63,568 nt of DNA from Chloroflexota bacterium (GTDB lineage Bacteria > Chloroflexota > Dehalococcoidia > Lucifugimonadales > UBA3495), in assembly GCA_028873965.1 (NCBI GenBank), contig JAPPMU010000036.1:1-63568 (forward strand), in the 5' to 3' direction. The notes beneath the pieces are model-generated. The model was not told the origin of the DNA, did no database searches, and saw only the letters and a program-made list of their open reading frames with translations. Position numbers and translations under genes: made by a program. Shown piece by piece: positions 1 through 63,568 of the stretch; position 1 is the stretch's first letter; each line of letters starts with the position of its first letter.

Positions 1-51
1 GGGTTCCCGCTTTCGCGGGAACGACGGGTGGACTTTGAAAAGGCCCTGGCC
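1..51. repeat. Right end of a hairpin-core repeat, cut by the window edge
   Basis: The first 25 bases form one hairpin arm of the core shared by most repeats here (a GGTTCCCGC stem, TTTC loop and matching arm). They are followed by ctttgaaaaggccctgg, which matches the terminal sequence of the complete element at 22631-22783. The left half lies outside the window. Confidence 0.6.
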
Positions 52-81
52 CCTCGCGCGTACCCGTTTCGCTGAACTGTC

Positions 82-246
82 ATAGGACTTACGCAGTTGG
101 GAGACTTTACACCCGTCATTCCCGCGAAAGCGGGAATCCAGTGGCCGAAATCGTTAACAGTGTTCCAGATTCGTTCACTGTGAAGCCTATGGATTCCTGC
201 TTGCGCAGGAATGACGGGTTTGTAATTTCAAGTGCGTAACTCCTAT
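82..246 (+). repeat. MITE-A copy 1 (165 bp)
   Basis: Terminal inverted repeats are ataggacttacgca on the left and tgcgtaactcctat on the right. Inside are two inward-facing hairpins with GAAA/TTTC-type loops. Two further copies of exactly 165 bp lie at 20342-20506 and 59213-59377. No coding capacity is visible, so it is a non-autonomous MITE-like element. Its right end abuts MITE-C at 247. Confidence 0.85.
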
Positions 247-378
247 GTCATTGCGAGCGCAGCGCGGCAATCTCGTTGGGACAGGGAACGCTGCTGCGGG
301 AACGAGACCGCCACGTGGTTCGACAAGCTCGCCATGAGCGGCTGCGCTCCTCGCGATGACAAACTGGGTACGCGTGAG
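247..378 (+). repeat. MITE-C copy fused to MITE-A
   Basis: It begins gtcattgcgagcgcagcg and ends with the MITE-C terminus aaactgggtacgcgtgag. The opposite terminus is missing and replaced by MITE-A. The inner palindromic arms (gtcattgcgag and ctcgcgatgac) are present. Confidence 0.75.
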
Positions 379-585
379 CGTTCACTTGGGCATGACCGTA
401 TCAGACCGAGATCCGGCTGCTCACCGCCGGCGGCACATCGGATGCTATCGATTGAGCAGCTATTGGCAGCCCCACCAACCGCCATCCACCGATGGCCAGC
501 AACTGCCGCCTGACTACGACTGGGACTATCTCAAAGACAACAAAAAGAGGGGGCGGCCAAGTAACCGCTCCCTCGCTTTGTGTAG
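379..585. other. Intergenic stretch without a supported gene
   Basis: No convincing gene is present. A plus-strand frame ending near 589 reads PPDYDWDYLKDNKKRGRPS, which looks protein-like and may be the tail of a gene broken by the repeats to its left. It has no recognisable family and no clear start. Confidence 0.3.
547..574 (-). terminator. Rho-independent terminator (minus strand)
   Basis: GAGGGGGCGG and CCGCTCCCTC pair around an 8-nt loop. On the minus strand the stem is followed by CTTTTTG. The nearest minus-strand gene is 852-1073, with MITE-D between them. Confidence 0.55.
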
Positions 586-774
586 CTAAGGCGTGTCGTC
601 AAATTGAGTTTCCAAGCGTCAAACCGCTCCATTTCCGTCATTCCCGCGAAAGCGGGAATCCAGAATCCCCGGCTGTGTCAGCACGATTTGGATACGGAAA
701 CGCCTGGATTCCTGCTTCCGCAGGAATGACGAGATAATTTAGGAATGACGAGATAATTTGACGACACGCCCTAG
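586..774 (+). repeat. MITE-D (189 bp) with hairpin core
   Basis: Inverted ends are ctaaggcgtgtcgtcaaatt and aatttgacgacacgccctag (one mismatch). Inside are the two hairpin modules common to the other repeats. Near the right end a 19-bp unit (aggaatgacgagataattt) is duplicated in tandem at 722-740 and 741-759. Confidence 0.8.
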
Positions 775-798
775 GGAGATAAATCCCAAAATAAATCG

Positions 799-820
799 GG
801 GCGACCGGCTGGCCGCCCCA
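799..820 (-). terminator. Terminator after the 852-1073 gene
   Basis: GGGGCG and CGCCCC close a 10-nt loop. On the minus strand a GATTTATTTT tail follows. It lies about 30 nt past the stop of the small minus-strand gene. Confidence 0.6.
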
Positions 821-851
821 AGCGCATCATCGCGCCTTCTCGCCCGCTGCC

Positions 852-1073
852 TTATGTCTCCGGCACGAAACTGTAGTACCGCACTCCGGCCATCGGCACG
901 CCATACGCCAGGGTAGGCGGGGAAATGCGGCAGGCGCGCTCCGGCGCGATCTCTTCCTTGTGGGCTCCAAACTCGGTCAGCGCTTCGGCCAGATCCCTTT
1001 CCACTTTCTCGGTCAACAACCCGGTGACTTGCTCTTGATCCACGGTGACTAGACGTTCATTGACGGTAACCAT
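852..1073 (-). CDS. Small hypothetical protein (73 aa)
   Basis: I do not recognise the family. The protein opens MVTVNERLVTVDQEQVTGLL, continues with an acidic, probably helical segment and ends in SPPTLAYGVPMAGVRYYSFV. The start was chosen because an AGGAGG ribosome-binding site lies 9 nt upstream on the minus strand; a longer frame reaches 1121 but has no such site. A terminator hairpin sits just past the stop, so it is probably a monocistronic expressed gene. The acidic helix followed by a Pro/Gly-rich tail could also fit a precursor peptide, but no modifying enzyme is nearby and this is speculation. Confidence 0.5.
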   Translation of the reverse strand: MVTVNERLVTVDQEQVTGLLTEKVERDLAEALTEFGAHKEEIAPERACRISPPTLAYGVPMAGVRYYSFVPET

Positions 1074-1172
1074 CGCTCCTAGCCTCCTGTATCGGTGTTG
1101 CCTCCACATTACGAACCGCAATTTTGGTTATCATAATCAGCGATACCGACGATGTCAACCCTCAAAGTCATT

Positions 1173-1260
1173 GTCAGAATCAGGATTTTCGGGATTATTG
1201 GATTTTCGGGATTTATGAACATCCTGAAAATCACAAAATCCGGTAAATCCTGCTTCTGAC
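1173..1260. repeat. Short inverted-repeat element (gtcaga/tctgac family), copy 1
   Basis: The ends are gtcagaatcagga and tcctgcttctgac. Related copies lie at 32766-32875 and 57464-57574. The interior is AT-rich with repeated 'ggatt' and 'aatcc' tracts. It lies between the MFS gene and the small minus-strand gene. Confidence 0.7.
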
Positions 1261-1271
1261 GTTTCCCGCCG

Positions 1272-2477
1272 TCATTCCATGCGCCGTATCCGCGGAGCGC
1301 CCAACGTCGCGGCGACGTTGATGGCTACCAGGGCCACGCCGTTGATCAGCAGAGCGCGGGGGGCGCCAACGAACCCGGCCAAAGCTCCTATTCCAACGTG
1401 CCCCACCGGGGCGAACCCGACGCTGAGCACCCAGGACCCCATGGCCCGGCCCCGTTCCTCGTCCGGCACCAGGTCCTGCATCAGCGTTTTGTACAGCGTG
1501 TCCACGGCCATGGCGCAGGCGTTGACGAACAGCAACACCGCCATGAAGGTGTAGATGTTCACCGACAGCGAGAACGCCATCAACCCGCCGCCAAAGCCCA
1601 GGGCGGTTGCGAGGGTCATGAGACCCTTCTTGCGCGCGGTACCCAGCGCCGCCAGGATCCACAGTCCGAGCAGCCCTCCCGCCTGCCGTCCGGCGGTCAT
1701 CACCCCCAGCCCCGTCGGCCCCACGTGCAGCACGTCCTTGGCGAATACGGGAAACAGCGTCATGTGGGTGAAGCCCAACACCTCAGTGGTAGCGGTGAGG
1801 AACATGAGCATCAACAGAATGGGATATTCGCGCACCAGCCGGGCGTAACTCGTCAAGTTGGACAGGACCGATTCCGACGACGCACGCAGTGAGCGCCCCT
1901 CGTTGTCGATCAACAGGGTGGCGCCGGCTGACACCGCGTAGAACGCAGCGGACGCGATGAATTGCCAACCGGGGCCAACCAGGTCGATCATGGCGCCGGA
2001 CACCAGAGACCCGATGATTCCGCCGCCCTGCATCGCCATGGCGGCCAGGGCCAGACCGTTGAGCGCCAGCCCGGATCCCACGATGTCGTAGGTAAACGCC
2101 TGCCGGATGGTGATGGTGAAGGCCAGCATACTGCCGAGGGCGGTCACCAACGCAATCAATGCCCAGACGTTGACAAAACCCTGGAGCAGCATCAACCCCA
2201 TCAGCAGGGCGACGGCCGAAGCCGCCAGCGTCCCGACCCGCAGCAGGGTGCGTCGCGACCACCGGTCCGCGATGGCTCCCGACAACATGCCCAGCACGAA
2301 AAATGGCAACATCCGGGCGGCCGCCGCGACGCCCACCATGAACTCCGACCCGGTGAGCTCGTAGATGAGCCAGCCGACGGAGACCTGCTCCATCCCGGTG
2401 GCCAGCGAGTAGAAGGCCGTTGACGCCCAGAGCAGGCGGAAGTCCTTGGTGCGGAGGGATGCAGCCCAATTCCACAT
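1272..2477 (-). CDS. MFS transporter
   Basis: About 12 hydrophobic helices spread over 401 aa mark this as a major facilitator superfamily carrier of the enterobactin-exporter/MFS_3-like kind. The start region reads MWNWAASLRTKDFRLLWAS, typical for that group, and a loop with DRWSRRTLL matches the loop 2-3 signature. A longer frame extends to 2603, but that extension runs into a MITE (2574-2707), so the internal Met is preferred. The substrate cannot be told from sequence. It has no operon partner; the C-terminal side faces a short inverted-repeat element. Confidence 0.8.
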   Translation of the reverse strand: MWNWAASLRTKDFRLLWASTAFYSLATGMEQVSVGWLIYELTGSEFMVGVAAAARMLPFFVLGMLSGAIADRWSRRTLLRVGTLAASAVALLMGLMLLQGFVNVWALIALVTALGSMLAFTITIRQAFTYDIVGSGLALNGLALAAMAMQGGGIIGSLVSGAMIDLVGPGWQFIASAAFYAVSAGATLLIDNEGRSLRASSESVLSNLTSYARLVREYPILLMLMFLTATTEVLGFTHMTLFPVFAKDVLHVGPTGLGVMTAGRQAGGLLGLWILAALGTARKKGLMTLATALGFGGGLMAFSLSVNIYTFMAVLLFVNACAMAVDTLYKTLMQDLVPDEERGRAMGSWVLSVGFAPVGHVGIGALAGFVGAPRALLINGVALVAINVAATLGAPRIRRME

Positions 2478-2573
2478 ATTTTCACAGGGCTCGAATGATA
2501 CACCGGGCAAATCCACACCCCCAACCATACGGGCAGACGGTTTGTTGGCGGGTTTCTCCGGCCCAGTGGCGCG

Positions 2574-2707
2574 CTCACGCGTACCCATTTCCCCATTGGT
2601 CATTGCGAGCGTAGCGTGGCAATCTCGTTGCTGGAGGAGCCGTTCTTCGTGTGACGAGATCGCCGCGTCGCTGCGCTCCTCGCGATGACAAAATGGGCAC
2701 GTGTGAG
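2574..2707. repeat. MITE-C, complete copy
   Basis: The ends are ctcacgcgtacccattt and aaatgggcacgtgtgag. The inner palindrome arms are gtcattgcgagcg and cctcgcgatgac. It overlaps the unlikely N-terminal extension of the neighbouring MFS frame. Confidence 0.8.
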
Positions 2708-2801
2708 GAAATCCAGGAGGTTGCTCTGTTCGGAATATTCTGGATTCCGGCTTTCGCCGGAATGACGGTGAAAGGAGAACCGAAAGACCCTGGCCCGGCG
2801 G
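2708..2801. repeat. Half element with one hairpin module
   Basis: One hairpin (tggattccggctttcgccgg with its matching arm) is followed by ggagaaccgaaagaccctgg, the same terminal sequence as the element at 33525-33661. The left half is missing; it directly follows MITE-C. Confidence 0.6.
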
Positions 2802-2868
2802 CGCGGCGTTTTACCAGCCACTATGGATGTTGTACACTTACCCCAACCTTCTCTAGGCAGGCCTGTAC

Positions 2869-3912
2869 GTGGCGCAAGTTACAGTAATCGGCACCGGACT
2901 CATCGGCACCTCCCTGGGCTTGGCCCTCCGCGCATCCAGCCTGCGGAACCTCACCGTGGTTGGGACCGATGCCGACAGCGCGGCCCGTTCCGGAGCCCAG
3001 CGAAAAGACGCCTTCGACCGCGTGGAAGGCCGCCTGGGCAACGCCATCGCCGAGGCGGACATCATCGTCCTGGCCACGCCGGTGCTGGCCATGCGCGAGC
3101 TCCTGGAGGGCATGGCCGACTACCTGCCCGAGGGCTGCGTGGTCACCGACGTGGGCAGCACCAAGACGCAGGTCCTCCAGTGGGCCGACGAATACCTGCC
3201 CGACTCGGTGGACTTCGTGGGCGGACATCCCATGGCCGGCCGGGAAACCCCGGGTCCTGAGAATGCCGACGGCACCATGTTTTCCGGCAAGCCCTACTGT
3301 GTCATCCCCAGCCCCCGGGCCAGCGAACGCGCGGTGGGCGAGATATCCACCCTGGCCGAGGCCGTGGGCGGCGTGCCCTACTTCATCAGCGTTGACGAGC
3401 ACGACAGCTTCGTCGCCGCGGTGAGCCATCTGCCCTTCGTCCTGTCCACCGCCCTGATCGGCTGCACCAGCAAGTCCGCCAACTGGTCCGACATCGGCCA
3501 GCTGGCCTCCTCCGGCTACCGCGACATCACCCGTCTGGCGTCGGGCGACCCGATCATGCACCGGGACATCTGCGTCAGCAATGCCCAGCCCATTGTGGCC
3601 TGGATCGACGCGTTTATACGGGAGCTCTACGAATACCGTAAGCTCCTGGATACCGACGGCGAACCACCCGACACCGACGCCGTCGGTACTGTTTTTGAGG
3701 ACGCCATGCTGGCCCGCAACAAATGGCTGGCCGGAGAGGTCAATCCCCGCGCTCGCGAACTGGAGAACACTCCCGAGTACCCGACGTTCAGCCAGTCCAT
3801 GGGCCAGATGTTCCTGGGCGGCTTCGCCGACCGAGCCCGCCGCATGATGACGGGAGGGGAGCCACCCAACAGCAGACGCGGCAACGACCGCGACTCGGGC
3901 AACCGGCGCTGA
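2869..3912 (+). CDS. tyrA: Prephenate dehydrogenase
   Basis: It oxidatively decarboxylates prephenate to 4-hydroxyphenylpyruvate in tyrosine synthesis. The N-terminal NAD(P) fold opens VTVIGTGLIGTSLGLALRAS with the expected GxGxxG. The family motif TDVGSTK follows near residue 91, then GGHPMAGRE (about 122), and the helical dimerisation half includes SHLPFVLSTAL. A GTG start was taken, with a GGCAGG-like site upstream. No ACT domain is evident, although about 90 residues follow the core. It leads a block with aroA, gmk and lipA on the same strand, consistent with aromatic amino-acid synthesis. Confidence 0.93.
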   Translation: MAQVTVIGTGLIGTSLGLALRASSLRNLTVVGTDADSAARSGAQRKDAFDRVEGRLGNAIAEADIIVLATPVLAMRELLEGMADYLPEGCVVTDVGSTKTQVLQWADEYLPDSVDFVGGHPMAGRETPGPENADGTMFSGKPYCVIPSPRASERAVGEISTLAEAVGGVPYFISVDEHDSFVAAVSHLPFVLSTALIGCTSKSANWSDIGQLASSGYRDITRLASGDPIMHRDICVSNAQPIVAWIDAFIRELYEYRKLLDTDGEPPDTDAVGTVFEDAMLARNKWLAGEVNPRARELENTPEYPTFSQSMGQMFLGGFADRARRMMTGGEPPNSRRGNDRDSGNRR

Positions 3913-4024
3913 CCCGACCGCCTGCTGTCTACTTAGCCGTCATTCCAGGCGGCAACGGGCGTTTCTTATCGGCCGTATCCTGCAAATCCCGTACATCCAT
4001 GCAAAACTAACCGGAGGAACGCAG

Positions 4025-5323
4025 GTGGAACAGATCATTCGCAGCCCCGAACGCCTGGCCGGTTCCCTGGCCGTGCCCGGCGACAAGTCGGTGTCCCATC
4101 GCTCGCTGATCCTCAACGCCATCGCCAACGGTACTGCCACCGTAACCGGCATTTCTGATGGCGCCGACGTGCGTTCCACCGCCGCCTGCCTTCGCGCCAT
4201 GGGCGTGTCCATCGACCCCTTGGACGAGCCCGGGAGTTTTCGCGTCGCCGGGCCGGGCCCGAATTTGGACGAGCCGGCCGACCTGCTGGACGCCGGCAAC
4301 AGCGGCACCTCCATGCGGCTGCTCTCGGGCCTTCTGGCGAGCCAGGACTTTCTGTCGGTGCTGTCCGGCGACGGGTCGTTGCGCACACGGCCCATGGGCC
4401 GCATCGTGCAGCCCCTACAGCAGATGGGCGCGTCCATCATGGGCCGCAATGGGAACACCCTGGCCCCGTTGGCCATTCGCGGCGGCACCCTGCGCTCCAT
4501 CGAGTACGAGATGCCCGTGGCCAGCGCGCAGGTCAAGAGTTGCCTGATGCTGGCCGGCCTGGCGGCGTCGGGCCCCACCGTGCTGCACCAGCCGGCGCTT
4601 TCCCGCGACCACACCGAGCGCATGATGTCCGCCATGGGCGCACGGGTCGAATCCGATGGCCTGGCCCTGACCCTGCATCCGGCGGAGCTGCAGGCCGTGG
4701 ACGTGGCGGTGCCCGGCGACATCTCCTCCGCTGCCTTCTGGATGGTTGCCGGCCTGATCCACCCCAACGCCCGGGTGACTATCACCGGCGTCGGCCTGAA
4801 CCCCAGCCGCGCCGGCATCATCGACGCCCTGCAGATGATGGGCGCCGGCGATTCCCTGCGCCTGGAGAACGAGCGGGTGGAGGGCGGCGAGCCCGTCGCC
4901 GACGTGGTGGCGTCTTCGGCCAACCTTCAGGGCATCGACCTGGGCGGCGAGATTATTCCCATCATGATCGACGAGTTGCCGGTGCTGGCCGTGGCCGCGT
5001 GCTTCGCGGAAGGCGACACCATCATCCGCGACGCCGCCGAACTGCGCGTCAAGGAGTCGGACCGCATCGCCACCACGGTGTCGGAGTTGACCCGCCTGGG
5101 GGGCAGCCTGGAACCGCGGGAGGACGGCATGGTCATCCACGGCGTCGGCCGCCTGACGGGCGCGGAGGTGGAGAGCCACGGCGACCACCGGCTGGCGATG
5201 TCCATGGCCGTGGCCGGCCTCGCCGCCTCGGGAGAGACCACCATCCACGGCGCTGAGGACGCATCGGTGTCCTACCCGATCTTCTGGGAGCATCTCGCCA
5301 GCCTGGTTGGCGACGGCGAATAG
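4025..5323 (+). CDS. aroA: 3-phosphoshikimate 1-carboxyvinyltransferase (EPSP synthase)
   Basis: It joins PEP to shikimate-3-phosphate in the sixth step of the shikimate pathway. Diagnostic segments are PGDKSVSHRSLILNAIA near residue 19 with the PEP/S3P-binding lysine, GNSGTSMRLLSG near 98, RTRPM near 126, IDELPVLAVAA near 318 with the catalytic Asp, and LRVKESDRI near 346. The GNSGTSMR form is the one usual in class II enzymes. The GTG start follows a strong GGAGG site by 7 nt. It lies 112 nt after tyrA, as in many bacteria. Length (432 aa) is normal. Confidence 0.95.
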   Translation: MEQIIRSPERLAGSLAVPGDKSVSHRSLILNAIANGTATVTGISDGADVRSTAACLRAMGVSIDPLDEPGSFRVAGPGPNLDEPADLLDAGNSGTSMRLLSGLLASQDFLSVLSGDGSLRTRPMGRIVQPLQQMGASIMGRNGNTLAPLAIRGGTLRSIEYEMPVASAQVKSCLMLAGLAASGPTVLHQPALSRDHTERMMSAMGARVESDGLALTLHPAELQAVDVAVPGDISSAAFWMVAGLIHPNARVTITGVGLNPSRAGIIDALQMMGAGDSLRLENERVEGGEPVADVVASSANLQGIDLGGEIIPIMIDELPVLAVAACFAEGDTIIRDAAELRVKESDRIATTVSELTRLGGSLEPREDGMVIHGVGRLTGAEVESHGDHRLAMSMAVAGLAASGETTIHGAEDASVSYPIFWEHLASLVGDGE

Positions 5324-5375
5324 ACTGGCAACGGCAGCTGACACCGAAGACGACGCAGTATCCAGTGGAAGCATC

Positions 5376-5624
5376 ATGGAATCCCCGCCAGCCATCGTTA
5401 CTTATGCATGGATTGTGCAGGGTGGTATCAACCTGATTGGAATTAGCGTCATCCTTTTCATCTTGATAAAAGGCAAGGTGTACCGACTGGGCAAGTTTTT
5501 GGACGAAATTTCGTCCGAGAACGCCGCTTTACAGAAAACCAGCGACGCTTCGCGAAAGTCGAAGCCGCCTTACGGGAAATACCGCAGCCAGCTATCAGGC
5601 AGCGAAACGGGTGGGCATGAGTGA
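5376..5624 (+). CDS. Small single-pass membrane protein
   Basis: This 82-aa protein has one clear hydrophobic helix (GGINLIGISVILFILIKGKV), then a short Lys/Ser-rich tail. It sits between aroA and gmk, and its 3' end overlaps the gmk start by a few bases, so it is probably cotranscribed. The internal ATG at 5376 was chosen; the frame is open from within aroA. I recognise no family. By position it could help with membrane or nucleotide functions, but nothing in the sequence supports a specific role. Confidence 0.5.
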   Translation: MESPPAIVTYAWIVQGGINLIGISVILFILIKGKVYRLGKFLDEISSENAALQKTSDASRKSKPPYGKYRSQLSGSETGGHE

Positions 5625-6237
5625 GCTGCCACAGGCCAGCCCGGCTCCGCCGCTGCTGGTGGTGATCTCCGGACCGTCCGGAGCAGGCAAGGGCTCGGTG
5701 CTGGCCGAGCTCAAGAAACTGGAGCGCCCTTGGCATCACGTGGTGACCGCGACCACGCGGCCCATGCGGACGGGCGAAGTGGACGGGCAGGACTACATCT
5801 TCCTGGACGTGGACACCTTCCTGCGCATGCGCGAGCGGGACGAGCTGCTGGAGTCAGCGCAGGTGTACGACCGCTGGTACGGCGTTCCCCGCCAGCAGGT
5901 CCGCGACCCGCTGATTGCCGGCAAGGACGTTATACTGGAGATAGACGTCCAGGGCGCGGCAACCATCCGAAACATCGCCCCGGAGGCCCTGACCATCTTC
6001 GTGATGCCCGCCAGCATGGACGAACTCCGCAGCCGCCTGGCCGGCCGCGGCACCGAGGATGAGAGTGAGATGCAGCGCAGGCTGGATGAGGCGTCCGTCG
6101 AGTTGGGACGTATGCACGAATTCGACTATCGCGTGGTCAACCGCAACGGACAGTTGGACGACGCCGTCCGCGAAATTGACGCCATCATCACTGCCGAGAA
6201 GTGCCGGGTGAACCCGCGGTTGGTTCAGTTCCTCTAA
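5617..6237 (+). CDS. gmk: Guanylate kinase
   Basis: It phosphorylates GMP to GDP with ATP. The P-loop GPSGAGKGS lies at residues 19-27, followed by the GMP-binding TATTRPMRTGEVDGQDY and YGVPRQQV segments, and the ILEIDVQGA strand near 100. The length of 206 aa is typical. Two in-frame starts exist, GTG at 5611 and ATG at 5617; both overlap the end of the small membrane gene, and the ATG was taken. The RNA probably continues from aroA, which would link nucleotide and aromatic metabolism in one transcript. Confidence 0.94.
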   Translation: MSELPQASPAPPLLVVISGPSGAGKGSVLAELKKLERPWHHVVTATTRPMRTGEVDGQDYIFLDVDTFLRMRERDELLESAQVYDRWYGVPRQQVRDPLIAGKDVILEIDVQGAATIRNIAPEALTIFVMPASMDELRSRLAGRGTEDESEMQRRLDEASVELGRMHEFDYRVVNRNGQLDDAVREIDAIITAEKCRVNPRLVQFL

Positions 6238-6265
6238 TAACTTCCGTCGTTCCGGCTAATTACTT

Positions 6266-6294
6266 CCGTCATTCTGGCGAAAGCCGGAATCCAG
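6266..6294 (+). repeat. Single hairpin (REP-like) module upstream of lipA
   Basis: One copy of the cgtcattc...gaatccag hairpin with a GCGAAAGC loop; one stem pair is T-G. The final bases of the repeat form the start of AGGAG (6293-6297), placed 5 nt before the lipA ATG, so the repeat appears to supply the ribosome-binding site. Confidence 0.7.
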
Positions 6295-6302
6295 GAGTCG
6301 AT

Positions 6303-7202
6303 ATGACCACCACCGAAACCCCACTGCGTCCGCGCCTGCCCGACTGGCTCAAGGTGCGCATGCCCGGCGGCCCGCGCTACATCGAGCTCAAACAGCTCAT
6401 GCGCGACAGCCAGCTCCACACCGTGTGCGAGGAAGCCCACTGCCCGAACATCGGCGAGTGCTGGGAGCGCTCCGCCGCCACGTTCATGATCCTGGGCGAC
6501 ATTTGCACCCGCGCGTGCGCCTACTGCGCCGTCACCACCGGCCGACCCGGAACCCTGGACTTGGGCGAACCGTTCCGCTTGGCGTCCACGGTCAAGCGCA
6601 TGGGCCTGAAGTACTGCGTGATCACTTCGGTGAACCGCGACGACCTGCCCGACGGCGGCGCCGGCATCTTCTCCGCCTGCATCAAGCAGGTTCGGGCGGC
6701 CGTTCCCGATTGCCGCGTGGAGGTGCTGATTCCTGACTTCGACGGCAATTGGGATGCGCTGGCGAAGGTGGTGGCCGCACAGCCGCAGGTGCTGAACCAC
6801 AACATCGAGTCGGTGGAGCGCGTGTTCCGCCGGGTCCGGCCCAGGGGCGATTACCGGCAGTCGCTGGAACTGCTGCGTCGGGTCAAGGATCTCGATCCCG
6901 AAATGCCCACCAAGTCGGGCATCATCGTGGGCATGGGCGAGACCGTCGACGAGGTGAAACAGACCATGGCCGACCTGCGCGCCGCGGACTGCGACCTGCT
7001 CACCATCGGCCAGTACCTGCGGCCATCCATCAAGCACATCCGCATCGACCGCTTCTACACCCCCGCCGAGTTCGAGGAATTGCGCGTTGCCGGCGAAGCA
7101 ATGGGCTTCAAGCACGTGGCGTCCGGCCCGCTGGTCCGCTCCTCCTACCACGCCGACGAGCAGCACGACGCAGCTTCAGAGCCGGCAGCCCCAAAAATCT
7201 AG
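6303..7202 (+). CDS. lipA: Lipoyl synthase
   Basis: This radical-SAM enzyme inserts two sulfurs into octanoyl chains on lipoyl domains. Both iron-sulfur clusters are represented: C42, C47 and C53 (auxiliary cluster) and C68, C72 and C75 (the CxxxCxxC of the SAM cluster). The C-terminal RSSYHADEQ contains the conserved Arg-Ser-Ser that ligates the auxiliary cluster. The ATG at 6303 gives the expected 299 aa; the frame is open further upstream but that part translates a repeat. No lipB is visible nearby. Confidence 0.95.
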   Translation: MTTTETPLRPRLPDWLKVRMPGGPRYIELKQLMRDSQLHTVCEEAHCPNIGECWERSAATFMILGDICTRACAYCAVTTGRPGTLDLGEPFRLASTVKRMGLKYCVITSVNRDDLPDGGAGIFSACIKQVRAAVPDCRVEVLIPDFDGNWDALAKVVAAQPQVLNHNIESVERVFRRVRPRGDYRQSLELLRRVKDLDPEMPTKSGIIVGMGETVDEVKQTMADLRAADCDLLTIGQYLRPSIKHIRIDRFYTPAEFEELRVAGEAMGFKHVASGPLVRSSYHADEQHDAASEPAAPKI

Positions 7203-7214
7203 TTCGCAACCGAC

Positions 7215-7507
7215 GTGCGGATCATTGCAAGACGGACACTAAGGGAATTCTGGCAGCGGCACCCAAATGCCCAGGAGGCGCTTGAGGCCTGGTATGCGGA
7301 GGTACGTAGAGCTGACTGGCCCAGCCCAGCTCCGTGATCCGTCGGTTTCCTCAAGCGAGTATCGTAGGGTCCACCCGCGTAGTATTTCGGATAAAGGGCA
7401 ATGACTATCGCCTGGTGGTTGATATTTTCTACCCCGGACGTGAGATTTACATCCGCTTCATCGGCACTCATGCAGAATACGACCGCATCAATGCTGCGGA
7501 GGTTTGA
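7215..7507 (+). pseudogene. HigB-like toxin broken by a one-base deletion
   Basis: Reading from a GTG at 7215 gives VRIIARRTLREFWQRHPNAQ and onward to DWPSPAP, then TGA at 7335. The adjacent frame resumes with RRFPQASIVGSTRVVFRIKG, then NDYRLVVDIFYPGREIYIRF and IGTHAEYDRINAAEV, ending at 7507. Joined, these cover a full HigB_toxin (RelE-fold mRNA interferase) protein of about 97 aa. A single missing base near 7332 accounts for the break. The HigA-like antitoxin starts 2 nt after the second part. Sequencing error is the main alternative. Confidence 0.8.
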
Positions 7508-7509
7508 CC

Positions 7510-7911
7510 ATGGCCAATATCCCCCACATAGCCAACGAAGAGGATTACAACCTCGCGCTGGCACGCATGGACGAGATATTTCACGCCGCTATCGGCACGC
7601 GCGAGGGTGATGAGCGCGATCTCCTGTTCGATCTGATCGAAGCGTACGAGGAGCGGCACCATCCTGTTAATTTACCCAGCGTTCCCGCAGCTATTGAGTT
7701 CCACATGGAACAGCTTGGGCTTACGCCCGGGGACCTGGCTCCCCTGCTGGGGAGCCAAAAGGTGGCAACGGCAGTGCTATCGGGCAAAATGGACATCACG
7801 ATCGCCATGGCCCGCGCCCTGCACAAGCATTGGGGGATACCCGCCGAGGTCCTTTTGCAAGAACCATCGGATAATATCAAGCGAGGGATCACTGAACCGG
7901 CAATACTCTAA
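7510..7911 (+). CDS. HigA-like antitoxin
   Basis: This 133-aa protein has the form of HigA partners of HigB toxins: an N-terminal helical segment (EEDYNLALARMDEIF) and a C-terminal helix-turn-helix containing MEQLGLTPGDLAPLLGSQ and VATAVLSGKMDITIAMARAL. It would bind the toxin and repress the shared promoter. The ATG at 7510 follows the toxin stop by 2 nt. Because the toxin gene carries a frameshift, the antitoxin may now be an orphan regulator. Confidence 0.85.
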   Translation: MANIPHIANEEDYNLALARMDEIFHAAIGTREGDERDLLFDLIEAYEERHHPVNLPSVPAAIEFHMEQLGLTPGDLAPLLGSQKVATAVLSGKMDITIAMARALHKHWGIPAEVLLQEPSDNIKRGITEPAIL

Positions 7912-7953
7912 CGACAAGCCATGTCCCGGACATTGCGAAGTAGTTACGACGGA

Positions 7954-8865
7954 TTAATCTACCCCTCGTCCCCAGCCCACCGGAACCACCTCGCGGAACT
8001 GGCGCATCGCCTCGATGTGCTGATCCACCGAACTCAGGGGCCCGCGGCGGGCCTCCGCCATGACGTGGGTGCCGCCCAGGGACTGCCAGCCCTCCACCTC
8101 GGCCAACCATTCGTCGGGCGACTTGTCGGGCATGCGGATGCGGCCGGCGAGACCAACGTCGGAAGGCTCACGGCCGGCCTCGGCGATGTAGGTCTGCATC
8201 TTGTCCAGCACTCCCCGCGCCGTGTCGTCGGGGCCAAAGCTGGGGAACCAGCCGTCGCCCATGCGGGCGATGCGGCGCAGCACCACGTCCCGGGGCACCG
8301 GGCCGGCCGACCCGCCGGCGCCGAACCACACCGGTATGGGACGCTGCACGGGAAGCGGCTTGATCCCAGCCGAGCGCACAGAGTGCCAGCGGCCGTCGAA
8401 ATTGACCACCTCATTAGTCCACAGAGCCCTCATCAGGTCGATTTGCTCCTCGGAGCGGATGCCCCGGTTGGTGAAGTCCTCGCCCAGGGCCTCAAACTCC
8501 ACGTGGTTCCAGCCCACGCCGATCCCCAGGGTCAGGCGTCCGCCGCTGAGCACGTCGATCTCGGCGGCCTGTTTGGCCACCAGGGCGGTCTGACGCTGGG
8601 GCAGGATCAGGATGCCGGTGATCAGGCGGATGCGCGTGGTCAGGGCCGCGATGAACGCCAGCGTGGTCAGCGACTCGTGGATCACGCTGTGGTGGGTGTA
8701 GTAACTGCCCCGCACGTGCTCGTGGTGATCGGGGTCGGCGCCCAACACGTGGTCGGCGATGAACAGGTAGTCGAACTCCATGCCCTCCACCGCCTCCACG
8801 TAGTCGCGGATGGCGGCCGGGTCGGGACCGATTTCGGTTTGCGGGAAGATGGCGCCGATTTGCAT
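7954..8865 (-). CDS. LLM-class flavin-dependent oxidoreductase (TIGR03619-like)
   Basis: A luciferase-like TIM-barrel monooxygenase or F420-dependent oxidoreductase. It opens MQIGAIFPQTEIGPDPAAIR and contains FIADHVL, TRIRLITGILILPQR and LSGGRLTLGIGVGWNHVEFE, all typical of the family. The 303-aa form starting at 8865 has a GAGG site upstream; another Met lies 9 codons earlier. The substrate is unknown. It is convergent with the HigA gene and followed on the minus strand by no partner. Members of this family are notably expanded in SAR202 genomes. Confidence 0.85.
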   Translation of the reverse strand: MQIGAIFPQTEIGPDPAAIRDYVEAVEGMEFDYLFIADHVLGADPDHHEHVRGSYYTHHSVIHESLTTLAFIAALTTRIRLITGILILPQRQTALVAKQAAEIDVLSGGRLTLGIGVGWNHVEFEALGEDFTNRGIRSEEQIDLMRALWTNEVVNFDGRWHSVRSAGIKPLPVQRPIPVWFGAGGSAGPVPRDVVLRRIARMGDGWFPSFGPDDTARGVLDKMQTYIAEAGREPSDVGLAGRIRMPDKSPDEWLAEVEGWQSLGGTHVMAEARRGPLSSVDQHIEAMRQFREVVPVGWGRGVD

Positions 8866-8928
8866 GGGAACCTCAACGTGTAGCTTTGGCATGGATAAAC
8901 AGGATAAATGGGATTCTCGTTGGTGATC

Positions 8929-8957
8929 CTGGATTCCGGCTTTCGCCGGAATGACGG
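8929..8957 (+). repeat. Single hairpin module
   Basis: One copy of the ctggattccggctttcgccg hairpin, lying in the gap between the flavin oxidoreductase and the aldo/keto reductase. It is preceded by a scrap of the tggataaacaggat repeat. Confidence 0.7.
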
Positions 8958-8974
8958 TTTATTGCCGATGTAGA

Positions 8975-9994
8975 CTAGCGGCGGTATTCGTCGCCGCAAT
9001 CGCCGATGATCCGGTACAGGTCGCGGGCATCGGCCAGCACGGTTTCGATGGCCTGATTGTCGTCATCGTCCAGGGAGAAGCCGAAGAGCCGGGCGTTTTC
9101 GGCGATGTGTTCCGCCACGCCCAATCGCGCGCCGATGATCACGCCGGCAACGGCCGGCTTGTCCAGGATGTAACGCTCGGCAACGTTGGCGATGCTGACC
9201 TCATGCTTGTCGGCGATGCGTCGCAATATCGAAAGAAGTTGCTGGAATAGCTGCCAGCCGCCCCAGGCGTCGATCATCTGCTTGTACTTACGCAGGCTGG
9301 CGGTGTTCAGCTCGGCCGAACCGGGTTCGGGCTGGCCCAGGTAGCGATCCGACAGCAGGCCGCCGCAGAGGACGCCGTAAGGCAGCAGCCACACTCGTTG
9401 CTCCTCGCACACCTGGGACATCCGCACTTCCGGGCGGCGGTCGATCAGCGAGTACTGCACCTGATTGGACACCACGCGGACTCCGTGGTCGGCGATCTCA
9501 ACGAGCCGTTCGGTGTCGAAATTGGTCAGGGCTACGCGGTGGATCTTGCCCTCGTCGCGCAGCGCCGCCAGCTGTTCCAGGGCATCCAGGTAACGCTTAT
9601 CGCGGTACTCCCACCAGTGGAATTGCAGCAGGTCCAAGCGGCCAACGCCCATGCGGCGCAGGGAGATGTCCACGTTGTTCTCGACGATCTGCCGGGTCAT
9701 CGGCCCCGGGCGCGGCACCCACTTGGTGAACGCCTGGATCTCGGACACGGCGGCCTCGCCCCGTTCTGCCGACAGCCGCCGTCGGAACTCGCCGATGAAG
9801 TCCTCGGCCGGGCCGTAGTGGTCGGCCAAGTCCCACGTGGTAAAGCCGGCGTTATGGTACGCCAGCATCGCATCCAGAGCCGCGGCGGGATCGATGCGAC
9901 CGTGGGCGCCAGACACCTGCCACATACCATTCAGGATACGGCAGATGGGCAGGCCGTCGACGAAACGGAGGCGGGATTCGGGTGGTAGGGACAT
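8975..9994 (-). CDS. Aldo/keto reductase
   Basis: An NAD(P)H-dependent (beta/alpha)8 oxidoreductase. The catalytic tetrad is visible: D55 and Y60 in WDLADHYGPAEDF, K91 in AFTKWV and H126 in LQFHWWEY. Later segments fit the family (ALTNFDTE, NQVQYSLIDR, PYGVLCGGLLSDRYLG, cofactor-binding GVIIGARLG). Length is 339 aa. It is divergent or spaced from its neighbours, so no pathway can be assigned. Confidence 0.88.
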   Translation of the reverse strand: MSLPPESRLRFVDGLPICRILNGMWQVSGAHGRIDPAAALDAMLAYHNAGFTTWDLADHYGPAEDFIGEFRRRLSAERGEAAVSEIQAFTKWVPRPGPMTRQIVENNVDISLRRMGVGRLDLLQFHWWEYRDKRYLDALEQLAALRDEGKIHRVALTNFDTERLVEIADHGVRVVSNQVQYSLIDRRPEVRMSQVCEEQRVWLLPYGVLCGGLLSDRYLGQPEPGSAELNTASLRKYKQMIDAWGGWQLFQQLLSILRRIADKHEVSIANVAERYILDKPAVAGVIIGARLGVAEHIAENARLFGFSLDDDDNQAIETVLADARDLYRIIGDCGDEYRR

Positions 9995-10019
9995 GGCGGT
10001 ACTCGTATAGCGAGGGAGG

Positions 10020-11792
10020 TTAGCGAGGTACGGTTGCGCTATCGGCTACTTCGGCAATGGCATCCAGTACAGCAATGACTTCCAGGTCAATTTCGTCAGG
10101 TTCGATATGATCGACCAGCGTATGGTAATCTGACTTTGACATAGTGTTAAATTCACCCAGCTTTTTGTAGAAAGCCGTAAACACTGGCGGTAAAAATTGC
10201 TCAGAAACGTTCAAGTCACCATCCCATGGCGAGCTTAGGTTCACCGTTTGCAGCGCACTTTCAATTTCCTCAATGGCGTCGACCATCAGGCTTCTGGAAA
10301 GAGGTACATTGTGCCCCGACTCTACCCAGCGTTCTAGAACTTTTGGAGAGCAGAAATAATTTTCGATCTCACGCTTCGCCCAAGTGTATTCTTGTAAATC
10401 GTCGTGAATATCACTGGGCAAGCCCCTATCCAACCGATCGAACAAGGCATAGCCTTTCAGACTTGGGAGGGCCTCCCGTAAACCCCAAAAGTGTTGCCGG
10501 GCCTGCATCGGTTGATTTCCAACGTAATGCACGTAAGGGCGCGTTAGTACGTATTCTGCTGGGTGCTGCAATCTTCGGGAGAAAGCCTGCAATATGGCCA
10601 AATCTGTAGAACCTTCGAGGTACAACACCCAACCTTTCTGACGAGCTTGGAGATAATGTTCAAAACCAATCTCCGACAAAGCCTTGAAAACTTGACTGCT
10701 ACGACCGTCCATGCGATGCGGAGTACCAATGAAGGCGGTCACTGTGTGCCGTCCTGCCGCCTCGTTCAGTATTATCTCAGAGTGAGTGGCGATCACCAAT
10801 TGACTGCGTTGTTGTTCGGCGGTTTCGGTAATCGCCTGGTATATTTCCCGTTGCCGGAGAACTTCCAAATGGGCGTCCGGTTCGTCAAGAAGGACTACTG
10901 AATTAGGGTTCAGCAACATATACGCTGCCAGCAAGAGCGTTTGTTGGAACCCCCGTCCAGACGACGACAGGTCAAGTTCGCGATTGGGCATATAAGCGTC
11001 TTTGTAGTGTAAAGTGATTTCGCCGCGTTCCGAGTTGTATTGAGGTGGTAGGACGGTCGCGCCAAAAATCTTTTGCATTAGCGGCGTCAATACTTCATTC
11101 CAAAGATCGTTTCCAGGCTGCTGATACACTTCGTAGCAAAGATTGCGCAGCACCTCGGCGGTACGGCCCTCTCCTATCAATACGTTCACGGCCCCGGGTT
11201 GGAGCAGCACCTCCGTTGATGATAGGCCGGACATCGGCGGTAGGAAAACTACGCGCTCCTCCAGCGCAGCATTGGGGATAGCCATTCTCTCTTCACCATC
11301 GTCGATTCTCAAAGGACGACAGTAGATTGATTCGGGATTGGCATAACCAAACGCCAGACCGCAAACCCATTCTTCACCAGTGCTGCTAACCCCCTCTACA
11401 ATTATCTCGATGCGGACATTTTCGATGCTTGGTCGGCCTTCGCCTTCCCTGTGCCTTCGGGTTTGCAATCCTCGCCACAGTAGGTTGGTTTGTCTAACGG
11501 GCACCGAAAGCAAATCCAGGCGATTTATGGTCCCTCCGGGACTAAAGGGCCTGGTACGTGTCGTTCCTCGGAGCTCTCGCCACCTCCGCAAGCCCAACCC
11601 CCATAGAGACAGGGCCTGTAGCGCGGTGGTCTTGCCGGAGTCATTGGGGCCGACGAACACCACGACGTTATCCAGTTCGACGGTGACGTCTTCGAACTGC
11701 TTGAAATTGCGAACTGTCAGCTTGGTCAGCATCTTTGCGGTGGCTTCCCGGTAGTCAGCATCGCGATTGTACCATCCTGCACGTTTCGACAT
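10020..11792 (-). CDS. OLD-like ATPase with a TOPRIM/DUF4435-like C-terminal half
   Basis: A 590-aa protein with an SMC/ABC-type ATPase: Walker A GPNDSGKTT (about 48-56), signature LDSSSGRGFQQT-like region with SSSGRGFQQTLLL, Walker B SVVLLDEPDAHL and H-loop IATHSEI. After the ATPase, LYLEGSTDLAILQAF, YALFDRLDR and WAKREIENYFCSPKVLERW resemble the acidic residues of TOPRIM/DUF4435 nuclease-like domains in OLD and AriA-type proteins. Such proteins often act in phage defence, but here there is no Gabija/PARIS partner next to it. Its GC looks lower than its neighbours, suggesting acquisition. A second Met 20 codons in (MLTKLTVRNF) is an alternative start. Confidence 0.75.
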   Translation of the reverse strand: MSKRAGWYNRDADYREATAKMLTKLTVRNFKQFEDVTVELDNVVVFVGPNDSGKTTALQALSLWGLGLRRWRELRGTTRTRPFSPGGTINRLDLLSVPVRQTNLLWRGLQTRRHREGEGRPSIENVRIEIIVEGVSSTGEEWVCGLAFGYANPESIYCRPLRIDDGEERMAIPNAALEERVVFLPPMSGLSSTEVLLQPGAVNVLIGEGRTAEVLRNLCYEVYQQPGNDLWNEVLTPLMQKIFGATVLPPQYNSERGEITLHYKDAYMPNRELDLSSSGRGFQQTLLLAAYMLLNPNSVVLLDEPDAHLEVLRQREIYQAITETAEQQRSQLVIATHSEIILNEAAGRHTVTAFIGTPHRMDGRSSQVFKALSEIGFEHYLQARQKGWVLYLEGSTDLAILQAFSRRLQHPAEYVLTRPYVHYVGNQPMQARQHFWGLREALPSLKGYALFDRLDRGLPSDIHDDLQEYTWAKREIENYFCSPKVLERWVESGHNVPLSRSLMVDAIEEIESALQTVNLSSPWDGDLNVSEQFLPPVFTAFYKKLGEFNTMSKSDYHTLVDHIEPDEIDLEVIAVLDAIAEVADSATVPR

Positions 11793-11868
11793 ACCGCCCC
11801 TGTGTTAGGATGCCCGCATTCAACCCTTCAGATGCAGCCCTTCCCGCCCCAGCACAGGAGACACTGCC

Positions 11869-12975
11869 ATGACTACGCAGCAGCCCATCCGCATCGGACT
11901 GATCGGCGCCAACATCCACCAGGGCTGGTCGCCGCGGGCGCACCTGCCCGCGCTGGCCGCGCACCCCGACTTCGACCTGTCCGCAGTGTGCACAACGCGG
12001 GAGGAATCGGCCAACGAGGCCATGGCGGCGTTCAGCGCCGGCAGCGCGTGGGACGACTACAACCGCATGTTGGCCGACGCCGACATCGAGGCCGCCACCA
12101 TCTCCCTGCGCGTGCCCAGCCACTACGAGCCGACCACCGCTGCGCTGCGGGCCGGCAAACACACCTTCACCGAGTGGCCGCTGGGGCGCACCACCGCCGA
12201 GGCCATCGAGATGGCCGACTTGGCCCGGGAGCAGGGCGTTAAGACCATCGTCGGACTCCAGGCGCGGGCCAATCCCGCCATCGTGCACCTGCGCAACCTG
12301 GTGGCCGACGGCTACGTGGGGCGGGTTATGACCTGCCACGTCCGGCTGATGCGCGAGGGTGTGCTTTCGCGGGATTCGGGGCGTACTTGGCAGCGGGACA
12401 ACGAGCTGGGCGCGCACACGCTGACCATCGCCTGCGGGCACACCATCGACGCCCTGTGCAGCGTGGTGGGCGAGTTCGCCGACGTGGCCACCGTGGTCAG
12501 CACGCAGGCCGCCACCTGGCACGAGACCGACACCGGCCAGGACCTGCCGGTGACGTCGCCGGACAACATCCTGGTCAGCGGGAACCTCCAGGGCGGCGGC
12601 GTGGCGTCGGTGCAGATCGGCAGCACGCCGTGGGCCGGCAGCGGCTACCGCATGGAGATCTACGGTGAGGAGGGCACGCTGGTGGCCGTCTCCGTGGATT
12701 CGCCGCAGTTGCAGCAGGTCAGCATCCGGGGCGCGCGCGGGGGCAGCAACGAGCTGCAGGACCTGACGCCGGCCGAGGAACTGCATCTGGCACCTGAGAT
12801 GCCCGCCGGTTCGCCCTACAACGTGGGCCAGCTGTACAGCCAGTTCGCCGCATCCATCCGGGGCACGGCCAACGGGGACGGGCTCCCCGACTTCGACCAC
12901 GCGGTGGGCCTGCACCAGTTCATCGACGCCATCCGCCAGTCCAGCGACGAGGGGCAGAGGGTGAATCTGGGATAA
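11869..12975 (+). CDS. Gfo/Idh/MocA-family protein with an EWP motif
   Basis: The N-terminal Rossmann fold (IRIGLIGANIHQGWSPRAHL) and the C-terminal alpha/beta domain fit the Gfo/Idh/MocA oxidoreductase family (368 aa). The family's EKP motif, whose lysine is catalytic, is replaced by E102-W103-P104 (TFTEWPLGR). Gal80, a non-enzymatic relative, is known for a similar replacement, so this may be a dinucleotide-binding protein without dehydrogenase activity. The ATG is 76 nt from the divergent ATPase gene. Confidence 0.75.
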   Translation: MTTQQPIRIGLIGANIHQGWSPRAHLPALAAHPDFDLSAVCTTREESANEAMAAFSAGSAWDDYNRMLADADIEAATISLRVPSHYEPTTAALRAGKHTFTEWPLGRTTAEAIEMADLAREQGVKTIVGLQARANPAIVHLRNLVADGYVGRVMTCHVRLMREGVLSRDSGRTWQRDNELGAHTLTIACGHTIDALCSVVGEFADVATVVSTQAATWHETDTGQDLPVTSPDNILVSGNLQGGGVASVQIGSTPWAGSGYRMEIYGEEGTLVAVSVDSPQLQQVSIRGARGGSNELQDLTPAEELHLAPEMPAGSPYNVGQLYSQFAASIRGTANGDGLPDFDHAVGLHQFIDAIRQSSDEGQRVNLG

Positions 12976-13025
12976 ATGAGCGACTGTCAGGACTACCGGA
13001 ACGACTGGAGCGAGGTCGGACAATT

Positions 13026-13607
13026 ATGACTACGACTGCCAGGATTTACAGCGGTATGCGGATGTCTCCCGAGGAGTTCCGCAATTTGCCGGAAACAACC
13101 CCGCGGTGTGAACTGGTCAAGGGAGTGTTGTACATAATGCCGGAGCCTGCGCTCGACCACCAGTTTCTGGTGCATCTGCTGTGGAAATACCTGTTTGACC
13201 AACTGGCTCTGGCCGGCGTCGCGCACGCCTATAGCTCGGTGAATCTCGTACTGCCCGCAGAGGATTACCTTTCGCCGGACATCATAGTCGTAGCATCCGG
13301 TCGGGCCGAGATGCTGGGCCAAGTGTGGGTGAACGGCTCCCCGGATATTGTGGTAGAGGTGCTGTCTACAGACCGCCGTCGGGACTTGGAGCGCAAGCGG
13401 GAGCTGTATGAAGCCGCCGGCGTGCCGGAGTACTGGATCCTGGACGGCGACGCGAACACGCTCACGGCGCTGGAATTAGGCGATGATGGCCGCTATCGGG
13501 AACGTGCCGTACTGACCGCTGCCGACACACTGACGACGCCGCTGTTCCCGGAGTTCAGCCTGCCTCTGGCGCAACTGTTTGAGCATCCGACGCGCATCCG
13601 TCGGTAG
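13026..13607 (+). CDS. Uma2-family (putative PD-(D/E)XK) protein
   Basis: A 193-aa Uma2/DUF820 protein. It has the usual N-terminal MSPEEFRNLPETTPRCELVK and the nuclease-like core SPDIIVVASGR, then PDIVVEVLS and RKRELYEAAGVPEYWILDGD. The Asp of SPDI and the Glu of VEVLS with the following Lys correspond to the restriction-endonuclease fold. Function in vivo is unknown; the family is abundant in Cyanobacteria and Chloroflexota. A second Uma2 gene follows 48 nt later, so they form a tandem pair. Confidence 0.85.
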   Translation: MTTTARIYSGMRMSPEEFRNLPETTPRCELVKGVLYIMPEPALDHQFLVHLLWKYLFDQLALAGVAHAYSSVNLVLPAEDYLSPDIIVVASGRAEMLGQVWVNGSPDIVVEVLSTDRRRDLERKRELYEAAGVPEYWILDGDANTLTALELGDDGRYRERAVLTAADTLTTPLFPEFSLPLAQLFEHPTRIRR

Positions 13608-13655
13608 GGGTTAGCCGGAAAACGCTGCCAGCGCGTCGGAATGAGGAAACTAGCT

Positions 13656-14246
13656 ATGACCACTACACCTGACATCAAGACCGGCACGCGGATGACTCTG
13701 GCGGAGTTTCTGGATTTGCCCCGGCAAGAGCAGCGCTGCGAACTCATCGACGGAGTGGTGTACATGGCCGCGTTCCCGATTCCCGATCACCAATTCCTGG
13801 CGACCGTGTTGAGCACGCATTTAGTTCTGCAAATCATGGAAACCGGGCTGGGCATCGTGTATCAGGTGGCCGGCGTCGTCGTATCCGACAGCAGCGCATT
13901 GGGGCCGGATATTGTGGCCGTGCGATCAGAGCGGGTTGGCATCATCGGCCCAACGGTCATTGACGGTGGTCCGCCCGACATCGTGGTGGAAGTGTTGTCG
14001 TCCAACCGGCACGCGGACCTGGTGCGCAAGCGCGAATTGTATGAATCGGCCGGCGTGCCGGAGTACTGGATCATTGACGGGGACGCCAACACCCTCACAG
14101 TGCTGGAGTTAGCCGAAGATGGCACCTATAGCGAACGGACTGTCCTCACCTCTGCGGACACTCTGACGACCCCGCTTTTCCCCGAGTTCAGCCTGCCCCT
14201 GGCGCGGCTGTTTGAGCACCCCGCGCGAGTGCGAGCCCACGATTAG
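13656..14246 (+). CDS. Uma2-family protein, tandem paralogue
   Basis: A 196-aa paralogue of the preceding gene, sharing the closing half nearly word for word (RKRELYESAGVPEYWIIDGD; LTTPLFPEFSLPLARLFEHP). The core acids are in LGPDIVAVRSER and PDIVVEVLS. The ATG at 13656 follows a GAGGAAACT site; an upstream ATG at 13641 is also in frame. The N-terminal halves differ more than the C-terminal ones, as expected for an older duplication. Confidence 0.85.
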   Translation: MTTTPDIKTGTRMTLAEFLDLPRQEQRCELIDGVVYMAAFPIPDHQFLATVLSTHLVLQIMETGLGIVYQVAGVVVSDSSALGPDIVAVRSERVGIIGPTVIDGGPPDIVVEVLSSNRHADLVRKRELYESAGVPEYWIIDGDANTLTVLELAEDGTYSERTVLTSADTLTTPLFPEFSLPLARLFEHPARVRAHD

Positions 14247-14270
14247 CACACAACGCCGAACGCAAAAACC

Positions 14271-14297
14271 GAGGGGCGGGTTGCACACCCGCCCCTC
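14271..14297 (-). terminator. Terminator between convergent genes
   Basis: A 10-bp stem (GAGGGGCGGG with CCCGCCCCTC) closes a 7-nt loop. On the minus strand it is followed by GGTTTTTGCG, so it should end transcription of the flavin oxidoreductase gene; the plus side also has a weaker TTGCTTG tail for the Uma2 genes. Confidence 0.8.
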
Positions 14298-14321
14298 TTG
14301 CTTGACGCGATGCCGCAGCGC

Positions 14322-15584
14322 CTAGTCGGCGGTGGTCGTCGCCGTGCCCGCGGCGGTGGCGGAGTCGACGATGGGCTGGTTGGTGCGCGCGTCCACCTCG
14401 AAGGGGGAGTAGAGCTCCAGTTCCTTGCCCATCTCGCGCACGGCGGGAATGACTTCCTCGCCCATGAGGCGCAGGCTGCGCATCTGGTCATCGTGGGTCA
14501 TGGCACCGTCGCCGTCCCAGAAGAAGACGCTGCCCGGCCGCAGGTATTCCAGCACCTCGCGGATCTTGGGGATGACGGTCTTGGGCGTGCCGGTGATGAT
14601 GGTGCTGTCGGCGACCTGGTCCTCGAAGGGACGGCGGTTGGTGCCGAAGCGGCCGGCGGGCCCGAAGGCGGCGGCGGACAGGCGGCGCGACGTGCGGGAG
14701 GTGTGCCCCGGCAGGTTCATGATGGCGGGGTTGATGCCGCCCTCGTTGCCGGCCAGGAAGGGGTTGCTGACGCCGGAGAGGTACTTGCGCCCGACTTCCT
14801 CGGCCAGCTCCTCGGTCTCGTCAACGTGTACCTTCCACAAGTAGGCCACGTTCTGGGTCCCCGACTCGTAGCCGTTCTCGGCGGCGGTGTCGTGGTACAG
14901 CTGGAAGGCCTCGCGGGTGGGCTCCAGGCGGGTGGCCAGCAGGACCAGCGGGTAGCGATGCTCGGCGCACCACTTGACCGTCTCCACGGACACGGTGGAC
15001 GGGATCCAGATCTGCGGGTGGGGTTCCTGCAGGGGCTTGGCCCACGGGTTGACGTAGCGGTAGTGGAAGTGCTTGCCCTCCCAGCGCCACGGGCCGGGCT
15101 CGGTCCACGCCTTGATGATGAGGTCGTGGGCTTCCTCGAACCGCTCGCGGTTGAAGTTGGGCGGCGAGTTGTGGGACCAGCTCTCGCGGCCGCCGCCGCG
15201 CACGAAGCCGGACACCAGGCGGCCGTGGGAGATCATGTCGATCATGGACAGCTGCTCGGCCAGCCACAGGGGGTCGTCCCAGATGGGCAGCACGTTGCCC
15301 AGGATGATGATCTTCACCTTTTCGGTGATGCGGGCCAGGATGGACGCGCCGACGTTGGTGACGCCCTGCATGCAGAAGGGCGTGGAGTGGTGCTCGTTGA
15401 GCATCACGGCGTCGAAGCCCATCTGCTCGGCGTAAACCTTCTCGTCCAGGTAGCGGTTGTAGAGCTGGGCGCCGATGTCGGGCCTGTAGTGGCTGTTGGA
15501 GATGCCCAGGTCGGTGCTCTGGGTGCCCATCAGGCCGGAGTTTTCATCCTGCCAGGGCTGCTCGGTAAAATGGCCAATCAGCAT
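14322..15584 (-). CDS. LLM-class flavin-dependent monooxygenase (bacterial luciferase-like)
   Basis: A 420-aa TIM-barrel flavoprotein. Family segments include GFDAVMLNEHHSTPFCMQGV, KVKIIILGNVLPIWDDPLWL, MISHGRLVSGFVRGGGRESW and TVKWCAEHRYPLVLLATRL. It is longer than the 303-aa LLM protein at 7954 and belongs to a different subgroup, closer to two-component monooxygenases of the luciferase alpha-chain type. The flavin reductase partner is not adjacent. It ends in an Ala/Thr-rich tail. A strong minus-strand terminator follows. Confidence 0.87.
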   Translation of the reverse strand: MLIGHFTEQPWQDENSGLMGTQSTDLGISNSHYRPDIGAQLYNRYLDEKVYAEQMGFDAVMLNEHHSTPFCMQGVTNVGASILARITEKVKIIILGNVLPIWDDPLWLAEQLSMIDMISHGRLVSGFVRGGGRESWSHNSPPNFNRERFEEAHDLIIKAWTEPGPWRWEGKHFHYRYVNPWAKPLQEPHPQIWIPSTVSVETVKWCAEHRYPLVLLATRLEPTREAFQLYHDTAAENGYESGTQNVAYLWKVHVDETEELAEEVGRKYLSGVSNPFLAGNEGGINPAIMNLPGHTSRTSRRLSAAAFGPAGRFGTNRRPFEDQVADSTIITGTPKTVIPKIREVLEYLRPGSVFFWDGDGAMTHDDQMRSLRLMGEEVIPAVREMGKELELYSPFEVDARTNQPIVDSATAAGTATTTAD

Positions 15585-15874
15585 AACGGCTGCTCCTTAA
15601 CTGCGTTGCGGTACGGATGTGTCAATGATGGCCGCAGTTTAGCAGGGGACGAGGGAGGGGGCAAGTTGAATTAGCCGGAGAGGCCGTCGACACACCACTA
15701 TTTGCCGAGTCGACCATCGGCCGATAATGCTGCCGGCACGGTGCCCGCACGGCAACGACGATGATGATCGGCCACGAAAGGGACCGAGACGTAAGATGCG
15801 TTGTCCCCAACCGGGCGGCAATCTTGCACCTGAGTGGATGATGGGCGCGCGTGGCTGGGTCGAGGGTCTGCTCA
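15585..15874. other. Intergenic gap, nothing recognised
   Basis: No gene, repeat or RNA structure was recognised in these 290 bases. They separate the high-GC flavin oxidoreductase gene from the lower-GC restriction-modification pair. Confidence 0.4.
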
Positions 15875-16987
15875 CTATTCTACCGGAAGATTGAATTCCA
15901 CCTTGCTTTGAATGACCAGCTCATGAACCATTTCGTTGACTTTGCCCATCTTCATAACTTCTTCGAAACGCTCCAACAGAATGGGGATATTTATCAATTC
16001 TTCTATACACTCCATATAGCGATTGACGATGGTTTCCACGTTGTACATTCTTGTTGCTTGAGCACGTATGGTGGCGGTCAGATTGTCAACTGTTTCGCCG
16101 GATTTGACGACGAATGTGATTGGAAAGCGTTGTACTTTGTCAATATCCAAAAAGTATTTTCGGACATCTGTGCTTTCCGTGACTTGGAAGAAGCGACCCA
16201 GTGGACGCATGACGAAATCGATGCCGCCGTCGTTAGCATTCGTGCGACCCGTTTTGTAAAGGGCAATCGTTTCCGGGTTGACTTCATCGGGATCCCATCC
16301 CCAAAAAACGGTCCAATCTCCGTAATAGCATTTGAGAATGGCGTAACTGACGATTTCGAAAATCCTGGCATCAACGTCGGGCTGGACCAAACTCGAAATG
16401 AACTCGCGCACTTTTTCCGGCGATTCCTCTTGAATATCCCTGAGTCTTTCGCATTGCGTTATAAATCTCTCGAATGAATCGCGCTTTGCATCAACATAAG
16501 CGTCGATGATCGCGATGACAGGTCCAGCGATGTTGTATTTCTTGCTATCGGCTTCCACGATCAAAAGGTTTTCGTTGATCCAATATCGGTTTGTGTCGTT
16601 ATCGCGCAATATGGGCACGAATTCGCAGGTCGGAAAGTACTTGCGAAACTCTTCGTTTAAACGGCTGTTCAGCGCGTGGTTCTGGAGCTTTTCGCCGAAC
16701 GGCAGCTCGCGTTGTCGTGTGAATAGGTCGGTATAACGGGCTCCTTCATACGAAGCATACCCGGGCTTCTGGTGGTATCCCTTGTTGATATAGTCCTCCA
16801 CCAGAACATACAAAGCGTAATGATTAGCGAACGATCCGCGTGCTTTGGACCCTCTAGAAGCTGAGCGCGTTTTGATATTCAGATACTGAAGCATCTGGCT
16901 TCGTTCAAATACAGAATCAGCGTTAGACTGAAACTCTTCACGAAGTATGCCAGTGATTTGGTCGGTGAATTCATGGGGAGTGGTCAT
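15875..16987 (-). CDS. Putative type II restriction endonuclease partner of the YhdJ-like methylase
   Basis: A 370-aa protein whose ATG overlaps the methylase TGA by 4 nt (ATGA), so translation is probably coupled. Its identity as the restriction enzyme is inferred from this position. The likely catalytic region is DGGIDFVMRPLGRFFQVTES (about 253-272), which resembles the GxD...QxK form of Mrr-like PD-(D/E)XK nucleases. The usual Lys position appears as T270, so the active-site assignment is uncertain. The remainder is charged and largely helical. GC content looks lower than the genome norm, as is common for acquired restriction systems. Confidence 0.65.
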   Translation of the reverse strand: MTTPHEFTDQITGILREEFQSNADSVFERSQMLQYLNIKTRSASRGSKARGSFANHYALYVLVEDYINKGYHQKPGYASYEGARYTDLFTRQRELPFGEKLQNHALNSRLNEEFRKYFPTCEFVPILRDNDTNRYWINENLLIVEADSKKYNIAGPVIAIIDAYVDAKRDSFERFITQCERLRDIQEESPEKVREFISSLVQPDVDARIFEIVSYAILKCYYGDWTVFWGWDPDEVNPETIALYKTGRTNANDGGIDFVMRPLGRFFQVTESTDVRKYFLDIDKVQRFPITFVVKSGETVDNLTATIRAQATRMYNVETIVNRYMECIEELINIPILLERFEEVMKMGKVNEMVHELVIQSKVEFNLPVE

Positions 16988-17859
16988 AATAAGCGGCCTC
17001 CGCTGATAACATTCGGCCGTCGATGAAAGCGCTTCACTGGTGGCGAAAGGGGTTCATTGTTGTAACTGTGAGCGATGTCGAGCCGTCGAACGCCGATCTT
17101 GAAAAACTCTTCCTGTAGCTCGATGCCGATACTGGCTCTTCCTAGCCTCTGAGCAACCGCAGACGTTGTAAACGTACCCGCGAAGGGGTCCAAAACCATA
17201 TCCCCCGGGTTGCTGCTTGCTAGGATTATTCGTTCTAGGAGCGCTTCTGGTTTTTGAGTAGGGTGGTTTTCGTATTCGCTCATGCGATAACGGACTCTGG
17301 GAAATTCCCATACATTGCCCGGCACTTTGTCGTCGTTGTAGGGTTTGGCAGTGCGGCCGCGGTAGTCAATCAACTTCCTGTTCGCACCGGTATTTGTTTT
17401 TACGAGTATGTCATGGGCATTGAAGGTATAGCGCTTTTTGTTTTTGACGCAGTGGAAAATGGGCTCGTACTTCGAACCAAAATATCGCTTCGCTTGGACT
17501 CCTGAACTGTCGTAATGCCAGATAATGCGGGACAGTATGCCCACCCGCTCACGCAAAAAAAGGTCAAAATAAGGTGCGCACTGCGTACTACACATCACGT
17601 ATAGCGACCCGGTTCCATCCAGTTTAGCGATGCACAGGTCCAGCCATTCATAGCACCACTGCATGTAAGTTTCATCATTTGGCCATTTGTCGTTGAAATT
17701 CGCTAATCGTTTTCCGATGTTGTACGGAGGGTCAGCAAAGATTAGTTGCACGGAGCTGTCAGGGACCTCATCGTTCAAAATGGGTATAGCATCACCCAGA
17801 TAGATCGTGGTGCTATCTTTGGCCATCCGGATTGGAACCGGTGAATGCGCAGAGGTCAT
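16984..17859 (-). CDS. Adenine-specific DNA methyltransferase, YhdJ type
   Basis: A beta-class N6-adenine methylase: the catalytic motif IV FADPPYNIGK (about 42-51) precedes the SAM-binding LDPFAGTFTTSAVA. Long stretches match E. coli YhdJ as I recall it: YDSSGVQAKRYFGSKYEPIF, KVPGNVWEFPRVRYRMSEYE, and NHPTQKPEALLERIILASSN. YhdJ methylates ATGCAT, so this is the predicted target. The start at 17859 was chosen for its GAGGG site and for a length (291 aa) close to YhdJ. The frame is open to 18105 but that part has no counterpart in YhdJ. Confidence 0.88.
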   Translation of the reverse strand: MTSAHSPVPIRMAKDSTTIYLGDAIPILNDEVPDSSVQLIFADPPYNIGKRLANFNDKWPNDETYMQWCYEWLDLCIAKLDGTGSLYVMCSTQCAPYFDLFLRERVGILSRIIWHYDSSGVQAKRYFGSKYEPIFHCVKNKKRYTFNAHDILVKTNTGANRKLIDYRGRTAKPYNDDKVPGNVWEFPRVRYRMSEYENHPTQKPEALLERIILASSNPGDMVLDPFAGTFTTSAVAQRLGRASIGIELQEEFFKIGVRRLDIAHSYNNEPLSPPVKRFHRRPNVISGGRLL

Positions 17860-18309
17860 GATACCCTCGGATATGCTGGGGTCTGCCTGGTCACAAAAAT
17901 CGTTGTCGTCAACGAGATTCTGAGCAGGACTAATTCCGGTGGCGTATGTAACCACTAGGTAGTGAAGAAACACGAACTGATCTGACAGGGTCTTGGGAGC
18001 AGCTTGGTCAGAGTACGTCTGGAAATTTTGCTGGCTCTTTGTTTGCCAGGAGCCCATTTCGGAGTCGTTGGGCGCGAAAAGCAGGTCCAAGCAGCCCCGG
18101 ATCAACTACGCCAGAAATGGTACTCCCAACGCGTTCAGAACTGCGTTTGCAGTGTTTGGATGAAGTGGCATCTATTCCACTCAGGGAAATTTAGTCACGA
18201 ACCACCGACAGATAGTCCGTGTGCATTGAGTGGATACTGCGTCTCGGATCACTGCCCAATTCACAGATGATGCTATCATACACCGAACTTGCACTATCCG
18301 AAACGAGGT

Positions 18310-18506
18310 CCAAAACCATATCCATCGCCGCAGCAACTTCCGTTGCCCGCATCCTCAAGCAAGAGGGTGTCGAGTGGGTTTACACCTTCCCCGTTTGCCC
18401 GGGTGAGCAACATCATGGGCACGAGGGCGTGCTCAGGATCATGATGCGAGACGGCCGCTACGCCGTGGCGCGGGCCGACGCCTACTCGCGGGTCACTGCT
18501 AGGTAA
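18310..18506 (+). pseudogene. N-terminal fragment of a thiamine-diphosphate enzyme (copy 1)
   Basis: The translation VARILKQEGVEWVYTFPVCP, then EGVLRIMMRDGRYAVARADA and YSRVTAR before a stop, matches the first 60 or so residues of acetolactate-synthase-like ThDP enzymes. The rest of the protein (about 500 aa) is missing. A second, more decayed fragment lies at 19032. Confidence 0.65.
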
Positions 18507-18527
18507 CAGGTCGGCGCTCGACGATTA

Positions 18528-18923
18528 CTACGGGTTCTGCGGCGGGGGTAGGAGCTCAGCGAGGGGGATGTTCCTTTCCTCGGCCACTTTGGCCAGCCAT
18601 TTTTCGTAGCGCTGCGCCGCGGCAGCTTCGCCTTCCGCCAAACCCTCAGCCATTGCCTCGGCGCGCATTTTGGCGCGCCACTTTCTTCTCTCGTCCAGCG
18701 CCCAGAACATAAGCCTTGCTCCTCTTTCAGCCAGCACAGCGACCATGGCGTACAGGACTGCGGCCAGGTCAACCAAGTGGGCCGCCGGATCCAGACTGGC
18801 CGGTGGCTGCCATTGTCCGTGCTCCGTCCAATAGGTCAGCAGCAGCGTGGCTGCGAAAATCCCGAAAGGAGCGACTATGGCGTGACGCCGCAGCCACCGC
18901 CTTTCTTCCCACCACTCATCCAT
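18528..18923 (-). CDS. Small membrane protein with a coiled-coil tail
   Basis: A 131-aa protein. Two hydrophobic helices lie at about residues 15-32 (AIVAPFGIFAATLLLTYW) and 46-66 (AHLVDLAAVLYAMVAVLAE). They are followed by a charged Ala/Glu-rich helix (RRKWRAKMRAEAMAEGLAEG), probably a cytoplasmic coiled coil, and a Pro-rich end. I do not recognise a named family. It resembles in layout the proteins at 35907 and 36160 combined. It is an isolated gene between two ThDP-enzyme fragments. Confidence 0.55.
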   Translation of the reverse strand: MDEWWEERRWLRRHAIVAPFGIFAATLLLTYWTEHGQWQPPASLDPAAHLVDLAAVLYAMVAVLAERGARLMFWALDERRKWRAKMRAEAMAEGLAEGEAAAAQRYEKWLAKVAEERNIPLAELLPPPQNP

Positions 18924-19031
18924 ATTTTCCCCAGTCTAGCATAGTCGCCGCAGCGTCCGGCCGGCGGCGTGATACGGCGGCGATGGTAGCAGCGCCGGCG
19001 TGCCGCCGGCAGTGGCCGGGTGTCATCAAAT

Positions 19032-19140
19032 TACGGACCCATTGCCCGCATTCTCAATCAGGAGAGTGTCGTGTAAGTTGCCACCTTCCCCGTGTGCCAG
19101 GTGAGCAACGCCCGGGGCGCGGAGTGGCTCATGACGATTT
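19032..19140 (+). pseudogene. ThDP-enzyme fragment (copy 2, decayed)
   Basis: The translation reads YGPIARILNQESVV, a stop, then VATFPVCQVSNARGAEWLM. This aligns with the fragment at 18310 (ARILKQEGVEWVYTFPVC), so it is a second remnant of the same kind of gene. The surrounding sequence (18924-19230) holds no other gene. Confidence 0.55.
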
Positions 19141-19230
19141 CGTGCGTGGGGCATGTATAATCGCACCAAACCGGCGAGCCGATCCGGAATATCGGACCGG
19201 TTCAGGCATCACGAAGGGAGGTACGGAGAA

Positions 19231-19674
19231 ATGACGACACAAGCGATGCACGCGCAGATGGGAGGAAGCACCGGCGGAGGCGAGGAGCTCATCGACGCGG
19301 GCGCGGTTACCTTCGGGCTGGTGTACCGCACCGACGTGGGCGCCATGAGCGACGAGGGGATCTGCATCCACGTTTACGGCAACGACGTCGAGGGCGACGA
19401 CAAGGAACTGCTGCGGTTCGACTGCTTCCGCATCGGCCCGCACTACCACTACCGCAACGGCCCCATCGGCCAGAACGACCGGCTGGAGCTGGACTTCACC
19501 GCCGAGGGCGACCCGCTGTCCTGGACGCTGGACAAGATCCGCAACCGGCTGCCCATCATGCTGATGCGCTGCCAGGCCGAGTCCACGGCGCGCAACGTCG
19601 ATCAACGGGACGTTGACGCGGCGATCCCGCACATCGTGGCGTGGGCGGAGACCAAGACGCACAACCGCGGGTAG
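19231..19674 (+). CDS. Uncharacterised 'PHYHY' protein, single domain
   Basis: A 147-aa protein of unknown family. The segment FGLVYRTDVGAMSDEGICIH, then ELLRFDCFRIGPHYHYRNGP and SWTLDKIRNRLPIMLMRCQA, is homologous to the second half of the 283-aa protein at 44697-45548. The His/Tyr cluster HYHY and the FDCFR motif suggest metal or substrate binding but this is inference. ATG at 19231 has GGGAGG upstream. A terminator follows at 19711. No operon partner. Confidence 0.7.
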   Translation: MTTQAMHAQMGGSTGGGEELIDAGAVTFGLVYRTDVGAMSDEGICIHVYGNDVEGDDKELLRFDCFRIGPHYHYRNGPIGQNDRLELDFTAEGDPLSWTLDKIRNRLPIMLMRCQAESTARNVDQRDVDAAIPHIVAWAETKTHNRG

Positions 19675-19710
19675 GTTTTTCAAGCCCGGACCACCGGGTA
19701 GTGAACAACA

Positions 19711-19737
19711 GGGCTCGGCGATTGCGACGCCGGGCCC
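19711..19737 (+). terminator. Terminator after the PHYHY gene
   Basis: GGGCTCGGCG pairs with CGCCGGGCCC (one G-U) around 7 nt and is followed by TTTCCC, 37 nt past the stop codon. Confidence 0.65.
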
Positions 19738-19773
19738 TTTCCCATTCGTTGCGGACGTGCGGGCGTTGCGTGG

Positions 19774-19947
19774 TAACTGTTCAGATTTGATGTGACCAGC
19801 CCACCCCAAAACCGTCATACCGGCGAAAGCCGGTATCCAGTAAATCCTTGCTGTGCTCACGTTTGCTGGCGGCAGGGATTTCTGGGTTCCTGCTTTCGCA
19901 GGAACGACGTGTAATCCACCAGGAAACCCATCAACACTGAACAGTTA
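19774..19947. repeat. MITE-B copy 1 (174 bp)
   Basis: Ends taactgttcag and ctgaacagtta form perfect 11-bp inverted repeats. Inside are two hairpin modules (accggcgaaagccggt and ctgctttcgcag). It is nearly identical to the copy at 34994-35167 and equal in length to 26755-26928. Confidence 0.88.
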
Positions 19948-20032
19948 CGTTGCGTGATCGGCTCTGGACGGCTACGCGCCGGCAGAGTATCTTGCAGGCT
20001 GCTATCCCCACCCGTATCGAGGTGTCGGCAAC

Positions 20033-20212
20033 ATGAGCCAGAGCAACGACTTGGAGCGGATCTACCAGGAACTGCGCCGGAGAGCGGTCGCCCAGTTCGG
20101 CGAGGACCGCGCAGTGGAGCTGGAATCGTACCTGCGAACCGCGGCCGAGCAGGTATTCGACGTTGACAATGCCGAGGTCCACCCGGACCTGGAACCATTG
20201 AACCAGGAATAG
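20033..20212 (+). CDS. Small protein (59 aa)
   Basis: The short frame MSQSNDLERIYQELRRRAVA continues with QFGEDRAVELESYLRTAAEQ and ends VHPDLEPLNQE. It is acidic and helical, has a GAGGTG site before the ATG, and ends before a repeat at 20232. The next gene is an amidase. Some amidases have small AtzG-like partners with a similar acidic tail ending in 'EP', but the resemblance is weak and a repeat lies between them. Confidence 0.5.
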   Translation: MSQSNDLERIYQELRRRAVAQFGEDRAVELESYLRTAAEQVFDVDNAEVHPDLEPLNQE

Positions 20213-20231
20213 CCGCAACTCGACCCCGGGC

Positions 20232-20341
20232 CTGATGCGTACCCGGTTTGTCATTGCGAGGAGCGGAGCGACGTGGCAATCTCGCTGATGGAGAGGCGAC
20301 CCTTCCGGCAAACGAGATTGCCGCGCTGCGCTCGCAATGAC
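20232..20341. repeat. MITE-C copy fused to MITE-A
   Basis: It begins ctgatgcgtacccggtttgt and runs to cgctcgcaatgac; its right terminus is replaced by MITE-A. The junction is the same as at 246/247 and 59212/59213. Confidence 0.75.
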
Positions 20342-20506
20342 GTAGGAGTTACGCACTTTGATTCACCATCCCGTCATTCCGGCGAAAGCCGGTATCCAGG
20401 GACTCTGTGGTAAATCAATCCGGAACAAAGTTAACGATTTCGGTTACCGGGTTCCCGCGAAAGCGGGAACGACGGCGCACAATCTGCCCAACTGCGTAAG
20501 TCCTAT
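20342..20506 (-). repeat. MITE-A copy 2 (165 bp, inverted)
   Basis: Read on the minus strand it starts ataggacttacgcagttggg, the same as copies 1 and 3. The two hairpin modules are present with other stem bases. It lies directly after the fused MITE-C. Confidence 0.85.
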
Positions 20507-20584
20507 GACATCTTGATCTTTAGACCGTACCGGCGAACGGCAAACCCACCGCGGCGCGCATACCGCTTACAGCGAGGTTGAACC

Positions 20585-21937
20585 ATGCCTGAACTCCACG
20601 AGCTTTCGGTGGCCGAAGCCGCCGCGCAGATTCGCGAAGGAACCCTGTCGCCGGTGGCGCTGGCCGAGTCGCTGCTGGCGCGCATCGACGCCCTGGACGG
20701 CGACCTGCTGGCCTGGGTCACTATCGACCGGGACGCGGTGCTGTCGGCCGCCCGTCAGCGCGAGGCGGAGGTGCAGCGGGGCGATCCGCTGGGCCTGATC
20801 CACGGCGTTCCGGTGGGCCTGAAGGACATCTTCTATACCGAGGGTATGCTCACCGCCTGTGGATCGAAGGTGTACGCAGACTTCGTGCCGGAATTCGACG
20901 CGACCTCGGTGGCCAACATCAAGGCGGCCGGCGGGATCATCCTGGGCAAGGCGGTCACCACCGAATTTGCCACCTCCGACCCTTCGCCGACGCGCAATCC
21001 CTGGAACCTGGAGCACACCCCCGGCGGCTCCAGCAGCGGGTCGTCCGCGGCGGTGGCGGCGCGGATGGTTCCGGCGGCGCTGGGATCGCAGACCGGCGGC
21101 TCGACGTGTCGGCCGGCGGCCTACAACGGCATCGTCGGCGTGAAGCCCACCTACGGGCGCATCTCCCGTTACGGCGTGGCTCCGGTGAGTTGGTCGCTGG
21201 ACCACGTGGGCATCCTGACCCGCACCGTGGCCGACGCCGCGCTGATGCTGACCGTGCTCAGCGGCGCGGACGACAACGACCCCGGCAGCCTGCGCGAACC
21301 CGTCCCCGACTTCAGCGCGCAGATGGCCGAGCACGACCGGCCGCCGCGCATCGGGCTGGTGCGCCAGTACTACCAGGACTATGCCACGCCGGAGATGTGG
21401 GCGCACACGGAGGCAATCGCCAACCAACTGGCGGAGGCCGGCGCGGAGGTCGAGGAGATACCGCTGCCCGACAGCTTCGCTCACGTGCACCACTTCCAGC
21501 GCATCGTGATGAACGTCGAGTGCGCCGGGTTCCACGAGGTCAACCACCGCACCCGCGCCGCTGACTACGGCCCGCGCATCCGCGCCGGCATGGAGATGGG
21601 CATGATCATGCCCACGTCGGCGTACCTGAAGGCCCAGCGGCTGCGGCGGCAATTCCGCGCCGACTTCAGCGAGATGGCTGCCAGAGTGGACGTTGTGATG
21701 ACGCCGGCGATCCCGGCTCCGGCTCCGCGCGACCTGAACACCACCGGCGACGCCGCGTTCCAGGTGCCGTGGACGGCCGCCGGGTTGCCCACGGTGGTGG
21801 TCTCGACGGGCTTGAGCGAGCTGGGGATGCCCATGGCCGTGCAGTTCGGCGGCCCGTGGGCGCAGGAAGGCAGGGTCCTGGGCGCGGCGCAGTGGTGCGA
21901 GCGGATTGCCGGGCTGAACCAAGCGCCGCCGGTGTAA
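20585..21937 (+). CDS. Amidase (amidase-signature family)
   Basis: It hydrolyses an amide bond by the Ser-cisSer-Lys triad. The Lys is in VGLKDIFYTEG (about residue 80), the glycine/serine-rich signature is PGGSSSGSSAAVAARMVPAA and the nucleophile Ser is in LGSQTGGSTCRPAAYNGIVG. Length is 450 aa. There are no GatB/GatC neighbours, so it is not the transamidosome subunit; substrate unknown. A GAGG site precedes the ATG. The small gene at 20033 may or may not be linked. Confidence 0.9.
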   Translation: MPELHELSVAEAAAQIREGTLSPVALAESLLARIDALDGDLLAWVTIDRDAVLSAARQREAEVQRGDPLGLIHGVPVGLKDIFYTEGMLTACGSKVYADFVPEFDATSVANIKAAGGIILGKAVTTEFATSDPSPTRNPWNLEHTPGGSSSGSSAAVAARMVPAALGSQTGGSTCRPAAYNGIVGVKPTYGRISRYGVAPVSWSLDHVGILTRTVADAALMLTVLSGADDNDPGSLREPVPDFSAQMAEHDRPPRIGLVRQYYQDYATPEMWAHTEAIANQLAEAGAEVEEIPLPDSFAHVHHFQRIVMNVECAGFHEVNHRTRAADYGPRIRAGMEMGMIMPTSAYLKAQRLRRQFRADFSEMAARVDVVMTPAIPAPAPRDLNTTGDAAFQVPWTAAGLPTVVVSTGLSELGMPMAVQFGGPWAQEGRVLGAAQWCERIAGLNQAPPV

Positions 21938-21960
21938 CCGCTCAGACAGGGAGGGTTAAT

Positions 21961-22212
21961 ATGCCCACTAACGAGGGACTGTTGAAACGCATCACGGCAC
22001 GCCCCGACGTGTTCGGAGGGAAACCGATTATCCGCGATATGCGCATATCAGTGGAACTCATCCTGAGCTTGCTGAGCCAAGGCGCCGATATGGACGAACT
22101 ACTTGACGACTATCCGGAACTGGAACCGGAAGACATCCGCGCCTGCCTCGCCTACGCCCACGCCGTCATTGTCAGGGACACGCTCGCCGCGGTTTCAGTA
22201 GCCGAATCGTGA
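21961..22212 (+). CDS. DUF433 antitoxin
   Basis: An 83-aa DUF433 (VapB45-like) protein. Characteristic parts are RITARPDVFGGKPIIRDMRI, the helix VELILSLLSQGADMDELLDD and YPELEPEDIRACLAYA. DUF433 proteins bind DNA and neutralise the adjacent PIN-like DUF5615 toxin. Its stop overlaps the next gene's GTG start by 4 nt (GTGA), so the pair should be cotranslated. Confidence 0.88.
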   Translation: MPTNEGLLKRITARPDVFGGKPIIRDMRISVELILSLLSQGADMDELLDDYPELEPEDIRACLAYAHAVIVRDTLAAVSVAES

Positions 22213-22565
22213 GGTTCCTGGTGGACAGGTGCGCCGGACGCCGCCTGGCAGAGTGGCTTCGCAATGGCGGGCATGACGCGCTTGAAGCCCAAACCATCGG
22301 CCCGGACCCCGGCGACCAGGCATTGCTGGAACTGGCAGCATCGGAGAATCGGGTCCTCATCACGATCGACAAAGATTTCGGAGAACTGATCTACCTGCAC
22401 AGAATGCCGCACGCTGGACTGATACGATTACCGGACGTTCGCATGGCCCGGCGGATCGAAATCATTGCAGAGATAATTGACCACTATAGTCGCGAGTTAG
22501 AAGAACACGCCGTGATAACCGTTCATGGAGGTCACGTTCGCGTCTCACGACCGCCAACGAACTGA
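22209..22565 (+). CDS. DUF5615 PIN-like toxin
   Basis: A 118-aa PIN-like protein, probably an RNase. It opens MRFLVDRCAGRRLAEWLRNG with the first acidic residue of the fold, then has NRVLITIDKDFGELIYLHRM with the conserved DKDFG. The usual N-terminal 'D-x-N/D' is D6-R7-C8 here, so one of the first acids is not obvious. The GTG start lies in the overlap with the DUF433 gene. Together they form a toxin-antitoxin module. Confidence 0.87.
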   Translation: MRFLVDRCAGRRLAEWLRNGGHDALEAQTIGPDPGDQALLELAASENRVLITIDKDFGELIYLHRMPHAGLIRLPDVRMARRIEIIAEIIDHYSRELEEHAVITVHGGHVRVSRPPTN

Positions 22566-22630
22566 GGTATACACACGGAAGGCCGTTGATGAGCGTGGCG
22601 ACCAGCGGCAGTGCAACTCTGAACTTTTAT

Positions 22631-22783
22631 TGATCAGGGCCTTTTCAAAGCGAATTCGTCATTCCCGCGGAAGCGGGAAACCAGCAGGTCGGTATGTTCG
22701 GAATGCTCTGGATTCCGGCTTTCGCCGGAATGACGGTTCAGGCTGAAAGGCCACCGTACGGAACTTTGAAAAGACCGTGATCA
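22631..22783. repeat. Hairpin-core element with tgatca ends (153 bp)
   Basis: Inverted ends of 20 bp, tgatcagggccttttcaaag and its partner ctttgaaaagaccgtgatca, flank the two standard hairpin modules. The partial element at window start is a related copy. It lies between the toxin-antitoxin pair and ftsY; 22566-22630 holds nothing else. Confidence 0.85.
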
Positions 22784-22834
22784 GACGCCGGCCCGGTTGC
22801 GCGCCGGCGGCGGCGCTGCTAATCTTGCGCCGCT

Positions 22835-23794
22835 ATGTTTTCGATCTTCAAGCGGAACCGGGACGCGGTCAACCGACAGCAGACCGACGCCGGGGTGAAG
22901 CGGAGCCGGGACAGCTGGTTCGGGCGCATCCGCAACCTGTTCGCGTCGCGCGCGTTGGACGATTCGGTGTGGGACGAGATCGAGGAGATCCTGATCTCGG
23001 CGGACGTTGGGGTGGACACCACCATGGCGGTGCTGGACGAGTTGCGGGCCGAGGTCCGGTCGGGGCGCGTTGCGGACGGCGAAGGGGCGTTTGAGCGGCT
23101 CAAGGAGCTGATCGCAGCGGAACTGTCGGCGTCGGACGACCCGGACGCCTGGCTGGATGACGACAGTGTTGCCTCCCCCTACGTCATACTGGTATGCGGC
23201 GTGAACGGGGTTGGCAAGACCACCAGCATCGCCAAGCTGGCGCACCACTTCACCGGAGCGGGCAAGAAGGTCATCCTGGGGGCGGCCGATACTTTCCGAG
23301 CCGCCGCCGAGGAGCAGCTGGAGATCCTGGGCGAGCGGGTCGGCGTCGACGTGATCAGCCACCAGCACGGCGCTGATCCGGGCGCGGTGGCCTACGACGC
23401 CTGGCAAGCCGCCCGGGCGCGGGGCGCAGACATCCTGATCGTGGACACGGCAGGACGGCTGCACACTCGCCAGAACCTGATGGACGAGCTGCGCAAGGTC
23501 CGCCGCGTCATCAACGGGCTGGACGAGGCGGCACCGCACCAGGTGCTGCTGACGCTGGACGCCACCACCGGGCACAACGGGCTGACGCAGGCGCAGGCTT
23601 TCACCGAGGCCGTGGGCTGCACGGGGATCTTCCTGGCCAAGATGGACGGCACCGCGCGGGGTGGCATTGTATTGTCGATACGACGGGCGCTGGGAGTGCC
23701 GATCCTGTTCATCGGCACCGGCGAGAGGCTGGACGACATCGCACCCTTCGACTCCCGCGAGTTCGTGGACGCCATGCTTTCGCCGACCGCCTGA
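22835..23794 (+). CDS. ftsY: Signal recognition particle receptor FtsY
   Basis: This SRP-family GTPase docks ribosome-nascent chain complexes at the membrane. The N domain is residues 30-105; the G domain has G1 GVNGVGKTT (122-130), [12 protein letters not shown], the DTAGR of G3 and [10 protein letters not shown] for G4/G5. Length 319 aa, with only a short N-terminal A region ([13 protein letters not shown]), is usual for Chloroflexota. The first residue of the TKxD motif is Ala here. The DUF2298 gene follows 21 nt later and may be cotranscribed. Confidence 0.95.
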
Positions 23795-23815
23795 CGGCCG
23801 GGCTGATCCATAGCC

Positions 23816-26281
23816 GTGCAGGATATTCTCGCCTGGCTCATCGCCCTGTGGGCCCTGTCGCTGGTCGGGTTCCCCATCGCATCGACGGTGTGCGGGCTGG
23901 GGCGGTTGGCCGATCGCGGGTGGGCGGTCTCCCGGGTTCTCGCGCTGCTGGCGCTGGCGTGGGTAACGTGGATCGGCGGCACGCTGGGCATCATTCCCAA
24001 TTCCCCGGCCGGGATCGCCGCCGTGCTGGTGATCATGGGTGTGGCGGCGGCGTGGCTGGCCTACCGGCAGCGGGCCGAGTTGGCGGACTTCTTTCGCCGG
24101 CGATGGGCGGTGGTTACCACCACCGAGCTGACTTTCCTGGTTATTTTCGCCTTCTGGGCGCTGGTGATCAGCGAGGTTCCGGCGATCAACCACACGGAAA
24201 AACCGATGGACTTCGGCATCCTCAACGCCGTAGCCAACGCCGATAGGTTTCCGCCGGAAGACCAGTGGTTGTCGGGGCACAGCGTCGCCTATTACTACGG
24301 CGGTCACTACGTGGCGGCCATGCTGTCGACCCTCACCGGCGTGGCGACGGACAAGGCGTACAACCTGGCCGTGGCCACCATTCCGGCCCTGCTGGCCGCC
24401 GGAATACTGGGGCTGGTGTACAACGTGCTGCGGCTGGCCGGAGCGCGGGCGTTTCCGGCGCTGGGAGCGGGGCTGCTCACGGCGGTGGGAATTACGATGC
24501 TGGGGAACCTGTCCGGCGTGCTGGAACTTGCATACGTTCGAGGGGTGGGCGCGGACTGGTTCTGGGAGTGGGTGGCAATCAAGGGCCTGGAGCCGCCGGC
24601 CGGCCCGATTGGTCAAGGGATCCGGGGCTGGCTGCCCGAAGGGTTCTGGTGGTGGTGGAGAGGCACCCGGGTGATCGACACGCTGACGGAAACGGGAACG
24701 TCGCTGGACTACACCATCACGGAAGTGCCGTTCTTCAGCTTCCTGCTGGGCGACCTGCACGCCCACGTGTCCGCGCTGCCCTTCGTGACGCTGGCGCTCA
24801 CCCTGACGCTGGCGCTGCTGGTATCGCCTTTCGCGCCCGGGCTGCGCTGGCTGCGCCGGAGGCCGGGCGAGGCGGCGGCCCTGGCCCTGGCCCTGGGCTC
24901 GCTGGCATTCATCAACGCCTGGGACTTTCCGCTGTACCTGGCGATCACAGCCATGACGACGGTGGCCTGCTGGTCCGCGTGGCGCATCAACCGTGCGGAA
25001 CGGAGGACGGACGACAACGGAGTGGCGTCCACTGCCACGCTGGCGCGCGCCACGGGACGCTCGGCCCTGCTGGTCTTCGGTCTGGCGGTGGCCGGCGTGG
25101 TCCTGTTTCTGCCGTTTTACCAGTCCTTCGACAGCCAGGCGGGAGGCATCCTGCCCGTCACCGGGCCGGCGACGCGCCCATTCCTGTTCCTGGTGGTGAT
25201 GGGCGTCCCCGCATTCCTGGCCGGCGCGCTGGTGGGCAGATCGCTCCTGGCGCTGGGATCGCCCACCACGGGGAAGCGGGAACTGGTCGCGCCGGTGGCG
25301 GCATTCAGCGCCGCGCCATTTTTCCTCTGGCTGATTGCGGTGGCAGTGCTGGTTTCCCTGCGTCCGGAGGAGACCACACTGGCGGACGGGTTGGTCTGGC
25401 ACCGGTTGGTGCTGGCGGTGCCGCTGCTGGCCATGGGCGGGCTGGCCGCCTACTGCGCGCTGGTGCTGGCGGCCAACCGGCGTCCGATGCAGTGGCTGGT
25501 GTTCGCGCTGATCCTGGCGGCGGCGGGGTTCTATCTGCTGGCCGGAGCCGAGCTGTTCCGCATCATGGACCTCTTCGGCAACCGGATGAACACCGTGTTC
25601 AAGGTGTACTACCAGGCCTGGATCCTGCTTGGGATTGCCGGCGGGGTGGGCATCTATTACATTGTCGCCGGGCCGTACCGCCTGCGTCCATCGGACTATC
25701 GATTAGGGTTGTTCAGGGCCTTGGGGGTCGCGTGGGCCGGCCTGGCGGCGGGCCTGATCCTGGCTTCGGCGTACTATCCCGTGGCCGCCGTGCTGGAACG
25801 CACGGCGTGGTTCCAGGGTGGCTCGGGCTTTGGCGACAACACCCTGGCCGGACTGAACTTCCTGCGGCGCGGCGAGCCCGGGGAATACGACGCGATCGTG
25901 TGGCTCAACGACGAAGCGGGACCGGGCCGCATCGTGGAGGCGGTGGGCGACGGCTACAGCAGCTACGGGCGCATCTCTGGCGCTACCGGTAGGGCAACGG
26001 TGCTGGGCTGGGAGGGCCACCAGCGGCAATGGCGGGGCGACGACAGCGCCTTCGCCGGCCGCAGCCACGACGTGGAGATGATTTACCGGGGAACCAACGG
26101 GGCGGAAACCCGCCGCCTGCTGGAGGTTTACGGCGTGCGCTGGCTCATCGTAGGCCCGCGAGAGCGGGAAGCCTACGGAGACGAAGTGGACGAACGTATG
26201 GAAGAATGGACAGCGGAAGGTTGGCTGACACCGGCCTTCTCGTCAGACGATGTGACAATCTACGAAGTGGTCAACAATTAA
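23816..26281 (+). CDS. DUF2298 (Chlor_Arch_YYY) polytopic membrane protein
   Basis: An 821-aa protein with about a dozen hydrophobic helices. The segment LSGHSVAYYYGGHYVAAMLS contains the YYY signature that names the domain. Other family parts include MDFGILNAVANADRFPPEDQ and FFSFLLGDLHAHVSALPFVT. The C-terminal 200 residues form a soluble region (WLNDEAGPGRIVEAVGDGYS). The general form recalls GT-C glycosyltransferases, but no activity is established. A GTG start was taken. The family is mainly known from Chloroflexota and Archaea. Confidence 0.88.
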   Translation: MQDILAWLIALWALSLVGFPIASTVCGLGRLADRGWAVSRVLALLALAWVTWIGGTLGIIPNSPAGIAAVLVIMGVAAAWLAYRQRAELADFFRRRWAVVTTTELTFLVIFAFWALVISEVPAINHTEKPMDFGILNAVANADRFPPEDQWLSGHSVAYYYGGHYVAAMLSTLTGVATDKAYNLAVATIPALLAAGILGLVYNVLRLAGARAFPALGAGLLTAVGITMLGNLSGVLELAYVRGVGADWFWEWVAIKGLEPPAGPIGQGIRGWLPEGFWWWWRGTRVIDTLTETGTSLDYTITEVPFFSFLLGDLHAHVSALPFVTLALTLTLALLVSPFAPGLRWLRRRPGEAAALALALGSLAFINAWDFPLYLAITAMTTVACWSAWRINRAERRTDDNGVASTATLARATGRSALLVFGLAVAGVVLFLPFYQSFDSQAGGILPVTGPATRPFLFLVVMGVPAFLAGALVGRSLLALGSPTTGKRELVAPVAAFSAAPFFLWLIAVAVLVSLRPEETTLADGLVWHRLVLAVPLLAMGGLAAYCALVLAANRRPMQWLVFALILAAAGFYLLAGAELFRIMDLFGNRMNTVFKVYYQAWILLGIAGGVGIYYIVAGPYRLRPSDYRLGLFRALGVAWAGLAAGLILASAYYPVAAVLERTAWFQGGSGFGDNTLAGLNFLRRGEPGEYDAIVWLNDEAGPGRIVEAVGDGYSSYGRISGATGRATVLGWEGHQRQWRGDDSAFAGRSHDVEMIYRGTNGAETRRLLEVYGVRWLIVGPREREAYGDEVDERMEEWTAEGWLTPAFSSDDVTIYEVVNN

Positions 26282-26302
26282 CACTCAAACCTGGAGGCAA
26301 CC

Positions 26303-26746
26303 ATGGAATTCAGCGACGTGCGCAACTTTTTCAGCAGCAACCACCGGGGGGTGATCAACACCTTCCGCCGGGACGGATCGGCGCAGACCAGCATCGTGGT
26401 GTCCGGGGCGTCGCCCTTTGAAGGCGATGACGGGCCGGTGTTCGTCATCGTGCGGGGCACCTCCGCCAAGGCTCGAAACCTACAGCGGGACAACCGCTGC
26501 AACGTGATGGCCGTGGCCGACGATTGGCGGCAGTTCGCCGTGGTGGAAGGCACCGCCACGCTGCACGACTACCGGAACACCGACGCCGAGGAGATGCGTC
26601 AAATGCTGCGGACGGCGTTCCGAGCGTGCGGCGACCACGAGCACCCGGACTGGGAGGAATACGACCGGGCCATGGTGCAGCAGGACGCGGTGATCGTGCG
26701 GGTGCAGCCGCAGCGGGTGTACGGGCTGATACGGCAGGGACAGTAG
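26303..26746 (+). CDS. PPOX-class (F420- or flavin-binding) protein
   Basis: A 147-aa split-barrel protein of the pyridoxamine-phosphate-oxidase-like superfamily. Typical segments are FFSSNHRGVINTFRRDGSAQ, KARNLQRDNRCNVMAVADDW and a C-terminal VRVQPQRVYGLIRQGQ. Many relatives bind F420 and reduce unknown substrates. It has an AGGCAACC site before the ATG. A MITE-B copy starts 9 nt after its stop. Confidence 0.85.
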   Translation: MEFSDVRNFFSSNHRGVINTFRRDGSAQTSIVVSGASPFEGDDGPVFVIVRGTSAKARNLQRDNRCNVMAVADDWRQFAVVEGTATLHDYRNTDAEEMRQMLRTAFRACGDHEHPDWEEYDRAMVQQDAVIVRVQPQRVYGLIRQGQ

Positions 26747-26754
26747 CGCCCCGG

Positions 26755-26928
26755 TAACTGTTCAGAGTTGATGGGATCCCTTGTCGGAAACCCGTCGTTC
26801 CTGCGAAAGCAGGAACCCAGAAAGTCTATGCACCGGCTACCATGAGTACAGCGAGGATTTTCTGGATACCGGCTTTCGCCGGTATGACAGCTTTGGCATT
26901 GGGCCGTCACCTCAAACGTGAACAGTTA
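26755..26928. repeat. MITE-B copy 2 (174 bp)
   Basis: Ends taactgttcag and gaacagtta. It has the same length as copies 1 and 3 but a diverged interior; the hairpin modules read cctgcgaaagcagg and accggctttcgccggt. Confidence 0.85.
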
Positions 26929-27032
26929 CGCGCCCCGCCGCGGTTTGACACTTGCGGCGGGGCCGGGCTACCCTGCTAAATGCCTGCCATCCTCCGCCGC
27001 AGGAAACACCCCACGCTCAAAGGATTTTGACT

Positions 27033-27308
27033 ATGGCAGCTCAGTCGCCAGAACAGCCTGGCAGCGCGGACGGACAAATGGATGACACTCGGTATCAGGG
27101 TAACCTCCTACTGGCGCGCGTCAGTCTCGTGGTCGTAGGGGGTGTTCTGCTGGCCTTATTAGCGCTCGTGCTGGTAATGGCTTTTTTCGGGGATGCGCGG
27201 CAGTCTGACCTGGCCCTGAGTATGCTTACCGTCGGAGGGCAAGCCCTGGGCGGCGGCGGCTTTGTGCTTTTGGTGGCTTTCGGCATTAACCGCCTGATCA
27301 GGCGGTAG
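27033..27308 (+). CDS. Small two-helix membrane protein (twin 1)
   Basis: A 91-aa protein with two hydrophobic helices (LARVSLVVVGGVLLALLALV and LGGGGFVLLVAFGINRLIRR). The end LVMAFFGDARQSDLALSML to NRLIRR is closely similar to the next gene's end, so they are tandem duplicates. I recognise no family. ATG at 27033 has an AAAGGA site. Function unknown. Confidence 0.65.
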   Translation: MAAQSPEQPGSADGQMDDTRYQGNLLLARVSLVVVGGVLLALLALVLVMAFFGDARQSDLALSMLTVGGQALGGGGFVLLVAFGINRLIRR

Positions 27309-27390
27309 GTCGAGAACCCCGAAAATAGGAGCCTATATTGAGCGCCGTTGCGATGCCACTGACTTGGCTTTGGGACAGGCGCCGGCTGTG

Positions 27391-27786
27391 ATGGTTACAC
27401 CAAACGAGGATAACAGCGATGACCAATCCGGAAAGACGTCCAGCAACGAGCCGGACGAGTCATTGCCTCAACCTGCTCCCACGCCGGTTGATCTACAGCG
27501 CGAGCGTTTGGCCGTAAAGAAAAACCGAGACCGGCTTCAGCATAAACAGCAGCTCAAACAGCTGGAAAACGAGGAAAGGCGGAATAGCAGACTGCACCGA
27601 CTGGCCTTGCTTGGAATTTTCTTGGCGAACCTCATTCTGGTATTCTTGCTGGTGATGGCTTTTTTCGGTAATGAGCGACAATCTGCCATCGCTCTGCAAA
27701 TACTAAACATCGGTGGTAGGGTGATAAGCGGCGCCGGGGGCATATTCCTGGTATGGTTCGTTGCGAACCGTCTCATCAGGCGTTAG
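27391..27786 (+). CDS. Small two-helix membrane protein (twin 2) with coiled coil
   Basis: A 131-aa paralogue of the preceding gene. The C-terminal 60 residues (LVMAFFGNERQSAIALQIL and FLVWFVANRLIRR) match twin 1. The N-terminal part is longer and contains a charged helix (KKNRDRLQHKQQLKQLENEE) that could form a coiled coil. The ATG at 27391 was chosen over an in-frame TTG upstream. The pair may form a heteromeric membrane complex; this is inference. Confidence 0.65.
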   Translation: MVTPNEDNSDDQSGKTSSNEPDESLPQPAPTPVDLQRERLAVKKNRDRLQHKQQLKQLENEERRNSRLHRLALLGIFLANLILVFLLVMAFFGNERQSAIALQILNIGGRVISGAGGIFLVWFVANRLIRR

Positions 27787-27812
27787 CAGCGGCGGGTGTG
27801 CGGGCTGATACG

Positions 27813-29147
27813 CTACGGCTTGGTTCCCACCGCGCAGTGGAACGGCGTGGATATGAAGAAGGTGCCGTCCGACTGGGCCTGCGCCGCCGCCGCGCGCCAC
27901 TCCGCGGCCTCCTCGGCGTTCAGGGTGGGCAGAATGCCGCCCTGCATGAATTGGAGACGGTCCGGCTCCGCGAAAGTGCTGATGAAGGGGAACATCCGGG
28001 TGTTCTGCAACCCCAGCCGGGCGAAGCGCTGGTAGAGCGACGAATCGTCACAGCCCTGGGGATGCCCCGGATCATCGACCCACGGTGGCGACTCGATCCT
28101 GGTCTTGAGGTCTGAGCGCAGCGGCAGGTTCACCCAGCGGTTCATGTCGTGGGCGTGTCCCAGCACTGCAATGCGGCCGCCGGGCTTCACGACCCGAACC
28201 AGCTCCGGCAGCATCAGGTCGGCGTTCACCCGCTGGATCACGGTGCTGGAGAAGACGACGTCGAAACTGTCGTCCTCGAAAGGCAAGGCCTCGGCGCTGC
28301 CCTCGTGGAAACTCACCAGGTCTTCCATGCCCTCGCGTCGGGCGATGTCCGCCGCCTCCCGCAGGAAGTACGTGTTCACGTCCACGCCGGCGACGGGGTT
28401 CCGACGATCCGTGCGGCGGGCCACCCAACGGCAGAGCACGCCGGTGCCGCAGCCGGCCTCCAGCACGCTTTCGCCGGTCTGGATCTGCGCCGCGTCGATC
28501 AGGCTGCCCACGGCGGACAGGTAACCGGGAGTGCGGCCCCGGCCCTCCAGGCTGCCCACCATGCCGAGGACTGGTCCGGTGAGGGTGATAACGCAGTAGC
28601 GGTCGGTAAACGCGCTGATGACAGGATCCCATTGGGCCGGGGCCGCGCCCAATGGCAGCAGGACCAACGGCGGCCCGGATCCCTGGACCCTGAAGTAGAT
28701 GTCGTCAACCTCGCCTTCTTGCGCCGAAGGAGATGCGTCGGGCAGGCTATTGGCGGTATCCGCGCCGGCCAGGAAGTCGAGCATGGCCGCCATCATGCCC
28801 TCGCCCTGCTCGACGCCGATGTCGGCGTAGTTGTTGGGGTAGCCGTAATCCGCCAGCGTGACCTTTGCCGCAGACGGGAGGCCGGCCAGGTTGCGATCGA
28901 TGGTATCCGTCGCGCCGCCGCGGTCGGCGTTGAATACCAGCAGACGCTCACCCAGGGGAGCCAACGCCTGGGAATCGAACCCCAGCGGACAGACCAATGT
29001 CATCGAGGCAATGGCGTCGGGATGATTTACCGTCAATCCCCGCCAGTCGCCCAGGTTTCTCGATGCGAAGTGGGCCCGCTGGATGCCCAGCTGCCGCAAT
29101 ACGCCGATGATTCTCTCGTCAACGGGAGCTTCTGCATGTGTCGTCAT
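27813..29147 (-). CDS. Alpha/beta-hydrolase-like N-terminus fused to a class I methyltransferase
   Basis: A 444-aa protein. The C-terminal half is a SAM-dependent methyltransferase: VLEAGCGTGVLCRWVA (motif I), EALPFEDDSFDVVFSSTVIQ and LVRVVKPGGRIAVLGHAHDM. The N-terminal half resembles pieces of alpha/beta hydrolases (LGIQRAHFASRNLGDWRGLT; FRVQGSGPPLVLLPLGAAPA) without a clear nucleophile elbow or catalytic triad, so it may be a degenerate binding domain. The start follows GGGAGG by a few bases; an ATG one codon earlier is possible. Substrate unknown. Confidence 0.72.
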   Translation of the reverse strand: MTTHAEAPVDERIIGVLRQLGIQRAHFASRNLGDWRGLTVNHPDAIASMTLVCPLGFDSQALAPLGERLLVFNADRGGATDTIDRNLAGLPSAAKVTLADYGYPNNYADIGVEQGEGMMAAMLDFLAGADTANSLPDASPSAQEGEVDDIYFRVQGSGPPLVLLPLGAAPAQWDPVISAFTDRYCVITLTGPVLGMVGSLEGRGRTPGYLSAVGSLIDAAQIQTGESVLEAGCGTGVLCRWVARRTDRRNPVAGVDVNTYFLREAADIARREGMEDLVSFHEGSAEALPFEDDSFDVVFSSTVIQRVNADLMLPELVRVVKPGGRIAVLGHAHDMNRWVNLPLRSDLKTRIESPPWVDDPGHPQGCDDSSLYQRFARLGLQNTRMFPFISTFAEPDRLQFMQGGILPTLNAEEAAEWRAAAAQAQSDGTFFISTPFHCAVGTKP

Positions 29148-29373
29148 CATGTCCTCCCGGCCGGAACGGCCACTTGGTTTGGGACTTGCCTGCATCTGAC
29201 GTATCTCTACCTTGCCACGATTTGACAGTTATGGCTAGGTAGTGCATTAACCTATCAGCCACCTGCAAGGGCAGGCTAGACAGCGACCATGGCGGACGAA
29301 ATTTTCGTCCAGCGCGGTGGTGGTTCAGCACCCCGACAAGCATCGCTGACATCACGGGAGGGTCGTTGTAATC

Positions 29374-30525
29374 ATGACCAGCAAAGTAACAGTTCTCGAT
29401 GTAGAAACGACGGGTGTGGGAAACAGAGACCGTATCGTCGAGATAGCCACTCTAACCCTGGACGTGGCAACCGGAGAAGTTGTAGACCGCTTCGAAACTC
29501 TGATCAATCCGCAACGCGACATAGGTCCCACTTCGATCCACGGCATTTCCGCCAGAATGGTGGAACTAGCTCCTACCTTTGAAGAGGTCGCCTACGCTGT
29601 AGCACGGCGAGTGGACGGCAGCATTCTCGTGGCCCATAATCTGTCGTTTGACGCCAGATTCTTGCAAAACGAGTTTGAAAGACTGGGAGCAGAATTCGAC
29701 CCGGGAAATGGGATTTGCACCCTGCAAGCGACCGGTATGAAACTAGCGGCGGCTTGCGAATCGCTAGGGGTGGCGCTTAACAACGCACACCAGGCTGCGG
29801 GTGACGTTGAAGCGACCGCGATGTTGGCAATGAAATGCGGGCTACCGTGGGAAAATTGCGAACCTGCCATCGCCGAATGGAAGGGTAGGGAAAACCCCAG
29901 ACGAACCGTCGTACGGGCGGCGTATGAGACGGAAGAACGAGACGTGATCTCTCACTTGCTGGATTATGCGGATATCAGTTTCCTCACAGACCGCCGCTTG
30001 ATTTACGCGGACGCATTAGACCACGCCCTGAACGACCATGAACTCGATGCTGATGAAAGGGCTGCGCTATCACAATTGGCGGATCTCCTTGGGCTGCAGA
30101 CTGAACAAGTCGAGCGCATTCACCGCCAATACCTGGAAAGTATCATACTGGCCGCGCAGAGGGACGGTAGAATTTCCGATGCGGAGCACAACATCATCAC
30201 GCGGATGATGGCGTCGCTAGGGATATACGACGTGCCGGTTCCTCCCATCACTGATACTGCACATGCAATCAATGATCTTCACCTGACATCCATCTGCTTT
30301 ACAGGGGAAGCAGTGATCGACGGCCACACTTACACCAGAGTTCACATGGAAGCAGTAGCCGCATTACACGGGATTACACCCAAAAGCTCAGTGTCTAGAA
30401 ACTGCGACTTGCTGGTCGCGGCAGATCCCGCCAGCAACTCAGGAAAGGCGAGGCGTGCGCGCGATTTGAACATCCCGATCATTGGTGCGGCAGAATTTCT
30501 GGCGATGTTCGGTACAGGAGCCTGA
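29374..30525 (+). CDS. DEDDh 3'-5' exonuclease fused to TerB-like and BRCT domains
   Basis: A 383-aa three-part protein. Residues 1-165 are a DnaQ-like exonuclease: D9-E11 in LDVETTG, the second Asp in HNLSFDARFL, and His/Asp in NAHQAAGDVEATAML. Residues about 200-290 are helical with paired acids (DHELDADERAALSQLADLLG; QRDGRISDAEHNIITRMM), resembling TerB. Residues 300-380 form a BRCT domain (LTSICFTGEAVIDG to FLAMFG). A DNA repair or end-processing role is likely. It converges on ligA, with only 4 nt between stops. Confidence 0.82.
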   Translation: MTSKVTVLDVETTGVGNRDRIVEIATLTLDVATGEVVDRFETLINPQRDIGPTSIHGISARMVELAPTFEEVAYAVARRVDGSILVAHNLSFDARFLQNEFERLGAEFDPGNGICTLQATGMKLAAACESLGVALNNAHQAAGDVEATAMLAMKCGLPWENCEPAIAEWKGRENPRRTVVRAAYETEERDVISHLLDYADISFLTDRRLIYADALDHALNDHELDADERAALSQLADLLGLQTEQVERIHRQYLESIILAAQRDGRISDAEHNIITRMMASLGIYDVPVPPITDTAHAINDLHLTSICFTGEAVIDGHTYTRVHMEAVAALHGITPKSSVSRNCDLLVAADPASNSGKARRARDLNIPIIGAAEFLAMFGTGA

Positions 30526-30529
30526 GGCT

Positions 30530-32725
<2,196 letters not shown>

Positions 32726-32765
32726 TCAGAGTTACCGATAGTATAGTCCCGGTGCGCTGGTAAAC

Positions 32766-32875
32766 GTCAGAGTCAGGATTTTCAGGATTCAGGGATTACC
32801 CGGATTAGGACCATTCCATGATGGAGGTCTCCGAATCCTGACCAATCATAAAATCCCGCAAATCCTGCTTCTGAC
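32766..32875. repeat. Short inverted-repeat element (gtcaga/tctgac family), copy 2
   Basis: Ends gtcagagtcaggatt and aatcctgcttctgac. It is related to copies at 1173 and 57464; its inner part shares attaccsggatt-like blocks with the latter. It lies upstream of the DinB gene. Confidence 0.75.
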
Positions 32876-32976
32876 AGTTTGCAAAAGCGGGTACGCCTGA
32901 GGATCGCGTGCACCACCCGCGTTGCTGTTATCCTAGAACCAGTTGCTCACTAACCCACAACCAGGAGGCGACCACC

Positions 32977-33507
32977 ATGCCCGCTGCTGCCGACGGCCTG
33001 ATTTCGGCCCTGGAAAACAACTTCACAACCATCGACCTGGCGTTGAGGGACCTGGATAACGACGAGTTCGGGCGCATCCCCGCCCCCGACTGCAACTCGG
33101 TGGCATGGATTCTATGGCACCTGTCCCGGGTGATCGACTCGTTCATCCACACCCGGCTGCGGGACCTGCCCCAGCTGTGGGACACCAACAACTGGGAGCA
33201 GCACTTCGGGATGCCCACCGACGGCGAGAACCGCGGCCTGGGCTGGACGCACCAAATGGTGTGCGACTGGCAGCCGCCGTCCCGCAAGTTGCAGATGGAC
33301 TATTTCGAGCAGGTTCGTTCCGCCCTGCGCGAATACCTGCCCGGCCTCACCGAAGCCCAGATGCAGCAGGCGAAGATCATCCCGCCGGTATCGGAGCCGC
33401 GCACCGTGGCGGCGGCGCTGGGTCAGATGACGTGGGATTGCGTATCCCACGGCGGGCAGATCGCCTTCCTGCGCGGGATGTACAAGGGGATGGGCTGGCA
33501 CCGGTAG
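32977..33507 (+). CDS. DinB-family protein
   Basis: A 176-aa four-helix-bundle protein of the DinB/YfiT superfamily, whose members are thiol-S-transferases or unknown metal-dependent enzymes. A likely first metal His is in VAWILWHLSRVIDSFIHTRL, and a second in WDCVSHGGQIAFLRGMYKG. ATG at 32977 has a strong GGAGG site; a longer frame is unnecessary. No operon partner. Another DinB protein is at 46470. Confidence 0.8.
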   Translation: MPAAADGLISALENNFTTIDLALRDLDNDEFGRIPAPDCNSVAWILWHLSRVIDSFIHTRLRDLPQLWDTNNWEQHFGMPTDGENRGLGWTHQMVCDWQPPSRKLQMDYFEQVRSALREYLPGLTEAQMQQAKIIPPVSEPRTVAAALGQMTWDCVSHGGQIAFLRGMYKGMGWHR

Positions 33508-33524
33508 GCCGGCTGTCCATCCCC

Positions 33525-33661
33525 ACAGGGTCTTGTGGTTTTCAAAATCCTTATCCTGTCGTTCCCGCGAAAGCGGGAACCCAGAGGGTCTTTGCAGTAG
33601 AGGACTCTGGATTCCGGCTTTCGCCGGAATGACGGCAAATGGAGAACCGAAAGCCCTTGGT
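33525..33661. repeat. Hairpin-core element with agggtctt/aagccctt ends (137 bp)
   Basis: Imperfect inverted ends (acagggtcttgtggttttc and gagaaccgaaagcccttggt) flank two standard hairpin modules. The half element at 2708-2801 has the same right end. Confidence 0.7.
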
Positions 33662-33682
33662 CATCTCCAATTGGGATGGTGG

Positions 33683-34147
33683 TCAGCTCCGCCGGGGGCG
33701 GCCGCGATCGGCGCTGTCCACCATGATGGTGACCGGGCCGTCGTTCTGCAGGCTGACCTGCATGTAGGCCTGGAACTCGCCGGTGGCGACGGTGAGGCCG
33801 GTCTCGCGGAACATCTCCACGGCCAGTTCGTAGAGCCGGTTGGCCGTCTTGTGGTCGGCGGCGGCGGTGAAGTCGGGACGCCGGCCGCGGCGGGTGTCAG
33901 CGTGCAGCGTGAACTGGGACACCACCAGCAGCTCGCCGCCTACGTCCAAAGCTGACAGGTTGAAGCGGCCCTGGTCGTCGGCGAAGATGCGCATGTTGAC
34001 GATCTTTTCCACCAGGTAGCGGGCGTCGGAGTCATCGTCTCCATCCGCAACGCCCAGGAGCACCACGAGGCCGGCGCCGATGCGTCCGACCTCGGCGTCG
34101 TCGATGGTGACGGACGCGGACGTTACCCGCTGGATCAGGGCGCGCAT
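33683..34147 (-). CDS. dtd: D-aminoacyl-tRNA deacylase
   Basis: It removes D-amino acids mischarged on tRNA. The family opener MRALIQRVTSASVTIDDAEV, the catalytic SQFTL (VVSQFTLHADTRRGRRPDFT) and the C-terminal QNDGPVTI loop (NxGP type) are present. Length of 154 aa is normal. It lies downstream of the FmdB and rpsU genes on the same strand, a plausible translation-linked cluster. Confidence 0.94.
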   Translation of the reverse strand: MRALIQRVTSASVTIDDAEVGRIGAGLVVLLGVADGDDDSDARYLVEKIVNMRIFADDQGRFNLSALDVGGELLVVSQFTLHADTRRGRRPDFTAAADHKTANRLYELAVEMFRETGLTVATGEFQAYMQVSLQNDGPVTIMVDSADRGRPRRS

Positions 34148-34179
34148 GGTCTCGGGTGATGGGTGCCGGGCAATGGAAA

Positions 34180-34201
34180 GGCCGCACCCTGGGGCGCGGC
34201 C
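34180..34201 (-). terminator. Hairpin between the FmdB gene and dtd
   Basis: GGCCGC and GCGGCC pair, followed on the minus strand by TTTCC. It is a weak terminator that may reduce read-through into dtd. Confidence 0.4.
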
Positions 34202-34229
34202 CGTTTCGTCGTATGGCCGAAGGGATCGA

Positions 34230-34571
34230 TCAGGCCGAGTCGCCGGCGGCGGCCGCGGCCGGAGCGGGCGTATCGGAGGAGGAACCGGTGTCGCCGGACG
34301 AACTGTCGCCGCCGCTGCTGCCGTTGGACGAGCCGGAGGACGTGGATTCGGAGGTCGACTCCTTGCCGTCTTCCTTCTCGACCGGGCGCTTGGGACGGCC
34401 GTAGTCGGTGGTGTAGAAGCCGCTGCCCTTATAGATCACCGGCACGGCGTGGAATACCCGCTGGCCGGCGCCGCCGCACGATGGGCACTCTCCCTGTCCA
34501 GCTTCGCTGAATTTCTGAACCAGCTCGAACTCGTCCGAGCACTCCGTACAGCGATAATCGTAGCGCGGCAA
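34230..34571 (-). CDS. FmdB-family zinc-ribbon protein
   Basis: A 113-aa protein starting at TTG: the family normally begins PRYDYRC, and here LPRYDYRCTECSDEFELVQK follows an AAGGAGG site. Two CxxC pairs (CTEC, CPSC) form the zinc ribbon, followed by VFHAVPVIYKGSGFYTTDYG, typical of FmdB regulators. The C-terminal half is a low-complexity Ser/Gly tail then Ala-rich. Upstream in-frame codons were rejected. It lies between rpsU and dtd. Confidence 0.85.
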   Translation of the reverse strand: MPRYDYRCTECSDEFELVQKFSEAGQGECPSCGGAGQRVFHAVPVIYKGSGFYTTDYGRPKRPVEKEDGKESTSESTSSGSSNGSSGGDSSSGDTGSSSDTPAPAAAAAGDSA

Positions 34572-34715
34572 ACCTGCCCTCCTTGGTATGAAGAACGCCG
34601 CCGGACTTGCTGAAGCCCCGGCCGGCCTGTTCCGTGTGTAGCGCGGGCGGAGTCTAGCACTGCGCCCGCAACCGGTCAATTTGCGGAGGCCGGCCCAGCG
34701 CCAGCCCCCAATGGC

Positions 34716-34901
34716 CTACCGCCGCTGCCGGCGTCGTCGCCGGGCCGCCCGCTGGGCCGCCAGACGCTCCTTCTGCGCCTTGGAGCGGAAGAACCGGCGG
34801 TCCTTGAGCTCGCGCAGGATGCCGGCGTGTTGTACCGACGCCCGGAATCGATTCACCAGGCTCTCTGGGGTTTCGCCGTCTCGCGGCGTTACGTAAGCCA
34901 T
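34716..34901 (-). CDS. rpsU: 30S ribosomal protein S21
   Basis: A 61-aa basic protein. MAYVTPRDGETPESLVNRFR matches the N-terminus of S21, followed by LKDRRFFRSKAQKERLAAQR and an Arg-rich end. S21 helps the small subunit recognise mRNA. It is the first gene of the rpsU-FmdB-dtd run on the minus strand. A MITE-B copy lies upstream of it at 34994. Confidence 0.93.
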   Translation of the reverse strand: MAYVTPRDGETPESLVNRFRASVQHAGILRELKDRRFFRSKAQKERLAAQRAARRRRRQRR

Positions 34902-34993
34902 GCAATGCTCCCGATTACGTGTTTCTGGATACTTCCAAGTAGGCCCGACTATAACACGCCCGTGTGGAACGCCGCAAACGACGCGCCAACCAG

Positions 34994-35167
34994 TAACTGT
35001 TCAGACTTGATGAGACCAGTCCACCCCCAAACCGTCATACCGGCGAAAGCCGGTATCCAGTAAACCCTTGCTGTGCTCACGTTTGCTGGCGGCAGGGATT
35101 TCTGGGTTCCTGCTTTCGCAGGAACGACGTGTAATCCACCAGGAAACCCATCAACACTGAACAGTTG
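34994..35167. repeat. MITE-B copy 3 (174 bp)
   Basis: It starts taactgttcag and ends ctgaacagtt with the last base changed. It is almost identical in sequence to copy 1 at 19774, which suggests recent spread. Confidence 0.88.
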
Positions 35168-35193
35168 CTCCAACCAAAGGCCGGTGATGGAGG

Positions 35194-35898
35194 TCAGGCG
35201 GGCAGCGCGCCGTCAACGGACTCGATGCGCCCGTCAGCCATCTGGAGGCGCCGGTCGGCCATGTCGGCCAGCAGCAGGTCGTGCGTGGCCGTAACCACGG
35301 TGACGCCGCGACTGGCGCCGATGTCGCGCATGATGCGGCCGATGGTCTGGCCGGTGACGCTGTCCAGCTCGCCGGTGGGCTCGTCGGCGAAGAGCACGGA
35401 CGGATCGGCGACCAGGGCGCGGGCGATGGCGACGCGCTGCTGCTCGCCGCCGGAGAGTTCGTAGGGGCGATGGCCGGAGCGACCGGTGAGTCCTACCAGG
35501 TCCAGGGCCTCGTTGGCTCGGCGGCGGCGGTCCCGCCACGAAACGCCGGCGATGTGCAGGGGCAATTCCACGTTCTCAAAGGCCGACAGCAGGGGGATCA
35601 GGCCGAAGGACTGGAAGACAAAGCCGATGCGGTCGCGGCGCAGGCCGACCAGTTCGCGTTCGGGCATCTGGGACAGTTCGCGTCCCTCGAACCACACCTT
35701 GCCGGAGCTGGGCCGGTCAAGCCCCGCCAACAGGTTCAGCAGGGTAGTCTTGCCCGAGCCGGATCGTCCCACCAGGGCGACGAACTCGCCGGGCGAGATG
35801 CTGACCGTGACCTCGTTGACCGCGCGGACGGCGCTGTCCCCTTCGCCGAACTCGCGGACGACCGATTCTGCGGCCAACGCCGCCGTCACCTCCGCCAT
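35194..35898 (-). CDS. ABC transporter ATP-binding protein (LolD/MacB type)
   Basis: A 234-aa ATPase: Walker [16 protein letters not shown]-loop VFQSFGLIPLL, signature [15 protein letters not shown], Walker [16 protein letters not shown] and H-loop VVTATHDLLLA. The type pairs with FtsX-like permeases for export or lipoprotein release, but none is encoded nearby. It follows two small genes and another ABC ATPase (36483) on the same strand, so the group is probably one transcript. Confidence 0.88.
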   Translation of the reverse strand: MAEVTAALAAESVVREFGEGDSAVRAVNEVTVSISPGEFVALVGRSGSGKTTLLNLLAGLDRPSSGKVWFEGRELSQMPERELVGLRRDRIGFVFQSFGLIPLLSAFENVELPLHIAGVSWRDRRRRANEALDLVGLTGRSGHRPYELSGGEQQRVAIARALVADPSVLFADEPTGELDSVTGQTIGRIMRDIGASRGVTVVTATHDLLLADMADRRLQMADGRIESVDGALPA

Positions 35899-35906
35899 GG
35901 ATTACC

Positions 35907-36230
35907 TCACCCCTTGTCCGGCGCGCCGTTGCCGTTGCGGTTGCCCAAGCGCTCGGCCAGGTCCAGGAACCGCGTCATCAGCAAATCGCCCCGTTCTCTT
36001 TCAGCCTGCAACGTTGCCAGAAATTGCTCACGCTCCTGGCGGTTCTGCTCACGCTCGGCGGTTAGCATCTCGATGATTCCCTGCTGAAAGGCGCGCTGGT
36101 CCGCCAATTCCTGAGCGCGGGAGATGCGTTCTGCCTCTCGGGCCGTGCGTTCCGCTTCCTCACGTCGTAAACGATCCGCTTCCATCTGACGGTTTTGCAT
36201 GATTGTCCATAGCGTCAAGAACATATCCAA
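35907..36230 (-). CDS. Coiled-coil protein (107 aa)
   Basis: Almost the whole protein is a charged helix (RLRREEAERTAREAERISRA; REQNRQEREQFLATLQAERE), predicted coiled coil, with a short hydrophobic start (MDMFLTLWTIMQ). Its 5' end overlaps the 36160-36444 gene by about 70 nt in another frame unless translation starts at a later Met. It lies 8 nt before the ABC ATPase gene. No family recognised; it may be an accessory of the transporter. Confidence 0.55.
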   Translation of the reverse strand: MDMFLTLWTIMQNRQMEADRLRREEAERTAREAERISRAQELADQRAFQQGIIEMLTAEREQNRQEREQFLATLQAERERGDLLMTRFLDLAERLGNRNGNGAPDKG

Positions 36231-36444
36231 CCCCCCCGAAAAACGCCAGCCACAGCAGCGTTGCCGCGGTGGTATTCAGAACGGCTGCCGATATGGTATC
36301 AGAAAGCTCCTCTTCCGCCGCGCCGTAGGCCCACAGCGTCAGCCATAGAACTCCGCCGCCAATCAGAACGGTGAGCGCCAGGTAGAATGCGATGCCCGCG
36401 GCGAGCGAGAGCAGATGGCGTCGAGCCGGCCGGTGTTCCTCCAT
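36160..36444 (-). CDS. Small two-helix membrane protein
   Basis: A 94-aa protein with helices LAAGIAFYLALTVLIGGGVL and ATLLWLAFFGGVGYVLDAM, joined by an acidic loop. The start at MEEHRPARRH is chosen; an upstream in-frame start would overlap the next gene more. Located between two ABC ATPase genes on the same strand. It is not an FtsX permease. Function unknown. Confidence 0.5.
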   Translation of the reverse strand: MEEHRPARRHLLSLAAGIAFYLALTVLIGGGVLWLTLWAYGAAEEELSDTISAAVLNTTAATLLWLAFFGGVGYVLDAMDNHAKPSDGSGSFTT

Positions 36445-36482
36445 AACATCGTCAGGGAGCGAGCCGCAGGCCGGCAATGCGC

Positions 36483-37712
36483 CTAGTCGTCGGCGACGGT
36501 TTCCCACCGCTCTCGGCTGCGATGGGGAGCCGAGGCCGGGCGCAGGGTTATCGAGCCGGTGTCCTCGTCCATGCCGGCGGTGGCCAGTCCCTCCAGCGAC
36601 AGCTGTTCCACGTATTCGCGGGGCAGCTGGAGGCGGCCGGCGCGGTCAACCACCAGGTACTCTTCCTCCCGGCCCTCATCGCCCCGGTAGGACGACATGA
36701 GGTAGGACTCGGAGCCGATGCGGCCGTCGCGGATGCGCACCACGCGGTCCACCCAGCGCGCGATGCCGGCGTAGTGCGTGACGATGATGATGGTCACGCC
36801 GAACCGCCGGTTGATGCGCTGGAGCATCCGGAAGACGTCCTCGGCCATGTTGGTGTCCAGCTCGCCGGTGGGTTCGTCGGCCAGGAGCAACGGCGGGTTG
36901 TTGGCCAGGGCAACGGCGATGGCCACCCGCTGCTGCTCGCCGCCGGACAACTCCGAAGGGTAACGGCGCGACTTGTCCCCCATCTGCAGGGCTTCGAGCA
37001 GTTCCTCGGCGCGTTCGCGGCGTTGCCGCTTGGCGGCGCCGGCGATGGCCTGGGGTAGCTCGATGTTGTCACGCACGCTCAGGTAGGGCACCAGGTTGCG
37101 CCCGGTGGCCTGCCAGACGAATCCGACCTCGCGGCGGCGATAGGCCACCAGGTCCTGGTCGGTGATGTCCAGCAGATCGCGGTCGCCCACGCGGATGCGT
37201 CCTGCTGACGGGCGCTCCAGGCCGGCGAGGATGTTCAAAAGAGTGGTCTTGCCGGACCCGCTGGCGCCGACGATGCCGATCAGCTCGCCGGATCGGACCT
37301 CCAGATCGACGCCGCGCAGGGCGACCACTTCCAGGTCGGCTGGCTTGTAGATCTTGAAAAGATCGTTGGCCTCGACGTAGGCCGTCACGGTTTCATCGTC
37401 GTCGTCAGCGTCCGGCCATGGTTCCGGCGCCGGAGCCGGTGCGGCCGGCCGCGCGCCGTTGTCGGACACCGGACGTGGCGGCGGAGATTCAGCGACCGGG
37501 GCCTCCTCCGGTACGGCCGCCGATACGCCGTCAGTGGCGGGAGGAGCCTCGGGGATCTTCTCTGCCGTCTCCGGCGGCGCCGCTGCCACTACAACGCTTT
37601 CCTCAGCGGCGTCCGCTGCGGGTTGTTCTGCGGTCAGGCGGGCGCGGCGCTCGGGCGGCATGAACTGGCGAGCGTAGTCGTCGGCGTTACTATCTTGCGG
37701 CGAAGTGGACAT
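36483..37712 (-). CDS. ABC ATPase with disordered N-tail and AbrB-like C-domain
   Basis: A 409-aa protein. Residues 1-105 are Pro/Ala/Glu-rich and likely disordered. The ATPase has Walker [16 protein letters not shown]-loop FVWQATG, signature [15 protein letters not shown] and Walker [13 protein letters not shown], of the MacB/LolD family. The last 65 residues contain [20 protein letters not shown] with the 'GRxxLP' pattern of SpoVT/AbrB swapped-hairpin domains. The domain pairing is unusual and could give DNA or partner binding. No permease is adjacent. Confidence 0.8.
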
Positions 37713-37798
37713 TCTGTACCATCTCGGAAGCCGTGTTGCGTCAAATCCACGGCATTATAACGTGCAATGCGGTGGTGTGGCAGCGTTCAAATGGGAAA

Positions 37799-37820
37799 GG
37801 GCGAGCCGGTGGGCTCGCCC
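37799..37820 (-). terminator. Terminator after arsM
   Basis: GGGCGAGCC and GGCTCGCCC form a 9-bp stem. It lies upstream of arsM's stop on the plus map and therefore downstream of arsM on the minus strand, with a TTTCCC tail. Confidence 0.7.
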
Positions 37821-37851
37821 CGTTGCGAGATGTACCGGATGCTCGACGCAA

Positions 37852-38727
37852 TTATGCGGGCTTGCGGGCCGACACCTTGACGCTGGCTACGTTCAGGGGT
37901 ACGTCATCCTCATCGAGTCGGATCGACTCGTCGATGGTGGTAATTTCAACGAAACCGGCGGACTCCATGCGGCCCAGGTAGGTCCCGCGGTACTCGGCGC
38001 CGCCGATGCACGAGGCCCAGGACTCGGCGTCGGTCAGGCGTGGGCCATCCTCGGTCAGGGCCAGCATGTCGGATACGTGGAGGCGGCCGCCGGGGGTGAG
38101 CACTCGGAAGGCTTCCCGGAACACGGCGTCCTTGTCGGGGGACAGGCAGATGACGCAGTTGCTGATCACCACGTCAACGCTGGCGTCGGGCAGGGGAATA
38201 TCTTCAAGATGGCCCTGCATGAACTCGACGTTGGTCAGCCCGGCGCGGTCGCGGTTGGCGTTGGCCAGGGCCAGCATCTCGGGGGTCATGTCCAGCCCGA
38301 AGACCTTGCCCGACTCGCCCACCTGCTCGGCAGCGATGAAACAGTCGATGCCGCCGCCGGAACCCAAGTCGAGCACCGTTTCGCCGGGGCGCAGGTCGGC
38401 CAGGGCGGTGGGGTTGCCACAGCCGGCGGAGGCGGCCATGGCCTCCACGGGCAGGCCCTGGAGCTGGGCTTCGTTGTACAGGGCCATGGCGCGCTCGGTG
38501 TCGGCGGGGCTGCAGCACACGGTGGCGGCAGTATCGCCGCAACCGCAAGCCATAGCGTCGTGTCCGCAGTCGTCGGCGCCGCAAGTGCCATGACCGCAGT
38601 TCTCTGCGCCGCAGCCCTCGCCCTGGGGCGTGACATCAGTCAGCTGGATCACCCGCAAGGCGCGCTGTCCGTAGTGCTCCTGGACGGCCTGGCGGATTTC
38701 GTTGGTATTGTTGGGTACGGTCGTCAT
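37852..38727 (-). CDS. arsM: Arsenite methyltransferase
   Basis: It methylates As(III) with SAM. Motif I is VLDLGSGGGIDCFIAA; the arsenic-binding cysteines lie in GCGNPTAL, in SNCVICLSPDKDAVF and in SWASCIGGAEYRG. The extra feature is a cysteine-rich stretch near residues 39-72 (GCGAENCGHGTCGADDCGHD, then CGCGDTAATVCCS), with at least eight Cys. Start at 38727 follows a GGGAGG site. No ArsR regulator or ars transport genes are near. Length 291 aa. Confidence 0.92.
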   Translation of the reverse strand: MTTVPNNTNEIRQAVQEHYGQRALRVIQLTDVTPQGEGCGAENCGHGTCGADDCGHDAMACGCGDTAATVCCSPADTERAMALYNEAQLQGLPVEAMAASAGCGNPTALADLRPGETVLDLGSGGGIDCFIAAEQVGESGKVFGLDMTPEMLALANANRDRAGLTNVEFMQGHLEDIPLPDASVDVVISNCVICLSPDKDAVFREAFRVLTPGGRLHVSDMLALTEDGPRLTDAESWASCIGGAEYRGTYLGRMESAGFVEITTIDESIRLDEDDVPLNVASVKVSARKPA

Positions 38728-38875
38728 CAGCGCCTCCCGGGTGTTGGAATATGCAGGTTGGATAAGGGTAATGCTACGCCGGCCGCAGGCCGGCGTCAAA
38801 CGGGCTCAGGTGGTTCGGGTTATAATTGGCCGACGTAGCCTCATCAGATCGACAAACACGCAAGAGCATTTGTCC

Positions 38876-39679
38876 ATGACCACCATCAATGACATTAGCG
38901 ATCTGGCCAGGATCCTCCAGGAGAGACCGGAATGGCTCAGCGCCATTCGCGGACTGGTCCTCACGGAGGAAGTGCTGCGGATGCCGGAAACAATGGCCGA
39001 GTTGACCAAGACGGTAGAGGAGTTAGCCCGGCAGACCGCCGAGCAATTCCGCGTCGTCAACGAGCGTCTGGGACGCCTGGAAACGGATGTAGGCGGCTTG
39101 AAATCCGACATGGCCGAAGTCAAGGACGACGTAGGCGGCCTGAAATCCGATGTCGCCGAACTGAAAGCGGAGCAGAGGCGCACTAACCGTCGATTGGACC
39201 GCGTCGAAAGCCAACTGGGCGCGGTAAGGGGCGATGTATTCGAGATCACTGCCGCACGCAAGATACTGCCAAGCGTAATCCAGCAGATGGGTTTATATCA
39301 TTGTGACCCCATCGTTGGCCCAGGGATCAATTTGGCACAAGACCGTATCAACGATATCCGCCAAGCTGAGCAGGCGGGTACTGTGGAACGGAACTCCGAC
39401 CAGGAAGTTGGGCTGGCAGACATAGTGCTGTACGGCAGGCAATCCAGTGACAATGAACCGATCTGGGTAGTGATCGAAGCCTCGGCCAGGATTGACGAGC
39501 ATGACATCACCCGCGCCAGGCACCGTGCCGACATACTTGCCGCGGTGTATCGTGAAAACTCTGCCGCAGTGGTCGTGGGCGAATCCATTGACGACCGTGA
39601 CCAAGCCAGGGCCACCGACGCAGGAGTATCCGTGATCACGGTTCGCCCAAGGTATCGGCCTACAGAAGGAGACGACTGA
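38876..39679 (+). CDS. Coiled-coil protein with PD-(D/E)XK-like C-terminus (DUF3782-like)
   Basis: A 267-aa protein. Residues about 50-125 form a coiled coil with repeating VGGLKSD units (DVGGLKSDMAEVKDD and DVGGLKSDVAELKAE). The C-terminal part has GLADIVLYGRQ and PIWVVIEASARIDEHDI, resembling the Asp and Glu strands of restriction-fold proteins; the usual Lys is replaced (EAS). Many Chloroflexota and cyanobacterial proteins have this form, and function is unknown. It ends 2 nt before the enolase-family gene. Confidence 0.65.
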   Translation: MTTINDISDLARILQERPEWLSAIRGLVLTEEVLRMPETMAELTKTVEELARQTAEQFRVVNERLGRLETDVGGLKSDMAEVKDDVGGLKSDVAELKAEQRRTNRRLDRVESQLGAVRGDVFEITAARKILPSVIQQMGLYHCDPIVGPGINLAQDRINDIRQAEQAGTVERNSDQEVGLADIVLYGRQSSDNEPIWVVIEASARIDEHDITRARHRADILAAVYRENSAAVVVGESIDDRDQARATDAGVSVITVRPRYRPTEGDD

Positions 39680-39681
39680 CC

Positions 39682-40767
39682 ATGAGAATTACCGGCGGCA
39701 CCACGCGCGTTTTGCAGACACCGGCGGACAACCCGCTGGTGGTGGGCATCGACCAACCGGGCACCCGCGAGTTCGTCACCCTGGAACTCCACACCGACGA
39801 GGGCATCACCGGCATCGGCCTGACCTTTTTCGGGGGGCCGCTGGTGCACGCGCTGCGGCGCGCGGTGGACGACCTGGTGGAACTGGCGGTGGGCGAGGAT
39901 CCCATGAACCCCGAAGCCGTGTGGGGCAAGCTGATGGACGCCTGCTCGTCGGCCGGGCCGGAGGGCATCCTGTCCCTGGGCCTGGCGCCCATCGACATGG
40001 CGGTGTGGGACATCAAGGCCAAGGCGCTGGACCAGACCGTGTGCAGCCTCATGGGCGGGTACCGGGACCGCGCGCCCACTTACGCCAGCGGCGCATTGAT
40101 GCGACCCATGGGACTGGAGTACCTGTCCGAAGCCGGCCCGCGCCTGGTGGAGCAGGGATTCCGCCAGATGAAAACGCAGATGGGCGCGGAGCCCACGGCC
40201 GCCCGCGAGGTGGCCCGCATCCGCACCTTGCGGGATGCCATTGGGCCCGATATCGACCTGATGTGCGACATCAACCAGCTCTGGAACGTGAACCAGGCCA
40301 TCCAGATCGGCAGCATGGTGGAGGAGTATCACCTGTTCTGGCTGGAGGACGTGGTAGCGCGGGATGATTACCAGGGCCTGGCGCGGGTCGCCGACGCGCT
40401 GACCACTCCCATCGCCGCCGGGGAGTACGTGTACGGCATCCGGCCCTTCCGCCACATGGTGGAGCACCGGAGCATCGACATCGTAATGGTGGACCTGCTG
40501 CGCGCCGGCGGCATCACGCCGTTCCGCAAGATCGCCGGCATGGCGGAGGCGTTCAACCTGCCCGTGGTGTCCCACCTGATACCCGAGGTGCAGGTGCATA
40601 CGATCGCGGCGATACCCAACGGGCTGACGGTGGAGTACATGCCGTGGTCGCTGCGGCTGTTCGACGAGACGCCGGACATCGTGGACGGCGACCTCGTGGT
40701 TCCCGACCGGCCCGGCTTGGGCCTGTCCTTCAGCCAGGACGCCATCGCCCAGTACCAGGTCGCCTGA
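39682..40767 (+). CDS. Mandelate racemase/muconate lactonizing enzyme family protein
   Basis: An enolase-superfamily member (361 aa). Metal ligands are D196 (MCDINQLW), E222 (WLEDV) and E248 (AGEYV). K164 and H298 (VSHLIPEVQ) are possible bases. The second Lys of the KxK motif is Q166, so this is unlikely to racemise; sugar-acid dehydration is a better guess. It lies 2 nt after the coiled-coil gene, and a 68-bp repeat follows. The family is expanded in SAR202, where breakdown of resistant organic matter is proposed. Confidence 0.85.
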   Translation: MRITGGTTRVLQTPADNPLVVGIDQPGTREFVTLELHTDEGITGIGLTFFGGPLVHALRRAVDDLVELAVGEDPMNPEAVWGKLMDACSSAGPEGILSLGLAPIDMAVWDIKAKALDQTVCSLMGGYRDRAPTYASGALMRPMGLEYLSEAGPRLVEQGFRQMKTQMGAEPTAAREVARIRTLRDAIGPDIDLMCDINQLWNVNQAIQIGSMVEEYHLFWLEDVVARDDYQGLARVADALTTPIAAGEYVYGIRPFRHMVEHRSIDIVMVDLLRAGGITPFRKIAGMAEAFNLPVVSHLIPEVQVHTIAAIPNGLTVEYMPWSLRLFDETPDIVDGDLVVPDRPGLGLSFSQDAIAQYQVA

Positions 40768-40778
40768 ACGAAAGTTAA

Positions 40779-40846
40779 TTTACATGGATCAACAGGATAT
40801 ACAGGATAATTATTTCAATCCTGTTCATCCTGTTCATCCATGTAAA
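40779..40846. repeat. Palindromic element (tttacatggat...atccatgtaaa)
   Basis: A 68-bp inverted repeat: tttacatggatcaacaggat and its near complement, with repeated 'caggat' and 'atcctg' units. A scrap of the same repeat precedes the gene at 7954 (8891-8910). It lies between the enolase-family and NIPSNAP genes. Confidence 0.7.
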
Positions 40847-40885
40847 AACTGCATTCCTGGCACAACTAATTGAGGAGTTTGATCA

Positions 40886-41197
40886 ATGGCTACCTACCAG
40901 TTGCGCATCTACACCATCAACCGCGGCATGATGGATTCCTGGCTCGGCGTGTTCAACGAGCACATCCGGCCGCTGCACGACCGACTGGGGATCCCCGTGG
41001 TGTCCAGCTACGTGAACGCCGACCGGACGGAGTTCATCTGGGTGCGCCGGTTCGACAGCGCGGACCAGATTGCGGAGAAGGAAGCGGCCTACTTCGCGTC
41101 CCCGGAGCGCTCGGCGCTGGGTGACCGCCCCACCAGCCACATCGCCAAGATGGAAGTGCGGGTGATGGACGGAGTGGAGACCGCGGCGGCAGCGTAG
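40886..41197 (+). CDS. NIPSNAP-family protein
   Basis: A 103-aa protein of the dimeric alpha/beta-barrel NIPSNAP group: YQLRIYTINRGMMDSWLGVF at the start, then IWVRRFDSADQIAEKEAAYF. These small proteins are often encoded near catabolic enzymes but have no known reaction. ATG at 40886 follows a GAGGAG site. A 28-bp palindrome lies 15 nt past its stop. Confidence 0.85.
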   Translation: MATYQLRIYTINRGMMDSWLGVFNEHIRPLHDRLGIPVVSSYVNADRTEFIWVRRFDSADQIAEKEAAYFASPERSALGDRPTSHIAKMEVRVMDGVETAAAA

Positions 41198-41212
41198 CCC
41201 ACGCTCTGATGC

Positions 41213-41240
41213 GTAGGGGCGAATCGCGATTCGCCCCTAC
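41213..41240. terminator. Perfect 28-bp palindrome between convergent genes
   Basis: gtaggggcgaatcg is followed at once by its exact complement. It lies between the NIPSNAP gene and the stop of the PPOX gene, so it may serve as a two-way terminator, though no U-tract is present on either side. Confidence 0.6.
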
Positions 41241-41749
41241 GTGGTTTCCGCCGGCACCTGCTCGGCCTGGCGCGCGTGCCAGCCGGCGTTGACGCCGGCC
41301 CAGTAGTCTTCCCAGTTGCGGCGGGTGTCGGCCTCGGTGGCGCCGTCCCAGTAACCGGGCGACACCAACGGTAGGGCCTGCTCCACGCGGATGAGGACCA
41401 CGGCGCGCACGCTGTCGGCCAATCCGGTCACGTTGGGTGCGCCGTTGCGCATCCGCTCCTTCACCTCAGCCTCAAGCTCGTCGCCGGAGTGGACGGCCAC
41501 GGTGCCCTTGAAGCGGTAGCCCTTGCGGGCGAACTGGTCCACGACGTTGATCTCGATGGACGGGTTGTGCTCCAGGTTCCGCATGGTGCCCGGTGACGCC
41601 AGGTCGGTGAACAGGATGTGATCGTCGTCCCAGATCATGGTGGTGGCCTTGGGCGACAGGTTGGGAGTGCCGTCCGGGCAGACGGTTGCGGCGAAGATCA
41701 GGCGCTGCTCGGTCAGAACCCGCTTCATGTCATCGGTAAGAATGCCCAT
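41237..41749 (-). CDS. Pyridoxamine 5'-phosphate oxidase-like protein
   Basis: A 170-aa split-barrel flavin protein. Family segments are IFAATVCPDGTPNLSPKATT, ILFTDLASPGTMRNLEHNPS and IEINVVDQFARKGYRFKGTV. It lacks the PLP-binding C-terminus of true PdxH. Probably binds FMN. It overlaps the palindrome by a few bases at its 3' end. On the minus strand it follows a GNAT gene by 20 nt and a Uma2 gene, so the three may be cotranscribed. Confidence 0.85.
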   Translation of the reverse strand: MGILTDDMKRVLTEQRLIFAATVCPDGTPNLSPKATTMIWDDDHILFTDLASPGTMRNLEHNPSIEINVVDQFARKGYRFKGTVAVHSGDELEAEVKERMRNGAPNVTGLADSVRAVVLIRVEQALPLVSPGYWDGATEADTRRNWEDYWAGVNAGWHARQAEQVPAETT

Positions 41750-41769
41750 GTTTGGTGTCTCTCCGGTTG

Positions 41770-42222
41770 CTAAAGTTCCTTGACCATCTCGCGGTGAGGG
41801 ATGCCGGCTTCCTCAAAGACGTCGCCGACTTCCCGGTAGCCGTGGCCGGCGTAGAAGGACTTGACGTATTCCTGGGCGTGGAGGGTGATCTGCCGGAAAC
41901 CGCGGGCGCGGCCCTGGTCTTCCAGAAAGGTCAGCACCAAGCCGCCGACGCCGGCGCGGCGCCGGTCCTGTTCCACCGCCATACGCCCGACGTGCGGACC
42001 CTTGCCATCCACGTCGGGCAGGAGCCGGCCGGTGCCGATGATGACCCCGTCATGCAGGGCCACGGCGTGGACGGTTCCCGGGTCAGTGTCGAACTCGTCC
42101 AGCTCGATGTCAGCGGGGACGCCCTGCTCACCCACGAACACGCGAATGCGCAGGCTGAACGCGCCCTCCAACTCGGCGGGCGTTTCGACGACCTTGACGG
42201 TGATGTCTGTGGTGGATGGCAT
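41770..42222 (-). CDS. GNAT-family N-acetyltransferase
   Basis: A 150-aa acetyl-CoA-dependent acetyltransferase, ElaA-like. The start resembles that group (FSLRIRVFVGEQGVPADIEL), and the acetyl-CoA loop reads VGRMAVEQDRRRAGVGGLVL, with the RxxGxG pattern as R-R-A-G-V-G. The segment LHAQEYVKSFYAGHGYREVG closes the fold. Substrate unknown. It is between PPOX and Uma2 genes on one strand. Confidence 0.88.
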   Translation of the reverse strand: MPSTTDITVKVVETPAELEGAFSLRIRVFVGEQGVPADIELDEFDTDPGTVHAVALHDGVIIGTGRLLPDVDGKGPHVGRMAVEQDRRRAGVGGLVLTFLEDQGRARGFRQITLHAQEYVKSFYAGHGYREVGDVFEEAGIPHREMVKEL

Positions 42223-42239
42223 GGGAGTTCTACGCTCGA

Positions 42240-42797
42240 TTACGTATCGAAGACGTCGCGCACGGCGCAGGAGAAGCCGGGCAGCACGTCGCCGCAGTCC
42301 AGCGTATCGTCCTCGGTGAAAGTCCGTGTCGGCCCTTCCGACGGCAGGGCCCTGACGCTGCGCGCTTCCGGGTCAACCACCAGAACCAGCCGGACGCCGA
42401 AGCGCAGCCACATCTGCGCCTTGTCGTACACTTGCGCCGGGCGGTCGCTGGGCGACACCACCTCAACCACCAGATCGGGAACCACCTGGGAGTATCCCGG
42501 CACCCGCGCGCCCAGGGGCAGCCGCGCGGCGGATATGAACGCTATGTCCGGCTCCCGCACCGTATCCGGGTTGCGCTCCAGCTGGATGCCGGAGTCGGAG
42601 GCTACCACACGCCCCAACCGACGGGGCCGGACGAAGTTGCGCAACTCGGTCGAGAAATTTACCACCACTTCGCCATGTTCCTGTCCGCTTGACACGGTTT
42701 CGTGCAGTACCCCCATTATCAGCTCGCCGCGCACGCCCTGGGCATACAGTTCCAGGAGATCGTCGGCAGTAAGCAGTTTTTCCGTAGTGGTAGTCAT
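42240..42797 (-). CDS. Uma2-family protein
   Basis: A 185-aa third Uma2 protein, distant from the pair at 13026. It has LTADDLLELYAQGVRGELIM at the start, REPDIAFISAARLP and DLVVEVVSPSDRPAQVYDKA, with the Asp, Glu and Lys of the nuclease-like core. The last part (WLRFGVRLVLVVDPEARSVR) is typical. Function unknown. Confidence 0.85.
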   Translation of the reverse strand: MTTTTEKLLTADDLLELYAQGVRGELIMGVLHETVSSGQEHGEVVVNFSTELRNFVRPRRLGRVVASDSGIQLERNPDTVREPDIAFISAARLPLGARVPGYSQVVPDLVVEVVSPSDRPAQVYDKAQMWLRFGVRLVLVVDPEARSVRALPSEGPTRTFTEDDTLDCGDVLPGFSCAVRDVFDT

Positions 42798-42873
42798 GAC
42801 GTGTTCCGTGAGAGCGCGGAAAGCGCTGACGTTTTTAGCCAGTCTAAGCGCGGGCCGTACTTGCTTCCCGCAT

Positions 42874-43608
42874 CTACAGTATACCGTCCAACTCCAAACG
42901 ACGGCGGATAATGGACTTGACGAATGACGGCAGCTCTTCTCCAGCTTCTTGGGCTACGGCATTTATCTGGTCGTATTCTGCTGATTCCTCGCCGGACCAA
43001 ATGATGTCTAACCTGCGAATATCACGCATGGCTATGTGCGTATAGTCTTCGGGAAATGCCCAGTAGCAGGTTCGACAATTGTCAGAAATCTTCAACGACC
43101 AATTCTCGCAATGTTCACAGCTCCAGGACTTCGCCCGATTTGCTGACGGGCACAATAGCATATAGTCGTCCACGTCAGTGGACAGTTCCTCGTCACCAGA
43201 TATTTCGAAGGGAATTCGGTGATCAACCTGAAGCTCCCTTTCGGGGAACGGCTCCAAGTATATGTTGCACTTGGCACCATAGCGTTCAAACAAGGAACTC
43301 TTGATGGCCGACGATATGGCCGTTCGACCCGACAATACGGCCGACCGCTGCTTGGCGGGGTCACCAAACCGGTACGCACCGATTGACTTGCCGTCAGAGC
43401 CGGTTACCCGGAAGGTTTCCAGCGGGATACCTAACTCCCTAACGTCACGGGCTCCTCTGGGAGGGTGATTATAACCGTACAGGTCTCTCAGTTCTTCGGT
43501 CGTGACGAACCCGTGTTGCAGGATGTGGTCGATTACCGTTTTTGGGCGCCTGGCCTGGACGCTACGCACCAAATCCAGGAATTCAGGGGGCAGATCTTGG
43601 TTTGTCAT
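42874..43608 (-). CDS. HNH restriction endonuclease (partner of the Dam-like methylase)
   Basis: A 244-aa protein. The HNH core is in FERYGAKCNIYLEP, ELQVDHRIPFEISGDEEL (Asp-His pair) and LLCPSANRAKSW. Two CxxC pairs (SCEHCENW, CRTCYW) suggest a structural zinc. The N-terminal 90 residues include a winged-helix-like part (VIDHILQHGFVTTEELRDLY). It begins 8 nt after the methylase stop, so together they form a type II restriction-modification unit. GC appears lower than neighbours. Confidence 0.78.
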   Translation of the reverse strand: MTNQDLPPEFLDLVRSVQARRPKTVIDHILQHGFVTTEELRDLYGYNHPPRGARDVRELGIPLETFRVTGSDGKSIGAYRFGDPAKQRSAVLSGRTAISSAIKSSLFERYGAKCNIYLEPFPERELQVDHRIPFEISGDEELSTDVDDYMLLCPSANRAKSWSCEHCENWSLKISDNCRTCYWAFPEDYTHIAMRDIRRLDIIWSGEESAEYDQINAVAQEAGEELPSFVKSIIRRRLELDGIL

Positions 43609-43616
43609 CTTGCTGT

Positions 43617-44513
43617 CTACCCCGGTGCAAACGATAACAAACCGCGTTCCGTATAGCCGCCCAAACGCTCCATGAGCGCGGGGGACAAGTACAAAGATTC
43701 GACAGTGTCCTGGTCCTGGCCTAGCAGTGTGGACTGGCTGGACTTCCCGGCGTGTATTTCCAAACGAACGAGGCGGAGTTCTTCCGGGAGCGCCTTGCCG
43801 TGGGCTTTGTCTCCGGTGCGGCCGTCGTAGCTGACCATGAACGAAATGCCTTTCAGGTTCATCAGCGACAGTACGTCGGCGAGTTCGTTGTACGTGACGC
43901 CGCTGAAATAGCGGTGGTCACGTGAGAACGAAGTGCCTTGATACGGGGGATCCATATAAACGACGTCTGCCGGGGTCGCATTCAACACAACGTCTCGGAA
44001 ATCTACAGCCGACAGGTCCGTTCTACCGGCCAATAGGTTTGAAACGGCGTAGATCTGGCGCCTCATTTTCGAGGGCTGCATTCCGTTGCGACGCTTATCC
44101 AGACTCTGGTTGAACAAACCGTCAGAACTGTAACGCACGGCGCCTTTGACAATACGAGCTAACAGGTACAGCAAATGATGGGGTAAATGTGTTCTGTTGA
44201 ATTCGGAGCGCACCCGGTAAAAGTGCTCATGACTGTCGGGATATTGGGCGTTCCACAACTGCTCATACTGGAACGCCAACTCACCGGGACGATGCAGTAT
44301 CTCATCCCAAAGGTCCATCAAGGTCGTGTTTACGTCGTTAAGTTCGAACCTGGATGCGACCCCGTGGAAGGCAGCGGCGATTGAAACCGCAGCTGATCCG
44401 CAGAAAGGCTCGATCAGACGATCCGTGTCACTGGGCAGTCGCGGCAAAATATGATGCGCTATGTTGCGCTTGCTACCCTGGTATGGAAATGGATGTGGGA
44501 CTGATGAAGCCAT
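43617..44513 (-). CDS. Dam-family DNA adenine methyltransferase
   Basis: A 298-aa alpha-class N6-adenine methylase. Motif X/I is FPYQGSKRNIAHHILPRL and RLIEPFCGSAAVSIAA; motif IV is VVYMDPPYQGTSF; a later ISFMVSYDGRTG fits motif V-VI. The target is not predictable. The adjacent HNH gene is probably the nuclease. The methylase is placed first in transcription, as in the other system at 16984, so protection can precede cutting. Confidence 0.88.
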   Translation of the reverse strand: MASSVPHPFPYQGSKRNIAHHILPRLPSDTDRLIEPFCGSAAVSIAAAFHGVASRFELNDVNTTLMDLWDEILHRPGELAFQYEQLWNAQYPDSHEHFYRVRSEFNRTHLPHHLLYLLARIVKGAVRYSSDGLFNQSLDKRRNGMQPSKMRRQIYAVSNLLAGRTDLSAVDFRDVVLNATPADVVYMDPPYQGTSFSRDHRYFSGVTYNELADVLSLMNLKGISFMVSYDGRTGDKAHGKALPEELRLVRLEIHAGKSSQSTLLGQDQDTVESLYLSPALMERLGGYTERGLLSFAPG

Positions 44514-44696
44514 GATGTCGCCTTGACGGTGGAGGTTTCAATAAAGGCGAGTACGACGGCGCGGCGCTTGAGGCAACGGAGCGGGATTGAGTCTATCACT
44601 CGGCATTTGCGAACGGCAAACCGGAAAAACGCCGCCGCCGATAACGCGCCGGCGGCGGCAAATTTGGTCCCGATGGCCTACCTTGGCGCGGTTGGG

Positions 44697-45548
44697 TTAC
44701 CGCACCAGGTTGGGGGTCACCTCGGCGGGGATGCCGCCGGCTTCCATTTCGCGGCCGCGGGTCTCGACCTGCGGGATCACCGAGGCGAGGAGATCTTCGT
44801 CCAGGTCGGCGGCGACGCCGGGGTAGCCGGCGCGCTCCAGCATGGCCTTGAGCTTGCCGGTCTTGAACTGGTCGAGACACCAGCCCAGCGGGTCGGGAAC
44901 CAGCGTCTTGTCCCAGAAGATCCGGTGGTTCTTGTTGCGCGGGCCGTAGTGGTAGTGCGGCTCGTCGCGGAAGCAGTCGAAGGCCAGCAACTCGGTTTCC
45001 TCGGTGAAGACGCGGCCGGTGTTGCCCGCGAGATCGCTGAGGACGTGGATGGCCAGCCCGCCGTCGCCGGACGCCTGGCGGCGCATCTCCAGGCCGAAGC
45101 GGATGTTGCCGGCCTCGATGATGTCGGTGCCCCGGTTGTGCTTCACGGTGTTGCGCTCGCCGGCGAACTTGACCCGCGCGGTGGCGTCCACCTCGTCCAG
45201 GGCCGCGTTGACGGCGTTCATATCCAGCGATCCGGCGGCGTCGCTGTAACCGGCCCGGGTCAGCATGGCGCCCAGGTTGCTGCGCATGGTCTTCACCGAC
45301 CAGCCGATGGGGTTGCCGTCGACGGTGTGGTCCATACGGTAGTGGACGTTCTCGCGGTCCGGCCCGTAAACGTAGCTCTTCTCGATGTCGAAGCAGTTGA
45401 AGCGCAGGGCGGTCTCCCCGCCAACTTCCGCCAGGATGACCACGCCCTGATCGGAGTGGTCCTGGATGTTGCCGTCCCACAGCTCATGCTGGACGATGAA
45501 GGTGACGTTGCCAGCTTCGTATCGGACGCGGCCAGTTTGTGTCGTCAT
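44697..45548 (-). CDS. Tandem-domain 'PHYHY' protein (283 aa)
   Basis: Two homologous halves. Half 1 has ALRFNCFDIEKSYVYGPDRE then GWSVKTMRSNLGAMLTRAGY; half 2 has LLAFDCFRDEPHYHYGPRNK then GWCLDQFKTGKLKAMLERAG. Half 2 is closer to the 147-aa protein at 19231. The spacing is about 145 residues, so it arose by duplication of one domain. I know no function. A GGGAGG site precedes the ATG. It is not clearly in an operon. Confidence 0.72.
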   Translation of the reverse strand: MTTQTGRVRYEAGNVTFIVQHELWDGNIQDHSDQGVVILAEVGGETALRFNCFDIEKSYVYGPDRENVHYRMDHTVDGNPIGWSVKTMRSNLGAMLTRAGYSDAAGSLDMNAVNAALDEVDATARVKFAGERNTVKHNRGTDIIEAGNIRFGLEMRRQASGDGGLAIHVLSDLAGNTGRVFTEETELLAFDCFRDEPHYHYGPRNKNHRIFWDKTLVPDPLGWCLDQFKTGKLKAMLERAGYPGVAADLDEDLLASVIPQVETRGREMEAGGIPAEVTPNLVR

Positions 45549-45632
45549 GGTCAGTTTCCTCCCTTTTTGAGAACGAAATTAGGCGAAATATAACCGGGCG
45601 GTTTCGCAGGTGTCAAACCGGGCGAGTTAACG

Positions 45633-45769
45633 CTTAAGCGTACCCAGTTTGTCATCGCGAGGAGCGCAGCGACGTGGCGACCTCGTTCCCGTGGCGGCGT
45701 TCGTTGCCTTGACGAGATTGCCGCGCTTCGCTCGCAATGACGGTTTGTGTGAAACTGGGCACACGTGAG
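45633..45769. repeat. MITE-C with a 13-bp target duplication
   Basis: The element (137 bp, ends cttaagcgtacccagttt and aaactgggcacacgtgag) is flanked on both sides by gggcgagttaacg, at 45620-45632 and 45770-45782. The two copies are identical. This is what a target-site duplication left by transposition looks like. Confidence 0.82.
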
Positions 45770-45829
45770 GGGCGAGTTAACGCGATTGACAACGCCCTGC
45801 CGTGAGGGTATCATTAGCACGTATGGCAC

Positions 45830-45875
45830 CCCGTCCGCAGTGAATGGTTTGATCCATTCCCCGGGCGGGTTTTTC
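45830..45875 (+). terminator. Terminator or attenuator in front of the NYN gene
   Basis: CCCGTCC with GGGCGGG (one G-U) and GAATGG with CCATTC form a two-part stem with a 6-nt loop, followed by TTTTTC. It ends just 6 nt before the ATG of the NYN gene, so it could act as a leader attenuator. Confidence 0.6.
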
Positions 45876-45881
45876 TGCGTT

Positions 45882-46454
45882 ATGCGCGTCGTAACCTACA
45901 TTGATGGTCAGAATCTCTACCATCTTGCCCGCGAGGCTTGGGGAACCGATGGCGGCATTCTTGACGCGCCGTACAACTGGCCCAGCTACGACGTTGCCAA
46001 GCTGGCCACCGCTCTGGCAGGCCTGAGCCCGGATCGTACTCTGGCGAAGGTTTGCTTCTACACTGGCGTTCCAGACTCAGGACGATGGCATCAGTTCTGG
46101 AACAGCAAGCTCCGGCGTCTGCGTAACCAAGGGATTATCGTTACCCGTAGCGCAGTGAGTCGCCACGGCCGAGAGAAAGGCACTGACATTAGCCTGGCCA
46201 TAGACTTGGTAACGGACACTTACGAGCAAGAATATGACGTTGCCATTATCGTCAGCCAGGACGCGGATTTTGCTCCGGCAGTGCGGCGGGCTAAACAAGT
46301 GGCGCGAAAGCAGGGGCGGTTTGTGACCATTCAATCATCTTTTCCTGAAGTTCTCGGAAGGCAGTCGGCGGGAATTGGAGGTACGACGTTCATTCCCATC
46401 AACAAAGCGCTTTACGACACCTGCCTGGAACCCGGCCGATATCAACCCCCGTAG
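45882..46454 (+). CDS. NYN-domain protein
   Basis: A 190-aa PIN-like NYN domain, probably a ribonuclease. The acids are in VVTYIDGQNLYHLAREAW, EKGTDISLAIDLV and IIVSQDADFAPAVRRA, all characteristic. ATG at 45882 gives the first beta-strand at the start; an upstream frame is open but passes through a hairpin. It lies right after the terminator-like hairpin and may be regulated by it. Confidence 0.88.
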   Translation: MRVVTYIDGQNLYHLAREAWGTDGGILDAPYNWPSYDVAKLATALAGLSPDRTLAKVCFYTGVPDSGRWHQFWNSKLRRLRNQGIIVTRSAVSRHGREKGTDISLAIDLVTDTYEQEYDVAIIVSQDADFAPAVRRAKQVARKQGRFVTIQSSFPEVLGRQSAGIGGTTFIPINKALYDTCLEPGRYQPP

Positions 46455-46469
46455 CAGTCCGCCACCCGG

Positions 46470-46952
46470 CTACATCCCCAGCGCTTCCCGAATCTCCTTC
46501 AACTGGTTCAGGTGCTCGCCCCAGTGCCGTTCCAGGCCGTCGATGAACGATTGTGCCGTGCGTTGCTCGTGGATGCCGCGGTGCGGCAGGTGTGCCAGGG
46601 CGGTTCGTCCCTCAAAGTCGTCGTCGCCGGCATTGGCAATGGCGTCCTCGGCGGTTTGCAGGATGGCCAGGGGGCCGGCCAGGGCATCGCCAATGTCGGC
46701 GGCCATCCGCTCGGGCGTCATGTTGCTGATGTCGGGCAGTATGGTGACCTCATCCCGGGTTCCACCCAATACGCCGGCGATGACGCTGCCGATGCCGCCC
46801 TCCGGTGTGTCCACCAGGTGATAGAGGACTTCACGGGCACACCAGCCGTCGCCGTCCTTCCAGTCCAGGCAGTAATCCATCCCGTCCAGCAGCGCGGTCA
46901 GTTCTTCGCGGATGCGGTGGACGGTGGCGAGGTTAGTAGCGCGGTCGGCCAT
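46470..46952 (-). CDS. DinB-family protein
   Basis: A 160-aa DinB/YfiT four-helix-bundle protein. The segments WCAREVLYHLVDTPEGGIGS and ERHWGEHLNQLKEIREALGM hold the likely metal His residues. Its start overlaps the preceding gene on the minus strand (46933) by 20 nt, so it is probably translated with the membrane protein. It differs strongly from the other DinB protein at 32977. Confidence 0.75.
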   Translation of the reverse strand: MADRATNLATVHRIREELTALLDGMDYCLDWKDGDGWCAREVLYHLVDTPEGGIGSVIAGVLGGTRDEVTILPDISNMTPERMAADIGDALAGPLAILQTAEDAIANAGDDDFEGRTALAHLPHRGIHEQRTAQSFIDGLERHWGEHLNQLKEIREALGM

Positions 46953-47664
46953 ATTCGTACTCTCCGGTTGCGTTTTGAGGATCGTCTTGCTCTATGGCCG
47001 GCGCCGGCGGCTTGAGCCAGCCGGCCACCAACCACAGGCCGCTCACCACGAGCCACGCGAGGAAGGCGATGCCGGATATCCGGTGCATCACAGTGGCGGC
47101 ATCGACCCAGATGAACAGCATGACGACGCCGATGATCACGTCGGCCACGGCGGACACCTTCAGCAGGCCGCCGGCGCGCCACTGCACCGGCCCCAGGGCG
47201 ATCAGGCCCAACCCGGCCAGGGTGAAGCCCAGCTTGCCCGTGATCCAGCGGGCGGCGTCGAGGCGGCCGGCGGTTTCAAGCATCCGCGCGTCATCGATTG
47301 CGATGGCGGACGGGCCGATGGTGGTCAGCATGATGGCGCACACGCCCGAAACAATCGTTACCACGCCGGACAAGGACAGGGCGGTCATCGCCAGCCGTGC
47401 CGGCGCCGGGCGGTATGGGGTAGTCACCGACCGCATCAAACCGGCAGCCGCCAGCAGGAAAACTCCCGAAAAGATGCGCGCGATGGCGCTGTAGGTGTAG
47501 GGCAGGGTGTTAGTGGAGATCGCTTCGAGGGTGAGCCGCAGGGTAGGCTGGTCGGCGTCGGCCATGAGCCGAGTGGGCACCATGACGGCGGTGGCTACGG
47601 CGGTGAGGAGAAGCAGGACGCCAGCGACGCGGGCGCTGCCGGCAAAATGGGTGGTGACGAACAT
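46933..47664 (-). CDS. Membrane protein (243 aa)
   Basis: Six or seven hydrophobic helices, for example AGVLLLLTAVATAVMV, ALSLSGVVTIVSGVCAIMLT and IAFLAWLVVSGLWLVAGWL. No enzyme motif is seen. The end overlaps the DinB gene by 20 nt, so they may be translated together. No named family is recognised with confidence; DUF4386-like is one possibility. Confidence 0.6.
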   Translation of the reverse strand: MFVTTHFAGSARVAGVLLLLTAVATAVMVPTRLMADADQPTLRLTLEAISTNTLPYTYSAIARIFSGVFLLAAAGLMRSVTTPYRPAPARLAMTALSLSGVVTIVSGVCAIMLTTIGPSAIAIDDARMLETAGRLDAARWITGKLGFTLAGLGLIALGPVQWRAGGLLKVSAVADVIIGVVMLFIWVDAATVMHRISGIAFLAWLVVSGLWLVAGWLKPPAPAIEQDDPQNATGEYEYGRPRY

Positions 47665-47732
47665 ATCGATCAGTCGATCCTGATGTGCAGATTCAAAATG
47701 ATATGAGACTTTGTGACGGCTATGTTAGCGTG

Positions 47733-48194
47733 TCAAAAGCCGAGCAGGGCCTTGATGCAATCAAACTTCCAGACCAGAGCAATCGCGATGACCAGCATCA
47801 GGTAAAACGGCCAAACGGCCGTTGAGCGCAGACTTACCGGCAGTTGCTTGTTGACCGCTCCGGTCGGACGCACCACGTACAGATCTGGCAAGGCTATCCC
47901 GCCGTCGCTATGGAGTTTGAGGACAAAGGCGTTGTACGAATTGCGAAAAACCTGCTCCAGGGCCAGATAATAGGCGTCAAGGAACAGAAACAGCAGCGTG
48001 GGCAGCAGGGCCAGCAGGGCGTAGTCCGTCGTATCCGTGCGGGCCACCAGCACCAGGATTGCCGCAACCAGGACGACGCACCAGTTCTTGCAGGACGCGC
48101 TGTTGTCGGCCATGCGCCGGATGACGTCCTGCAGGATGGTCAGGTGCGTGCGCACCGCCTCGGAATTGGCGTCGTATTCCGGTTGGGTGGACAT
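47733..48194 (-). CDS. Two- or three-helix membrane protein
   Basis: A 153-aa protein: an N-terminal helix with RMADNSASCKNWCVVLVAAI, a second hydrophobic part (LLALLPTLLFLFLDAYYLAL), then a charged segment EQVFRNSYNAFVLKLHSD and a last hydrophobic helix. This form (NSxxCKxW...LDAYYLALE) is a recurring prokaryotic family of small membrane proteins, some of which are predicted effectors near defence genes. There is no such neighbour here. Confidence 0.6.
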   Translation of the reverse strand: MSTQPEYDANSEAVRTHLTILQDVIRRMADNSASCKNWCVVLVAAILVLVARTDTTDYALLALLPTLLFLFLDAYYLALEQVFRNSYNAFVLKLHSDGGIALPDLYVVRPTGAVNKQLPVSLRSTAVWPFYLMLVIAIALVWKFDCIKALLGF

Positions 48195-48287
48195 GGCGCT
48201 CGCTGCATCATTGGTCGCGCTGTCTGATGGCGTCTTCGATTCATGTCGCGGTGCAGCCGAATGCTATGAGACCATTCTAACACCGGG

Positions 48288-49604
48288 CTACGCGGCCGCC
48301 GCTTCCCGTTCCCTGCCCGGTATGGCCAGCGACGCCAGAAAGCCCACGCCGTAGATGCCGCCGGCGATGAAGAAGCCGTACTGCCAGCCCAGCCACTCGA
48401 TGGGGCCGAATATGAACACGGCTGCCACGGCCCCGAAGAGGACGTTGTTGCCCCACATCAGGCCGAGGAAGCTGGACTCCAGCCGGTAACGGGCGGCGAC
48501 GTCCGCCGCGGCCGCCGAGGTGAGGTTGATCACCGTGAAGTGCTGCAATCCGTACAGGGCGACGCACACGGTGACCCAGACCGAATACTGCTGCCCGCCC
48601 ATGGGAATGGCCAGGGTCAGGGCCGTGGCAAAGGCCATCAGGAACACGATGAGCGACTTGCGTCCCACCCGGTCGGACAGCGCGCCCAGCAGCGGGGCGG
48701 TGACCATGGCCGGCCCCACCATCAGCGCCAGGTGGGCCGAGGCCTGGAAGGTGTTGATGCCCAGCGCCTGGGTCAGGTACAGCGGCACCAGGAACAGCAT
48801 CGATCCGTCGGCCATGCCGCGCACCGCAGCCACGGCGAAGATGGCCCACAACCGGGTGCCGCGGAAGGCCACGTAGGTGCCGCTCCACACGGACCGGAGC
48901 CGTTGCCCCAGATCCACGTTCACCGGCGGCGCGTTGCCGGCGTGGCGGAGCAGCCCGTAGATGACGAAGGTGGCGACGAACATGATCGGCGCGCCAAAGG
49001 CCAGGATCCAGCGCCAACTGATGGGCTCCAGGCCCAGCTCCCAGCCCACGATCAAGCCGTCGGAGGCCTCCCACTGCAATGCGCCCAGCAGCAGGATGCC
49101 GGCGATCATCGGGCCCACCACGTCGCCCACGCTGCCGGTGGAGCGGTGCATCGACAGGAACAGACCCCGGCGGTTGGGGAAACGCTGGGCCAGCAGACCC
49201 AACGCCGGCGGGTGCCACAACGCCGCGCCGGAGGACGCCAGCGCCAACGCCAGCAGTATCACCGCGTAGGACGGGGAAATCGCGATCAGCAGCAGTCCCA
49301 CCGCCGTGAGGAAGGCGCTGATGGACAGCACCCACGCGATCCGGTGGTGGAGCAGGTCGGAGAGGAACCCGCCGGTAACGCTGGTTATGCCCGCCGCCGC
49401 CGAACGCACCGCCACGATGGCCCCCACCTGCAACGCCCCCAGTCCCAACTCCACGGCCATCACCGTGGTCAGCAGCGGGATGCTGTTGGAGATCAGATGC
49501 TCGAAACCGTGGGCACCGATGAGGGTGGACGCCAGCACCCGGTTGCCGGTGCGGCGTTCACCCGTCACCGGCGCATCGGGAAGCGTCTCCTGAGCTGTGG
49601 CCAA
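48288..49604 (-). CDS. MFS transporter (sister 1)
   Basis: A 438-aa carrier with about 12 helices. Family parts: GAHGFEHLISNSIPLLTTVM at the start, WVLSISAFLTAVGLLLIAIS, and GALSDRVGRKSLIVFLMAFA, the loop with DRxGRK. It is closely related in sequence and motif order to the MFS gene at 50191 (LESSFLGLMWGNN appears in both), so they are a duplication separated by a toxin-antitoxin pair. Substrate not known. Confidence 0.85.
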   Translation of the reverse strand: MATAQETLPDAPVTGERRTGNRVLASTLIGAHGFEHLISNSIPLLTTVMAVELGLGALQVGAIVAVRSAAAGITSVTGGFLSDLLHHRIAWVLSISAFLTAVGLLLIAISPSYAVILLALALASSGAALWHPPALGLLAQRFPNRRGLFLSMHRSTGSVGDVVGPMIAGILLLGALQWEASDGLIVGWELGLEPISWRWILAFGAPIMFVATFVIYGLLRHAGNAPPVNVDLGQRLRSVWSGTYVAFRGTRLWAIFAVAAVRGMADGSMLFLVPLYLTQALGINTFQASAHLALMVGPAMVTAPLLGALSDRVGRKSLIVFLMAFATALTLAIPMGGQQYSVWVTVCVALYGLQHFTVINLTSAAAADVAARYRLESSFLGLMWGNNVLFGAVAAVFIFGPIEWLGWQYGFFIAGGIYGVGFLASLAIPGREREAAAA

Positions 49605-49640
49605 TCCGATTATCCAAAAGCCTTCGTCGACAGGTACGCG

Positions 49641-49898
49641 CTATCTGCGCTGAGCCTCACGACGGTGGCCAACGGTCAAAACTGCTATGGTCCGGGTATC
49701 GAAATCATAGGCAAACAATACTCGCCAGGGGCCAATGCGCAGTCGCCATCGATCGGAGTAACCCCGCAAACGTGCCACGTCGCCTTGCCCGGTGGCGGCC
49801 AAACGCTCTATGACTTCCTGCACACGCTCGGCCACCGGAGGGTCAATCGCCCTCAAGTCCCGTTCGGCGCGCCTGGTGTAAGCTCTGCGCCAATTCAC
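49641..49898 (-). CDS. RelE/ParE-type toxin
   Basis: An 85-aa protein: MNWRRAYTRRAERDLRAIDP and WRLRIGPWRVLFAYDFDTRT are typical of the RelE fold. It may cleave ribosome-bound mRNA or inhibit gyrase; this cannot be told. The start is GTG at 49898, inside the antitoxin gene, giving an overlap of 56 nt in another frame. A GGGAGG site is about 13 nt before the start. Confidence 0.82.
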   Translation of the reverse strand: MNWRRAYTRRAERDLRAIDPPVAERVQEVIERLAATGQGDVARLRGYSDRWRLRIGPWRVLFAYDFDTRTIAVLTVGHRREAQRR

Positions 49899-50076
49899 TG
49901 CCCGCTATTACCCTCCCGGCATCGAGGTCTGCTTCGGCTTCCTGCAATGCGGCCAGGGTTTCTGCGTCCAGATCCTCGTCGTCTTCGGGGGCTGACAGTA
50001 GCAATTCAAGCAAGGGATCATCGGTTTGGGACGGATCGGACGGCATGGCTCCGGCGATGTCTTTTCCGGTTGTCAT
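49843..50076 (-). CDS. Antitoxin of the RelE/ParE pair
   Basis: A 77-aa acidic protein, MTTGKDIAGAMP at the start, then DEDLDAETLAALQEAEADLD and GSELAQSLHQARRTGLEGD. The last part is the usual toxin-binding helix. Its start at 50076 follows a GGAGG site. It overlaps the toxin gene by 56 nt. No DNA-binding domain is obvious. Confidence 0.7.
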   Translation of the reverse strand: MTTGKDIAGAMPSDPSQTDDPLLELLLSAPEDDEDLDAETLAALQEAEADLDAGRVIAGSELAQSLHQARRTGLEGD

Positions 50077-50190
50077 TTCCCGGCCTCCTTTACGGCAATT
50101 ATATTGCGGGCCAAAATGTCCGTGTTTGCCCAGTGCCGTCAGTATCCTCGGTAAAGGCTGAGGTCGGGCCAATTTGATCAGGCTCTGTGA

Positions 50191-51534
50191 TCAGGCCGGC
50201 ATGGGGACGGCTTCGGGCTCGCGCGGCTTGCCGGGGATCAGCAGCGAGATGAGGAAGCCCGCGAAGTAGATGCCGGCGGCGATGAAGAAGCCGTACTGCC
50301 AGTCGAACCATTCCACCGGCCCGAAGATCATGAAGGCGGCGATGGCTCCGAACAGGGTGTTGTTGCCCCACATCAGGCCGAGGAAGCTGGACTCCAGCCG
50401 TCGGCCCGCGGCGATGTCGGCTGCGGCCGCCTGGGTCAGGTTGTTCACCGAGAAGTTCATCATGCCGTAGATGGCGACGAAGATGGTGATCCACGCGGTG
50501 TAGCCCTCACCGCTCACCATGATGATCGCGATGGTGAGCATCGTGGTGACGCCCATGATGAAGATGATCAGCGGGCGACGGCCGATGCGGTCGGACAGCG
50601 AACCGATGATCGGGCCGAAGAGGATGCCGGGAAGCACCATGAGCATGACGTGGACGGCGGCCTGGAACTCGCCGACGCCCAGATGGATCAGGTAGAGGGG
50701 AACCAGGAAGACCAGGGAGCGGTCGGCCATTCCCCGCACGGCGGAGACGGTGAAGATGGCCCACATGCCGGTGCCGCGGAAGGCGTCCTTCATGCCGGCC
50801 CAGTTGGTGCGGATGCGCGCGCCGATGTCCACGTTGACGGGTCGTTCGCTGCCGGCGTTGCGCAGCAGGATGAAGATCACCACGGTGGCGACGAACATAA
50901 TCGGGGTGCTGAACCCCAGGATATACCGCCAGTCCACGGTGCCCCAGGGGAGCGCATACGAGACGCCCACCTCGGCTCCGTCTGCACCGCCGCTCCAGGT
51001 GAGGGCACCGGCGATTAGAGCTCCAGCTGCCAGCGGGCCGATGACGTCGCCGATGCTGCCGGTGGAACGGTGCATGGATATGAACAGGCCGCGCCGCTCG
51101 GGGAAGCGTCGGGCCAGCAGGCCCAGGGCCGGCGGATGCCACAGCGCGCTGCCCATTGACCCCAGGGCGATGGCGCCCAGGATCAGGATGTAGGAGGGGG
51201 CGATGGACATGAGCAGGTAGCCCGTGCCGATCATCAAGGTGCTAATGGCCAGCACCCAGGCGACCCTATGGTGGAACAGGTCGACGAGGAAGCCTCCGGC
51301 GGTGCTGGTGATGCCGCCAAAGATGGAGCGAATGGCCACCACGGCGCCGACGCTGAGCGCGCCCAGCTCGAATTCGGTGATGATGGCCAGGATGATGATG
51401 GGGATGCTGTGGGCGTACAGGTGCTCGAAGGCGTGGGCGCCCACCAGGGTGGTCGCCATCACGGAGCCCTTGGTGCGGGGCGGCGCGTCCTGCGTCGCGG
51501 GTTGGGAAGGACTGACGCCGGCTGCCTGTGCCAT
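50191..51534 (-). CDS. MFS transporter (sister 2)
   Basis: A 447-aa carrier with about 12 helices, paralogous to 48288. Shared parts include MFVATVVIF, RGLFISMHRSTGSIGDVIGP, LWHPPALGLLARRFPE and LESSFLGLMWGNN. The two probably arose by duplication; their substrates may differ. The ATG at 51534 follows a GAGGAGCG site. The toxin-antitoxin pair separates it from sister 1. Confidence 0.85.
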   Translation of the reverse strand: MAQAAGVSPSQPATQDAPPRTKGSVMATTLVGAHAFEHLYAHSIPIIILAIITEFELGALSVGAVVAIRSIFGGITSTAGGFLVDLFHHRVAWVLAISTLMIGTGYLLMSIAPSYILILGAIALGSMGSALWHPPALGLLARRFPERRGLFISMHRSTGSIGDVIGPLAAGALIAGALTWSGGADGAEVGVSYALPWGTVDWRYILGFSTPIMFVATVVIFILLRNAGSERPVNVDIGARIRTNWAGMKDAFRGTGMWAIFTVSAVRGMADRSLVFLVPLYLIHLGVGEFQAAVHVMLMVLPGILFGPIIGSLSDRIGRRPLIIFIMGVTTMLTIAIIMVSGEGYTAWITIFVAIYGMMNFSVNNLTQAAAADIAAGRRLESSFLGLMWGNNTLFGAIAAFMIFGPVEWFDWQYGFFIAAGIYFAGFLISLLIPGKPREPEAVPMPA

Positions 51535-51644
51535 GTAATTCGCTCCTCAGATAGCGGCCAGGGGCGGAATTTGGCGCATTATACACGACGTGAGCCCAGC
51601 CGCCGGCCACGCCGATCATGCACCGGCGACGGTGCGGAATGAAA

Positions 51645-51679
51645 AACTCCCCGCGACTGTTTTAGGATCGCGGGGAGTT
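51645..51679 (-). terminator. Strong terminator after the solute-binding gene
   Basis: AACTCCCCGCGA and TCGCGGGGAGTT form a 12-bp stem with an 11-nt loop. On the minus strand it is followed by TTTTCATT. It lies just after the natural end of the solute-binding gene (51712), not the premature stop. Confidence 0.82.
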
Positions 51680-51711
51680 GGCTTGAGCGAGGCTATTCCG
51701 TGTTCAGCGCG

Positions 51712-51870
51712 TCATGGCGAGCTGATGCCCGTTGCCGCTTGCAGTTGGCCGTCTGCCCCAATCACGGTCAGGTTCACCGCGTCAGATCCCTGGTTGTCGC
51801 CAGGCCCGTACTGGAGCGTGAGGTCGTCTATGGTAACGGTCGTGGAACTGCCCAGAACGCTGAGGAAGCA
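51712..51870 (-). other. Lost C-terminal 52 codons of the solute-binding protein
   Basis: In the same frame after the TAG at 51871-51873 the sequence codes CFLSVLGSSTTVTIDDLTLQ, then YGPGDNQGSDAVNLTVIGAD, then GQLQAATGISSP and a TGA at 51712-51714. This fits the conserved C-terminal region of Leu/Ile/Val-binding-like receptors, so the TAG looks like a nonsense mutation within the gene. Confidence 0.75.
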
Positions 51871-54063
51871 CTACCGGCTCAGGTTGACGCCACATGCCTC
51901 GAGTCGCTCGATGGCCAGTCGTCCCGCGATGTAGCCCTCCAGGGAGATGAACCCGGGGGTCTCCTGGGGATAGTATGCGGTCAACGCGCTACGGTAATTG
52001 GCCACAACCATGCTGCTGGTATCGGTGGGCAGCGGCACGACTTGCGTGACGTAAACGCCTGCTCCATCCGAGCCGAGTTCTTGCGCCAACGCGTCGCTGC
52101 CCACGAAGGACACCGCCAGGAACGTGGGGTCAGGCTCCATCTTCATGCGCAGCTTCTCGATGATCCGCGCCGAGGGCTTGGGGCCGCCGATTATGATGAC
52201 CGCGTCCGGATTGGCTTCCGAGATCCGGAACGCCGCCGAGTTTATGGCCTCAGTGTTGCGCCGGTAGTACCAGGACGCTACGGGTTCCATACCCCGGCTC
52301 GCCAGCGCATTCTTGACGCCGGTGAGCCCGTCGTTGCCGTACGAGTCGTTTTGGTACAGCACCGCCACCCTGGTCTTGCCGGCCGCCGCCAGCAGGTCAA
52401 TCATTTTCTCGGTTTCCTCGTAGTACGAGGCGCGGAAGTTCAGGACCTGGGTGAGCTCATCGCCGCGCAGGAGCTGAGCTCCGGTGAACGGGGCGATGAA
52501 GGGCACTTCGGCGTCCTCGGCGAGCGGCAAGGCCGCCCGAGATGTCGGCGTGCCAACGGCGCCGATGAGCGCGAATACCTGGTCTTTTTCGATCAGGTCC
52601 TGGGTATTGTCAAACGCCGGGTCGGTTTCGTAGCGATCGTCCTTCGTTATGAGATTCAGCGTGCGGCCGTGCACTCCACCGTCGGCATTTGCCTCTTTGA
52701 ATGCTGCGTCGACGCCCATCATCATCCCTTGGCCGAGAGCCTTGGCAGGCCCATCCAAAGCGGCCGACTGTCCGAACTTTACCTCGGTGTCGGTGAAACC
52801 GGGGCTGACCGGATCTTCCGGCGGCAACGGTCCCGGATCCGGCATCGCCTGCGCGGCAGCGGCCAAACGATCGATTTCGTGCAGGAGTTGGTCCAATATC
52901 TTCTCGTTGGTGGCGATACGTGCGTTTTCCTGTGCCACCAACTCGAGCCGGCTCGCCAGGCGATCGAAGTAATTCTGGTCTCCGCTGCCGGCAGCCACAA
53001 ATTGCCGGGCGAGCGGAATCACCTGTCGTCCCAAGTTGGGACCACCGTGGTCTGCCAAGTACTCAATATCTCGGACGATACGGCTGTTGACCCCGTCGTA
53101 ACTCTCCTGGATGCGTGCCACAAATGTGGGGTCCTGCATGAGGCTGGCCACAAGCAGAAGCGTATGACCCAATGTCACGTTCGTCCCGAGGCTGTCCATA
53201 TGGGAGTAGCGGAGAATGTCCTCGTCGGAGAGTGCGGTACCATCGCCGACGTTGGTCATCACGTGATAGAACTGATTGTCCACGCTGGCGGCGGCGGCCG
53301 GAAACAGCGTGTCCCTGTTGGTTTGCGTCAAGGTCTCCCTGCTTCTTGTTTCTGCCACCACCGCGCGGAGCAACGCGGGCCTGTCCCTGAGGATCAGGTT
53401 CGTGTTGGCTTTGAGCCGGTTCACCAGGGTTTCGATTTGCTGGACTCTCGCTGCGTGGCCCTTGCCGGACAGGGCTTCCACTTGTTGATCCAATGCGGTT
53501 ATCATGGCCCGGTATCCGGGGAAGTCCGCCTCGCTGGTTGGCAGCGGCTCAGCGACCAACGCGCTGGCGTGCCGGGAAATAGCCAGCGCGGCGGCGAGAA
53601 CCTCAACTGCTGCTTCGGCATCTACTTCCACCGGCAATCGGATGATGTCCCATTCCGACGGAGCGGAGGTTACGCCGTCTTGCCGGCTCCTGACCCTGAA
53701 CGCGTAACCGCGGGCCGGATCGGCTAGCAGATTGCCGATGGTCTCACTTTCCCTGTCGTCTTCGGACGCTTCGACTGGCTTAGACCGGATCAGACCCGTC
53801 CAATTTTGGCCGGCGTCATAGGCCGCCCATGCCGCGTCCAGGTCCACCCATTGGACGACATAACCCGTTGCGCCGTCCACCGCGTCCCAGGACACGATTG
53901 CCTCTCCCATACCGGGCCCCTGGACCGCTCGCACGTTGGCAGGAGCAGCCAAATCCGTCTGTGCGTCCACAACGTTGCCCAGCGCAAACCACCCGCCAGC
54001 GACGGCCAGGGCGGCTGCGGCAACAAACCCGAAGACCGGGATCAGAATACGTCGTGTTTTCAT
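51871..54063 (-). CDS. ABC solute-binding protein with FN3 and helical sensor domains, truncated by an amber stop
   Basis: A 730-aa secreted or anchored protein. A signal/anchor helix (RRILIPVFGFVAAAALAVAG) is followed by a fibronectin-III domain (NVRAVQGPGMGEAIVSWDAV; ARGYAFRVRSRQDG). About 180 helical residues (120-300) resemble sensor four-helix domains. From about 315 it is a Leu/Ile/Val-binding-type domain (FGQSAALDGPAKALGQGMMM; FALIGAVGTPTSRAALPLAE; VAVLYQNDSYGNDGLTGVKN). The TAG at 51871 cuts off 52 more codons. No permease or ATPase is adjacent. Confidence 0.75.
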   Translation of the reverse strand: MKTRRILIPVFGFVAAAALAVAGGWFALGNVVDAQTDLAAPANVRAVQGPGMGEAIVSWDAVDGATGYVVQWVDLDAAWAAYDAGQNWTGLIRSKPVEASEDDRESETIGNLLADPARGYAFRVRSRQDGVTSAPSEWDIIRLPVEVDAEAAVEVLAAALAISRHASALVAEPLPTSEADFPGYRAMITALDQQVEALSGKGHAARVQQIETLVNRLKANTNLILRDRPALLRAVVAETRSRETLTQTNRDTLFPAAAASVDNQFYHVMTNVGDGTALSDEDILRYSHMDSLGTNVTLGHTLLLVASLMQDPTFVARIQESYDGVNSRIVRDIEYLADHGGPNLGRQVIPLARQFVAAGSGDQNYFDRLASRLELVAQENARIATNEKILDQLLHEIDRLAAAAQAMPDPGPLPPEDPVSPGFTDTEVKFGQSAALDGPAKALGQGMMMGVDAAFKEANADGGVHGRTLNLITKDDRYETDPAFDNTQDLIEKDQVFALIGAVGTPTSRAALPLAEDAEVPFIAPFTGAQLLRGDELTQVLNFRASYYEETEKMIDLLAAAGKTRVAVLYQNDSYGNDGLTGVKNALASRGMEPVASWYYRRNTEAINSAAFRISEANPDAVIIIGGPKPSARIIEKLRMKMEPDPTFLAVSFVGSDALAQELGSDGAGVYVTQVVPLPTDTSSMVVANYRSALTAYYPQETPGFISLEGYIAGRLAIERLEACGVNLSR

Positions 54064-54479
54064 GTCAGTTTCTCTCCGTCAGCGGTTGTATGGTAGGCGT
54101 ATATCACCGTGCTTGATCGATCGCCTGGCGCGGATTTTTCGATGGCGCGGCGGGCGCGCGACCCGCGCCGCGCAAGATGGGTGGGGATAGTTATGAATGT
54201 CCACCCGGCATGGAAACCCTAAACGTGGACCTAGCCGTTTCTAGGCCCGTCGGTCGTCCACACCTCTCACCAGTTGTAGGCACACCCGGGGGATCTGTGT
54301 ACCCTGTTTGCGCGACTATTGGTCTCCACAATGCCCCTTCCCAAACCCAACGCACCATCGCCACCGCACATGTGCGTACTATATTCGACCGTACCCTCAC
54401 TAACGGACACAGCCGGTCATTCTTCAATTCGGCGCGCGCAGTATATGGGCTAGCACCGTATAACGCAAATGCGCGCAAC
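54064..54479. other. Intergenic region, nothing recognised
   Basis: No gene or named repeat was seen in these 416 bases. It contains the upstream region of the minus-strand solute-binding gene and the downstream side of the asparaginase gene (minus strand). No clear terminator was found. Confidence 0.4.
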
Positions 54480-55496
54480 TCAAAAGTGGTAGAACATCTC
54501 CTGAAGTTCGTTGCGATTTGCCGTGGTCGTTAGACCCAGCATCAGCAGGATGCGGGCCTTCTGCGGCATGAGGTTGTCGGACACGATGAAACCCTGTTCG
54601 TCCTTGCGCGGCGTCATCACCACGCGGCCGGCGATGGAACGGCTGGCCAGCACCACGGGCATACCGCCGGCTACGGCAGACTCGGCGGCGGAGATGACCG
54701 CCGGCGGGAAGGTTCCCGCGCCGAATCCAGCTAAGACCAAACCGGCGCGTGCCCCCGTTTGATCTGCGTGGGCGCGCACCGCGTCGATGAGCATCCCGTC
54801 AGCGCCGGCGTAGGCGTGCACGATGTCCACCCGGGGCAGGTCGCTCATGCCGTCCACGCGGAAAGGGGTCTCGACGGTGTGCTTGCGGATGGGGCTACGG
54901 TAGAAGACCACCTGATGATCGGAGTCGGCGTAGCCCAGGAAGCCGAGTTCGTTGGCCTTGAAGGTTTCCACCCGCAGGGTGTTGGCCTTGTACACCTCGC
55001 GGGCGCAGTGGATCTCGTTGTTGAGCACAGTGACCACGCCCATGCCGGCGGCCTCCGGCGTGGCGGCGATGCGCACGGCGTCCAGCAGGTTGAGGTCGGC
55101 GTCGGTGCTGATGGCCGTGGGCGGACGCATGGCGCCGGTGATGACCACGGGCCGCTGGGTCTTGACGGTCAAGTGGAGGAAGTAGGCGGTCTCCTCCAGG
55201 GTGGCGGTGCCGTGGGTGATGACGATGCCGGCGGTGTCGGGCTCGTCGCGGTCAATGGCGTGGATGCGCTCGGCCAGGGCAATCCAGTTGGCGGGGCCGA
55301 TGGCGGTGCTGCCGACGCTGACCATGTCCTCGGCGATGACGTTGAAGTTGTCGCCGATCTCGGGCACCCGGGCCAGGTTCTGCTCGATGGTCAGGTGGTC
55401 GCCGATTTCGGGGTACAAAGTGTAGTCCATGCGGTCGGGGCCTACGCCGGCGATACTGCCGCCGGTGGCGATGATGTGGACGGTGGGATTGGGCAT
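54480..55496 (-). CDS. L-asparaginase-family protein
   Basis: A 338-aa type I/II-like asparaginase. T11 in IIATGGSIAGVG and T97 in ITHGTATLEETAYFL correspond to the two catalytic threonines, and K170 is in CAREVYKANTLRVETF. The Asp normally after the second Thr (T-D-T) is A98, and that residue is a substrate contact in E. coli asparaginase II (D90). The C-terminal GMPVVLASRSIAGRVV fits. There is no signal peptide, so it is cytoplasmic. Confidence 0.88.
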   Translation of the reverse strand: MPNPTVHIIATGGSIAGVGPDRMDYTLYPEIGDHLTIEQNLARVPEIGDNFNVIAEDMVSVGSTAIGPANWIALAERIHAIDRDEPDTAGIVITHGTATLEETAYFLHLTVKTQRPVVITGAMRPPTAISTDADLNLLDAVRIAATPEAAGMGVVTVLNNEIHCAREVYKANTLRVETFKANELGFLGYADSDHQVVFYRSPIRKHTVETPFRVDGMSDLPRVDIVHAYAGADGMLIDAVRAHADQTGARAGLVLAGFGAGTFPPAVISAAESAVAGGMPVVLASRSIAGRVVMTPRKDEQGFIVSDNLMPQKARILLMLGLTTTANRNELQEMFYHF

Positions 55497-55505
55497 GGTA
55501 CACTC

Positions 55506-56210
55506 CTAATGCTGACGCGCGTCCGGCACGGCCAGGATGTCAGCCGGCTGTTCCGGCTCGGAGTCCGCGCTGGCCTGTAGCAACTTCCTGGCGGCGGCAA
55601 TCAGCTCTCTGGCCCGTTCATCGTCAAAGTCAGGAACGTCGAATCCGTGGACGATGGCGTTGCGATAAGCCAGCATATCGGACAGATAAGCGTCGTCGTT
55701 TCTTGAAATTGCGCCATGATAGACCGCTTGGCCCAGGATGTAGCCGGAATGAGTGGCGCGCCTGATTTCCACACCTTCCGCGGCCGCCAACGCTCTAACG
55801 GCTGCTTCGCAGGCTGACCAGGCCAGCAGAAAGGCGGCCTCGGCGAATCCCATGGCTAAAACTTTTTCCGCCTGGTTGATGCGTCGGTCTATGTGGCTCT
55901 CTGTGAAAGGCTGCGCGCTTTCCGGCGCGTCCAGACGCTCCGGTTCACCAACCAGCAGCAGGTCGAAACTCCAACCGGGCCTGGCGCTGATGGCTTCCGC
56001 CAGTTCCGTCATTTGAGGAGTGACGGCAAGCGACGTTCTGGTTTTTACCTCAATCACTCTGGTTTCGCCGTCTTTGCGAACCACCAGATCGGCAATGAAT
56101 CCGGGCATAAAGTCCAAGGGGATTTCCTGGAACACTTCATAGCCCCGGCTGCGGTACTCAGCCGCCTTCTTGGCGACGAATTGCCTTTCGCTGATAGCTA
56201 TGTCTTCCAT
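55506..56210 (-). CDS. PD-(D/E)XK nuclease-HEPN fusion
   Basis: A 234-aa protein. Residues 1-90 hold a restriction-fold: D41 in FIADLVVRKDG and E54-x-K56 in RVIEVKTRTS, with Q66 in the following helix. Residues 110-220 are helical: AFLLAWSACEAAVRALAAAE, then LSDMLAYRNAIVHGFDV, with the HEPN R-x4-H motif. HEPN domains often cut RNA. Its ATG overlaps the stop of the RusA-like gene by one base (TGATG), indicating coupled translation. The role is unknown; defence or stress is a reasonable guess. Confidence 0.72.
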   Translation of the reverse strand: MEDIAISERQFVAKKAAEYRSRGYEVFQEIPLDFMPGFIADLVVRKDGETRVIEVKTRTSLAVTPQMTELAEAISARPGWSFDLLLVGEPERLDAPESAQPFTESHIDRRINQAEKVLAMGFAEAAFLLAWSACEAAVRALAAAEGVEIRRATHSGYILGQAVYHGAISRNDDAYLSDMLAYRNAIVHGFDVPDFDDERARELIAAARKLLQASADSEPEQPADILAVPDARQH

Positions 56211-56611
56211 CAGAAATTGACCTCCCGTAGCGGCGCGTCGTCGATAAGCACGTGCACGAACTCAGCGTTGCGATTCAGGGATTGGCGCAGGATGGGCGAA
56301 GCATTGGATATTTGGGGATCGTCTTTAAGATTGCGTTTGCGGCAAGTCAGGTCGGTTACGGCGGCATCGTCGGAATAGACTAGCCCCTTCAACGCGTCCA
56401 GGATCGGTTTGGGCATATTGTCAACGTCCAGCTCGGCGCGGTCAAAGAGGTGGGTAATCGACACCGCCAGCGCGCCGTCAACGGCAGGCTGCCCACGCCA
56501 GAGCCCGGCGGCGGCGTTACGCACTTCCTGTGTCCATTGCCTGACCAACTCCCTACGGCGGGCCTGCTGCGACACGGGAGAACGGTAAATTACGAACTCG
56601 AAGGGCAACAT
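56210..56611 (-). CDS. RusA-like Holliday-junction resolvase
   Basis: A 133-aa RusA-family protein. LDVDNMPKPILDALKGLVYS and DDAAVTDL contain the acidic residues D62, D64, D72 and D81-D82 and the lysine K68 of the catalytic site. RusA proteins resolve Holliday junctions and are usually phage-derived, but no phage genes are near. It is the middle gene of a three-gene set: a 42-aa ORF ends 2 nt before it and the nuclease-HEPN gene overlaps its stop. Confidence 0.78.
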   Translation of the reverse strand: MLPFEFVIYRSPVSQQARRRELVRQWTQEVRNAAAGLWRGQPAVDGALAVSITHLFDRAELDVDNMPKPILDALKGLVYSDDAAVTDLTCRKRNLKDDPQISNASPILRQSLNRNAEFVHVLIDDAPLREVNF

Positions 56612-56613
56612 CG

Positions 56614-56742
56614 CTATCGTAGCAGCAACAGCGCGGTGGCCAAACTCAGAGCCAGGGTCATGCTACTGTGCGCCCCTTCCGGCAACTTGCGGAGTTCATT
56701 TACCAAACCGGCCAGATATTCTTTGTCTCGAACAGCAACCAT
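56614..56742 (-). CDS. Possible 42-aa protein leading the RusA/HEPN cassette
   Basis: The frame reads MVAVRDKEYLAGLVNELRKL, then PEGAHSSMTLALSLATALLL and LR. Its TAG lies 2 nt before the RusA ATG (TAGCGATG). A TATAAT is at 56779-56784 on the minus strand, about 37 nt upstream of its ATG, with no good -35. The N-terminal half is a charged helix and the C-terminal half hydrophobic. It could be a small regulator or simply a leader; the evidence is only position and codon order. Confidence 0.4.
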   Translation of the reverse strand: MVAVRDKEYLAGLVNELRKLPEGAHSSMTLALSLATALLLLR

Positions 56743-56902
56743 GATCCAAGCGCCTCGCACGTCCGAAGAATACCGGGAATTATAGCAATTTGTTTGGCGA
56801 GGCTATTAGCCACTCTGATCTCGTGCAACGCCAGAAGCTCCGGCCGGCTGTGGGGTATAATCGGCGGGACTTATCCACTCCACGACCATCAGGAGACACT
56901 CA

Positions 56903-57439
56903 ATGCCCCCCCAGCAATACCAGAACCCGCCCGGTCTCGTCATCGAGGGCACCAAGCGCTACCACGCCGTCATCAAGACCGACAAGGGCGACATGACCGT
57001 CATGCTGCTGTCCGAAGTGGCTCCCCTTACCGTCAACAACTTCGTCTTCCTGGCTCGGGAGGGGTTCTACGAAGACAACCAGTTCCACCGGGTCATCAAC
57101 GGGTTCATGATCCAGGGCGGATGCCCCCGCGGCGACGGCACCGGCGGGCCCGGCTACCGCTTCCGCGACGAGGAGGTGACCCGCTCCTACACCCGGGGCA
57201 CTCTGGCCATGGCCAACGCCGGCCCCAACACCAACGGCAGCCAGTGGTTCATAGTCCACGGCGCGGACGTCGGCCTGCCGCCCAACTATACCATCTTCGG
57301 GACGCTGACCGAGGGCGACGACGTGCTGGATGCGCTGGCGACCTCGCCGGTCCGCCAGAGCCGCAGCGGCGAAAACTCCCAGCCCACGGAACGCCTGGCC
57401 ATCCACAACATCGAGATTACGGAGACCGACCTGGGCTAG
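56903..57439 (+). CDS. Cyclophilin-type peptidyl-prolyl isomerase
   Basis: A 178-aa single-domain cyclophilin catalysing proline isomerisation. The catalytic Arg is in FHRVINGFMIQGGCPRGDGT, and GTLAMANAGPNTNGSQWFIV and FGTLTEGDDVLDAL follow. No signal peptide, so it is cytoplasmic. The ATG at 56903 has an AGGAGA site. It is divergent from the RusA cassette. Confidence 0.92.
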   Translation: MPPQQYQNPPGLVIEGTKRYHAVIKTDKGDMTVMLLSEVAPLTVNNFVFLAREGFYEDNQFHRVINGFMIQGGCPRGDGTGGPGYRFRDEEVTRSYTRGTLAMANAGPNTNGSQWFIVHGADVGLPPNYTIFGTLTEGDDVLDALATSPVRQSRSGENSQPTERLAIHNIEITETDLG

Positions 57440-57463
57440 GGAAGTATCCCCTACGGGCGAATT

Positions 57464-57574
57464 GTCAGAAGCAGGATGCCCAGGATTTAATGGATTACCG
57501 GGATTGGAACCGTTCCGTGATAGAGATCTCTCAATCCTGTCCAATCACAAAATCCCGTAAATCCTGCTTCTGAC
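57464..57574. repeat. Short inverted-repeat element (gtcaga/tctgac family), copy 3
   Basis: Ends gtcagaagcaggat and atcctgcttctgac form perfect 14-bp inverted repeats. It matches copy 2 in length to within one base (111 against 110). It lies between the cyclophilin and MFS genes. Confidence 0.8.
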
Positions 57575-57593
57575 AATATAACCGGCGGGCGAT

Positions 57594-58940
57594 TTACGAG
57601 TCGCCGGCGGCGGGCGCCGGGGCGGGCACGGGAACGGCGGCCGCGGGGGCCGTCGGGATCTGGGGACGCTTGGCGAAGAGGAAGCAGATGCCGCCCAGGA
57701 AGTTGAACCCCGACAGCACCAGGAACGCCACGGTGTAGGACTCCTGCCAGTCGTACATATATCCCGCGAAGGGGCTGGCCGCCAGCAGGAGGATGTTCAT
57801 CGGGATGGTGCTGATGCCCAGGATCTTGCCGAAATTGCCCCGGCCGAAGTACTCGCCCCGGATGGAGGTGGTCAGCGGGTTCCGGCCACCGAATCCAAAG
57901 CCGAAGGTCACGGCGAAGGCGTAGAACATCCACAGGTGGGTGCTGAAGGTCAACAGGACCACCGCGCCGGCCTGGATAGTGGTGAAAATGAAGATGCTGA
58001 CGCGCTTGGGGAACCGGTCGCCGACGTAGCCGCCGATGAGCTGCGCCCACATGGCCACAAAAGTGTAGGTGGTCACCACCCACGCGGTGTGCCCGCCGAA
58101 TCCGGCGTCGTGCAAAAACAGGCCTAGGTGGGTCATGATGGCCAGGATGATCATGCTGGTCAGGCCATGACCCACGGCGATGAGCCAGAATGCCGAGGTG
58201 CGCACGGCCTGCTGGGCAGTCAAGCCCTGGGGCGCGGAAGAGCCACGCTGGGTTCGCGACGCGGACGCGGCTTCCCCATCCACCTGCAGGCCCATGTCCT
58301 CCGGCTGGTTGCGGATGAAATACGTCAGCGGGAAGGCGGAGACGAATACCACGATGGCGATAATCAGGGCCGTGCCCTGCCACCCGATGGCGCTGCCGAT
58401 GCCGACTCCGATGAGGGGCACGACGATCAAAGCGCCGCCCCGGCTGATCCAGTTGGCCCAGCCCATCGCCGATGCCATCCGCCGGGAGAACCAGTTGTTG
58501 ATGGTCGTCATCATGGGCACCCAGCTGCCCATGCCCTGCCCCAGGGCCATGATCATGAAGGCGAAGTAGAAGGTGTAGAGAGGCGAAACCGGCCAGAATT
58601 CGGCCCCGATTTGGGAGAAGGCCAGGAACCCGAAGCCCAGGATGATGAAACCGATCAACACCATCTTGCGGCCACCCAGCTTGTCGGTAAGGTAGCCTTC
58701 AATGGGGCCCATCAGGCCCCCCTCAATCCGGGTGAGGGTCAGGGCCATGGACAGAGCGCCCCGTTTCCAGCCGAACTGGGTTTCCAACGCCACCGCCCAC
58801 AGCGTCATGGCGTGGAACATGGGCACCGTGGCGATGGTCATCACGAAGCCGGTGATGCCGACGATGTACCAGCCGTAGTAAATGTTGGACGGCAGAATAC
58901 CGAACCGGCGCCCGGCGGACGGTGCAGAGTTGCTGGACAT
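57594..58940 (-). CDS. MFS transporter (monocarboxylate/OFA-like)
   Basis: A 448-aa carrier with about 12 helices. The start chosen, MSSNSAPSAGRRFGILPSNI, leads into a first helix YYGWYIVGITGFVMTIATVP typical of OFA/monocarboxylate porters; GYLTDKLGGRKMVLIGFIIL is the loop signature. A longer frame extends into the MITE sequence at 59092 and was rejected. The Pro/Ala-rich C-terminus is low complexity. Substrate is unknown, an organic acid at best guess. Confidence 0.83.
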   Translation of the reverse strand: MSSNSAPSAGRRFGILPSNIYYGWYIVGITGFVMTIATVPMFHAMTLWAVALETQFGWKRGALSMALTLTRIEGGLMGPIEGYLTDKLGGRKMVLIGFIILGFGFLAFSQIGAEFWPVSPLYTFYFAFMIMALGQGMGSWVPMMTTINNWFSRRMASAMGWANWISRGGALIVVPLIGVGIGSAIGWQGTALIIAIVVFVSAFPLTYFIRNQPEDMGLQVDGEAASASRTQRGSSAPQGLTAQQAVRTSAFWLIAVGHGLTSMIILAIMTHLGLFLHDAGFGGHTAWVVTTYTFVAMWAQLIGGYVGDRFPKRVSIFIFTTIQAGAVVLLTFSTHLWMFYAFAVTFGFGFGGRNPLTTSIRGEYFGRGNFGKILGISTIPMNILLLAASPFAGYMYDWQESYTVAFLVLSGFNFLGGICFLFAKRPQIPTAPAAAVPVPAPAPAAGDS

Positions 58941-59091
58941 GGCGATTAAGGAAAACGACGCAACGCGACGATTGGCGTTGCGCATCCGGGCGCATTTTAC
59001 GCCTTTGGTGAATATATGCACAAGGCATAAAGGATGATGACGAATATCACAGGACTCTATTCTGGCAGCGCATACGGACGGCGGGATTGCC

Positions 59092-59212
59092 CTGGTGCGT
59101 ACCCAGCCTGTCATCGCGAGGAGCGTAGCGACGTGGCGATCTCGTTGTCGCAGCGACGCCCGGCTACCCCAACGAGCTTGCACCCCCGCATCAAGTGCGG
59201 GGTCGCAATGAC
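59092..59212. repeat. MITE-C copy fused to MITE-A
   Basis: Starts ctggtgcgtacccagcctgt; inner arms gtcatcgcgagg and gtcgcaatgac. The right terminus is missing, replaced by MITE-A from 59213, the same fusion as in the other two places. Confidence 0.75.
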
Positions 59213-59377
59213 ACAGGAGTTACGCAGTTGGGCAGATTATGCGCCGTCGTTCCCGCAAAAGCGGGAACCCAATAACCGACATCGTTAACTTTGGTCGAAA
59301 TTGATTTACCACCAAGTCCCTGGATTCCGGCTTTCGCCGGAATGACGGGTTGGTGAATTCAAGTGCGTAACTCGTAT
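59213..59377 (-). repeat. MITE-A copy 3 (165 bp)
   Basis: It begins acaggagttacgca and ends tgcgtaactcgtat on the plus strand, with the two hairpin modules inside. The length is exactly that of copies 1 and 2. Some of its bases (aaccgacatcgttaactttg) match copy 2. Confidence 0.82.
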
Positions 59378-59483
59378 GACAATCGGGAAAGCCGAAAGAC
59401 CCTTCCGCAGGGTGCTCCCAATGACAAACCCATGGCAAGTGAGTAAAGTAACGCATCGATATTGACCATCCCGGAGGTGCATC

Positions 59484-60311
59484 GTGAGCAGCGCGCGAAT
59501 CAACGGAATTGACCTGCACTACCAGAGCTACGGCGAGGGCGAGGCCATCGTGTTCGCCCACGGCGCCGGCGGCAACCTGCTGAGCTGGTGGCAGCAGATA
59601 CCATTCTTCTCCCAGCAGTACCGGTGCGTGACCTTCGACCACCGCGGGTTCGGCCACTCGTACGACGAGCCCGACGGCCCGGGGATGAACTCCTTCGTGG
59701 ACGACCTGCGCGGCCTGCTGGACCACCTGGGCATCGAGTCGGCGCACCTGGTGGCGCAGTCCATGGGCGGCCGGACGATGCTGGGATTTGCCGTGGCCTA
59801 TCCGCACCGGGTCAAGAGCCTGGTGATGGCCGACACGGTGGGCGGGATGAACGTGCCGGAGGTGGTCGAGCAGCAGCGCATCTGGGCGGCCCAGCAGGCC
59901 AACAACCCGGCGGCCAGCGGCGACATCGGTTACCGGGCGGTATCGCCCCTGTTCGTGCAGCGACAGCCCAACCTGGCCAACCTGTACCTCCAGGTGTCGC
60001 GCACCAACCCGCCGCGTCACACGCCGCCGGGCGGCACGGCGGCCGGTCCCAGCGCGGAACAACTGGCGAACCTCAAGGTTCCCACCCTGTTCTTCGTGGG
60101 CGAGGACGACCAGATCTCGCCGCCGCAGGTCATCGAGGCCGGCGTGCGGGCCATCCCCGGCGCACGTCTGTTGCGGGTACCCGAGGCCGGCCACTCGGTC
60201 TATTTCGAGAAGCCTGACATCTTCAACTTTGAGGTGCTGCGGTTCATCGAGAGCGCGGTTGGCGCCGGTGCGCGGGAGCCGGTGGCGGCGGCCGCTGGGG
60301 CGAGCGACTAG
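59484..60311 (+). CDS. Alpha/beta hydrolase
   Basis: A 275-aa hydrolase. The oxyanion region is VFAHGAGGNLLSWW, the nucleophile elbow is VAQSMGGRTM, the Asp is in FFVGEDDQISPPQV and the His in EAGHSVYFEKPD. A GTG start follows GGAGG. Reaction unknown; ester, lactone or dienelactone cleavage are possible. It precedes a DUF2283 gene and an enoyl-CoA hydratase on the same strand, but a repeat separates them. Confidence 0.9.
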   Translation: MSSARINGIDLHYQSYGEGEAIVFAHGAGGNLLSWWQQIPFFSQQYRCVTFDHRGFGHSYDEPDGPGMNSFVDDLRGLLDHLGIESAHLVAQSMGGRTMLGFAVAYPHRVKSLVMADTVGGMNVPEVVEQQRIWAAQQANNPAASGDIGYRAVSPLFVQRQPNLANLYLQVSRTNPPRHTPPGGTAAGPSAEQLANLKVPTLFFVGEDDQISPPQVIEAGVRAIPGARLLRVPEAGHSVYFEKPDIFNFEVLRFIESAVGAGAREPVAAAAGASD

Positions 60312-60337
60312 GTCGCGTTGATATTTCGAAAATCACA

Positions 60338-60437
60338 CCGTCGTTCCGGCGAAAGCAGGAACCCAGGAAAACGGTTGCAACAGGCACGTTGGCATTGTTA
60401 TGTACTCTCTGGATTCCGGCTTTCGCCGGAATGACGG
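60338..60437. repeat. Hairpin-pair repeat
   Basis: Two hairpin modules face inward (ccgtcgttccggcgaaagca and tggattccggctttcgccgg). The outer ends were not matched to the other element types, so this could be a core without ends or a sixth type. Confidence 0.6.
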
Positions 60438-60475
60438 TAAACGCTAACAGGCTCTAACACCTGTCAAGGATTCTC

Positions 60476-60736
60476 ATGACTCAATCAACTGTGAATCATC
60501 AGCAGAACGAGCCCGTCGTGAAGTATTACCCGGACACCGAAACGCTCTACGTTACCAACGGCAAACCGTTGGGAGAAGGCGACAACGTCGCCAAAGACGT
60601 GGTGGTTTTCTACGACCAGGAAAACGAGTGCGAAGTGGTTGGGCTGTACATCGAATGCGCTGAGCTGGTGCTCAAGCCTTTCGTGGATGCAGTCCTGGCT
60701 AAATATGGGGTGTCAAAGGTTGGTACAAGTGGATAA
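60476..60736 (+). CDS. DUF2283 protein
   Basis: An 86-aa protein. VVKYYPDTETLYVTNGKPLG and VVFYDQENECEVVGLYIECA are typical of DUF2283, small proteins of unknown function that are often found near toxin-antitoxin genes. It overlaps the next gene's GTG by 8 nt. ATG at 60476 is taken. Confidence 0.78.
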   Translation: MTQSTVNHQQNEPVVKYYPDTETLYVTNGKPLGEGDNVAKDVVVFYDQENECEVVGLYIECAELVLKPFVDAVLAKYGVSKVGTSG

Positions 60737-61523
60737 CTCGCGAGAGTTCGATTCAGCAACCGGAGTATCCGTCGAACAACAGGACGGCATCGCCACCCTG
60801 TCCATACACGGTCGCACTCACCTGAACCTGCTGGGGCCGGGGGTGTTCCGGGACCTGCGGGACCGCGTTGAGGAGTGCGGCAGCGATCCGAACGTGCGGG
60901 CCATCATCCTGCGCGGGGCCGGGGAGCGGGCGTTCTCCGCCGGCGTGGACCTGCGCGAGATGAAGGACCTGAACCCGCTGACGGCGGAGCGGTTCATCCG
61001 CAGCCTTCACCGGGCGGCACGCATCCTGCTGGACGTACCCGTGCCCGTGGTGGCCGCGATACAGGGGCCGTGCCTGGGCGGCGCGCTGGAGCTGGCGCTG
61101 GCCGCCGACATCCGCATCGCGTCCGCCGACGCAATCTTCGGGCTGCCAGAGGTGCGAGTGGGTCTGCCCTCGGTGATCGAGGCGTCGCTGCTGCCGCCGA
61201 CGGTGGGCCTGGGCCGGGCGCGAAAGATGCTGCTCACCGGCGAGATCATCGACGCCGGGGAAGCGCATCGTATCGGCCTGGTCGACGAGGTGGTTGAGCA
61301 CGACGCAGTCCACGAAAGGGCGATGGCAGTGGCCCGGGAGTTCCTGGGGATGGCCCGGCCCGTGCTGGCATCGCAGAAGGACATCGTGGCCAGGTGGCTG
61401 GAGCTGGGCGAGGCGGAGTCGGCGGAGTACACCATCAATGCCTTTGCCCTGGGGTTCGCCGCGCCGTACCCTCACGAGGCGATGACCGCGTTCCTGGAAA
61501 AGCGGCCGCCCCGTTTCGACTGA
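60729..61523 (+). CDS. Enoyl-CoA hydratase/isomerase family protein
   Basis: A 264-aa crotonase-fold protein. The oxyanion hole residues are in GERAFSAGVDLREMKDL and AIQGPCLGGALELALAADIR; a possible catalytic Glu is in GLPEVRVGLPSV. The GTG at 60729 (VDNSREFDSATG) is chosen; an in-frame ATG at 60705 also exists and overlaps DUF2283 more. It may act in fatty acid or aromatic breakdown. Substrate unknown. Confidence 0.85.
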   Translation: MDNSREFDSATGVSVEQQDGIATLSIHGRTHLNLLGPGVFRDLRDRVEECGSDPNVRAIILRGAGERAFSAGVDLREMKDLNPLTAERFIRSLHRAARILLDVPVPVVAAIQGPCLGGALELALAADIRIASADAIFGLPEVRVGLPSVIEASLLPPTVGLGRARKMLLTGEIIDAGEAHRIGLVDEVVEHDAVHERAMAVAREFLGMARPVLASQKDIVARWLELGEAESAEYTINAFALGFAAPYPHEAMTAFLEKRPPRFD

Positions 61524-61557
61524 GAGGATCAAGTTACGAGTTGCCACCACAACCAAG

Positions 61558-61651
61558 GTGTCATTGCGAGCGCAGCGCGGCAATCTCGTCATGGTAACGG
61601 AGTTGCTACAAGATCGAGATCGCCGCGTCGCTGCGCTCCTCGCGATGACAG
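61558..61651. repeat. MITE-C-like inner palindrome
   Basis: The inner arms gtgtcattgcgagcgcagcg and ctgcgctcctcgcgatgac are present, but the terminal cgtaccca motif is not evident. It is probably a decayed MITE-C. Confidence 0.6.
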
Positions 61652-61685
61652 GCTGGACGGGCAACAAACTGGAGGGGTACACCCA

Positions 61686-62327
61686 ATGACGGAATCCACC
61701 GATCTGTTTCACATCATGCACACCACCCGGGCAATGCGGCGGCTCAAGCCGGACCCGGTCCCCGACGAGCTGATACATCGCATACTGCAGGCTGGTCAGT
61801 GGGCCGCCAACGGCGGGGCCAACCAGCGCTGGCGGTTCCTGGTGGTCAAGGACCGCAGCATCAAGGAGCAGGTGCAGAAGTGGTACCAGAAGGCGTTCGA
61901 CGAGGTGGTCGGCCCGCGCTACCGGGGCAGCGAGCCGCCTCCCGGCTCCAGCCCGGGGCGGTATCGCCGGCAGCACGACGCGGTGGAGTACCTGACCGAG
62001 CACTACCACGAGGCGCCGGTATGGATCGTAGCCTGCCAGGACGACGGAGCGGAGCCGCCGTCGCGCTCGGCCGGCGCGTCCATCTACCCCGCAGTGCAGA
62101 ACATGCTGCTAGCGATCCGAGCGCTGGGCCTCGGCTCAACTCTGACCAGCCGGCACCTGCGCCACGAGAAGGAGGTGGAGGAGATCCTGGGCCTGCCGCC
62201 AGGGGTGCACTCCTACGCCATCCTGCCCATCGGCTACCCCATGGGCAACTTCGGGCCGGTGCGCCGGGGGCCGCTGTCCGACGTGGTGTATCTGGACAAG
62301 TGGGGCGAGAAATACCTGGAGGAATAG
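61686..62327 (+). CDS. Nitroreductase-family protein
   Basis: A 213-aa FMN-binding protein. The opening MHTTRAMRRLKPDPVPDELI with the HxxRAMRRF-like flavin motif, AGQWAANGGANQRWRFLVV and the C-terminal GLPPGVHSYAILPIGYPMGN fit the family. It probably reduces nitro-, quinone or iodinated compounds; the target is unknown. It may be cotranscribed with the next gene 62 nt away. Confidence 0.88.
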   Translation: MTESTDLFHIMHTTRAMRRLKPDPVPDELIHRILQAGQWAANGGANQRWRFLVVKDRSIKEQVQKWYQKAFDEVVGPRYRGSEPPPGSSPGRYRRQHDAVEYLTEHYHEAPVWIVACQDDGAEPPSRSAGASIYPAVQNMLLAIRALGLGSTLTSRHLRHEKEVEEILGLPPGVHSYAILPIGYPMGNFGPVRRGPLSDVVYLDKWGEKYLEE

Positions 62328-62389
62328 ATCCGTTGGCGTCTCGGCGCGTACACCAGGCATAACGGTCATCGGTTCAGGAGGGAAAACCA

Positions 62390-63502
62390 ATGGCGGAAAC
62401 GTATCGCGCTGACCATGTGGGGAGCCTGCTGCGACCGGACTCGGTGCACGAGGCGCGACGAGCCTTCCAGGAGGGCCGGCTGGCCGCGGACGAGTTGCGC
62501 GCCGTGGAGGATGCGGCCATTCTCGATGCGATCGAGCGGCAGCGGGCCGCCGGCGTCGCCGTTTTCACCGACGGCGAGTTTCGCCGCACCGGGTTCCAGA
62601 ACGATCTGATCGAGGCGGTGGACGGCTTCGTCATGCCGGAGCGGCCGGCCGTGGTGCGAGTCTGGCAGGGACCGGGCGGCGAACCTACCGAGCAGGGCAC
62701 GCGGCAGGTGGTGGGCGCGAAGCTGCGACAGGTGCGCGGCCTCACCGACAACCAGTGGGGGTTCGTGCAGGAGCACGCGCCGGGACCGGTGAAGATGACG
62801 CTGCCCAGCCCCAGCCAGTTTCCGGCCATCAGCTACCAGCCCGGAGTGTCGGATCAATTCTATCCCACCCGCTCGGACCTGCTGTGGGAAATCGCCGGGT
62901 TCATCAAGGCGGAGATCGCCGCGCTGCTGGATGCCGGTGTCGACTATATCCAGATCGACGCGCCGCGCTACAGCTACTACGTGGACCCGCGCTGGCGCGA
63001 GCACCTGCGGGAACTGGGCGAGGACCCGGATGCCATGTTCGAGGAAGCGGTGAACGCGGACAACTTCTGCCTGGAAGGGGCGCAGCGGCCCGGGGCGACG
63101 ATCGCCATGCACATCTGCCGGGGCAACAACCAGAGCAAGTGGTACGCCGAGGGCGGCTACGAGGCCATCGCCGAGCGGCTGTTCGGCTCCCTGGCGGTGG
63201 ACCGGTTCCTGCTGGAGTACGACACGGAGCGCGCCGGCACCTTCGAGCCGCTGCGCTTCATGCCCGACGACAAGATGGTCGTGCTGGGCCTGGTCAGCAG
63301 CAAGGAGGCAACGGTGGAGTCGCGGGACTACCTGCTGCAGCGCATCGAGGAGGCCAGCGGATACGTGCCGGTAGAGCGCCTGGCCCTGAGCCCGCAGTGC
63401 GGGTTCGCGTCAACGGCGGCGGGCAACCTGCTCACCGAGGACGACCAGTGGCGCAAACTGGAGCTGGTGGCCGAGGTGGCGCGGGAGGTTTGGGGCGGTT
63501 GA
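62390..63502 (+). CDS. MetE C-terminal-like (cobalamin-independent methionine synthase family) protein
   Basis: A 370-aa single-domain protein. The start YRADHVGSLLRPDSVHEARR and TDGEFRRTGFQNDL, then DYIQIDAPRYSYY, are typical. Zn ligands seem to be His and Cys in AMHICRGNNQSKW, and a later Cys in LALSPQCGFAST. It lacks the N-terminal half of MetE, so it might use another methyl donor or thiol acceptor. A GGAGG site precedes the ATG. Confidence 0.88.
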   Translation: MAETYRADHVGSLLRPDSVHEARRAFQEGRLAADELRAVEDAAILDAIERQRAAGVAVFTDGEFRRTGFQNDLIEAVDGFVMPERPAVVRVWQGPGGEPTEQGTRQVVGAKLRQVRGLTDNQWGFVQEHAPGPVKMTLPSPSQFPAISYQPGVSDQFYPTRSDLLWEIAGFIKAEIAALLDAGVDYIQIDAPRYSYYVDPRWREHLRELGEDPDAMFEEAVNADNFCLEGAQRPGATIAMHICRGNNQSKWYAEGGYEAIAERLFGSLAVDRFLLEYDTERAGTFEPLRFMPDDKMVVLGLVSSKEATVESRDYLLQRIEEASGYVPVERLALSPQCGFASTAAGNLLTEDDQWRKLELVAEVAREVWGG

Positions 63503-63568
63503 CGAGGGTCCTAAGAACCCCTAACAGAAAGGGTTCAAGCGCCGGAAGCAGATGATTGAACAGCCGAG

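What the first reader, a model, noticed from the sequence alone, without database searches (positions are those of the whole stretch)
55506..56742. Candidate new system: 42-aa ORF, RusA-like resolvase, and a PD-(D/E)XK-HEPN protein
The three frames are packed (2-nt gap, then one-base overlap), so they are likely one operon. A structure-specific DNA resolvase translated with a fused DNA nuclease and putative RNase (R-x4-H) would fit a defence or abortive-infection device that senses branched DNA and then cuts nucleic acids. No phage genes are near to explain RusA otherwise. I know no described system with this layout.
Basis: partly seen in the sequence, partly recalled or inferred. Interest (0 to 1): 0.75.

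Follow-up and report, generated by a model that had tools for sequence, protein, structure and literature searches.

The report
RusA resolvase paired with REase-HEPN protein
Two overlapping bacterial genes, found side by side in distantly related bacteria, encode a RusA-family protein predicted to cut branched DNA and a partner that joins a resolvase-like domain to a domain predicted to cut RNA; the pair is likely an undescribed anti-virus defence module.

Summary
The RusA gene (56210-56611, -) and the AHJR-type REase-HEPN gene (55506-56210, -) are real and overlap by 1 nt; the 42-aa frame is not conserved and not part of the unit. Separate searches with each protein hit the same 6 of 72,556 plasmid records, and distances of the two proteins correlate (Mantel r 0.88, n=21). 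What follows AHJR varies: HEPN (14 of 21 readable pairs), pP_pnuc_2 (4, one below cutoff), nothing (3). In those pairs RusA catalytic residues are intact in 20 of 21 and HEPN R-x4-H in 13 of 13 uninterrupted copies, but the AHJR D/E/K set in 10 of 21, so AHJR may mostly position the protein. Seven of 22 loci lie near restriction, Gabija, AbiE, PD-Lambda-2 or similar genes; the window does not. PADLOC models neither protein. The AHJR-HEPN fusion was listed in 2013; my searches found no report of the RusA link. Best reading: a predicted branched-DNA-triggered defence module. Function is untested.

The parts
56210..56611 (-). RusA-family gene, 133 aa; predicted catalytic residues D62, D64, K68, D82 present
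55506..56210 (-). AHJR-like REase joined to HEPN, 234 aa
   Evidence: PF18743 63.5 bits, PF05168 22 bits at cutoff; model pLDDT 89.3
55869..56192 (-). AHJR-like REase domain, with D41, E54, K56
55557..55922 (-). HEPN domain, about residues 97-218, with R183 and H188 (R-x4-H)

Best explanation
This is a conserved two-gene unit, a RusA-family protein plus an AHJR-like REase joined to a HEPN domain, that likely works as an anti-phage (abortive-infection type) module in which RusA and the AHJR part are predicted to recognise or cut branched DNA and the HEPN part is predicted to cleave RNA. Shown here: the two genes and their overlap, the conserved gene order, correlated divergence of the two proteins, exchange of the C-terminal domain, and which predicted catalytic residues persist. 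Inferred: RusA cuts junctions or flaps that arise when phage or plasmid DNA replicates or recombines. Inferred: AHJR, often without a full D/E/K set, mainly tethers the second protein to such DNA or to RusA, which would release or align the HEPN dimer to cut RNA and halt the cell. The replacement of HEPN by pP_pnuc_2, or its absence, suggests that RusA plus AHJR is the constant front end and the C-terminal domain the effector.
For: RusA directly upstream of AHJR in 22 loci; same 6 of 72,556 plasmid records hit by both proteins; Mantel r 0.88, 0 of 20,000 permutations as high, 21 pairs. C-terminal exchange. RusA and HEPN residues kept, AHJR residues eroded. Neighbours: AbiEi/AbiEii and GajA/GajB (pT136b), PD-Lambda-2 B/C (pRGM101b); GajA/GajB (pRphaR630d), PDC-M33A (G073); C5-methylase and Mrr (G073), type ISP enzyme and PIN (G161), MmeI-like (G528); RRXRR-HNH, XisH, HepT (G552). 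Patchy presence: RusA hits with AHJR in 7 of 400 phylum genomes and 6 of 294 class genomes.
Against: The window itself, and 15 of 22 loci in all, show no known defence neighbour by product name or by eye; neighbours sent to scans were chosen, and there is no formal enrichment test. Three Rhizobium plasmids share flanks, so they are not independent. Ti-plasmid neighbours are translesion-repair genes and ligD, which fits repair. No function, substrate or complex was tested. The HEPN Pfam score only equals its cutoff.
Confidence: 0.5

Rival explanations
1. A toxin-antitoxin or addiction pair: the HEPN protein is likely an RNase toxin and RusA its cognate antidote or regulator, serving retention of the DNA that carries it rather than phage defence.
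Against: RusA keeps its catalytic residues in 118 of 120 listed relatives, which an antidote acting by binding would not need; three pairs have no C-terminal domain and four have pP_pnuc_2 instead of HEPN.
Confidence: 0.2
2. A DNA repair or recombination unit: RusA and AHJR resolve junctions for the host, and the C-terminal domains are accessory.
For: Both RusA and the AHJR part resemble junction-cutting nucleases; on the Ti plasmid the pair lies next to ligD, imuA, a Y-family polymerase and an error-prone polymerase.
Against: Patchy presence; AHJR D/E/K set complete in only 10 of 21 pairs; R-x4-H kept in all 13 uninterrupted HEPN copies; restriction and defence neighbours in 7 of 22 loci.
Confidence: 0.17
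3. A chance neighbourhood: a phage-derived RusA gene that happens to lie beside a stand-alone REase-HEPN gene.
For: Weak RusA hits without AHJR occur in the same genome samples; RusA genes are common in phages (recalled).
Against: Conserved order in two phyla and r 0.88; neither window protein has a match in 50,697 phage records; 25 viral RusA loci, none with AHJR in the fetched DNA.
Confidence: 0.03

Closest known systems
HEPN-M (DUF86) domains fused to an archaeal Holliday junction resolvase-like REase (Anantharaman et al. 2013, PMC3710099, Table 1; passages seen)
   Same: Same two-domain protein, as far as the one-line entry tells; the Pfam family PF18743 carries the matching name.
   Different: The held main text does not contain the word RusA and, in the passages seen, describes neither a RusA partner nor the exchange of HEPN for pP_pnuc_2; its Additional file 1 could not be read.
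HEPN-MNT (HepT-MntA) toxin-antitoxin
   Same: HEPN fold and R-x4-H type motif; two-gene layout.
   Different: The partner is RusA, not a nucleotidyltransferase, and the HEPN is joined to an AHJR REase.
Phage RusA Holliday junction resolvases (PF05866; phrog_140, phrog_34)
   Same: Family, fold and catalytic residues.
   Different: A cellular and plasmid subgroup joined in order to AHJR genes; 25 viral RusA loci had none.
pP_pnuc_2 (PF18166, predicted pPIWI-associating nuclease)
   Same: Takes the place of HEPN in G602, G552, G643 and, below cutoff, G652.
   Different: Here it is joined to AHJR next to RusA; these contigs were not searched for pPIWI genes.

Membership tests
RusA Holliday junction resolvase | PF05866 above cutoff and RusA fold | tested here: met
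RusA Holliday junction resolvase | Catalytic acidic residues and lysine | tested here: met
   D62, D64, K68, D82 present; correspondence to E. coli residues recalled
RusA Holliday junction resolvase | Cuts four-way junctions | not testable with these tools
   needs enzyme assay
AHJR-like REase (PF18743) | Family score above cutoff; PD-(D/E)XK residues | tested here: met
   63.5 bits; D41, E54, K56 present in the window, set kept in 147 of 240 listed relatives
HEPN ribonuclease | HEPN family score and fold | tested here: met
HEPN ribonuclease | R-x4-6-H motif | tested here: met
   R183-NAIV-H188; R and H both kept in 235 of 240 listed relatives
HEPN ribonuclease | RNase activity | not testable with these tools
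   needs assay
HEPN-MNT toxin-antitoxin | Adjacent MNT nucleotidyltransferase partner | tested here: not met
   The gene overlapping the window's REase-HEPN gene matches RusA only
Defence system modelled in PADLOC-DB 2.0.0 | Match to any of 5,027 models | tested here: not met
   0 families at E <= 1 for the three frames; newer catalogues not available
Anti-phage / abortive-infection system | Protects cells against phage | not testable with these tools
   only neighbourhood evidence

The most novel reading that the evidence does not exclude
A new class of prokaryotic immune system in which a RusA-type resolvase and an AHJR domain form a branched-DNA detector that fires exchangeable effectors: HEPN RNase, pP_pnuc_2 nuclease, or none.
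Probability: 0.35. Interest if true: 0.8.

Novelty: new variant of a known kind. Interest (0 to 1): 0.63.

Why it matters
RusA is usually read as a phage recombination enzyme (recalled). A RusA lineage tied to a HEPN effector across two phyla would mean that a resolvase was recruited into bacterial conflict systems, and it makes a testable question of whether cells read DNA junctions as a sign of infection. It also gives a partner gene to the AHJR-HEPN fusion that was listed in 2013 without one in the passages I could read.

Tried and rejected
The 42-aa ORF as a third component: rejected. The 353-356-aa relatives as RusA fusions: rejected, Pfam finds no RusA in P0016 and the extra part of the six sequences read does not look like RusA. 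Phage origin of the pair: no match for either window protein in 50,697 phage records; viral-contig scans with three AHJR-HEPN queries gave no relative for two and one 18-residue match for the third, on DNA without a RusA or AHJR-HEPN profile match. The AHJR-only protein of L004 in plasmids: no match. RusA in the class of G457: 0 of 29, so the G457 fusion, which starts 24 nt into its contig, could not be shown to have RusA. Promoter and terminator scan: nothing above shuffles. Matching contig lengths between the two protein lists gave three coincidences by eye and was dropped.

Literature: 10 searches, listings seen; passages seen in PMC12737573, PMC3710099, PMC12839542, PMC8195603, PMC9879122. 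No paper describing RusA beside an AHJR-HEPN gene was seen in these. Only openly licensed PMC papers were searched; preprints, most subscription papers and supplements were not.

Full report

THE 42-AA FRAME. The closest relative fetched, L011, aligns at 87.9% identity over 2,151 columns covering nearly all of the asparaginase gene, REase-HEPN and RusA; the match stops about 55 nt upstream of RusA, inside the 42-aa frame. The frame has no family match. I exclude it.

LINKAGE. Plasmids (72,556 records, tblastn): RusA relatives in 6 records; AHJR-HEPN relatives in 5 (window query) or 6 of the same records, adjacent each time. Phylum sample of 400 genomes: the AHJR-HEPN profile rang in 20 genomes. 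I count 8 as relatives with the AHJR part (G000, G362, G528, G551, G457, G552, G602, and the decayed G073) and set aside 12 whose matches lie mainly in the HEPN part or in a short REase part. The RusA profile rang in 11; 7 of these are among the 8, with AHJR directly downstream. The eighth, G457, starts 24 nt into its contig. The hypergeometric P on my count is 8.5e-12; the choice of 8 is mine and was made after seeing the hits. The 4 other RusA hits (25-36 bits) have no AHJR match in the fetched 1.5-kb flanks. Order of G528: RusA in 7 of 82 genomes, AHJR downstream in all 7. Own class: RusA hits in 19 of 294 genomes; the six best (71-200 bits) have AHJR and the 13 others (at most 45 bits) show none in the fetched flanks; for one of the six, G111, the AHJR match is weak (17.9 bits). 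Class of G362 with an earlier AHJR-HEPN profile: 10 of 41 ring, 2 full-length. Class of G457, RusA: 0 of 29. Viral contigs: 25 RusA loci, none with AHJR in the fetched DNA.

THE 22 LOCI. Chloroflexota 16: window, L011, G161, G551, G362, G528, G669, G653 (in-frame stop in the HEPN part), G602, G552, G643, G652, G074, G104, G111, and G073 (decayed). Alphaproteobacterial plasmids 6: pTi_CFBP2177, pT136b, pRGM101b, pRphaR630d, AZO_p4 and a Methylobacterium bullatum plasmid. They are not all independent: L011 is close to the window, and three Rhizobium plasmids share part of their flanks. With the starts as I set them, 10 of 21 pairs (G073 left out) overlap by 1 nt and 7 by 4 nt; four are ambiguous or spaced. 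RusA and AHJR distances over the 21 pairs correlate at r 0.88, 0 of 20,000 permutations as high. Shared ancestry contributes to this, so it shows that they travel together, not that they touch. Named relatives of AHJR-HEPN also occur in Rhizobium, Agrobacterium, Mesorhizobium, Humitalea and Nostoc and Caldilineaceae, and a PF18743 match occurs in Caulobacter vibrioides; apart from the plasmids above, their neighbours were not seen.

EXCHANGE OF THE C-TERMINAL DOMAIN. Of the 21 pairs 14 have HEPN (one interrupted). Four genomes of the family of G528 have pP_pnuc_2 instead: G552 46.3, G643 45.9 and G602 36.3 bits against a cutoff of 25, and G652 20.3, below cutoff. In G602 (23.0) and G643 (22.0) the AHJR part is itself just under its cutoff of 26.1. 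G074 and G104 have AHJR alone (57.1 and 30.0 bits). In G111 the 116-aa protein has no Pfam match, so that case is weak. G528 is probably Candidatus Chloroploca: P0249 bears that name and its longest contig has the length of the G528 contig.

WHICH SITES PERSIST. Of 240 listed AHJR-HEPN proteins (the best 120 of 543 hits, and the best 120 of 268), D41 is kept in 237 and E54 in 208, and K56 is K in 161, R in 60, Q in 17, other in 2; all three are kept in 147. R183 and H188 are both kept in 235. Of 120 listed RusA proteins (of 252 hits) 118 keep D62, D64, K68 and D82. In the 21 pairs: RusA complete in 20, AHJR D/E/K in 10, HEPN R-x4-H in 13 of 13 uninterrupted copies. I infer that RusA and HEPN catalysis matter while AHJR is often a binding or docking module. 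In the window all are intact.

NEIGHBOURS. I sent 29 chosen neighbours, not all, to the scans. pT136b: AbiEi 3.4e-90, AbiEii 3.5e-92, GajB 1.8e-50, GajA 2.1e-76, an Mrr-like protein. pRGM101b: PD-Lambda-2_B 1.3e-68 and PD-Lambda-2_C 7.6e-23, PRTase_III-A 1.1e-97. pRphaR630d: GajA 2.6e-76, GajB 7.6e-53. G073: C5-methylase, Mrr_cat, PDC-M33A 1.6e-93. G161: type ISP enzyme, PIN_4, TraG. G528: MmeI-like. G552: RRXRR-HNH, XisH, HepT. G457, without visible RusA: Vsr plus C5-methylase, GIY-YIG, Phd/YefM. So 7 of the 22 RusA-AHJR loci have such neighbours. The other 15, by product names or by eye, do not; several lie on short contigs. Informal control: three 50-kb stretches of pT136b (100 annotated features) name no restriction or Abi gene, and one DUF1778-GNAT pair that may be a toxin-antitoxin. 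This is suggestive, not a test.

READING. Most likely a defence module whose front end (RusA plus AHJR) acts on branched DNA and whose exchangeable back end kills or stalls the cell by cutting RNA or DNA. Shown: genes, linkage, correlated divergence, domain exchange, residue conservation. Inferred: everything about substrate, trigger, effect and phage. A toxin-antitoxin role and a repair role remain open.

PRIOR WORK. PMC3710099 (passages) lists HEPN-M/DUF86 as occasionally fused to a previously undetected archaeal Holliday junction resolvase-like REase, so the fusion is not new. The word RusA does not occur in its held main text; its supplement could not be read. The ten paper searches named in Tried and rejected showed no description of the RusA link.

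Noticed in passing
P0084, P0107, P0119 (376-396 aa): AHJR-HEPN proteins with a long hydrophobic N-terminal part that looks like several membrane helices, so some members may be membrane-anchored. Whether they have RusA partners is unknown.
   Followed up: no
P0016, P0021, P0026, P0031, P0101, P0115 (353-356 aa): AHJR-HEPN proteins with an extra C-terminal part of about 130 residues; Pfam finds nothing in that part of P0016.
   Followed up: partly
L069:12676-14610, L070:14271-16250, L072:12735-14684: A 644-659-aa ATP-binding protein lies convergent to the RusA/REase-HEPN pair on three of the four rhizobial plasmids; it has only a weak PADLOC match (REase_II). It may be a hotspot neighbour or a third component there.
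   Followed up: partly
L069:4650-11308: On pTi_CFBP2177 the pair lies beside ligD, imuA, a Y-family polymerase and an error-prone DNA polymerase.
   Followed up: no
L127:1206-1598, L128:1444-1824: RusA-like proteins in which the D-x-D-N motif is replaced by a D-x-A-N-I-I-G-G type motif, perhaps inactive RusA relatives.
   Followed up: no
window 54480-55496 (-): An asparaginase gene starts 9 nt downstream of the REase-HEPN gene on the same strand, and the same order is seen in L011; it may be read through from the pair.
   Followed up: no
window 51871-54063 (-): A 730-aa protein that by eye looks like a fibronectin-type part joined to an ABC substrate-binding part.
   Followed up: no
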